Assembly: GCA_003169195.1 (NCBI GenBank)
Contig: PMQB01000601.1
Location: forward strand, 12,893 to 47,356
Source of the DNA: Bryobacterales bacterium
GTDB lineage: Bacteria; Acidobacteriota; Terriglobia; Bryobacterales; Bryobacteraceae
Reading direction: 5' to 3'
DNA length: 34,464 bases
The notes beneath the pieces are model-generated. The model saw only the letters and a program-made list of their open reading frames with translations, had not been told where the DNA came from and did not search any database. The position numbers were made by a program, and so were the translations under genes. Positions 1-34,464 of this stretch are shown piece by piece. Every line of letters starts with the position of its first letter. The first letter of the stretch is position 1.

Positions 1-595
1 CAGCCTGCGAACCCATAGCCACTTTACGCAGTTGAAACCAATAGCCATCGTCCCCTTCAATCAAGAGTTTTCCATCGCTCCTCAGCAAAAGTTCGCCAAC
101 GTCGTCGTAATGAAAGATAGTCACGTTCGGAGGAAGGCCGAGCGTCACGCCGGGAGGCACGCGCTCCTGTGCCAGGAAGCCATTTCTGTCTTCAATGCGA
201 ACCGAGCGCGTGTGATAAGGCCCGGCTTCGACCGTAGAGAAGGGCCCCTTCGTGAAAAGTGGAGCGCAGCGACCGCTCTTCGATAAGGTAATCGTCCGGC
301 CAATTTACATCAACACGCACAAAGATCTCGGCGAAGGCACCATGACGCCCGCCGTTGCCAGGCACTTGATTCTCTCGGCTACACCAATTCGGCGGTCGAA
401 TTCTGCATCCATTTGTGCAACTGGAACTGGATGCCCGAGTTCTGCTGGTGTACAACGGCCGTAGTGAGCCAAAATGCCCGCACCGTATGTGCAATTTGAC
501 CGATCAAGGTGGCGAGGATCGTCCTCATAATAGTGAGGAATAACTCCACCTTCACCGGTAATGATGGCAGCCCTACCTGCTTGGGAAGTTTGCAA
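1..595 (-). pseudogene. Broken gene with lysozyme-like (GH24-type) N-terminus, runs off left edge
   Basis: The minus-strand frame opens at a TTG at 595 and stops at a TAA at 305-307. The same frame then continues without a stop for about 100 codons to the window edge. The first part has an E-G-G then Y-Y-E-D, followed by NCTYGAGILAHYGRC, which resembles the catalytic Glu and the glycine-rich 'CTIGxGHLxHxG' segment of phage-type lysozymes. Beyond the TAA the frame still looks coding (for example VTIFHYDDVGELLLRSDG). A second overlapping frame (494 to 192) is also open and partly protein-like across the break, so a frameshift plus a stop is possible. No clean start or signal peptide is visible. 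I infer a decayed gene; the lysozyme relation rests on a short motif only. The far end lies outside the window. Confidence 0.45.
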
Positions 596-1051
596 CTCGT
601 CTACTCAGACCACCAACAATAACGCGATGTTGACTCGCCGGGCAAGTGAAAAAACAAAGAGCGAACTACAAGTGAGGTGGCTTACAGATAGAGGCCGAGG
701 CTCCTTACAAGCATCCGCCTCTTTAGCCTTCCCAAAACCGATTGCCAACGCGGTCCAGAGTGAGACCTCCGCGCGGCCATCACAAACTTCGAAAATAAAC
801 TTCCCCCCATCGCCTCAACCACTTACATCAACTTTCACCCCTAGCCTCGAACGCCGCCATTCCAAAATCAACCGGAAAGGCCAGTGCAAATGTCAAATCC
901 ATCACCCTCACAAATCCGCAAATCCAACATTGCAAACAAACCACTTATCTCATTCCGTTTCGCAAAAAACGCCCTTTCTTCGCCCTCAAATCCACTCCCC
1001 AAAACCACCCCCACTCCGCACATCCGCTACATTGATAAAAAAGCTCTCGCC
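596..1051. other. Intergenic region, pyrimidine-rich, no convincing gene
   Basis: About 455 bp between the broken minus-strand gene and the glycosyltransferase. An open plus frame exists (561-1067), but its product is rich in Ser, Thr, Pro and Lys without hydrophobic periodicity and looks non-coding. The stretch from about 780 to 1045 is strikingly C-rich and G-poor on the plus strand. I see no convincing sigma-70 promoter or terminator. Confidence 0.5.
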
Positions 1052-2557
1052 ATGGAACAAGCGTTAGACGCAGCATCGAGACAATCCGAACTCACCCCCA
1101 CCACCACCCGCGGCAAACTCGCGTTCACACTCCTCATCCTCGCCATCACATCCTTCGCTCTCCTCTACGCCGTCACCCGCGCCTTCGTTTGGGACGAAGG
1201 CTATCACCTCATCGCCGCCCAAGAAATCTCGCGCGGCCACTTGCCCTATCTCGATTTCTGTTTCCCGCAAACACCCCTCAACGCCTTCTTCAACGCCGCC
1301 ATTCTCAAGCTCTTCGGCCAACATTGGCGCCCCGTCCACGTCGGCGCAACTCTCTTCTCAATGGGCTCCATGCTCCTCGCCGCGCAGTACATTCTCACGC
1401 GCTTCCCCGCCCCCCAATGGCGTCTCCCATTAGCCCTCACCGCCGCCATCTTCGTCGGTCTCAACGAAGTCGTCATTCAATTCGGCACCATCGGCCAAGC
1501 CTATGGCATCTGCCTCTTCTTCACCATGGCCGCCTACCGCGTCGCCCTGGCCACCCCCGCGCGCGTCAGCCTTCTGCATCCTCTTATATGTGGGTTGCTC
1601 GCCGGCATCGCAGCCGGTTCCTCACTCCTCTCCGCACCTGTCTTGCCCGTCTTACTCGTGTGGATCTGGCGCTATGACCGCGTCGGCCTCCCTTGGCGCA
1701 AAGCCCTCGCCTTCATTGCCGGCATAGTCATCGCCTTCCTGCCCGTCGTCTGGCTCTTCCTCAAAAGCCCCGACCAAACATTCTTCAACGTGCTGCAATA
1801 TCACACCCTCTACCGCAGCCTCGATTGGCCCACGCCCATGGCAGTCCATCACAACCTGCTCGTCTTCACCAGCCTCGTCGATTCCACCCAAGCCCTCACG
1901 CTCTGTCTCCTCGGTATCGCCGGTGTCCTCTTTATCGCCAAACAATCCGATTGGCTCCGTCATCAGCGCGGCGAATTCTACCTAGCCGCTTGGATCGCCT
2001 TCATCGAAGGCGCATATCTTTGCACCCCGCGCCCCACCTTCAGCCGCTACTTCATCCTGCTCACGCCCTTCCTCACCATCGTCTCCATGGCCGGCATCTA
2101 CGGCGTCGCCTCCAGAATGGGCTTCGGCCAACGTCCCAAATGGCCCGCCTCCATCGCCGCCGTGCTCATGTCTCTCATGTTCACCAGCTTCGGCGTTTCG
2201 CTGTTCGATCAAACCACTTGGCAGGAATACGAAAAGGTCGCGCAGAAAGTCGCCGAGGTCACCCCTAAAGACGGCCGCATCTTTGCCGACGAACTCGTCT
2301 ACTTCATCCTCCAAATCACGCCGCCCTCCGGCATGGAATGCTCCTACACCCATGTGCTGCCTCTCCCGCCCGCGCAACTTCGCCGCCAGCACCTTGTCAC
2401 CGAAGCTGAGTTAAAGGGTCAATTCGAACACCACGAATTTGTCACCGCGCAGTCTTGTTCCGATCCTGAATTGGACCGCCTCGGCGTCGCTGGCGCTTTC
2501 CGCTATCGCAACGACATGGACGACTGCACCGTCTTTTGGGGAGAGCGTAAGAAATGA
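1052..2557 (+). CDS. GT-C family glycosyltransferase (ArnT/PMT_2-like), polytopic membrane protein
   Basis: 501 residues. This is a multi-spanning membrane protein of the GT39/PMT_2 superfamily, which transfers sugars from polyprenyl-phosphate donors on the periplasmic side. After the first membrane helix (residues about 22-43) comes the WDEGYH motif (47-52). Its Asp-Glu pair sits where GT-C enzymes keep the catalytic acidic residue, followed by the family-typical 'xISRGxLPYxDF...PLN' loop. Eight or more hydrophobic segments follow, then a soluble C-terminal part from about residue 395. The frame is open further upstream to 884, but that stretch has non-coding composition, so I start at ATG 1052, just before the first membrane helix. 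No good ribosome site precedes it. The dihaem cytochrome gene follows 19 bp after its stop. Acceptor and sugar are unknown. Confidence 0.8.
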   Translation: MEQALDAASRQSELTPTTTRGKLAFTLLILAITSFALLYAVTRAFVWDEGYHLIAAQEISRGHLPYLDFCFPQTPLNAFFNAAILKLFGQHWRPVHVGATLFSMGSMLLAAQYILTRFPAPQWRLPLALTAAIFVGLNEVVIQFGTIGQAYGICLFFTMAAYRVALATPARVSLLHPLICGLLAGIAAGSSLLSAPVLPVLLVWIWRYDRVGLPWRKALAFIAGIVIAFLPVVWLFLKSPDQTFFNVLQYHTLYRSLDWPTPMAVHHNLLVFTSLVDSTQALTLCLLGIAGVLFIAKQSDWLRHQRGEFYLAAWIAFIEGAYLCTPRPTFSRYFILLTPFLTIVSMAGIYGVASRMGFGQRPKWPASIAAVLMSLMFTSFGVSLFDQTTWQEYEKVAQKVAEVTPKDGRIFADELVYFILQITPPSGMECSYTHVLPLPPAQLRRQHLVTEAELKGQFEHHEFVTAQSCSDPELDRLGVAGAFRYRNDMDDCTVFWGERKK

Positions 2558-2563
2558 TATAAT
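2558..2563 (+). promoter_or_regulatory. Possible -10 box for the dihaem cytochrome gene
   Basis: A perfect TATAAT directly follows the glycosyltransferase stop codon, 13 bp before the ATG at 2577. A transcript from it would have an almost leaderless 5' end. The -35 region (TTTGGG at 2535-2540, spacing 17) is poor, so this is tentative. Confidence 0.25.
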
Positions 2564-2576
2564 TCATGGCATTCCC

Positions 2577-3488
2577 ATGAAGAAACTTCTCGCTCTCGCT
2601 GCACTCACCGGCACGCTGATGCTGAGCCAAACCCCCGATATGTCGGGCGTCTGGCGCGCTGATCTTACAAAAAGCAAACGCCAAGGACCGCCTGTCGTCA
2701 CTTATCTGGTGCTGATCGAACAGAAGGACGCAGTCTTCAATAATCGCACCAAAGAACAAGCGGTTCAATTCACCGATACCACCGGTACCTGGGGACAGCG
2801 CGGCGAACAGCGCACCATGTTAGCTTTCTTCCTCAACGGTAAACCGAAAGTAGGTTCCTACTCCGGCATCCCCACTGAGCTGACGGGCTCCGTTGATGGG
2901 AACAAGGTGACTGTCAAAGCCGAACAAGCCGGCGGCGGTAGTTCCTTCACCCGCACCTACGAACTCTCAGCCGATGGCAAAACTCTCACCATGAATGAAG
3001 ACGGCACCAACGAAGGCCGCCCCATGCACAGCACGATCGTCATGGATAAGCAAGATCAAGCCGCAGCCGAGCCGCTGATGAAGCCCGAAGAAGTGGCCAG
3101 CGTCCACTACAAGAACGTGAAGACCGATGCGCTCAAGGGTCTGCCCGCCTCACAATTCATCAACACCATGCACTACTTCTCGTGGTCGCTCGGCAAAGAA
3201 TGCACGTTCTGCCACGTCGAACGCAAGTTTGATTCCGACGACAAGAAGGAAAAGCAAACCGCCCGCAAGATGATTGACATGGTCGCCGCCATCAACGAAC
3301 ACAACTTCGAAAGCAAACCCGAAGTAAAGTGCTTCACTTGCCACGAAGGCAACGGCCATCCGCTCTCGCATCAACTCTTCGCCGACGAAATCCAAGCCGC
3401 CAAAGAACGCGCCGCCAGAGAAGCCGCCGACCGCGAAGCCCACCGCCCGCCCCCGCCCGCCGGTGCTCCTCCGCCGTCGCAGCATTGA
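2577..3488 (+). CDS. Exported dihaem c-type cytochrome, reaction-centre-cytochrome-like C-terminus
   Basis: 303 residues. A short signal peptide (MKKLLALAALTGTLMLSQ) is followed by a beta-rich domain beginning 'SGVWRADLTKSK', a pattern common in acidobacterial secreted proteins (about residues 22-160). The C-terminal part has two haem-binding CXXCH motifs, CTFCH at 209-213 and CFTCH at 252-256. Their spacing, and sequence around them such as 'FINTMHYFSWSLGKECTFCHV', match the domain related to the photosynthetic reaction-centre cytochrome c subunit (PF02276-like), here with only two haems. The tail is Ala/Glu- and Pro-rich. Role: periplasmic electron transfer, partner unknown; nothing photosynthetic is nearby. 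The frame extends upstream to 2439 inside the previous gene, but the signal peptide fixes the start at 2577. Confidence 0.8.
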   Translation: MKKLLALAALTGTLMLSQTPDMSGVWRADLTKSKRQGPPVVTYLVLIEQKDAVFNNRTKEQAVQFTDTTGTWGQRGEQRTMLAFFLNGKPKVGSYSGIPTELTGSVDGNKVTVKAEQAGGGSSFTRTYELSADGKTLTMNEDGTNEGRPMHSTIVMDKQDQAAAEPLMKPEEVASVHYKNVKTDALKGLPASQFINTMHYFSWSLGKECTFCHVERKFDSDDKKEKQTARKMIDMVAAINEHNFESKPEVKCFTCHEGNGHPLSHQLFADEIQAAKERAAREAADREAHRPPPPAGAPPPSQH

Positions 3489-3563
3489 GAAAATGGGGGG
3501 ACACTCCGGGCCCTGGCGGTACAGCGAATCCAACCAATCGCGCAGGCGTGTCCCCTCATTTTC
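3489..3563. repeat. Imperfect inverted repeat directly after the cytochrome stop
   Basis: Left arm GAAAATGGGGGGACAC (3489-3504) and right arm GTGTCCCCTCATTTTC (3548-3563) are complementary at 15 of 16 positions around a 43-bp centre. It begins one base after the stop codon. It could be a REP/MITE-like dispersed element or a large 3'-end hairpin. There is no U-tract, so it is not a classic terminator. Confidence 0.6.
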
Positions 3564-3629
3564 GCTCTACCCTTTCGCCGCATCATTCATCGCCTCATCC
3601 CACGTCGCGAGGCTAATTAAAGGAACCCT

Positions 3630-6461
3630 ATGTCTCACACCTGCCGTTTGTTCGGCGCTGTCTTGATCCTCTCTGTGATGCAGGCGGCCGGGCAAACGGC
3701 TTCTGGTATCACCACCCCGAAAGAAGCCCTCGGCTTTAACTTGGGCGACGATTACCACATGGCCAGCTACACGCAGCTTGATGCCTACTGGCACAAGTTG
3801 GCCACCGAGTCCGACCGCATGAAGCTGGTAGACATCGGACCCACCGCCGAAAACCGCCGCCAGTACATGGCCATCATCACCTCTCCAGCCAACCTCAAAA
3901 AGCTCGATCATTACAAAGAAATCGCCCAGAAACTCGCCCACGCCGAAGGCCTCACCGATGACGAAGCGCACACCCTCGCGCACGAAGGCAAGGCCATCAT
4001 CTGGATCGACGGTGGCCTGCATGCCAGTGAAACCGTCGGTTCGCAACAGGAAATGGAAGAGGTTTACCAAATGGTGAGCCGCAACGATCCCGAGACTCTA
4101 CGTTTTCTTGATGACGTCATCCTGCTCTGCGTCCTCGCCAATCCAGACGGCCAGGAACTCGTCGCCAATTGGTACATGCGCGAGACCGATCCCCTCAAGC
4201 GCAGCTTAGGCAACCTCCCCGTTCTCTTCCAGCACTACATCGGCCACGACAACAATCGCGATTTCTACATGTCCAACATGCCCGAAAGCACCAACATGAA
4301 CAAGCAGTTGTTCATTGAATGGTTTCCGGAAATTGTCTACAACCACCACCAAACAGGCCCCGCCGGCGCAGTCATCTTCATGCCGCCGTTTCGCGATCCG
4401 TTCAATTACAACTTCGACCCGCTCATGCCGCTCGATGTCGAAGCCGTCGGCACCGCCATGCATCAGCGCTTAGTCGCGGAAGGGAAAGGCGGCTCCGCCC
4501 AACGTTCCGGCGCAAACTATTCAACCTGGTGGAATGGCGGCCTACGCACCATTTGCTACTTCCACAACATGATCGGCCTGCTCACCGAAATCATCGGCAG
4601 CCCCACTCCCATTCAGATTCCGCTCGTTGCCGATAAGCAACTCCCAACCGGTGATTGGCCTCTGCCCGTGGCCCCGCAAACCTGGCACTATCGTCAGTCC
4701 ATCGATTATGAGATGACCAACAATCGTGCGGTCCTCGACTACGCCTCACGCAATCGCGAAACCCTTCTCTACGATTCCTATGTAATGGGCAAGCACTCCA
4801 TTCAGAACGGCTCCGAAGATCATTGGACCATCACGCCCAGCCGCATCGAAGCATTGAAAGCGGCCGGCGAAACGGAATCAACCCCCCGACGTGGCGGAGC
4901 CGAACCCACGAACCCAGATGCGATGCCCGTCGGTCTTTCCGTCGGTGGCCTGCGCGCACCCACTCTCAAATCCGATCTCTATCAATCCGTCCTGCACGAT
5001 CCCAAATTCCGCGACGCCCGCGGCTACATCATGCCGTCCGATCAGCCCGATTTCGAGACCGCTGTCAAATTCATAAACACCCTTATCAAAAACGGCATCA
5101 CTGTCTTGAAAGCCTCGCAAGCCTTCACCGTCAAAGGCAAGAACTATCCCGCCGGCTCGCTCGTCGTCAAATGCGCGCAAGCCTTTCGCCCGCACGTCTT
5201 AGACATGTTCGAACCGCAAGACCATCCCAACGATTTCCTCTATCCCGGCGGTCCACCCGTGCCTCCCTACGACAGCGCCGGCTGGACCCTCGCCTTCCAA
5301 ATGGGCGTGAAATTTGATCGCATTCTCGACGGCTTCGACGGCCCCTTCGTCAAAGTCGAAGGCCTCATGGATCCGCCGCCGGCATTGGTCACCAGCGTCG
5401 CCAAACCCGCTGGCTATCTGCTCGATCATCGCGTCAACGATTCGTTCATCGTCGTCAACCGCCTTCTCAAAGCCGGCTGTAGCGTCTTCTGGCTCGCCAA
5501 ACCCATCGCCGCGGAAGGCCACGAACTCGGTAGCGGCGCCATCTGGGTGCAAGCTTCCCCAGCCGTCAAACCCATTCTCGAAACCGCCGCCAAACACCTT
5601 GGCGTGGCCGCGTACGCACTCGCCAAAGCTCCCTCTGGTGACGCCATCAAACTCAAACCCATCCGCATCGGTTTGTTCGATCAATACGGCGGCCTTATGA
5701 CGGCCGGCTGGAATCGCTGGCTCTTCGAACAATATGAATTCCCCTTTGAACTCGTCTATCCGAAAACCCTCGACGCCGGTGATTTACGTTCCAAATTCGA
5801 CGTCCTCGTCTTCAGCGACGGCGCCTTCCGCCGTGGCGGCGCGGGACGTGGCGGAGACATGTTCGGCAGTCGTGAATTGAAGGCCGAAGAAATTCCCGAG
5901 CCATATCGAGCCATGATCGGCCGCCTCACCGAAGAAAAGACCATTCCGCAGATACCGAAGTTCCTCGCCGCGGGTGGTTCCGTTGTCGACGTCGGCAGTT
6001 CCACCAGCATGGCCGAACTGTTAGGCGTGCCTCTTGAAAACCACCTCACCGAGATCGGCAAAGATGGCAAACCGCATCCGTTAGCGCGCGACAAATACTA
6101 CGTCCCCGGCTCGCTTCTCAAAGTGAAGATCAACAACAACAATCCGCTCGCCTATGGCATGCCCGAAGAAGCCGACGTCTTCTTTGAAAACAGCCCCGTC
6201 TTCAACATGCTGCCCGAAGCCTCGCTCAAACACACCGAACCCGTCGCCTGGTTCAACACCGCCAAGCCTCTCGATAGTGGTTGGGCCTGGGGTCAGCAAT
6301 ACTTGAAAGGCGGTGTCGCTGTTGCCGAAGCCTCAGTCGGCGAAGGCAAAGTCATCGTCCTTGGCCCCGAAGTCACCTTCCGCGGCCAACCCCACGGCAC
6401 CTTCAAACTACTGTTTAACGGCCTCTACTACGGCAGCGCCAAAACTACTACCCTGCCCTAA
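3630..6461 (+). CDS. Secreted zinc carboxypeptidase-like M14 family peptidase, large
   Basis: 943 residues with an N-terminal signal peptide (about 1-21, cleavage near QAAGQ). The M14 catalytic domain occupies about residues 45-330. Zinc ligands are H131 and E134 (GGLHASE, the HxxE motif), with the third His in YNHHQTG (239/240). NPDG (171-174) and HDNNRD (206-211) match substrate-binding positions, and E320 (LLTEIIGS) is the likely general base. The remaining roughly 600 residues form a C-terminal region with a glutamine-amidotransferase-like beta/alpha fold look (GLFDQYGG, VLVFSDGA), as in large acidobacterial M14 proteins. Start ATG 3630 has AAAGGA a few bases upstream. It ends 7 bp from the convergent S53 gene. 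Probable role: degradation of extracellular or periplasmic peptides. Confidence 0.85.
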   Translation: MSHTCRLFGAVLILSVMQAAGQTASGITTPKEALGFNLGDDYHMASYTQLDAYWHKLATESDRMKLVDIGPTAENRRQYMAIITSPANLKKLDHYKEIAQKLAHAEGLTDDEAHTLAHEGKAIIWIDGGLHASETVGSQQEMEEVYQMVSRNDPETLRFLDDVILLCVLANPDGQELVANWYMRETDPLKRSLGNLPVLFQHYIGHDNNRDFYMSNMPESTNMNKQLFIEWFPEIVYNHHQTGPAGAVIFMPPFRDPFNYNFDPLMPLDVEAVGTAMHQRLVAEGKGGSAQRSGANYSTWWNGGLRTICYFHNMIGLLTEIIGSPTPIQIPLVADKQLPTGDWPLPVAPQTWHYRQSIDYEMTNNRAVLDYASRNRETLLYDSYVMGKHSIQNGSEDHWTITPSRIEALKAAGETESTPRRGGAEPTNPDAMPVGLSVGGLRAPTLKSDLYQSVLHDPKFRDARGYIMPSDQPDFETAVKFINTLIKNGITVLKASQAFTVKGKNYPAGSLVVKCAQAFRPHVLDMFEPQDHPNDFLYPGGPPVPPYDSAGWTLAFQMGVKFDRILDGFDGPFVKVEGLMDPPPALVTSVAKPAGYLLDHRVNDSFIVVNRLLKAGCSVFWLAKPIAAEGHELGSGAIWVQASPAVKPILETAAKHLGVAAYALAKAPSGDAIKLKPIRIGLFDQYGGLMTAGWNRWLFEQYEFPFELVYPKTLDAGDLRSKFDVLVFSDGAFRRGGAGRGGDMFGSRELKAEEIPEPYRAMIGRLTEEKTIPQIPKFLAAGGSVVDVGSSTSMAELLGVPLENHLTEIGKDGKPHPLARDKYYVPGSLLKVKINNNNPLAYGMPEEADVFFENSPVFNMLPEASLKHTEPVAWFNTAKPLDSGWAWGQQYLKGGVAVAEASVGEGKVIVLGPEVTFRGQPHGTFKLLFNGLYYGSAKTTTLP

Positions 6462-6468
6462 TCTCCAA

Positions 6469-9400
6469 TTAGAGCGAACTAGTCACCGCCGTTGAAGACA
6501 CCGGATCGAAGAAGATGCCGTTCACGATGGCGTTGTCGCCACCCGTGTGCGTGACTTGAATCTGCACGTGCCCTTTAATCAAATAGATTTCCCACACGCC
6601 GCCGGTAAACGACGCGAACGATTGCGTGCTTAGGACGTTCGAGCTACTCGCGTCGATAATCGTTACGGTCTCTGTTCGGAGGTAGGAATTCCAATCGCAC
6701 AAGTACAGTGAGACTTGGTGCGTGTTGCCATCGGTGAGGTTTACATCAATCGTGAAAGCACTGGCCGAATAATAAACCGAGGCAATCCGCGAACTCGATC
6801 CGCTCGCGGATTGCAGCGCTCGAGGATCACTGGTGGACGTAGTCCATGTGAAGTTGCTACTGCCGCTGAAGTTGACCGCTGCATAAGCCGCAGGGTTCTG
6901 CAATCCATTCGGAATCAACTGTCCATCCGCGCCATACTTGCCCGTCCAATTACCTAGTGTGGCCGAATCCGCGCCGCTATAACTAGCAGAACTGGTCACC
7001 GTGGTCGAAGACACCGGATCAAAGAAGATGCCGTTCACGATGGCGTTATCGCCACCCGTGTGCGTGACTTGAATCTGCACGTGCCCTTTAATCAAATAGC
7101 TTTCCCACACGCCGCCGGTAAACGACGCGAACGATTGCGTGCTTAGGACGTTCGAGCTACTCGCGTCGATAATCGTTACGGTCTCTGTTCGGAGGTAGGA
7201 ATTCCAATCACACAAGTACAGTGAGACTTTGTGCGTGTTGCCATCGGTGAGGTTCACATCAATCGTGAAAGCGCTAGCCGAATAATAAACCGAGGCAATC
7301 CGCGAACTCGACCCGCTCGCGGATTGCAGCGCTCGAGGATCACTGGTGGACGTAGTCCATGTGAAGTTGCTACTGCCCGTTAAGTTTACCGTTGCATAAG
7401 CCGCAGGGTTCTGCAGGCCATTCGGAATCAACTGTCCATCCGCGCCATACTTGCCCGTCCAATTACCTAATGTCACTGAGTCCGCGCCGCTATAACTGGC
7501 CGAACTGGTCACCGTAGTCGAAGACACCGGATCGAAGAAGATGCCGTTTACGATGGCGTTGTCGCCACCCGTGTGCGTGACTTGAATCTGCACGTGCCCT
7601 TTGATCAAATAGCTTTCCCACACGCCGCCGGTAAACGAAGAAAACGATTGCGTGCTCAGAACGTTCGAGTTGCTCGCATCGATAATCGTTACGGTTTCTG
7701 TCCGGAGATAAGAATTCCAATCGCACAAGTACAGCGAGACCTGGTGTGTGTTGCCATCGGTGAGGTTCACATCAATCGTGAAAGCGCTGGCCGAATAATA
7801 AACCGAGGCAATCCGCGAACTCGACCCGCTCGCGGATTGCAGCGCTCGAGGATCAATGGTGGACGTAGTCCATGTGAAGTTGCTACTGCCGCTGAAGTTG
7901 ACCGTTGCATAGGCCGCAGGGTTCTGCAGGCCATTCGGAATCAACTGCCCATCAGCGCCATACTTGCCCGTCCAATTACCTAATGTGCCTGAGTCCGCGC
8001 CCTTGTATGTCGCAGATGCTCCGCTGGCCGCTGCCGTCCCAGTGCCGGTGATTGCTAGGCTCTGAGTCGCTCCATTCACATTGCCGGAGTTATCCGTCAC
8101 CACCAGATTGGCCGTGCGTGCGCCTGTCGCGCTGGGAGTAAACGTCACGGTGATGCTACAAGTCCCGCCTGCCGCCTGCGTTGTGCCGCAATTATTAGAA
8201 ACCCCAAAATCGTGAGCGTTGGCGCCGCTCAACGCAATGCTGGCAATGTTCAGCGTTGCCGATCCGGCATTGCTCAACGTCACCGGCTGCCCGGCGCTCG
8301 TCGTGCCAGTCGTCTGCGATGCGAACGTGAGCGAGCCCGGCGACAGCGATGCCGTCGGCGCCGTCACCACCACGCCGCTCCAGTTGTTCACCAGATTGGC
8401 CACGTTCACCGATCCCAATCCGCTGGCCAGGTCATAGCCCACCCCCGCTGGATACGTCTCCGCCGCCGTGTTGTAATTCGCTTCTCCCGGAACAGCGTTG
8501 GTGCCCACCGTAACATCATTAAAAATACAACCGCTTACAGGCAATACGGACGTGTTCGACGCGTTACACGACCCTAGATTTTCGCTCGCGGCCAATGCGT
8601 ACAAGCGCGGCGTGAGTTGGCCCAAACGTGCACCCGCCTTCTGACTGATCAACGCCACAATACTCGCGAAAGATGGCGCCGATGCCGAGGTTCCGTAGAT
8701 GCCATTGAGCGTCGCGGGCGAGGTCGAACACCCACCCGCCAAGCAAAGAAGATAAGCATCATGTCCTGCCGCCGTGAGAGACACATCCGGCACATCTCGT
8801 ACGCCATCGGCCGGAATCCCCGCTACGCCTGTTTGCCAAGACGGTTTCGCAAAATAGATACTCGCGCCGCCGCCACCCGCCAAAATGCTCCCAGTTCCGC
8901 AAGTGCTGCCTGTGCAGTTGGCGTTCCATACGTCCTCGGGAATATAGGAAACTGCGGAATTGTAATAGCTGCCATTGCTGGTACTCCAATACGCGTTCGA
9001 GCCGTTTTCGTTAAATTGCGTGCCGCCCACCGTGATCGTGTACGGCGAAGAGCCCAAGCCGTTCACCGACACCGGCCCCGTCGCCGATGTCTCGGTATTG
9101 AAGTCGTCGCAACCAGCCGACCCCGCATCACCCGCCGAAACGGTGTAAGTGATTCCTTGCGCGGCCGCTTGTTGCGCGTTTGACGAAATCAAAGCCTCCT
9201 GCGCCGCTGTGAAAGATGCTTCGCACGAACCAAAGCTCTCCGTCATCACGTTGGCCAGATTGTTGTTGATGATGTATGCTTCCGACAAATCCACGCCGTC
9301 GGTAGTATTCGTGCTTTTTGAAACAACCAGATCAACCGTCGCACCCGTCGCTAGTGCACCAGACCAACTCGTATCCAGCACCGCCTCCGCTTCTTCGCCG

Positions 9401-10269
9401 CCACCCAAATCGCCGGGGTCCGTCCCGTTCAGGATAATGTTCGGAGTATTCACCGGCAACCCGAACAGGCTGCGAAAAGAGATAATGTCTTGGATTTTGA
9501 TATTCGTTCTTCCCACCACGGCAATCGTTGTGCCCGCCCCCGTTATCGCCGGATACAGACTGTTCACGTTGTAAATGGTCTGGTAATCCTTTGGCGAAAG
9601 ATAGTGGTTGCCGGAACCTGTGGTGTAATCCGGCATCGGTGAGACATTCGCATTCAGGATCGTCGATTGCGGTGCTGCATGGAAATCGTGCAGTGTGGAA
9701 ACGCCCGCCACTGCATCGGCCAACGCTAGCGGAATCTGTTGGTCACTGGCATTCGCCCAATGGTCAACTCCCTTCACCGTGAACTTATGAATCTCTGTGT
9801 GGAACGCGTTTCGCACTTGCCCCGCTTGGCCCGAAAATTCCAGGAAGCTGCGACCGGGCGCCGTGGGCGCCACTTGAAAACCATGCTTCTGCAGCCAAGC
9901 AGTCACCGTTTGAATGTCGGAATCAGACGCGCCAAACTGTTGGCCAAACTGCTCCGGCGTCAGCCATCTGTGAAAGTTCGGTGAACCGGGTTGCTGCACC
10001 TCTTCCAGGAATTTGTCCAGAGCCGCTTGCCGTTCAGCGCTCCGCTTCAAAACCAAAAGCATTCTCTCCATCGGTAACGAATCCGATGCCGCGCCTCGAT
10101 CAAACTCGGCTCTGGCCATCGGGTGTGTGCTGTGCCCAACGGCCACCAGCCGGCTTTCGTCAATCGTAGACGTGATGAGCGTAGGCGCTTGCGCCGCAAT
10201 AACGCCCTCGCAAAACAAAATCACTAAGGCAAAAGTTACAACGGAAGAATGAAAGTGGGATTTGGACAT
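6469..10269 (-). CDS. Secreted sedolisin-type serine peptidase (S53) with Hydin-like domain and three tail repeats
   Basis: 1266 residues from ATG 10269 (a TTG 12 bp upstream is the alternative). Order: signal peptide (about 1-27); pro-kumamolisin activation domain (about 50-200) with 'RWLTPEQFGQQFG'; S53 catalytic domain (about 215-630); an ASPM/SPD-2/Hydin-like Ig domain (about 640-748, 'GTCSITVTFTPSATGARTA'); then three tandem 171-residue beta-sandwich repeats to the C-terminus. The catalytic set is visible: E295 and D299 (EAEAVLD), oxyanion D381 (SAGDAG), S528 in GTSASAP, and a Ca-site-like GYDLASGLGS near residue 612. The Glu-Asp-Ser triad is intact, so an acid-active extracellular endopeptidase is expected. 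The repeats probably bind carbohydrate or the cell surface. About 120 bp separate it from the DUF1624 gene upstream. Confidence 0.88.
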   Translation of the reverse strand: MSKSHFHSSVVTFALVILFCEGVIAAQAPTLITSTIDESRLVAVGHSTHPMARAEFDRGAASDSLPMERMLLVLKRSAERQAALDKFLEEVQQPGSPNFHRWLTPEQFGQQFGASDSDIQTVTAWLQKHGFQVAPTAPGRSFLEFSGQAGQVRNAFHTEIHKFTVKGVDHWANASDQQIPLALADAVAGVSTLHDFHAAPQSTILNANVSPMPDYTTGSGNHYLSPKDYQTIYNVNSLYPAITGAGTTIAVVGRTNIKIQDIISFRSLFGLPVNTPNIILNGTDPGDLGGGEEAEAVLDTSWSGALATGATVDLVVSKSTNTTDGVDLSEAYIINNNLANVMTESFGSCEASFTAAQEALISSNAQQAAAQGITYTVSAGDAGSAGCDDFNTETSATGPVSVNGLGSSPYTITVGGTQFNENGSNAYWSTSNGSYYNSAVSYIPEDVWNANCTGSTCGTGSILAGGGGASIYFAKPSWQTGVAGIPADGVRDVPDVSLTAAGHDAYLLCLAGGCSTSPATLNGIYGTSASAPSFASIVALISQKAGARLGQLTPRLYALAASENLGSCNASNTSVLPVSGCIFNDVTVGTNAVPGEANYNTAAETYPAGVGYDLASGLGSVNVANLVNNWSGVVVTAPTASLSPGSLTFASQTTGTTSAGQPVTLSNAGSATLNIASIALSGANAHDFGVSNNCGTTQAAGGTCSITVTFTPSATGARTANLVVTDNSGNVNGATQSLAITGTGTAAASGASATYKGADSGTLGNWTGKYGADGQLIPNGLQNPAAYATVNFSGSSNFTWTTSTIDPRALQSASGSSSRIASVYYSASAFTIDVNLTDGNTHQVSLYLCDWNSYLRTETVTIIDASNSNVLSTQSFSSFTGGVWESYLIKGHVQIQVTHTGGDNAIVNGIFFDPVSSTTVTSSASYSGADSVTLGNWTGKYGADGQLIPNGLQNPAAYATVNLTGSSNFTWTTSTSDPRALQSASGSSSRIASVYYSASAFTIDVNLTDGNTHKVSLYLCDWNSYLRTETVTIIDASSSNVLSTQSFASFTGGVWESYLIKGHVQIQVTHTGGDNAIVNGIFFDPVSSTTVTSSASYSGADSATLGNWTGKYGADGQLIPNGLQNPAAYAAVNFSGSSNFTWTTSTSDPRALQSASGSSSRIASVYYSASAFTIDVNLTDGNTHQVSLYLCDWNSYLRTETVTIIDASSSNVLSTQSFASFTGGVWEIYLIKGHVQIQVTHTGGDNAIVNGIFFDPVSSTAVTSSL
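6472..8016 (-). repeat. Three tandem 513-bp in-frame repeats within the S53 gene
   Basis: Copies lie at about 6472-6990, 6991-7503 and 7504-8016. Landmarks recur at exactly 513 bp (the GAAGATGCCGTT motif at 6511, 7024 and 7537). Differences between copies are scattered single bases, many of them silent. Each encodes one 171-residue module starting SATYKGADS or SASYSGADS and ending GIFFDPVSSTTV. Confidence 0.95.
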
Positions 10270-10392
10270 TGCTCTGTTCAAGTGAGGATGAAGCTAGTAA
10301 TTAAACTTGCGTACGAATGCTGACGCTACTGCGGTGAAAGTGTTTCTAATGTTTTTTCCGTATCGCACTAGCCTACCAACTATCCGCCTCAC

Positions 10393-11562
10393 CTACAAAT
10401 ATCGGAGCCACCATGAAGTTCTTTCCAGCTTTTTCCGTCCATACCAAAGGCACAGCGGGTACATGAGTACTACAACCAAAGTCCAAAGCAAATATACTTC
10501 GCTTAGCGAGTATCCGTAATCTCTGGGATAGAGCTTGGCGTCACCGCCCAAAGTGGGAAGTGTGTGCCAAAGAAAGCCTACGCGACCGTAGCGCAGCGCC
10601 GCCAAGGGAAAGGCGAGCAGGTGAGCCAACAGAAAGTGGCCCAGGAAATAGAAGAGTGGCGTCCTTCCAAACACTATTAGCGGATTTCGTCTTGAAAACC
10701 TGCACTTTTCAAACAGCGCCAGCACCAGCAGCGCCGGCCCCAATGTCATCAACAGATAATCGAGCGAGGGCGGATATTTATTGCAGCGCAAGAACGACAA
10801 GGCAGTAGTCCAAGGCCGCGGATCGCCATAAAGATTGATGCCGCGCAGCAGCACAAAAGAAATTGTCATACCAAGCCCGGTGCGAAAGATGATCGGCCGC
10901 CGCCGTGCAGGTTCTAGCTTCATCACTGGTCCAAAACAAAATCCCGCTGCCATGACGGCAAACCAAGGAATGAGTGGATATCCCACAATCACCACCACGC
11001 TGCCCAGCTTGATCGCTCCGCCTTCGTGCAATATCTTCCATAGCCAGCCGAGCGCTCCGAACTGCGCTGCCTTCAACGGATCGGTCAAATTGTGCATCAC
11101 GATGACCGCAATGCTGATGACGCCCAGCAAACGCAGCGGAAGGTGAATCAAAAAACTCAATACCACCATCGACCAACCGAGTGCCCACAACACCGTTAGA
11201 AACACCGGGTTCGACGTCAGGCTTAAGAACATCGCGAAGCGCAAGACCGTTAGCTCCAGCACGACCAGCCACAAACCACGCTTCCAAAGAAAATCTGAGA
11301 CTTTCCCGGCGCTGCGCCCACTCTGCATAAAGTAGAACGCACCTAGCCCCGCGGTAAACATAAACACCGGTGCACAGAAATGCGTAATCCAGCGTGTAAA
11401 GAAAATGGCGGGTGTTGTATGCGCCAAATCTTCCGGCGAAAAAAACATGGCTTGCCGGTGAAAAAAATCACGAACATGATCGAGCGCCATGATGATCATA
11501 ACTAGGCCGCGAAGTGCATCAATTGAAGGTTGGCGCGATTTAGCGGGTTTAACGGTTTCCAA
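10393..11562 (-). CDS. DUF1624 / heparan-alpha-glucosaminide N-acetyltransferase-like membrane protein
   Basis: 389 residues with about ten hydrophobic segments. The N-terminus 'SIDALRGLVMIIMALDHVRDFF' followed by 'RWITHFCAPVFMFTAGLGAFY' is the signature of the HGSNAT_cat/DUF1624 family, related to YeiB and acyltransferase-3 proteins, which move acyl groups onto extracytoplasmic sugars. The conserved Asp-His pair (28-29) lies near the first helix. Only a TTG at 11562 fits the frame, because a stop lies six codons upstream with no ATG or GTG between; family alignment supports this N-terminus. It is divergent from the SRPBCC gene across an 81-bp region holding a strong palindrome, so the two may be co-regulated. 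Substrate unknown. Confidence 0.8.
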   Translation of the reverse strand: METVKPAKSRQPSIDALRGLVMIIMALDHVRDFFHRQAMFFSPEDLAHTTPAIFFTRWITHFCAPVFMFTAGLGAFYFMQSGRSAGKVSDFLWKRGLWLVVLELTVLRFAMFLSLTSNPVFLTVLWALGWSMVVLSFLIHLPLRLLGVISIAVIVMHNLTDPLKAAQFGALGWLWKILHEGGAIKLGSVVVIVGYPLIPWFAVMAAGFCFGPVMKLEPARRRPIIFRTGLGMTISFVLLRGINLYGDPRPWTTALSFLRCNKYPPSLDYLLMTLGPALLVLALFEKCRFSRRNPLIVFGRTPLFYFLGHFLLAHLLAFPLAALRYGRVGFLWHTLPTLGGDAKLYPRDYGYSLSEVYLLWTLVVVLMYPLCLWYGRKKLERTSWWLRYL

Positions 11563-11605
11563 AAGAGTGACTTCATTCTAAGACGTGCACCTTGACATCA
11601 CCCCA

Positions 11606-11645
11606 ATAATCTGATATTTCTGTAATAACAGAAATATCAGATTAT
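11606..11645. promoter_or_regulatory. Perfect 40-bp hairpin/palindrome at the divergent promoter, overlapping a start codon
   Basis: Left arm ATAATCTGATATTTCTGT (11606-11623), loop AATA, right arm ACAGAAATATCAGATTAT (11628-11645): 18 bp without mismatch. The first two bases of the SRPBCC ATG (11644-11646) are inside the right arm. AT-rich in a GC-rich setting. The likely reading is an operator for a dimeric repressor controlling both divergent genes; an RNA hairpin occluding the start is the alternative. Confidence 0.75.
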
Positions 11646-12084
11646 GATCGAGCTGTCCACAAAAACGCGCATCCACGCTCCCGCCAAGCGCTGTTTCGAT
11701 CTCGCCCGCTCGGTGGAAGTCCATCTCAAAGGCAATGTTCACTTCGGCGAACAATCCGTAGCCGAAGGCGGAGTTACGTCCGGCCTCATCGGACTCGGTC
11801 AACGCGTCACTTGGCGCGCGCGCCATTTCGGCGTTCGCCAGACGCTCACCAGCGAAATCACCGCCTTTGATAGTCCCCGCTACTTCCAGGACACCATGCT
11901 GCGCGGTGCCTTCAGCAAAATGCAGCACGATCATTACTTTATATCCCTGGCGCCTCACGTCACCCAAATGCGAGATACTTTTCGCTTCGAAGCCCCACTG
12001 GGCATCCTGGGCCGCATTGCCGAACGCCTTGTTCTGCGCGAGTACATGCTAGATCTCCTGAAAGAACGCAATGCCGTGCTCTAA
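11644..12084 (+). CDS. SRPBCC (START-like) family protein
   Basis: 146 residues. The sequence 'IELSTKTRIHAPAKRCFDLARSVEVHL' with the later 'FQDTMLRGAFSKMQHDHYF' and 'MRDTFRFEAPLGILGRIAERL' matches the polyketide-cyclase/dehydrase-like SRPBCC fold, a hydrophobic-ligand pocket protein. No signal peptide is present. In many bacteria a domain of this type is encoded next to, or fused to, TIGR01777 epimerases, and here the remains of such an epimerase follow 35 bp downstream. Its ATG lies inside the 40-bp hairpin and no Shine-Dalgarno is visible, so translation may be leaderless or hairpin-controlled. Ligand unknown. Confidence 0.8.
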   Translation: MIELSTKTRIHAPAKRCFDLARSVEVHLKGNVHFGEQSVAEGGVTSGLIGLGQRVTWRARHFGVRQTLTSEITAFDSPRYFQDTMLRGAFSKMQHDHYFISLAPHVTQMRDTFRFEAPLGILGRIAERLVLREYMLDLLKERNAVL

Positions 12085-12119
12085 GAAGTGGCTGAAACCA
12101 ATGCTTGGCAAAAATATTT

Positions 12120-13084
12120 ATGACCCAACCTCTGCGCATCGTCATTCCCGGTGGAAGCGGCCAAGTCGCCCACATTTTGGCTCGCCATTTTCACGCCCGC
12201 GGCCACAATGTCACGGTGCTCAGCCGCCATCCCAATTCTGAGCCTTGGCAAGTTCTCCCATGGGACGGCCTCACCGAAGGCCCCTGGATAAAGGCGCTCG
12301 ATCGCAGCAACGTCTGTATCAACCTTGCTGGCCGATCTGTCAATTGCCGTTATCGCCGCGGTAATCGCCGCGAGATCACCGATTCCCGAGTGCTCAGCAC
12401 CAAGCTCCTGAACCAAGTCATCGGTTCACTACGCTCGCCGCCACGCGTGTGGCTCAATGCCAGCACCGCCACCATCTATCGCCACGCGCTCGATCGCCCC
12501 ATGGATGAAGCGCGCGGCGAACTCGACGGCAACGAACCTGGCGCACCCGACACTTGGAACTTTTCCATTCAAGTCGCCAAAGCCTGGGAGCAAGCCTTCT
12601 TCGAAACGCCCACACCGCGCACTCGCAAAGTGGCTCTACGCAGTGCCATCACGTTCAGCCCTGATCGCGGCGGCGCCTTCGACGTCTGCTCGGTCTCGTG
12701 CGCCACGGTCTAGGTGGTCGCCAAGGCCGCGGCAACCAGTTCGTCTCCTGGATTCACGAATTCGATTTCGCTCGCTCCGTCGAGTGGCTCGTTGCTCACC
12801 AGGATTGGGAAGGCGTCGTCAATCTCGCCGCACCTAATCCGCTACCCAACAAAGACTTCATGCGCGCTTTGCGCAACGTTTGGGGCCACATCCCGGGCTC
12901 GCCGCTAGACAACTGGATGGTCGAACTGGGCGCACTCTTCCTTCGCACCGAATCTGAACTTATTCTGAAAAGCCGCCAAGTCATCCCCGGTCGCTTAGCT
13001 GCCGCTGGCTTCCCATTCCAATTCACCACCTGGCCCGAAGCCGCGCAGGAACTCGTTGCCCGCTGGAAAAAATGGAATCGCTAG
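12120..13084 (+). pseudogene. TIGR01777-family NAD(P) epimerase (SDR39U1/YfcH-like), frameshifted
   Basis: The N-terminal half (12120 to a TAG ending at 12713) has the Rossmann start 'RIVIPGGSGQVAHILARHF' and 'VCINLAGRSVNCRY', typical of TIGR01777 short-chain dehydrogenase-like epimerases. The C-terminal half continues in the -1 frame to 13084 with family-typical 'GGRQGRGNQFVSWIHEFDF', 'VNLAAPNPLPNKDFMRALR' and 'LRTESELILKSRQVIPGRL'. Joining the frames at about 12681-12687 (GACGTCTGCTCGG, one base missing) restores a continuous protein of about 321 residues. No slippery heptamer is visible, so I take this as a single-base deletion or a sequencing error. The 3' end overlaps the convergent PEP-mutase remnant. 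Confidence 0.8.
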
Positions 13085-13375
13085 CCCTGGAAGATCTTCA
13101 TCAACTCGCCAAAACTCACCGCTTCTTCCGCGAACGTAAACGTGCCCCGCTCTTGCATCTCTTTTGCCGCCCGCAAAAGTGCACTCCCAACACTCACCCG
13201 TCGCACACCGCCCGGCAGAAAAAGCATAACCGGCACTCGTTGTTGCCAGTGCTTCAAATCCCAAATGCGCCAGCAACCGCGCCGACCCCGCGCCCCAAGG
13301 ATTCGGAATCAGAAACGCGCCGTGGCCCTCGTGCAGAGCACGAAACGCCTGAGCTTTCTCTGCCTGCGTTCGCAC
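13081..13375 (-). pseudogene. PEP-mutase/isocitrate-lyase family gene with large internal deletion
   Basis: From GTG 13375 the frame gives 'FRALHEGHGAFLIPNPWGAGSARLLAHLGFEALATTSAGYAF', the N-terminus of PEP phosphonomutase/2-methylisocitrate-lyase-like proteins. At about 13219-13226 the reading shifts frame into 'LPGGVRRVSVGSALLRAAKEM' and 'RGTFTFAEEAVSFGELMKIFQ' with a TAG at 13081-13083, the typical C-terminus of the same family. About 50 N-terminal and 45 C-terminal residues remain of a protein normally around 250-280 residues, so roughly 500 bp including the metal-binding core are missing and the ends are out of frame. It begins 6 bp after the DUF1080 stop, so it was probably the second gene of that operon. 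Confidence 0.8.
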
Positions 13376-13381
13376 TCTACG

Positions 13382-14302
13382 CTACTTCTTCGGCACGGCC
13401 ACCGTAATGTTGCGGAACAACAGGCCGCCGGTATGATCGCCCTGAATATAGAAAGGTCCCGGCTCGCCTTCGTCCGCATTCAACGCACCGCCCGTAATAC
13501 CCGCAATCTCCTTGCCATCAATAATGGTGGTGCCATTGCGCACAATCGTCACCGTCCGGCCTACCAGCGTCACGTCAAACGTTTCCCATTTGCCCGCCAT
13601 GCGCGGCAATTCCGTGCTCGGCGCTAACCGCCCATACACCGCGCCCATCGCGCGCTCCGGCGGTTCACTGTTGCTCGGCTCATATTCCAACTGCACTTCA
13701 TAGCGCCCGCGCAAATAGAAGCCGCTGTTCGCGCCTTCCGGGCAATTCACTTCAAAATGCAATTTAAAATCGTTAAACGTGCGCGTGGTTTTCAAATTTG
13801 CTCCATGCGCCTCATTCACCAACAGCCCATCTTTCACCACCCAATGACTCTTCGCCGGATCGCCAATCGGCTCCCAGCCATCCAGATTCTTGCCATTGAA
13901 CAGCGCTTCCGGTTCGCCCCATGCTTTTGGCGCCTTATGATTTAAAGCGGGCGCGCGCACACCAGACAATTCGCGCGTCTTTTCGCCGCGCTTCTCCGTG
14001 CCCGTTAACTTCCCGCCAGCCGCCGTCAAGTCCCACGTCGTGTCTTTGCTCACTTGCAAATGCAGGTGGTCGCCGTCCAGCTTGTAATCTTTCACCACAA
14101 TCACATGTCCGCCCGTCGGCTGAAACCAAATCTCATACTCCGTCGGCCCCTTGGGCTCAACGCTCAGCCAATTCGCGCCCACCGTATGCTCCGCGCCCAT
14201 CACATCAAAATCCCAGCGCCCAATAAATCCTTTGCCGCCTTTCGCAAAGGCCGGCACACTCAACGTCGCCGCCATGACTAACCCAACCAGAAATGTTTTC
14301 AT
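13382..14302 (-). CDS. Exported DUF1080 (3-keto-disaccharide hydrolase-like, concanavalin-fold) protein
   Basis: 306 residues from ATG 14302, chosen because a clear signal peptide follows (MKTFLVGLVMAATLSVPAFA). An in-frame ATG at 14314 is possible, and the open frame up to 14440 overlaps the divergent aminopeptidase. N-terminal domain: a beta-rich segment (about 20-130, 'FIGRWDFDVMG...'). C-terminal domain: PF06439/DUF1080 (about 135-306) with 'LFNGKNLDGWEPIG', 'SGFYLRGRYEVQLEY' and 'AGKWETFDVTLVGRTVTIVRNGTTI' in pieces. The family is abundant in Acidobacteria and Planctomycetes and includes 3-keto-glycoside hydrolases, so a periplasmic sugar-processing role is inferred. A TATAAT (14313-14318, minus) just before the start suggests a very short leader. 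Confidence 0.82.
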   Translation of the reverse strand: MKTFLVGLVMAATLSVPAFAKGGKGFIGRWDFDVMGAEHTVGANWLSVEPKGPTEYEIWFQPTGGHVIVVKDYKLDGDHLHLQVSKDTTWDLTAAGGKLTGTEKRGEKTRELSGVRAPALNHKAPKAWGEPEALFNGKNLDGWEPIGDPAKSHWVVKDGLLVNEAHGANLKTTRTFNDFKLHFEVNCPEGANSGFYLRGRYEVQLEYEPSNSEPPERAMGAVYGRLAPSTELPRMAGKWETFDVTLVGRTVTIVRNGTTIIDGKEIAGITGGALNADEGEPGPFYIQGDHTGGLLFRNITVAVPKK

Positions 14303-14357
14303 GCTGGCAGTCATTATATAAGCGCACCACCAATCGCCCAGGACGATAATTGTTCGT

Positions 14358-15620
14358 ATGGAAGTTTTACAAATGAACAGCCCAGCAGTGGCCGCTCCCT
14401 GGGATGCCAAAGTCGACCGCTTAGCCGAAGTGGCCGTCACCGTCGGTCTCGGCCTCGCGCGCGGTCAAGAACTCGTAATCAGCGCACCGCTCGACGCGCT
14501 GCCGCTCGTGCGTCGCATTACCGAACATGCCTATCGCGCCGGCGCATCGCTCGTCACCACACTCTTTGCCGATGACGAGGCCACCTTGGCCCGCTACAGC
14601 TATGCGCCCGACGAAAGCTTTGATCGCGCGGCAACATGGTTACAGGATGGTTTGGCTGCGGCTTACCGCGCAGGATCTGCGCGCTTAGCCATCACGGGTG
14701 CCAATCCCGCTCTGCTCGCTGGCCAGGATTCCGGCAAAGTCTCGCGCGCCAACGTGGCTTTCTCCAAAGCCAGTCGCCCCGCGCTCGAACTCATCACGCG
14801 CCACGAAATCAATTGGACCATTGTTGCCGCCGCCACCCCCTCCTGGGCCAAACTCGTTTTCCCAAATCTGCCCGAAGAGCAAGCGCTCGCGCAACTCTGG
14901 GACGCCATCTTTCGCACCACCCGCATTGACGTACCTGATCCCGTTGCCAACTGGCGTGCCCACGGCGCACAACTCCAAAGCCGTGTGAAGTTACTCAATG
15001 ACCTGCGCTTCTCCGCCTTGCGCTACAAAGGCCCGGGCACCGATTTCACTCTCGGCCTCTCCGACGATCACCTCTGGTGCGGCGGCGGTTCTACTGCCAA
15101 AAACGGCATCGCTGGTTTCCCCAACATGCCCACCGAAGAGGTCTTCACCACGCCCCACAAAGATCGCGCCGATGGCACCGTCACCAGCACCAAACCTTTG
15201 TCCTATCAAGGCACGCTCATTGATGGCATCTCTGTCGAATTCAAAGCCGGCCGCATCGTGCGGGCCAGCGCCAAACAAGGCGACGCCGTCCTGCAAGGCA
15301 TGATCAATACCGACGATGGCGCGCGCCGCCTGGGTGAAGTCGCGCTTGTGCCGCACTCCTCGCCCATCGCACAAAGTGGCCTCCTCTTTTGGAACACGCT
15401 GTTCGATGAAAACGCCGCCAGCCACATCGCTCTCGGACAGTCTTACAGTACCTGTCTAATCAACGGCGATTCGTTAAGCAAAAGTGAACTTGCGGCGAAA
15501 GGGGCAAACGAAAGTTTGATTCACGTCGATTGGATGATCGGCTCTGGCCATTTAGACGTCGATGGAGTGTCAGCTAGCGGACACTCAGTTCCTCTTATGC
15601 GCCAAGGCGAGTGGGTCTAA
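14358..15620 (+). CDS. M29 family aminopeptidase (AmpS/AmpT-like)
   Basis: 420 residues, the family's normal length. It is a cytosolic metallo-aminopeptidase that removes N-terminal residues. The M29 ligand pattern is present with family spacing: E261 (MPTEEVF), E327 (GEVAL), H356 (ASHIALG), Y363, H389 and D391 (IHVDWMIGS). The C-terminus 'GVSASGHSVPLMRQGEWV' is also typical. No signal peptide. Start ATG 14358 is used; an in-frame ATG at 14373 would remove five residues and aligns about as well. No clear ribosome site is visible. Divergent from the DUF1080 gene with 55 bp between. Confidence 0.9.
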   Translation: MEVLQMNSPAVAAPWDAKVDRLAEVAVTVGLGLARGQELVISAPLDALPLVRRITEHAYRAGASLVTTLFADDEATLARYSYAPDESFDRAATWLQDGLAAAYRAGSARLAITGANPALLAGQDSGKVSRANVAFSKASRPALELITRHEINWTIVAAATPSWAKLVFPNLPEEQALAQLWDAIFRTTRIDVPDPVANWRAHGAQLQSRVKLLNDLRFSALRYKGPGTDFTLGLSDDHLWCGGGSTAKNGIAGFPNMPTEEVFTTPHKDRADGTVTSTKPLSYQGTLIDGISVEFKAGRIVRASAKQGDAVLQGMINTDDGARRLGEVALVPHSSPIAQSGLLFWNTLFDENAASHIALGQSYSTCLINGDSLSKSELAAKGANESLIHVDWMIGSGHLDVDGVSASGHSVPLMRQGEWV

Positions 15621-15697
15621 CTTGTAGTACTTACCCTTACAAACAGAGAAAAAACCGGCGTTCCCATACTATTTAGAGCAGTCAGGAGAGATTATTT

Positions 15698-16741
15698 ATG
15701 TCTGACCTCGACATCTTGTCTTTGGGAATCCATACGAAAGACCTTCCGGAAAAGCGCTTTTCGCTGCCCTCCGAAATCATTGATCATCTACAGATCTTGA
15801 TTCGCGGCATTGCCCTTCATGCGATTGAGGGTGATCCCAACGATCTCCAAGAACTGCAGCATCGCATGTCGGGCATTGCCGATACACTCACCGTCGATAG
15901 CTCGCCCGATGACTTACTCGTGGGCATCGGCAAAACCCTCCGCGCGCTGGAAGAATACAACCGTCGCGCCGCCGTCATCTTTAAAGGCCAAGTGGAAGAA
16001 CTCCGCGGCATGCTCACCACCATGACGTCCACCGTCATATTTATCACCTCCTCCAGTGAAACGAGCGTGAAGCAACTCAACGTCATCGAATCAAAACTGC
16101 AACGCGCGAACACGCTGGAAGATACCCGCCAGATCAAGACGCATTTGACCGATTGCCTCACGCTGGTTCGCAGCGAAAGTCTGCGCTTGCAAACCGAAGC
16201 CCGCGCCAAAATAAACACTCTGAAGCAAGATGTCGATCGCCTTTCGAACCGCCTCAAATCCGTCAACGCCGAAGACTCGCAAGATCCTGTCACGGGTTTA
16301 CCGGGACGCAATTCCGCCGAAGAAGCCATCGCCGCCAAAATTGCGACCGGCAAAGAATTCCTGGCAGTCCTCTTTATGCTTGATCGCATGTCGACCATTA
16401 ACGGTCGTTTCGGCCGCTTGGTGGGAGATGACATCCTGGTCACCGGCGCGCAGATGCTGGCGCAGAAACTGTCCGGCACAACACTTTACCGCTGGAGCGG
16501 TCCCGCATTCGTTGCCGTTTTTGATCCCTCTGTGAATCTGGCGCAGGCAGAAACCCGTGCCACGCAAGCAGCGGCTTTGCGCGTGGAGAAAAACATTGAA
16601 GCCGATAACCGCTCAGTGTTGATCGTCATCACCGCTTCCTGCCATCTTCAGCGCATCTCCGGCAAGATCGCGCCCGATGCAGTGTTCCGCAGTATGGATA
16701 CGTTTATGGCTTCGCGTGGCGGCACTCCACCCGCCGCGTAA
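15698..16741 (+). CDS. GGDEF-domain protein with degenerate signature (SGPAF), likely catalytically inactive
   Basis: 347 residues. Residues 1-120 are helical without a recognisable domain. A coiled coil spans about 125-192, then a GGDEF fold from about 193 ('DSQDPVTGLPGRNSAEEAI', the DPLTGLxNR motif). The signature loop reads RWSGPAF (265-271) where active diguanylate cyclases have R-x-G-G-D-E-F, so the residues that bind the GTP phosphate and metal are lost. No I-site RxxD is apparent upstream. It probably acts as a c-di-GMP or GTP sensor, or a scaffold, not an enzyme. The start is firm: AGGAGA lies about 10 bp before ATG 15698. No membrane segment. It ends 5 bp from the convergent YVTN gene. 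Confidence 0.8.
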   Translation: MSDLDILSLGIHTKDLPEKRFSLPSEIIDHLQILIRGIALHAIEGDPNDLQELQHRMSGIADTLTVDSSPDDLLVGIGKTLRALEEYNRRAAVIFKGQVEELRGMLTTMTSTVIFITSSSETSVKQLNVIESKLQRANTLEDTRQIKTHLTDCLTLVRSESLRLQTEARAKINTLKQDVDRLSNRLKSVNAEDSQDPVTGLPGRNSAEEAIAAKIATGKEFLAVLFMLDRMSTINGRFGRLVGDDILVTGAQMLAQKLSGTTLYRWSGPAFVAVFDPSVNLAQAETRATQAAALRVEKNIEADNRSVLIVITASCHLQRISGKIAPDAVFRSMDTFMASRGGTPPAA

Positions 16742-16746
16742 TCCTC

Positions 16747-17751
16747 TTACTTCGCGGCTGCTTCGTCCAACACAGCAAACGCCAGTAATTCTGCCGGAAA
16801 CACCGGCGGCCTGTTGCGAGCCACCACAAACAGCCGGTTCCATTCGGGTACGAACAAGCCCGTTCGCCCTTCTTCCACCGTGTCTACCCGCGCCATCGAC
16901 ACGTACTCATCCGCTGTCTTCTGCTTGTAGACAGCCAACAGCCCCTCGCCACCTACCACATAAACGCGCTTCCGCTCCCGGTCGTAAAAAACGTCATCCG
17001 CATCCGCCACCGTCGACATCGATGTCACTACCGCGCCATCGTCCATATTCACCACCAGCAGCTTCGCCGGTCTGTGCGACACCACAAAAATGCGGCGGTT
17101 CGCTTCGTCCAGCGCCATCGGCACATTCTCCCGCTGCCGGATCGGCCATGATTCCGTAATCGTCTGGCTGCGACGGTCAATCACCGAGATCTCGCCCACA
17201 CCCGGCAAGTTCACAAAGATATGGTTGCCAATCGAATCCAATTGGAACGACTCCGGATGCGATCGCAACTGTATATCCGTTCGCTTACCTGACTGCAGAT
17301 CCAGCAAGGCCAGCGATCCCACGCCCCAGCCCACCACCACACTCTTCCCGCCAGGCGCCAAACGGATGCGGTCTGCATCGCCGCCCATCAATCGGCTGTC
17401 CAACAGCTTCAGCGTTTTGCCATCGTACGTGCGCACGCTGCCGTCGGCCGCGTTCGACACCAGCAGGTGGTCGCTCTCCGCTACGTAGACTAAATCCTGC
17501 GGCTGCGCTAGATCGGGAATGCTGTCCAGATGACGTAGCGTTTGTCCATCAAAGATCTCGATCGTATTGTGGCCGGTGGCCGCCACAAAGATCCGCTGCC
17601 CTTTCACATCCGCGGCCATGTGTTGAATCGGACCATCTAAGCCCGGCACCGCAACCCCGTTCAGTTGTTTCAGCACCTCAGGGCCACGGGCGTGAGGCAA
17701 GTGAATCGGCAACGTGACGAAGGCGGCAGCTAGGAGGCACCGAAGGCGCAT
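16747..17751 (-). CDS. Exported YVTN-type beta-propeller protein (copy 1)
   Basis: 334 residues with a signal peptide (MRLRCLLAAAFVTLPIHL). Repeated blades of about 42 residues carry 'GQRIFVAATGHNTIEIFDGQT', 'SDHLLVSNAADGSVRTYDG' and 'EANRRIFVVSHRPAKLLVVN', the YVTN/NHL-type seven-blade propeller pattern. It is a paralogue of the next gene upstream: both share HPESFQ, DEANRRIFV, a DADD-x-FYD block and a RTGLFV-x-EWNRLF C-terminal motif. They lie 9 bp apart on the same strand and are probably co-transcribed. Function unknown: a periplasmic binding or scaffold protein rather than an enzyme. A complete propeller is likely, since the length fits seven blades. Confidence 0.78.
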   Translation of the reverse strand: MRLRCLLAAAFVTLPIHLPHARGPEVLKQLNGVAVPGLDGPIQHMAADVKGQRIFVAATGHNTIEIFDGQTLRHLDSIPDLAQPQDLVYVAESDHLLVSNAADGSVRTYDGKTLKLLDSRLMGGDADRIRLAPGGKSVVVGWGVGSLALLDLQSGKRTDIQLRSHPESFQLDSIGNHIFVNLPGVGEISVIDRRSQTITESWPIRQRENVPMALDEANRRIFVVSHRPAKLLVVNMDDGAVVTSMSTVADADDVFYDRERKRVYVVGGEGLLAVYKQKTADEYVSMARVDTVEEGRTGLFVPEWNRLFVVARNRPPVFPAELLAFAVLDEAAAK

Positions 17752-17760
17752 CCCCCAATG

Positions 17761-18771
17761 TTACTGCGGCTGATACACGCGTATCTCTGCTTTGTGGCTG
17801 CTAAACTCACGCACGGCGGCAAACAAACGGTTCCACTCGGCCACAAACAAGCCCGTGCGCGTCCCCGCCACCGTTGCCACCGAATCCAGGCGCAGGTATT
17901 TGTCGGCCGTCTCCTGCGCGTAAACAGCAATCTGTCCCTGCCCGCCCAACACATAAAGACGTGCATGAATCGGATCGTAGAAAAGGTCATCGGCATCGCC
18001 CACCGTCGACAACTGAGCCAGCACCAATCCCGAATCCATGTCTAAGACGAGCATCCGCGACGGACGGCGGCATGCTACAAAGATGCGCCGGTTCGCCTCA
18101 TCTATCGCCATCGCAAAGTTTTCCTGGCCCTCTTTGACGGGCCATTCTGCCAGCACTTTGAGTGTGTCGCTATCGGCCACTGCAATTTCATGGGCTTCGG
18201 GAACATTGATGTACAGCCGCGGCTGCTTCTCCGCAAATTGAAACGACTCGGGGTGCGCCTTCAACGGAATCTCGGCCAAGTGTTTGCCCGCGGTGTCAAG
18301 AATCGCCAACGCGCCTTCACCATAGCCAACGTATACCCGGTTCCGCGCTAAATCCACGCGAAGATTGTCCGCGTCTCGCCCTAAATGCACAATGCCCGTG
18401 GCCTTCAATGTTGAACCATCGAACAGATGCACGCTGCCATCGGCCGCGCTCGTCACAAAAACGCGATTAGACGCTTTCACATACGCTACGCCCTGCGGTT
18501 CTCTGATACTCGAGATCGTCGCCACTAGCGTGTTCGAGCGGACATCCAGAACGGCAACCGCGTCATCACCCAGCGCTGCCGCGAATAGCCGGCCACTATA
18601 AATGTCTGCTGCCAAATGATCGATTCGGCCATGCAATTCCGTGAGTGGAATCGTGCCCATGAGCGTGAGCGGTGCCGGCGTTTCTCTATGCGCAGCCAGC
18701 GCTGCACAAAAGAGTACCGCAGTGGCGCAAGGCCTTACCCTGCGAAATACCTGGAAATCTTTCAAAGCCAA
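17761..18771 (-). CDS. Exported YVTN-type beta-propeller protein (copy 2)
   Basis: 336 residues. An N-terminal hydrophobic segment follows several basic residues (FRRVRPCATAVLFCAALAAH), so it is probably exported. Blades include 'RIDHLAADIYSGRLFAAALG', 'ASNRVFVTSAADGSVHLFDG' and 'EANRRIFVACRRPSRMLVLD'. The best available start is a TTG at 18771, immediately after the TAA of the PEP-CTERM gene (18772-18774), which suggests translational coupling. A start a few codons downstream cannot be excluded. It is a tandem duplicate of the downstream propeller gene, diverged but clearly homologous along its whole length. Confidence 0.75.
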   Translation of the reverse strand: MALKDFQVFRRVRPCATAVLFCAALAAHRETPAPLTLMGTIPLTELHGRIDHLAADIYSGRLFAAALGDDAVAVLDVRSNTLVATISSIREPQGVAYVKASNRVFVTSAADGSVHLFDGSTLKATGIVHLGRDADNLRVDLARNRVYVGYGEGALAILDTAGKHLAEIPLKAHPESFQFAEKQPRLYINVPEAHEIAVADSDTLKVLAEWPVKEGQENFAMAIDEANRRIFVACRRPSRMLVLDMDSGLVLAQLSTVGDADDLFYDPIHARLYVLGGQGQIAVYAQETADKYLRLDSVATVAGTRTGLFVAEWNRLFAAVREFSSHKAEIRVYQPQ

Positions 18772-18780
18772 TTACAGCAG
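18761..18780 (-). repeat. 20-bp repeated element, copy 1
   Basis: Minus strand CTGCTGTAATTGGCTTTGAA; 19 of 20 bases match the copy at 20221-20240. It spans the PEP-CTERM stop codon and the start of propeller copy 2. Confidence 0.6.
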
Positions 18781-19440
18781 ATGTCGATCCCGTTGACTAC
18801 GTTTGCGCTTCAATCCAATCAGCAATCCGGCCGTCCCCACACTCGTCAACAAGACGCTACTTGGTTCAGGCACGGGCGACGGGTTGTTGCTCCCGAGCAA
18901 GTCGCCAATCTGGGTCCAGGGTTCCGTCTCATTCGCAGATCCAATCGGACTCCCGTTCAAAATGCTGTTACTGTCCACCACACTAAACGCAGTGCCGTTC
19001 AGAGTGAAGGAAATTGTGGAATTTGTCAACCCAATGTCACTGCCGTCAAACCCGTTCGCCGTCGTGCCCGATAAAATAACCGTCTGGCCGGGGAGAATTG
19101 AAAATCCCCCTGCCCCAATGAGGCTGTCCCATAGAGTGAACGAACTTGCCCCCGACGTCACGGTGAAGCCTTGACTTAAGGTCACTGCCGTAGTCCCCGT
19201 ATTGGTCAAACGAATAGCCGATTCGTCCGGATCACTCGACGTCGCTTCAGAGCTACTGCCTAAAAACGTAGTGTTCGGGCTTCCGATCCAAGGGTTCGGC
19301 AGAGCACCGGTATTTCCTCCAGCGGGAGGAGCCAAATCGTAATAACCGACATAAACGATCACATCCGCCTTCGCCAAGACTGCTGCTGAAAAGGTGAGCA
19401 GACCAAGAGCAAGAAGCTTGTTCTGAATTTGTATTCTCAT
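18772..19440 (-). CDS. PEP-CTERM sorting-domain protein
   Basis: 222 residues. Signal peptide (about 1-25, ending VLAKADV). The central part is Gly/Ser/Thr-rich and beta-strand-like, with no known catalytic motif ('TNTGTTAVTLSQGFTVTSG', 'GQTVILSGTTANGFDG'). C-terminal sorting signal: VPEPSS (190-195), a hydrophobic helix, then KRKRSQR. Such proteins are handled by an exosortase, which is not in this window, and are surface or matrix proteins in exopolysaccharide-making bacteria. The start at ATG 19440 is firm: GGAGAAAG lies about 7 bp upstream and a sigma-70-like promoter before that. First gene of a likely operon with the two propellers. Confidence 0.85.
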   Translation of the reverse strand: MRIQIQNKLLALGLLTFSAAVLAKADVIVYVGYYDLAPPAGGNTGALPNPWIGSPNTTFLGSSSEATSSDPDESAIRLTNTGTTAVTLSQGFTVTSGASSFTLWDSLIGAGGFSILPGQTVILSGTTANGFDGSDIGLTNSTISFTLNGTAFSVVDSNSILNGSPIGSANETEPWTQIGDLLGSNNPSPVPEPSSVLLTSVGTAGLLIGLKRKRSQRDRHLL

Positions 19441-19473
19441 CGTTTTCTTTCTCCGAAAGAAGTGTTCCTCGGC

Positions 19474-19503
19474 ATTATAAAGCGGGGCGCGACGAACCTT
19501 CAA
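19474..19503 (-). promoter_or_regulatory. Sigma-70-like promoter of the PEP-CTERM/propeller operon
   Basis: On the minus strand, TTGAAG (19498-19503), an 18-bp spacer and a perfect TATAAT (19474-19479) precede the PEP-CTERM start by 33 bp. The predicted leader of about 27 nt contains the ribosome site. Confidence 0.6.
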
Positions 19504-19559
19504 TAGGTACGGAACCCGAAAAAATTCGAGAGTGCTAGCCAACTCAACCGCACCTTCAG

Positions 19560-20207
19560 TTACCGCAAACTGGCGCGCATCTCCATCCAGATCTCGAAAT
19601 AAGCCCACTCTGGAGGTGCATTCTCTTCTTGGATATGATCGGGCCGCAGCCTCAAATCTCCCGTCGCAAGCAAGATTTCCCGCACCTTCGCATTCTGTTC
19701 CAGCTTCGCGTGCATGGCCGCCACAATCAACCGATAATGCTCGCCCTTCGTCATCGATCGGTAACGCAATCGCCTTCCTTCAAAGGTGACCCAATCAATC
19801 CCCAGCTTGCGCATGTTATCTTCGCCCACATCGCCGGCCGCTTTCGCTTCGAACGCTGTCATCTGCGCCACCTGCGCTCGCGTATGCGGCCATTGCAAAA
19901 ACGCCGCCTGCGCGCGCGGATCGGCGGAGCCCTCCGGATACAACATCATCTGCCAGAATCCTTCGACACTCGCATACCGGACACCGTTATACACAAACGG
20001 AGTTGCCGCGAAGTTAGAGAGAATTCCGAGTTCATTCCGCTTCGAAAGAATGACCTCTCCCGGTTTTGCCGCTTGCGGAAGAATCTCCCAATCCGGTTTG
20101 TGCGGGTCAATCACAGGAGTCCACCAATGCGCCGGATAGCGGGCGTTCGTGTCAGCTGCCAGCCCTGCGCACATAAAGAGGCAACAAATCGCTATACTCG
20201 TTCGCAT
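19560..20207 (-). CDS. NADAR-domain protein with N-terminal signal peptide
   Basis: 215 residues from ATG 20207. An export signal (MRTSIAICCLFMCAGLAADT) precedes a short linker, then a NADAR/YbiA-like domain at about 50-205: 'NELGILSNFAATPFVYNG', 'YASVEGFWQMMLYPEG', 'MTKGEHYRLIVAAMHAKLEQN' and 'LLATGDLRL'. The SNF motif, the VEGFWQ segment (family E-H/E-G-x-x-Q) and the C-terminal L-L-x-T-G block are the family landmarks. Known NADAR proteins are cytosolic hydrolases of N-glycosidic bonds (riboflavin-pathway intermediates in YbiA; ADP-ribosyl-guanine in phage-defence-linked members). Export would be unusual. The frame is open to 20231, but that would place a repeated element in the coding sequence. 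Separated from the PEP-CTERM operon by 119 bp, so probably its own unit. Confidence 0.75.
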   Translation of the reverse strand: MRTSIAICCLFMCAGLAADTNARYPAHWWTPVIDPHKPDWEILPQAAKPGEVILSKRNELGILSNFAATPFVYNGVRYASVEGFWQMMLYPEGSADPRAQAAFLQWPHTRAQVAQMTAFEAKAAGDVGEDNMRKLGIDWVTFEGRRLRYRSMTKGEHYRLIVAAMHAKLEQNAKVREILLATGDLRLRPDHIQEENAPPEWAYFEIWMEMRASLR

Positions 20208-20220
20208 GGAAAGGGAACCA

Positions 20221-20240
20221 TTCAAAGCCAATTACACCAG
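20221..20240 (-). repeat. 20-bp repeated element, copy 2
   Basis: Minus strand CTGGTGTAATTGGCTTTGAA, lying 14 bp upstream of the NADAR ATG. It shares 16 contiguous bases plus three more with copy 1, both upstream of minus-strand genes. Confidence 0.6.
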
Positions 20241-20371
20241 AGCGGCCCACTCTCCATTCCAGGCGCTGAGTGAAACATCCTGAATATTAGACTTCCATGA
20301 AACGCAAATAGCGTCTCTGCGACAACATCCGTAGATTCAAAATACGGCCTGGATTGGGCCAAGGAGATCAC

Positions 20372-20605
20372 ATGAAGCGAAGTGGTGGAATGACAGGTTT
20401 ATTCATAGCACTGTGGGGTACCCTGGCTCTCTTAAATAGTCTGGGCAAGCCGCGCGTGGCAGCACTCCACACGACTGATATTTTGGGGCTCATCGGGTGT
20501 GGTATGTGCTTCGGAGTCGCGCTGGTTGGACTCATCGCGGGGACGCCCTGGGAGAAGCTGCGTGCGCGATTCTCCACTCGCAAGTCGGGCGAAAATGTGC
20601 GCTAG
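20372..20605 (+). CDS. Small two-helix membrane protein, function unknown
   Basis: 77 residues. Two hydrophobic helices (about residues 6-25 and 38-60), a short polar loop, and a basic C-terminal tail (WEKLRARFSTRKSG). The topology suggests both ends face the cytoplasm. AAGGAGA six bases before ATG 20372 decides the start against an earlier GTG-type start at 20354. I recognise no family. It stands alone, divergent from the NADAR gene and followed 14 bp later by a kinase N-terminal remnant. Confidence 0.7.
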   Translation: MKRSGGMTGLFIALWGTLALLNSLGKPRVAALHTTDILGLIGCGMCFGVALVGLIAGTPWEKLRARFSTRKSGENVR

Positions 20606-20619
20606 AATCGGCGCTTAGC

Positions 20620-20751
20620 ATGACAGCCGAACAGTGGCGCGACTTAGAGCAGTTGTACGACGCCGTGCGTGGCCTTCCCGAAGCCGAAAAGAGCCACGTA
20701 CTGGGTCGCGTCAACTGCTTGAGAAAAGCGCATCTTCAACGGACTCCATAG
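20620..20751 (+). pseudogene. Remnant of the N-terminus of a Ser/Thr protein kinase
   Basis: ATG 20620 opens a 43-codon frame beginning 'MTAEQWRDLEQLYDAVRGLP' and continuing EAEKSHVLGRV. This closely resembles the conserved N-terminal lead-in (M-T-x-E-x-W-x-x-x-x-x-L-Y/F-x-A-L-x-L-P-x-x-x-R-x-x-F-L) of acidobacterial PknB-type kinases, normally followed by an acidic loop and the kinase domain. After about residue 32 the similarity ends and the frame stops at 20751, with no kinase domain downstream. I infer truncation by deletion. A functional micro-protein is less likely. Confidence 0.6.
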
Positions 20752-21000
20752 CTGCTTTTGCTTGTCTCCCGGCTTCCTCCGCCTACTGTTTGCTGATACA
20801 AAACAACCACACTCAACACACAAATTGAAGGTATTGTCAGTTTGAACCGGCATGTGGAATCCCCTACCGGCGTTGATTTATTGGCACCTCGATTTCTTTG
20901 ATTAGGGCCTAGAATCGTTGTGCCGTCCGCCCAGGCTTTGACATTTACTGATCGTTGCGTGCATCACAGCTAACGTTTCCCGGTAATTCAACCGGCGCTA

Positions 21001-21016
21001 AGTGACCAAGGTCACT
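21001..21016. promoter_or_regulatory. CRP/FNR-like palindrome upstream of or at the start of the cox operon
   Basis: AGTGACCAAGGTCACT is a perfect inverted repeat (AGTGACC/GGTCACT) and fits the CRP-type half-site layout GTGA-N6-TCAC. A TTGACA (20938-20943) lies about 58 bp upstream, without a good -10 box. Because the site covers the GTG that opens the CtaC frame, the true start may lie downstream. Confidence 0.45.
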
Positions 21017-22087
21017 GACAAAACCTCGCGGCCTTGGAACAATCGAACTACTAATAATTCTTTCGCTGAAAGGGCCCCTGTTTTGCTCGCGCCTTTACTT
21101 GCCTTCCTCCAGGCTCAACCGTCTGGCCTTACTGAACACAAAGTCACCAATATGTTCAACCCAATGACGACACCCGCCAAGGCGGAGTTCAACATGGGCA
21201 TGTTGGAATTTGCCATTACCGGTGCGATTTTTGCCGTGGTGGCAGGGCTGCTGATATACACCATGATCCGGTTTCGCCGCCGTCCCAACGACGATTCGCG
21301 GCAAGAGCCGCCGCAGATTTACGGGAGCAACCAAATTGAAGCGGCTTGGACGGTGATCCCGATTCTCATCGTTTTTGTCATCGCGGGCGTGTCGGCGCGC
21401 ACCGTGTGGGGCGTGGAAGATGCGAGTCCGCCGAGCAATGCGGTGCAGGTTAGCGTGGTGGGCCACCAGTTCTGGTGGGAGGTTCACTATCCGGGCTACA
21501 ACATCACAACGGCGAATGAGATTCACGTGCCTGTTTCGCGTAACCGTGAACGCGCCACCTATTTCACTTTGAAATCGACCGACGTGATTCACAGCCTCTG
21601 GATTCCGGAGTTGGGCGGCAAGACCGATTTGATTCCGAACCGCGTGAATCACACCTGGATTGACCCATCGACGCCGGGCATTTTTTGGGGCAATTGCACG
21701 GAGTTCTGCGGCGCGCAACATGCCAACATGTTGATCCAAGTGGTGGTGCAAGAGCCCGCCGATTTCGATAAGTGGGTGGCCGAGCAGCAGCAAGCGCAGG
21801 CCATTCCCGCGGAGATCAGCACGGGACAGAAGCGCTTTCAAATATCGGGGTGCTGGGCTTGTCACGCAGTGAAGGGCACGCGCTTCAACGGCAAAGTTGG
21901 GCCGGATTTGACGCACTTGATGAGCCGCCGGCAGCTAGGGTCGGGCGTGCTCGACAACACGCCGGCCAATCTAAAGGACTGGATTGTGAACCCGCAGCAA
22001 TCGAAACCGGGCTGCTTGATGCCGGCTTCGAAAATGACCGGGCAGAATCTGGACGATCTTGTCGCTTATCTGGAGACTCTCAAGTAG
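21002..22087 (+). CDS. ctaC: Cytochrome c oxidase subunit II with fused C-terminal cytochrome c (caa3 type)
   Basis: 361 residues as drawn. Takes electrons from reduced cytochrome c to the CuA centre. Two membrane helices (about 70-90 and 115-135) are followed by a periplasmic cupredoxin domain with the full CuA set: H197, C232, E234, C236, H240 and M243 (GNCTEFCGAQHANM). The C-terminal cytochrome c domain (about 272-361) has CWACH (284-288) and a probable axial Met at 340 (CLMPA). The aromatic patch HQFWWEVHY (155-163) is conserved. The GTG start at 21002 is uncertain: it lies in a palindrome, and a TTG at about 21083 preceded by GAAAGG would begin directly at the signal-like LLAPLLAFLQA. 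Six bp separate it from ctaD. Confidence 0.9.
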   Translation: MTKVTDKTSRPWNNRTTNNSFAERAPVLLAPLLAFLQAQPSGLTEHKVTNMFNPMTTPAKAEFNMGMLEFAITGAIFAVVAGLLIYTMIRFRRRPNDDSRQEPPQIYGSNQIEAAWTVIPILIVFVIAGVSARTVWGVEDASPPSNAVQVSVVGHQFWWEVHYPGYNITTANEIHVPVSRNRERATYFTLKSTDVIHSLWIPELGGKTDLIPNRVNHTWIDPSTPGIFWGNCTEFCGAQHANMLIQVVVQEPADFDKWVAEQQQAQAIPAEISTGQKRFQISGCWACHAVKGTRFNGKVGPDLTHLMSRRQLGSGVLDNTPANLKDWIVNPQQSKPGCLMPASKMTGQNLDDLVAYLETLK

Positions 22088-22093
22088 GTTCCT

Positions 22094-23752
22094 ATGGCTT
22101 CTATTAATTATCCGCTGGAAAACACTGCTGTTGAACAGAAGGAACATTCCGTTCTCGAAATTCTGTATCGCTGGATCGCCACCACCGATCACAAAAAACT
22201 CGGCCTCATGTACATCATATGCATGCTGCTGTTTTTTGTCATTTCGGGCTTAATGGCGGTAGCCATTCGCATCCAGCTTGCCATCCCGAACAATCATTTC
22301 GTCACTCCGCAAACGTTCAATCAACTGTTCACCATGCATGGCACAACAATGGTGTTTCTGGTAGGCATGCCGATGGTGGCAGGATTGGGCAACTATTTGG
22401 TGCCGCTAATGATTGGCGCGCGCGATATGGCATTTCCACGCTTAAACGCCTTTGGCTTTTGGGCGTTTTTGTTTGGCGGGATTCTGCTTTACTCAAGCTA
22501 TTTCTTTGGCGCGGTGCCGGATGTGGGCTGGTTCGGGTATGCGCCGCTTACCTCGAAGAGCTTTAATCCAGGGCCGAGCACAGACTTCTGGGTGTTGGGC
22601 GTTTTGGTAGCCGGCTTCGGCACGATTGCGAGCGCCATCAACGTAGTGGCCACAACGGTGAGCATGCGCTGCCCCGGCATGACGTTGCGCCGCATGCCTA
22701 TGTTTGTCTGGGTCATGCTGGTTGACGCGCTGCTGATTCTGGTGATCTTCCCGCCGCTCGCCGCCTGCCAAATCATGTTGATGATTGACCGGCTGCTGGG
22801 CGCGAACTTCTTTAACCCACTGGCCAACGGCAACGTTTTGCTGTGGCAGCACATCTTCTGGATCTTCGGCCACCCGGAAGTCTACGTTCTGATTTTCCCC
22901 ATTTTCGCCATCATGTCGGAAGTCGTCCCGGTGTTTTCGCGCAAGCCGATTTTCGGCAAACCCGCCATGGTGGGAGCCATTTGCGTCATCTTCTTTATTG
23001 GCATTGTCGTCTGGGCGCACCACATGTTTACCGTTGGCTTGTCGGCGCTCTCGAACACCTTCTTCGCCACGGCAACAATGCTCGTAGGCATTCCCACCGG
23101 CATCAAAATCTTCAACTGGGTGGCCACCATGTATGGCGGCAAAATCCGCTATTCCACACCCATGTTGTTCGCCTGCGGCTTCTTGTTTCAGTTTCTCGTC
23201 GCCGGCTTAACTGGCATCATGCTCGCCACCGCGCCATTTGACTGGCAGTTACACCACACCTATTTTGTGGTGGGCCACTTCCACTTCACGCTCATTGGCG
23301 GTTTAGTCTTCGGCCTGTTTGCGGGCATTTATTACTGGTTCCCGAAGGCCACCGGCAAAATGAACAGCGAACTGCTGGGACGCCTGCACTTTTGGATTTT
23401 CCTGATTGGCTTTAATGTGACCTTTATCCCCATGCACTTTGCGGGCTTCTTGGGTATGCCAAGACGCGTCTACACCTATCTGCCGGGCCATGGATTAGAA
23501 ACTTGGAATCTGATTTCGACTTGGGGCGTGGCCATTCAGATTGTCGGCATACTGCTCTTCGTTGTGAATATCATTTGGGGCTTGTGGAAGGGCGAAAAGG
23601 CCGGTGACGATCCTTGGGATGCCTGGACGCTGGAGTGGGCCACCAGTTCACCGCCGCCCGAATATAACTTTGAAAAAATTCCGGTAGTGCGCAGCGGAAG
23701 GCCGCTATGGGACCTGAAACACCCTGATGATCCAGATTGGAAATTTGAATAA
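22094..23752 (+). CDS. ctaD: Cytochrome c oxidase subunit I (haem-copper oxidase, A1 type)
   Basis: 552 residues with 12 predicted helices. The proton-pumping terminal oxidase core, reducing O2 at the haem a3-CuB centre. Low-spin haem ligands are H82 (FTMHGT) and H397. H395 binds haem a3 (VGHFHFTL). CuB ligands are H260, H309 and H310 (WAHHMFT), with Y264 as the cross-linked tyrosine. GHPEVY (259-264) carries the Glu that marks A1-type oxidases, and K338 (PTGIK) marks the K-channel. The length is usual. It sits between ctaC and ctaE in the expected order. Confidence 0.95.
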   Translation: MASINYPLENTAVEQKEHSVLEILYRWIATTDHKKLGLMYIICMLLFFVISGLMAVAIRIQLAIPNNHFVTPQTFNQLFTMHGTTMVFLVGMPMVAGLGNYLVPLMIGARDMAFPRLNAFGFWAFLFGGILLYSSYFFGAVPDVGWFGYAPLTSKSFNPGPSTDFWVLGVLVAGFGTIASAINVVATTVSMRCPGMTLRRMPMFVWVMLVDALLILVIFPPLAACQIMLMIDRLLGANFFNPLANGNVLLWQHIFWIFGHPEVYVLIFPIFAIMSEVVPVFSRKPIFGKPAMVGAICVIFFIGIVVWAHHMFTVGLSALSNTFFATATMLVGIPTGIKIFNWVATMYGGKIRYSTPMLFACGFLFQFLVAGLTGIMLATAPFDWQLHHTYFVVGHFHFTLIGGLVFGLFAGIYYWFPKATGKMNSELLGRLHFWIFLIGFNVTFIPMHFAGFLGMPRRVYTYLPGHGLETWNLISTWGVAIQIVGILLFVVNIIWGLWKGEKAGDDPWDAWTLEWATSSPPPEYNFEKIPVVRSGRPLWDLKHPDDPDWKFE

Positions 23753-23756
23753 ACAT

Positions 23757-24362
23757 ATGTCATATCAAGGCGTAATATCAGCGGATGCAAATGCCATCGC
23801 GCAGGACTGGCACCTGCCGGATCGCGGCAGTGTCGGAATCTTGATGCTGATTCTCACGGAATCGGTACTGTTTTCTATGTTCGTCGTCGCTTACATTGTC
23901 TACAACGGACAGAGTAATGTGGGCCCGTATCCGAAAGATGTCTTAACGATTCCGATTCTGGCGACGATTTGTTTGCTTTCCAGTAGCTTGACGATTGTGC
24001 TGGCGGAAAACGCGTTAAAGAACGGCCACCTCGGGAACTTCAAACTTTGGTGGTTGGCCACAATTGCACTGGGCTTGGAATTTCTGACCGCGACCGCCGC
24101 CGAATGGCGGCACCTGATTGTCGACGAGAACCTCACGATCACCACGAATCTGTTTGGGACCACCTATTATTCGCTGGTCGGCTTGCATGCCACCCACGTT
24201 GTGGTTGGCATGATTTTCCTGCTGCTGGTGATGGTGGCAACTTTGTTAGGCCGCAATGTGCAGAAGCAGGAACGGCGCGTGAAGTTTCTTTCCTGGTACT
24301 GGCATTTTGTGGATGCTGTTTGGGTAGTGGTGTTCACGGTTGTGTACGTGATTGGAAGGTAA
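23757..24362 (+). CDS. ctaE: Cytochrome c oxidase subunit III
   Basis: 201 residues with five membrane helices, the short bacterial form lacking the first two helices of the mitochondrial protein. Motifs include 'LTESVLFSMFVVAYIVY', 'TATAAEWRHLI', 'YSLVGLHATHVVVGMIFLL' and a final 'SWYWHFVDAVWVVVFTVVYV', the subunit III signature with the conserved W-H-F-V-D. The start at ATG 23757 is 4 bp after the ctaD stop. The subunit stabilises the binuclear centre and proton entry. Confidence 0.93.
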   Translation: MSYQGVISADANAIAQDWHLPDRGSVGILMLILTESVLFSMFVVAYIVYNGQSNVGPYPKDVLTIPILATICLLSSSLTIVLAENALKNGHLGNFKLWWLATIALGLEFLTATAAEWRHLIVDENLTITTNLFGTTYYSLVGLHATHVVVGMIFLLLVMVATLLGRNVQKQERRVKFLSWYWHFVDAVWVVVFTVVYVIGR

Positions 24363-24370
24363 CCAGAGAC

Positions 24371-25237
24371 ATGCAACAAGACATTCAATACGGCGAAGCC
24401 GGTGAACGAAGCGACTTAACCGCGATACAGATGCCGGCCCCTACCCTGTGGCCGCTGGTGCTGGCGTTCGGCGTGATGATGGTCTTCGCGGGGATTGCCA
24501 TCCATACTGCCCTTATTTCGTATCTGGGGATTGCCATAGCACTCGCTGCCGCGGTGGGCTGGTGGCGTGTGGTGATTCCTGAGGAAGAGCATGAAGCGTG
24601 TCCCATTGACGCGGGCAAGCGGCCGTTGCCAATTCAGGTAGGCGCTCGTTCGGTCATCCGTCTACAGTTGGGCGAAGATAGCCACCGCGTGCGCATACCG
24701 GAGGAAATTCACCCCTACTCTGCCGGAATTTTGGGCGGCTTGGCCGGTGGCGCGGTCATGGCCGGTTTAGCCTGCCTCTACGGTTTGATTGCGCATCACA
24801 GCATCTGGTACCCGGTGAACTTACTGGCGGGTGTAGTGATTCCCTCTATTGGGCATGAAACGGAAGCGCAGTTGCAGGCCTTTGACGGATTTGCGTTAGG
24901 ATCGGCGTTTGCGGGACACTTGGTAATCTCGATGCTGGTGGGCGTTTTGTACGCCGTGATGCTCCCGATGTTTCCGAAGTTCGCGGTTGTATGGGCAGGC
25001 ATCTTGATGCCGATTATTTGGAGCGGCGTCATTGCAACGGTGCTGAGCCTGGTGAACCCGACACTAAACGAACACATCAGTTGGCCCTGGTTTGTGGCGT
25101 GCCAATTGGGATTCGGCTTGGTGGGCGGATTCGTCATTGCACGCAGCACGAGCATCCGTACTATGCAGAGTTGGACCCTCGCCGAGCGCGCGTTCGTAGA
25201 CGCCCCGGGCATCTCCTCGAAAGACGCCAAAAAATAA
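24371..25237 (+). CDS. Cox-operon polytopic membrane protein, possible subunit IV-like N-terminus
   Basis: 288 residues. Two close helices (about 27-46 and 48-64, 'ALISYLGIAIALAAAVGWW') resemble small oxidase subunit IV/CtaF proteins. A soluble loop (about 70-110, 'IRLQLGEDSHRVRIPEEIHP') follows, then about four more helices starting 'SAGILGGLAGGAVMAGLACLY'. It begins 8 bp after ctaE, so it is clearly in the operon. The open frame reaches back to 24047 inside ctaE, but only the part from ATG 24371 has sensible composition. The C-terminal half is reminiscent of DUF1440-type membrane proteins, but I cannot assign it. It may be an oxidase subunit or assembly factor fused to a second membrane domain. 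Confidence 0.7.
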   Translation: MQQDIQYGEAGERSDLTAIQMPAPTLWPLVLAFGVMMVFAGIAIHTALISYLGIAIALAAAVGWWRVVIPEEEHEACPIDAGKRPLPIQVGARSVIRLQLGEDSHRVRIPEEIHPYSAGILGGLAGGAVMAGLACLYGLIAHHSIWYPVNLLAGVVIPSIGHETEAQLQAFDGFALGSAFAGHLVISMLVGVLYAVMLPMFPKFAVVWAGILMPIIWSGVIATVLSLVNPTLNEHISWPWFVACQLGFGLVGGFVIARSTSIRTMQSWTLAERAFVDAPGISSKDAKK

Positions 25238-25434
25238 GGGAATTCAAGGACCTCGAAAGAGCTTTTTCCGTTGGAGCTTTCCTGCTAACCTATAAGTTCA
25301 AGGGGAATGCTCCGGGTCGATTCGTTCCCGATCGACTCTTGCGGGCGTATGGGACTGTACCGAAGTGTGCCGGTTCTGTTACGCTGAAGCTCTAGGAGGG
25401 GTTCCCTGCACTTTCTTCTAGCGGTCAAAGTCTA

Positions 25435-25998
25435 ATGCAAGCAGATAACGATAACAATGCTGTCGCAGCCGAAGATGCTCAACACGAGCGCGTAGTGGAT
25501 TCGGCCGAACCAGCTTCAACGTATAGCAATGCCGGCAGCTCCCATTTGGATGCGGGCGAGCGTGAACGTTTGGTCAAAGAAAAAGCGGAATATCAAGATC
25601 TGCTGCAGAGGCGGCAGGCGGAATTCGAAAACTACCGGCGGCGAAGCGAACGCGAACGCGGTGAGTTGTTGGAATTTGCTGCCATGGACACCGTCAAGGC
25701 GCTGCTGCCGGTGCTGGATGATTTTGAGCGCGCGCTCAAGGCCGATTGCGAAGATAAAGAATATTCGCGCGGCATGGAGCTCATTTATCAGCGGTTATAC
25801 GAAGCGCTCAAGAAGCTCGGGCTGGAACCAATCGCTTCAGACGTGCCGGTCTTCAATCCTCATATACACCACGCCGTTGAGATGGTTGATACAAAAGACC
25901 ACCCCGATGAGACTATTCTTGAAGAATACCAACGCGGTTATTACTTTAAGGGTCGGTTGCTGCGCCCCGCCATGGTGAAAGTGGCGGTTAATCGCTAG
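25435..25998 (+). CDS. grpE: Nucleotide exchange factor GrpE
   Basis: 187 residues. Releases ADP from DnaK. An acidic disordered N-terminus (1-40), a long coiled coil (about 41-85, 'LVKEKAEYQDLLQRRQAEFENYRRR' in part), then the core with 'LLPVLDDFERAL' and a beta-wing ending 'VEMVDTKDHPDETILEEYQRGYYFKGRLLRPAMVKVA' in part, all family landmarks. About 200 bp separate it from the cox operon; neither a CIRCE element nor a convincing promoter is visible there. GGAGG at 25395-25399 is too far upstream to be its ribosome site. dnaJ follows 43 bp downstream; dnaK is not in the window. Confidence 0.93.
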   Translation: MQADNDNNAVAAEDAQHERVVDSAEPASTYSNAGSSHLDAGERERLVKEKAEYQDLLQRRQAEFENYRRRSERERGELLEFAAMDTVKALLPVLDDFERALKADCEDKEYSRGMELIYQRLYEALKKLGLEPIASDVPVFNPHIHHAVEMVDTKDHPDETILEEYQRGYYFKGRLLRPAMVKVAVNR

Positions 25999-26041
25999 CG
26001 GTCGCGAACTGCGTTTTTGACGAAGGGATCTATACAGTTCG

Positions 26042-27175
26042 ATGGGTGTCGCCAAACGCGATTATTATGAAGTTCTGAGTGTCTCGCGCGATTGCGACGA
26101 TCAGACGCTGAAGTCTTCTTATCGAAAACTAGCACTGCAGTTCCATCCCGACCGAAACCCCGGCGACAAAGACGCGGAAGAACGCTTCAAGGAAGCAGCC
26201 GAAGCTTATGCGATCCTCAGCGATCCGCAAAAGCGTTCCAGCTACGACCGCTTTGGCCATCAAGGCGTCAACGGCCCGAGTGCCGGCGCAGGCTTCGACG
26301 AAGCCACCTTCGCCGATTTCAACGATATTCTCGGTGACCTGTTCGGGCTGGGCGATCTGTTTGGCCAGCGCGGCGGGGGCGGCGGACGGCGTTCGCGCGT
26401 CGTGCGCGGCGAAGATATCCGCTACGACCTGGAAGTCAGCTTCGAAGATTCCATGAAGGGCTTGTCGGCGGACTTGCTCATTCCACGCATGGAAGCATGT
26501 ACCAAATGCCAGGGTTCCGGTGCTGATCCCAATGGCGGATTGATCTCGTGTACCACGTGCCACGGCCGCGGCGAGGTCCTTTACCAGCAAGGCTTCCTTT
26601 CGATTCGCAAGACCTGTCCGAGTTGTAGCGGGCGCGGGAAGTTGATCCGGCAGGTCTGTCCGCAGTGTAAGGCCGAGGGATTCAACAAGGTTGAGAAACG
26701 GCTGAAAGTGAATATCCCAGCGGGCGTGGATAACGGCACGCGGTTGCGGTTGGCGGGTGAAGGCAATCCCGGGCCTCCCGGCGCTCAGCCAGGCGATCTT
26801 TACGTTGTCCTGAAGGTAAACGAACACCATATCTTCGAGCGGCGTGAGAGTGACTTGCATTGCACGCTGCCGATTAATCTGGCACAGGCGGTTTTGGGTG
26901 CCGAGATTGAGATTGAGACGTTCGATGGCACCCAGCAGATCCTGGTCCCCGAGGGCACACAGCCCGGCGCGCAGTTCCGCATACGCAATTTAGGTGTGCC
27001 GATTTTAAATAGCCGGACGCGTGGCGATTTATTTGTCCACTTGGATGTGCAGATTCCCAAGAAACTCACCCGCGAGCAGAGGAAGCTGTTTGAGCAACTG
27101 GCGACCCTGCTCCCCGTCGAAAATTCCCCCAAAGAGAAGACCGTCTTCGAGAAGGTCCGCGACTTCTTCGGATAA
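26042..27175 (+). CDS. dnaJ: Chaperone DnaJ (type I Hsp40)
   Basis: 377 residues. J domain (6-70) with HPD at 35-37, a Gly/Phe-rich linker (about 72-118, 'GDLFGLGDLFGQRGGGGG'), four zinc-binding repeats (153-213) and two C-terminal substrate-binding domains. The zinc motifs are CTKCQGSG, CTTCHGRG, CPSCSGRG and CPQCKAEG; the last departs from CxxCxGxG after the cysteines, but all eight Cys are kept. It stimulates DnaK ATPase and binds unfolded clients. A weak GAAGGGA lies about 14 bp before ATG 26042. Probably co-transcribed with grpE. Confidence 0.95.
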   Translation: MGVAKRDYYEVLSVSRDCDDQTLKSSYRKLALQFHPDRNPGDKDAEERFKEAAEAYAILSDPQKRSSYDRFGHQGVNGPSAGAGFDEATFADFNDILGDLFGLGDLFGQRGGGGGRRSRVVRGEDIRYDLEVSFEDSMKGLSADLLIPRMEACTKCQGSGADPNGGLISCTTCHGRGEVLYQQGFLSIRKTCPSCSGRGKLIRQVCPQCKAEGFNKVEKRLKVNIPAGVDNGTRLRLAGEGNPGPPGAQPGDLYVVLKVNEHHIFERRESDLHCTLPINLAQAVLGAEIEIETFDGTQQILVPEGTQPGAQFRIRNLGVPILNSRTRGDLFVHLDVQIPKKLTREQRKLFEQLATLLPVENSPKEKTVFEKVRDFFG

Positions 27176-27602
27176 AGGACACGGTTGCGGCCCGCCATGA
27201 CCGTCACAAGGGCAGACGGTTTATTTTAGTCACGTAATCGATTGAAACAAAACCACTTCCCAAAATCGCATCGTAAAAGCGCATCCCGCCACCCTTGACA
27301 CCATGCCCAAATAGAACCGTAGGGCGGCCATTCTTGGCTGCAGAGCGGCTTTCCAGCCGCGTGCCCATCTCTCCTCGCCGTCAGGTGTACGAGTTCAGTT
27401 CCGAGGTACGCGCAAAGGCCTCTTCGCCGAAAGGTGTTCGAGGAGCTTTGCCGGCAGTTGTTTGAAAACTTCATATTCGCAGAACCTTCGCCACCCGTAG
27501 TGTATGTCCTGGGCCGCCCTTATTTCCATCCGCAGGGATGGCCCAGCGGGCCAAAAGAGCTGACAACTTAAGAATTCCGCACTGCCCGAACGGCCCCGTC
27601 GT

Positions 27603-27619
27603 TTGGGTTCGTTTTTTCA
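27603..27619 (+). repeat. 17-bp direct repeat, copy 1
   Basis: TTGGGTTCGTTTTTTCA, exact match to 27800-27816; the following bases stay similar (GGTCGGC versus AGCCAGC). Confidence 0.7.
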
Positions 27620-27672
27620 GGTCGGCCGAGAGGTAAAAATTCACCCCCGACAACCCCAAAAACCATGAATAT

Positions 27673-27701
27673 TTGACATCGCTCGCTACTATTATTAATA
27701 G
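27673..27701 (+). promoter_or_regulatory. Possible sigma-70 promoter before the B3/B4-domain gene
   Basis: A perfect TTGACA (27673-27678), a 17-bp spacer and a weak -10 TAATAG (27696-27701), 137 bp before ATG 27839. The surrounding run is AT-rich. Only the -35 box is convincing. Confidence 0.35.
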
Positions 27702-27799
27702 GGTTCAAAAATTATCCCCGCTTTCGCCCTCTCTTCGCCCAATTTTTCCCTTTCCCTCGGACTTCAAAATTCCCTCCCGCTGCTTCCCCCCTTCAGTAA

Positions 27800-27816
27800 T
27801 TGGGTTCGTTTTTTCA
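27800..27816 (+). repeat. 17-bp direct repeat, copy 2
   Basis: TTGGGTTCGTTTTTTCA, ending 22 bp before the B3/B4-domain start codon; an identical copy lies 197 bp upstream. Confidence 0.7.
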
Positions 27817-27838
27817 AGCCAGCATAATAGAAAGAAAC

Positions 27839-28549
27839 ATGGCCACGTACTCCGTTGATCCCGAGATCTTCAAGCTGTTTCCCGCCTTCCGCCGAGGCGT
27901 CGTTGTCGCCACTCAAATAAACAACACCGCAGCCGATCCAGCGCTCGCCAATCTCATCGCGCAAGCCGCCGACAAGATGCTGGTCGAATCCACCGACGCC
28001 GAGCCGGAGCGCATCTCAGTCTGGAACAACGCCTATCTCAAACTCGGTGTCGACCCGAAGAAATTCACGCCCAGCATCAAGTTTCTCTACGAGCAAATCC
28101 GCAAAGGCAAACCGCCGCGTTCGATCAGCAAGATTGTCGACATCATGAATCTCGTCAGCCTGCGCCGCATGGCACCTTGTGGCGGTGATGATTTACACAC
28201 TATCCTGCCGGGCGATATCCATCTCGGCTTCGCCAAAGGCGACGAAAGCTTCGCACCACTCTTCAAGGCAACCGCCTTCGAAAATCCAACGGCCGGCGAA
28301 GTCATTTACTACACGCCGCAGACCAAGAAGGTGATGTGCCGCCGCTGGACTTGGCGCAATGCCGATTTCAGCAAGATCGCTCCTGAGACTACGTCGGTGG
28401 CCATCAATATCGACATCATGGCGCCCCCATTCGAGAGCGGCGATGTGGATGCTGCGCTCGCGGAAATGGCGGAGCTTCTAGAACGATTCTGCGGCGCGAA
28501 AACGGTCTGCCACACACTATCGTCCAGTACTCCCAGCTTCCAACTCTGA
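27839..28549 (+). CDS. B3/B4 tRNA-binding-domain protein (free-standing PheRS-beta editing-like)
   Basis: 236 residues. A single B3/B4 domain, as in the editing module of phenylalanyl-tRNA synthetase beta and in free-standing bacterial homologues thought to act on mischarged tRNA or amino-acid adducts. Family landmarks: 'SVWNNAYLKLGVDPKKFTPS', 'ISKIVDIMNLVSLRRMAP', 'GEVIYYTPQTKKVMCRRWTWRN' in part, and a C-terminal helix 'ALAEMAELLERFCGA'. No signal peptide. ATG 27839 is preceded by GAAAG, a weak ribosome site. It stands alone, 44 bp ahead of the MNIO cluster, whose own strong ribosome site suggests separate translation. Substrate unproven. Confidence 0.8.
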   Translation: MATYSVDPEIFKLFPAFRRGVVVATQINNTAADPALANLIAQAADKMLVESTDAEPERISVWNNAYLKLGVDPKKFTPSIKFLYEQIRKGKPPRSISKIVDIMNLVSLRRMAPCGGDDLHTILPGDIHLGFAKGDESFAPLFKATAFENPTAGEVIYYTPQTKKVMCRRWTWRNADFSKIAPETTSVAINIDIMAPPFESGDVDAALAEMAELLERFCGAKTVCHTLSSSTPSFQL

Positions 28550-28593
28550 CGCCCGAATCCGCGTAAACTGAAGAGAAGACGGAGGACGCAACA

Positions 28594-29457
28594 TTGAATC
28601 CCTTTGATTTCAGCGGTCCCGAATTCCTGCTTTTTTACGCGCTTCTGACTGCGGTAGCGTTACTGGCTCAGCGCTATTGGCGTTTGTCTCGCGAGTCAAG
28701 GGAGGTGACGCAGTCCCCTCCACGGCTGACCGATCCGTACGAAATCGCTTATTTGCGCGGCGGCCCGAATGAGCTCACACGCGTGGCCGTCATTTCGCTT
28801 ATCCAACGCAAGGCGCTGACCGTGATCAAGAATGATTCGCTAATCGCCGACCCGGAATTCGCGCCGCCCAGCCATCCGCTGGAAGATTTGATCTTCAAGT
28901 TCTTCCGCGCGCAGCACAAAGGGTACGAGGTTCTCAAAGACAGTTGGGTGAGCATCCGCGAAAAAGAGCTCTACCAAGAAGGGCTTGTTTCCAAGGGTCT
29001 GCTCCTGGCACCCGACCAGATCAGCCGGCGGCGCCTTGACGCGGCGATCGTGGCAGCCGGGTTGGTCCTGGTTTCCGCCACTAAAATCGCCATAGCGCTG
29101 TCCCGTGGCCACCACAATATTGGGATCCTCATCGTATGTACGCTGTTTGCCGCCGCCGGTTGTTTCGCGGTGGCCAACGGACGTCAATCACCATTAGGAG
29201 TGGAAACGATAAAAGGGCTGACCGAGCTTTTTGACAAGCGCTTTGCCACAAACGCAACTTCGGTAGAACAGGTTGTCCTGGTGGCGGCTGTTTGCGGATT
29301 GCCTGCCTACGCAGCGATCGGCTATCCGTACGCGAAGAAACTTTTCCCGCAAGCCGGCTCCAGTTCCACCTGTGGCTCTTCGTGCGGTTCAAGCGGCAGC
29401 AGCGGTAGCAGTTGTGGCGGCGGCGGTAGCGGCTGCGGTGGGTGCGGCGGCAGTTGA
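28594..29457 (+). CDS. TIGR04222-type membrane protein with Cys/Gly/Ser-rich C-terminal tail (candidate MNIO substrate)
   Basis: 287 residues. Helix 1 (about 10-27), then the conserved cytoplasmic block DPYEIAYLRGG (47-57) with 'RVAVISLIQRKALTV', the signature I associate with TIGR04222 proteins. Helices follow at about 149-170, 174-194 and 226-247. The last 33 residues are only Ser, Gly, Cys and little else, with Cys at 260, 264, 274, 281 and 284 and the end GGCGGS. TTG start: GGAGGA ends 7 bp before TTG 28594 and no better start exists. The stop is 1 bp before the DUF692 gene, so they are translationally coupled. The tail resembles Cys-rich precursor peptides of DUF692/MNIO systems, here joined to a membrane protein. 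I infer it is the modification substrate. Confidence 0.8.
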   Translation: MNPFDFSGPEFLLFYALLTAVALLAQRYWRLSRESREVTQSPPRLTDPYEIAYLRGGPNELTRVAVISLIQRKALTVIKNDSLIADPEFAPPSHPLEDLIFKFFRAQHKGYEVLKDSWVSIREKELYQEGLVSKGLLLAPDQISRRRLDAAIVAAGLVLVSATKIAIALSRGHHNIGILIVCTLFAAAGCFAVANGRQSPLGVETIKGLTELFDKRFATNATSVEQVVLVAAVCGLPAYAAIGYPYAKKLFPQAGSSSTCGSSCGSSGSSGSSCGGGGSGCGGCGGS

Positions 29458-29458
29458 G

Positions 29459-30277
29459 ATGAAAAAAGACCGCTTTGGTATTGGTTGGCGACCGCAGCTC
29501 GCGGCCGGCATCTTCGCCAATCTCGATAAAATCGACATCGTGGAAGTGATCGCTGATGATTACTTTGATGCTTCATCACGCAAAATTTTGGCATTGCGTA
29601 CGCTCGCAGCCCAGACTCCGGTGACGCTGCACGGTGTGGGTCTTGGGCCTGCGTCAACCGTTCCCGTGGAGACGAAGCGCATTGATCAGTTTGCGCGCTT
29701 AATCGGGATGATTGAGCCGGAATCATGGTCGGAACATTTGGCCTGGGTCCGCGGTGGTGGTCTGGATATCGGCCATTTGGCCTCGCCGCCGCGCAATAGT
29801 GCCAGCGTGAACGGCACGCTGGAGAACCTTCACGCTGCCGCGAAGATCGTCGGCACTCCACCATTGGTTGAGAACATTGCATCCCTCATTGATCCGCCTT
29901 TGAGCACCCTCACCGAAGCGCAGTGGCTTTCGCAAGTGATGCAGCACTCAGCCGGAGGTTTACTGCTTGATTTGCACAATGTTTACACCAACGCCACGAA
30001 CTTTGGCTTCGATCCCTACCAGTTCCTCGATTCCATCCCGTTGCAGCAAATCGGCAGCATCCACATTGCGGGCGGCCGGCCAATCGAAGATCGGATTCTA
30101 GACGATCATCTGCACGACGTGCCCGACCCTGTCTACGACTTATTGCGCTACGTTGCGGCACGCACAGACAAGCCTCTCACTGTGATCCTCGAACGCGATG
30201 GCAAGTATCCGCCTATCGCCAGCCTGCTCGCCCAACTCGAGCAAGCGCGCGAAGCAGTCCGCCGTGGCCGCGTATGA
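29459..30277 (+). CDS. DUF692 / MNIO family iron-dependent oxidase
   Basis: 272 residues, a TIM-barrel enzyme. MNIOs (MbnB, TglH, ChrH) use two or three iron ions to oxidise Cys residues in peptide precursors. Candidate metal ligands in family order: H58 (LHGVGLG), E92-H93 (SEHLAWV), H106, E138 (PLVENIA), D171/H173/N174 (LLLDLHNVYTNA), H202 (SIHIAGG), D216-H217 (DDHLHD) and E245 (VILERDGKYPP). No key residue is missing. Start ATG 29459 is 1 bp after the preceding stop; the open frame back to 29273 overlaps the Cys-tail coding region and is not used. The ATG of the next gene overlaps its stop (ATGA). It is slightly shorter at the N-terminus than many homologues. Confidence 0.9.
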   Translation: MKKDRFGIGWRPQLAAGIFANLDKIDIVEVIADDYFDASSRKILALRTLAAQTPVTLHGVGLGPASTVPVETKRIDQFARLIGMIEPESWSEHLAWVRGGGLDIGHLASPPRNSASVNGTLENLHAAAKIVGTPPLVENIASLIDPPLSTLTEAQWLSQVMQHSAGGLLLDLHNVYTNATNFGFDPYQFLDSIPLQQIGSIHIAGGRPIEDRILDDHLHDVPDPVYDLLRYVAARTDKPLTVILERDGKYPPIASLLAQLEQAREAVRRGRV

Positions 30278-30519
30278 GCACGCCAGCCTTCGAAGCATTC
30301 CTGGCACGCATCTATGTAGAACAGGAAACGCGCGACCGCTTTCTGGCCGACCCTAAAGGCGAAGCGTTGCGCGCCGGACTCACGGAAGAACAGGCAACGG
30401 CTCTGGCGAAGATCGATCAAACTGGGCTTCGCTTAGCCGCCAGTAGCTTTGAACGCAAGCGCATGTCAAAGAAAGCGGGCGCGAACCGAACTTGGTTGCT
30501 GCGCCTCTGGAATCACTGA
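30274..30519 (+). CDS. Small MNIO-partner protein (81 residues), unknown family
   Basis: 81 residues, almost wholly helical by pattern: 'FEAFLARIYVEQETRDRFLADP', then 'EALRAGLTEEQATALAKIDQ' and 'LRLAASSFERKR' in part, then a basic tail. The D-P-K/R-G-E-A-x-x-A-G-L block resembles Nif11/LigA-type small helical folds ('F-L-A-D-P...A-G-L'). The start overlaps the MNIO stop by 4 bp (ATGA), so the two are made together. In MNIO clusters the second gene often encodes a precursor-binding partner (DUF2063 or RRE-like). This is a different, shorter protein in that position, and I infer a partner or substrate-recognition role. It has no Cys, so it is not itself a Cys-rich precursor. Confidence 0.75.
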   Translation: MSTPAFEAFLARIYVEQETRDRFLADPKGEALRAGLTEEQATALAKIDQTGLRLAASSFERKRMSKKAGANRTWLLRLWNH

Positions 30520-30520
30520 G

Positions 30521-33190
30521 TCAAAGAGTGGCCAGAATCTGCCGCACTTCGCCTGCGGTGGGAGAGGTAGGGTATAACTCCAGATATCGCTCAAAGTGAG
30601 TCTTCGCCTCCGCGCGACGCCCCAGTTTTAAATCAGCATAGGCCAAGTTCCCGTGCGCTTCCTTGCGGTTTGGATCAAGAGTTAGGGTCTTTTCCAGGAA
30701 CGATACGGCGTCGTTGTAACGGCCCATTTCGAAGTAGATGAAGCCCAGGTTGTTGAGTAACACGGCGTCATTGGGCTTCAGCGCAACGGCTTGTTCCAGG
30801 GCTTTGGCGGCTTCATCATACTTCTTTTCGCGATAAAGGCCGCGCGCCGTGCGGTCCAGATCATACGCGCGCGCTTTGGGCGAACTAGCAGCCGCCGCAG
30901 GCGCGGAAGCAGGTGTGCTCTTCCCTTCCGTTTCCGCCAGCTTCTCCGTTTCGCTGCGAATGCTTTGCTGCAACTTAAGAAGCTCTTCCTGTTTCGCAGC
31001 AATTTGACTATCGAGCGAAGCAAGCTGTTGATTCAAGGCGAGCGACTTGCCTTCGAACTGTTGCGTGAGCGGAGTGAGCGCTTCGGGCTGAAGTTCAAAG
31101 ATAAACTCGCCGCCTTCACTACCGATGAGATTGCCCATGACCGGCGTTTGATGAGAGAAAGAAGCCACCACAGGACTCACGTAAGCGCCTAACTCTGATG
31201 CGGTAATCACACCGTTATGATCGAGATCCGCCTTTCCATCCAAGCCTTCCAGCAGCGCCCAAGTGAACACCGAATGCCCATTAGGCCCGTCGTCCGCCAC
31301 TTCCTGATTCGCACCGCCAGCCGTCAAGATTTGCCGGGCAACGCGACTGGTTACCTCATCTAAATAGGTGTTGGAAGCGCTGAATGAACTGCCGCCGCCG
31401 CGCGTGAGCGCCAAGCCGCTGTAACAGGAGTCCATGACAAAGTAGACATGCTTGGCGGGTATCAGATCAGAGGCCTCGCGAATTTCAGACATACTGACAG
31501 CGGTCGCGTAGTAGTTAGTCTTGTCCGCATCCACGGGAATGATGAAACCGGTCTGCCGGTTTTCGGACATTTCGCGCGTAGCGCCGTGACCTGCGAAGAA
31601 GAAAAAGATGCGGTCATCATGGGAGACCTTGGCTGGGTTCGTCAGTTCATCGCCCAGCACCTGCATGATGTGTGCTCGCGTGGCTTGGCCATCGAGCAGC
31701 TTAAAAATATTCTCGTGTTTGAAGCCAAACTTGTTCACCAGCATCTGTTCCACGGCATTGGCATCGTTCACCGCATAACGCAGTTTAGGCCAAGTCTGAT
31801 AATCATTGATACCGATGATGACGGCCCAACTCTGCCGATAAGGGTTGACCTTCTCGCCCGAGACTGTTTGAACCGGTAGGGGAGCAGGCGTGCTGTCGGC
31901 GCGATTCTCTCCGATGGGAGGTTCGGATTTCACCAGCTTGGTGTTATCGAACGCAAGGAAGGTATAGTTCTGGCGCTGTAACTCGTCTAACACCAAAGGC
32001 AGAGCCAGCACGCTTTGCTTGTGGATATCGTGGAACAAAATGATTCCTTTATGAGATTGATCGAGTTCATGCAGGACGCGCATGGCAATAGATTCCGGGA
32101 TCGGGTCGGCCCAATCCTCCGAATCAATGGTCCACATTACATTCTTGAGTCCTTCGCCGTTAATCTGCGCGAGCACTTGTTTGTTGCGCGCACCATAAGG
32201 AGGACGGAATAACTGCGGCTTCTGGCCCAAGGCTTTCTCAAGCAAGAGGCTGGTGGTTTCGATCTCCTCGCCGCGATCGGCCTCTGAAAGCTTCAAGAGG
32301 ACGCGGTGAGAGTAGGTATGGTTGGCCACTACATGACCCGCTTCAATCAGGCGCTTTGAGATTTCGGTGTTTCGTGAAAGGGTGATGGTGCCGTCTTTAG
32401 CGACCTTGCCCAGGTTCCGGCCGATTTCGAAGAAAGCAGCGCGAATGCCGTATTTGCGCAGCTGAGCCGTGATCTCTTCGGTATAGCGCGGATGGGGACC
32501 GTCGTCAAACGTGAGCGCGACGGTCTTCGGCTCAAAGTCAATTCCCGAGACTTCATTCGGATTGCTTTTGCCGCGCAGCTCGGCAGCAGGTTCTTCGTCA
32601 GAGGTGCCGTCGTCATATTGCTTGAGGAGTTTGTCGCGGTCCTCGAAACTTTTCAGCCAGGCAACATATGCACTCCATTTTTCGCGGACGGCGGAACCGC
32701 CCCGGGTGGCAAATTGGGAGAAGATGCGAGTGACTTCCTCGCGATAGGTGTTCTGAATCGAGTGCAGGTCATCCAACTCGGCCTTCACTCCGGCGGGAGG
32801 TCCGGGAAGGGTGTTCGCTTCTTCAAAAACATCGAGAAAGGCGAGTCGGTCGGCATCGCGCAGCTTGGGCGAAGTGACATAGGCAATCACTTGTTGCAGC
32901 TTTTGCGGCTGAACGCTGAGCGCTTGGGTAAGATCCTCGACGGCGGTTTGTTTTTCAAAAAAGAGTTTGCGTCCCACAGCGCGGCATCGGGTTCGAGTAG
33001 CGGCATCCAGGTCTGCGGCGCCGTCCATGAGAACGATGATGTGCCGGTAGTCGGCGGTAATGGTCTCCAGGCTCGCGCTTAGCTGCGGGTCTTCAGGGAC
33101 ATGTTTATGCAACGAACGCCAAGTGGCAAACGCCAATACCATCAGTACCAGAACTGTTACAGCGAGAGCAATTTTCCGCTTGGTGCGCAT
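30521..33190 (-). CDS. Membrane-anchored fusion: polysaccharide deacetylase (NodB) - caspase-like peptidase (C14) - EF-hand loop - coiled coil - TPR
   Basis: 889 residues. N-terminal anchor (7-23), a helical region (about 35-205), then a NodB carbohydrate-esterase-4 domain (about 222-415): TFDDGPH (227-233, D229/D230), metal ligands H291 and H295 (NHTYSH), RPPYG (329-333) and LFHDI (385-389). Next a caspase-fold peptidase (about 452-700): 'SWAVIIGINDYQTWP', H535 in AGHG and C589 in DSCYSG, an intact His-Cys dyad. An EF-hand-like loop DLDHNGVITASE (655-666) follows, then a coiled coil (about 715-755), an Ala/Ser/Pro linker, and TPRs (about 775-880). All catalytic residues of both enzymes look intact. 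The topology places both enzymes in the periplasm. GAGGGG lies about 9 bp before ATG 33190. It is 12 bp downstream of the aminotransferase gene, so same operon. Confidence 0.88.
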   Translation of the reverse strand: MRTKRKIALAVTVLVLMVLAFATWRSLHKHVPEDPQLSASLETITADYRHIIVLMDGAADLDAATRTRCRAVGRKLFFEKQTAVEDLTQALSVQPQKLQQVIAYVTSPKLRDADRLAFLDVFEEANTLPGPPAGVKAELDDLHSIQNTYREEVTRIFSQFATRGGSAVREKWSAYVAWLKSFEDRDKLLKQYDDGTSDEEPAAELRGKSNPNEVSGIDFEPKTVALTFDDGPHPRYTEEITAQLRKYGIRAAFFEIGRNLGKVAKDGTITLSRNTEISKRLIEAGHVVANHTYSHRVLLKLSEADRGEEIETTSLLLEKALGQKPQLFRPPYGARNKQVLAQINGEGLKNVMWTIDSEDWADPIPESIAMRVLHELDQSHKGIILFHDIHKQSVLALPLVLDELQRQNYTFLAFDNTKLVKSEPPIGENRADSTPAPLPVQTVSGEKVNPYRQSWAVIIGINDYQTWPKLRYAVNDANAVEQMLVNKFGFKHENIFKLLDGQATRAHIMQVLGDELTNPAKVSHDDRIFFFFAGHGATREMSENRQTGFIIPVDADKTNYYATAVSMSEIREASDLIPAKHVYFVMDSCYSGLALTRGGGSSFSASNTYLDEVTSRVARQILTAGGANQEVADDGPNGHSVFTWALLEGLDGKADLDHNGVITASELGAYVSPVVASFSHQTPVMGNLIGSEGGEFIFELQPEALTPLTQQFEGKSLALNQQLASLDSQIAAKQEELLKLQQSIRSETEKLAETEGKSTPASAPAAAASSPKARAYDLDRTARGLYREKKYDEAAKALEQAVALKPNDAVLLNNLGFIYFEMGRYNDAVSFLEKTLTLDPNRKEAHGNLAYADLKLGRRAEAKTHFERYLELYPTSPTAGEVRQILATL

Positions 33191-33202
33191 AGGAGAAACC
33201 CC

Positions 33203-34426
33203 TCATTGTAGCGAGTGCAATAGGGCATCCACGTCATTTTGATCGTTATACAGAGAAGGAGACACGCGAATGCGATGCGGGTAAACGGCGATGTCGATCT
33301 TCGCGGCGGTCAGCTTCTTCGCTAGTTTTTTGGTGTCTCTAATGGCGAACGCGACGAGAGGTGAAGTGGATTCGAGTGGCGTCATGGGCTCGAAGCCTAG
33401 CGCGGGCAGTTCTTTCTGCAGGCGTTGGATGAGCGGCTGACGATGCGCCTTGATGGCGGGTACTCCTATTTGCTGCAGCCATTCCAAAGAAAAGCTCAAA
33501 GCGGCTACGGTTGTGTTGGAAACCGTACCTACTTCGAAGTGACCCGCAGCGTCGGGCTTCTGCTTGCACTCTAAGACTTTGTCGCCAGGAGTGTCGTACG
33601 GGAAGGCGTGGTACTCCATCTCTGAAAGTTGACGATAGCCATACTGGGGGCGGCGCAAGCGGTCGAGCAAATCCTCGCGGACATAGAGGAAGCCGAGGCC
33701 CATGTCGCCCATGAGCCACTTGTAGCTTGCGCCCGCGCAAAAGTCAACGCCGCAGGCGCGCACGTCAATGGGAACGGCGCCGGCCGCTTGGACGATATCG
33801 GCAAACACGTAAGCGCCATGCGCGTGAGCCCGTTCGCACACGGCTCTCAGATCGTGCTGAAAACCATTGATCATGGAAACGAGTGACAGAGCGACGAGTT
33901 TCGTGTTCTTGTCGATCTGTTTTTCGACATCGTCGAGTTCGATTCGGCCGTTTTTGGGCTTAACCATGCGAACGTCGAGGCCTTGCCGCTGCAGTTCGCC
34001 GTAAAGATAGAGCGACCCTTCGAAGTGCAGAGCATCGGTGACGATGTTGCCGCCGGATGCCGGGAGACCCAGCGAAGAGACAATGAGGTTCTCGCCCGCC
34101 AGCGTGCTGGGGACGAAACTCACTTCCGAGGCTTTGGCACCGATCAGATTCGCGTAGAGTTGTTTGACCTTGTCTTGTTGCTGAGCGGAATATTGCGGGG
34201 CGTTACCCCCGCCGCTCGCTTTGTAATCCAGGTAGTTTGTGATGGCCTTGCGCGCGCCCAGACTGAGCGGATGCCAGCGAGCGTTGTTAAGACAGGTTTC
34301 TGCGTAGACAACGGGGAATTGTTGCTTGAATGGAAAGGCGGTAGAGGCGCCCACGATGCTCGCGGTCCCTACGGCCAATGCGCTGGCGGAGATCCAATTT
34401 CTGCGGGTGAGCGGTGGCGATGGCAA
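33203..34426 (-). CDS. Class V PLP aminotransferase (cysteine-desulfurase-like fold) with Tat-type signal
   Basis: 407 residues. Tat-like N-terminus 'LTRRNWISASALAVGTASIV' (R8-R9). Fold-type I PLP enzyme: D210 (VFADIVQAAGA) contacts the pyridine nitrogen and K236 in GASYKWLMG forms the Schiff base. 'EVSFVPSTLAGENLIVSSL', 'FEVGTVSNTTVAALSFSLEWL' and 'RVSPSLYNDQNDVDALLHSL' (split here) match class V/isopenicillin-epimerase-like members. No catalytic Cys loop of true cysteine desulfurases is evident, so lyase or epimerase activity is as likely as transamination. The only fitting start is TTG 34426; a better start might be missed. First gene of the operon with the NodB-caspase fusion. Substrate unknown. 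Confidence 0.8.
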   Translation of the reverse strand: MPSPPLTRRNWISASALAVGTASIVGASTAFPFKQQFPVVYAETCLNNARWHPLSLGARKAITNYLDYKASGGGNAPQYSAQQQDKVKQLYANLIGAKASEVSFVPSTLAGENLIVSSLGLPASGGNIVTDALHFEGSLYLYGELQRQGLDVRMVKPKNGRIELDDVEKQIDKNTKLVALSLVSMINGFQHDLRAVCERAHAHGAYVFADIVQAAGAVPIDVRACGVDFCAGASYKWLMGDMGLGFLYVREDLLDRLRRPQYGYRQLSEMEYHAFPYDTPGDKVLECKQKPDAAGHFEVGTVSNTTVAALSFSLEWLQQIGVPAIKAHRQPLIQRLQKELPALGFEPMTPLESTSPLVAFAIRDTKKLAKKLTAAKIDIAVYPHRIRVSPSLYNDQNDVDALLHSLQ

Positions 34427-34464
34427 GATTCAATCATTGTGACACCCAGGGACGGAGGGGGCGG

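Follow-up and report, generated by a model that had tools for sequence, protein, structure and literature searches.

A subset of the TIGR04222 membrane proteins has been proposed as substrates of MNIO enzymes (Antoine et al., 2025; PMC12452194). According to the text of that survey, TIGR04222 accounts for 40% of the Cys-containing proteins that lack a signal peptide and are encoded ahead of MNIO genes, and its members carry Ser/Gly/Cys tails whose location was inferred to be periplasmic. The clusters are reported to contain a PME-type 2 partner (at least 10% of them) or none, and one third of the genomes with TIGR04222 proteins to have no MNIO. MNIO-PME1 enzymes are described as forming copper-binding 5-thiooxazoles (PMC12668002), and the reported 5-thiooxazole formers have DUF2063 partners and act on precursors with a signal peptide, at sites such as Lys-Cys-Gly (PMC12452194, PMC12668002). 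Thiooxazole formation is also attributed to SbtM in a review (PMC11002830). Leaders of the NHLP type are described as rigid helical bundles, the folded part of which can bind their enzymes (PMC12455567).

We analyzed a locus of a Bryobacterales bacterium (contig PMQB01000601.1) in a window of 34,464 nucleotides, by which we mean the whole stretch of DNA under study. Three adjoining genes encode a TIGR04222 protein with a Cys-rich tail, an MNIO and an 81-residue protein. The best overall explanation, with a probability of about 0.6, is a membrane-tethered RiPP-like protein whose tail would be matured by the MNIO together with the 81-residue protein. The original prediction, made from this DNA, had also taken the tail to be the substrate; co-occurrence of the genes, similar tails on other scaffolds and exchange of the MNIO for SbtM support this, but the idea is not new, because it had already been proposed by Antoine et al. 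(2025). What looks new is the identity of the small partner and an apparent swap of the maturase to SbtM. The terms NHLP, Nif11, LigA, Os17 and SbtM do not occur in the main text of PMC12452194, and the literature that we searched contained neither a statement of a leader-like (NHLP/Os1348/LigA) identity for the small partner nor a report of MNIO/SbtM exchange at TIGR04222 loci.

Gene order and conservation of the triad

The triad occupies positions 28594-30519 of the forward strand and is tightly packed (Table 1). Re-reading the sequence returned the coordinates, junctions and products as first described. The TIGR04222 gene starts with TTG, its TGA is separated by 1 bp from the ATG of the MNIO gene, and the latter overlaps the 81-codon gene by 4 bp (ATGA). 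Both family assignments are well above the cutoffs, with 99.4 bits for TIGR04222 (NCBIfam cutoff, 43) and 223.8 bits for the MNIO against PF05114 (Pfam cutoff, 25). A B3/4-domain gene on the same strand ends 44 bp upstream, so a transcript could be shared with the triad. The downstream gene is convergent; it encodes (30521-33190) an 889-residue protein with polysaccharide deacetylase, caspase (C14) and TPR domains.

Table 1. Positions in the window of the triad and of the features read within it
Feature	Position	Strand	Basis
Likely ribosome-binding site GGAGG	28581..28585	+	8 nt before the TTG start, read in sequence
TIGR04222 membrane protein, 287 aa, tail carrier	28594..29457	+	NCBIfam TIGR04222; hydrophobic segments
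Ser/Gly/Cys C-terminal tail, 33 aa, 5 Cys, proposed substrate	29356..29454	+	Translation; recurrence in relatives
MNIO (DUF692, PF05114) enzyme, 272 aa	29459..30277	+	PF05114; conserved H/D/E/N; tail-associated MNIO clade
81-aa NHLP/Os1348/LigA-like helical protein, proposed MNIO docking partner	30274..30519	+	Profile, Foldseek, NF038399, fusions

We searched for the triad in 396 genomes of the same phylum and in 188 genomes of a second phylum (that of G396). TIGR04222 proteins above cutoff were found in 19 and 5 of these genomes, respectively. An MNIO gene adjoins TIGR04222 in 15 of the 19 (the exceptions are G059, G062, G144 and G377) and is at the TIGR04222 locus in 3 of the 5. The Ser/Gly/Cys tail, which translation confirms in the window protein with its five Cys, is present in 21 of the 24 genomes, 18 with an MNIO, 2 with SbtM and 1 (G059, a tail with 3 Cys) with neither an MNIO nor an SbtM above cutoff; these counts leave out G532, G377 and G144 and do not consider TIGR04222 matches below cutoff. 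No Cys tail and no maturase were found at the locus in G377 or G532, the latter having an MNIO on another contig. Across both samples, the domain of the small protein is encoded at 16 of the 18 TIGR04222-MNIO loci. Thus, the triad is conserved, and the absence of conserved co-occurrence that would have argued against the original prediction was not observed.

The window MNIO has all of the 14 His, Asp, Glu or Asn positions shared by 52 or more of 54 aligned MNIOs (E29, H58, H93, E138, N139, E153, D171, N174, N181, H202, D215, H217, E245 and D247), and it carries Gln259 where 50 of the 54 have Glu. In a tree of 58 MNIOs, which includes four distant MNIO-like sequences kept out of the residue count, the 22 that are linked to a tail or partner form one clade (support, 97/89). 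Nested in it is a clade of ten (100/100) that contains the window enzyme and in which every partner is either short (80-101 residues, four of these lengths counted from chosen internal starts) or fused; the six triads outside this clade have long partners. Some long-branch sequences in the tree are uncertainly placed. A scan of genome contigs with the MNIO alone as query gave only two distant MNIOs.

The membrane protein had been described as a four-helix protein; three hydrophobic segments are clear and the fourth, just before the tail, is only borderline. We examined topology in the 21 tail proteins by hydropathy and the positive-inside rule. The number of Lys and Arg residues is higher after than before the first transmembrane segment in 17 of the 21, and it is higher after the third segment than in the loop between the second and third in 18 of the 21 (in G499, the first segment picked by the script was poor, 0.64). 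These biases favor a TIGR04222 N-terminus outside and a main domain inside. The segment preceding the tail has a mean Kyte-Doolittle value of 1.68, reaches at least 1.6 in 16 of the 21 proteins and shows no net charge bias (8 versus 8). Being borderline, it would allow a cytoplasmic tail or a periplasmic one, as inferred in PMC12452194. A single-sequence AlphaFold2 model of the TIGR04222 protein had a pLDDT of 41.4 and was discarded.

A nucleotidyltransferase (NTase)-like gene was not found beside the window triad, yet one lies upstream of TIGR04222, or of the protein that takes its place in G116, at 6 of the 19 loci of the first set, three of them profile sources, and at all 6 loci examined among 11 TIGR04222 matches of the second phylum. 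The pairing also holds at two loci of the second phylum without a Cys tail (G532 and G444, the latter below cutoff). Possibly, the NTase is the older partner of TIGR04222. NTase-fold genes upstream of TIGR04222 were seen at L020:8704-9471 and L022:1638-2384 and in L021, L091, L094, L117 and L143-L148, and PADLOC returned weak matches of the NTase to the candidate defence families PDC-S09 and PDC-M05A.

The small partner of the MNIO

We built a profile of the small partner from six relatives, all from MNIO loci, and ran it on the 396 genomes. All 15 matches with E below 1e-8 have an MNIO gene at a distance of about 1 kb or less. Six of these are rows of the profile itself and two were already known through TIGR04222, so the independent figure is 7 of 7 (G307, G243, G347, G360, G346, G116 and G368). 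Among the weaker matches, 1 of 30 is at an MNIO (G042, a fusion). Os1348-like small proteins elsewhere in the phylum (E of 6.9e-7 and weaker) are located away from MNIOs, and we excluded them from the partner counts. In G464, the MNIO carries the small domain as a C-terminal fusion, as does the MNIO of G042, where the domain lacks its middle part. The small domain was undetectable at the MNIO-containing loci of G259, which has a 194-residue frame in the partner's place, and G499, where the MNIO frame has a long C-terminal extension. In G368 (L095), the N-terminus of a 279-residue partner matches the small domain and short Cys-rich peptide frames lie near the MNIO, in what looks like a different RiPP cluster.

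Within a conserved family of MNIO partners, the 81-residue protein represents the minimal version. The original prediction had called it a new type of partner, which holds for its leader-like identity, apparently unreported, but not for the family, which is conserved and perhaps described: the long forms may be the PME-type 2 proteins named in PMC12452194, or the 81-residue protein may be the adjamnio-V of that text. The protein is helical, as had been read from the sequence, in a single-sequence model with a pLDDT of 73.7. A Nif11-like or RRE-like fold had also been suggested. This comes close, with the best relatives falling in the NHLP clan; these are not RREs.

Several searches point to that clan. 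The window protein itself scores 25 bits against NF038399 (Os1348 family, NHLP clan; cutoff, 40) and 24.1 bits against LigA (25.3), both below cutoff. One of its short homologues passes the NF038399 cutoff with 46.3 bits, others score 36.2, 33 and 31.9 bits, and one is unmatched; the long partners reach 27.6, 26.5 and 18.2 bits, again with one unmatched. Searched against PDB sequences, the family profile retrieved the nitrile hydratase alpha chain first (E of 4e-4, a sum of weak pieces), followed by Os1348 (6lk7, 6e-4, one stretch) and SonA (0.017). Foldseek placed Os1348 and then SonA on top for the single-sequence model, with weak E values (0.7 and up). Judged by profiles and a predicted fold, the family thus resembles the nitrile-hydratase-like-leader/Os1348/LigA clan.

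A rival reading, unlikely but the best of the alternatives, is that the 81-residue protein is a worn-down PME-type 2 (DUF2063-like) partner and that it resembles NHLPs only in the way that small helical bundles resemble one another. Built from the short proteins, the profile does reach the longer partners (159-211-residue frames) at MNIO loci with E of about 1e-18 to 1e-10, and PME-type 2 partners are reported in at least 10% of the TIGR04222 clusters (PMC12452194). However, chains of the NHLP/LigA clan came first separately in the sequence-profile and fold searches, and one homologue passes a curated Os1348-family cutoff. Furthermore, the profile of the long partners found nothing convincing in the PDB and no known partner. 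No DUF2063 structure is among the best 50 of 58 Foldseek matches to the single-sequence model; NGO1945 (3dee) and TglI (8hi7) are likewise absent from these and from the profile searches. With Pfam, the 81-residue protein gave no DUF2063 match up to E 1, which places it outside PME-type 1 and the captophorin partners. The two readings would be compatible if the N-termini of PME-type 2 proteins were themselves NHLP-like.

Tails, scaffolds and maturases

The last 62 residues of the 21 tail proteins contain 134 Cys, a few of them ahead of the tail proper, and the residue after Cys is Gly in 106, Ser in 27 and Ala in 1. Gly makes up 327 of the 580 Gly and Ser residues in the last 45 positions, and the motif CGGC occurs in 18 of the 21 proteins. 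Tails of the same kind are not confined to TIGR04222. In G116, a different protein (182-residue frame) with hydrophobic segments recognized by eye and no Pfam or NCBIfam match, scanned from an inner start, carries one ahead of an MNIO and partner. A 738-residue frame with a below-cutoff TIGR04222 match (G496, L141) has a Ser/Gly/Cys tail at its C-terminus, six of its last 60 residues being Cys, and Nonomuraea gerenzanensis (L131) has a tandem pair of TIGR04222-like genes, both with Cys-containing tails, followed by one MNIO and partner.

At some loci, the enzyme beside the tail is SbtM (TIGR04082), a radical SAM maturase of the thio(seleno)oxazole type. SbtM was found above cutoff (350 bits) in 1 of 203 and 4 of 188 genomes, and it adjoins TIGR04222 at two of these five loci, in different phyla: G062 (496.7 bits) and G433 (474.4 bits). 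Both matches cover the last 320 or so of the 516 TIGR04082 positions. Neither of the two assemblies yielded an MNIO. The gene order in G062 (NTase, TIGR04222 with Cys tail, TrkA-type channel, SbtM) can be set beside that in G026 (NTase, TIGR04222, MNIO, small protein and, recognized by eye, a TrkA-like gene); G433, of the second phylum, has NTase, TIGR04222 with Cys tail and SbtM in succession. Since MNIO and SbtM are unrelated enzymes with the same reported product and occupy the same place, the two loci argue that the tail product is thiooxazole. The other three SbtM genomes have MNIOs elsewhere in the genome. The protein encoded directly before SbtM in G468 (L154:7340-8740) has an Asp/Ser/Gly tail with three Cys and no Pfam or NCBIfam match, and is possibly a new type of SbtM substrate; G510 has a short Cys-containing peptide frame ahead of SbtM, and no tail protein was seen beside SbtM in G424. 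TrkA-N channel/RCK genes lie near the tail cassettes of G062 (L020:6008-7849), G026 (L022:4364-5863) and, divergently, G468 (L154:5811-7490), the last two identified by eye.

Given these loci, we regard modification of the tail as very probable and 5-thiooxazole as its probable product. A different outcome, in which the Cys would undergo other chemistry (such as oxazolone-thioamide formation or beta-carbon excision), giving a redox-active or structural tail rather than a copper ligand, is consistent with the diversity of MNIO chemistry reported in PMC12452194 and elsewhere and with the separation of the tail-linked MNIOs, as a clade of their own, from the other sampled MNIOs. It nevertheless seems rather improbable, because a reported thiooxazole former stands at the same place in two genomes without a detected MNIO and because the best NCBIfam model for the window MNIO is BufB (NF050167), even if the score of 189.5 bits falls short of the cutoff (310). 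The analogy has its own difficulty, as Ser or Gly precedes Cys in these tails, versus Lys in the reported Lys-Cys-Gly sites. Nor need every tail become thiooxazole. In G144 (L027:5927-8677, frame 7129-10086), a large membrane protein with a TIGR04222-like part (40.1 bits when scanned as a protein, slightly short of the cutoff of 43, which the frame exceeded) ends in Ala-Cys-His-Ser repeats, and 11 of its last 60 residues are Cys. It is directly followed by a radical SAM/SPASM gene whose best NCBIfam match scores 103.7 bits against a cutoff of 500, with no cutoff passed among the best 25 of 68 matches. The locus shows that a third type of enzyme can stand at this place, and it is possibly another system for the maturation of protein tails.

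The weakest alternative, that the Cys tail works unmodified (binding zinc or another metal, or forming disulfides) and the MNIO acts on another, unseen substrate, would account for the tail of G059, with neither MNIO nor SbtM, and for the TIGR04222 proteins that pair with an NTase-like gene even where tail and maturase are lacking (G532 and G444, the latter below cutoff), but it is hardly credible given that an MNIO or SbtM is at the locus for 20 of 21 Ser/Gly/Cys tails and for neither of two tail-less proteins, and that similar tails lie beside MNIO or SbtM on other scaffolds.

Proposed role and relation to known systems

In the mechanism that we favor, the MNIO, guided by the 81-residue protein, would oxidize Cys residues in the Ser/Gly/Cys tail, with 5-thiooxazoles as the likeliest result. 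The modified tail would then be a multidentate ligand for a soft metal such as Cu(I), fixed at the inner membrane. By analogy with the copper-binding products of other MNIOs, we tentatively suggest copper binding or buffering as its role; the iron or redox role of the original prediction found no support, and copper is the better guess. The NHLP-type helical domain of the 81-residue protein, unattached to the substrate, would act in trans as the docking and recognition subunit of the MNIO and replace the leader peptide or DUF2063 partner. We consider such a leader-in-trans role evenly balanced between being right and wrong. In a broader and somewhat more doubtful proposal, Ser/Gly/Cys tails could be a portable tag carried by different proteins (TIGR04222, another membrane protein and a protein of no known family) and matured by either MNIO or SbtM. 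The NHLP-like leader would have been severed from the substrate and retained as an independent subunit acting in trans, as in the window, or sometimes fused to the enzyme. If true, thiooxazole metallophores also exist as membrane-anchored parts of proteins, the exchange of enzymes predicts the product (5-thiooxazole) of uncharacterized TIGR04222 clusters, and the minimal 81-residue partner offers a testable answer to how leaderless MNIO substrates are recognized.

Among described systems, the TIGR04222-MNIO clusters reported in PMC12452194 share with the window the membrane family, the Ser/Gly/Cys tails, the adjoining MNIO and the proposal of the tail as substrate. DUF2207 proteins are related on the side of the scaffold: the TIGR04222 match of G377 also hits Pfam DUF2207 and DUF2207_C, the latter overlapping a large part of the TIGR04222 region, and the protein ends in a Gly tail, but it differs in having no Cys tail and no maturase at its locus. 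SbtM, reported to make thiooxazole from Cys, is found beside the TIGR04222 Cys tails of G062 and G433, yet it is a radical SAM enzyme unrelated to MNIO and is missing from the window locus. Like the captophorins and bufferins (BufA-BufB-BufC, oxazolin, fontiphorin), the locus would use an MNIO together with a partner to modify Cys, Cys-Gly sites included. Those systems bind copper and combine precursors bearing a Sec signal peptide with a DUF2063 partner, whereas the substrate proposed here is, by hydropathy, a multi-span membrane protein. The window MNIO also differs from the bufferin enzymes in scoring below the BufB cutoff, and it belongs to a clade separate from the bulk of the sampled MNIOs of the phylum. 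Lastly, the leaders of the Os1348, NHLP and LigA-domain type include the closest solved relatives of the 81-residue family (Os1348, nitrile hydratase alpha and SonA). In SonA and MprE, however, the leader domain is attached to the core peptide, whereas in the 81-residue family it is either a separate protein or fused to the enzyme.
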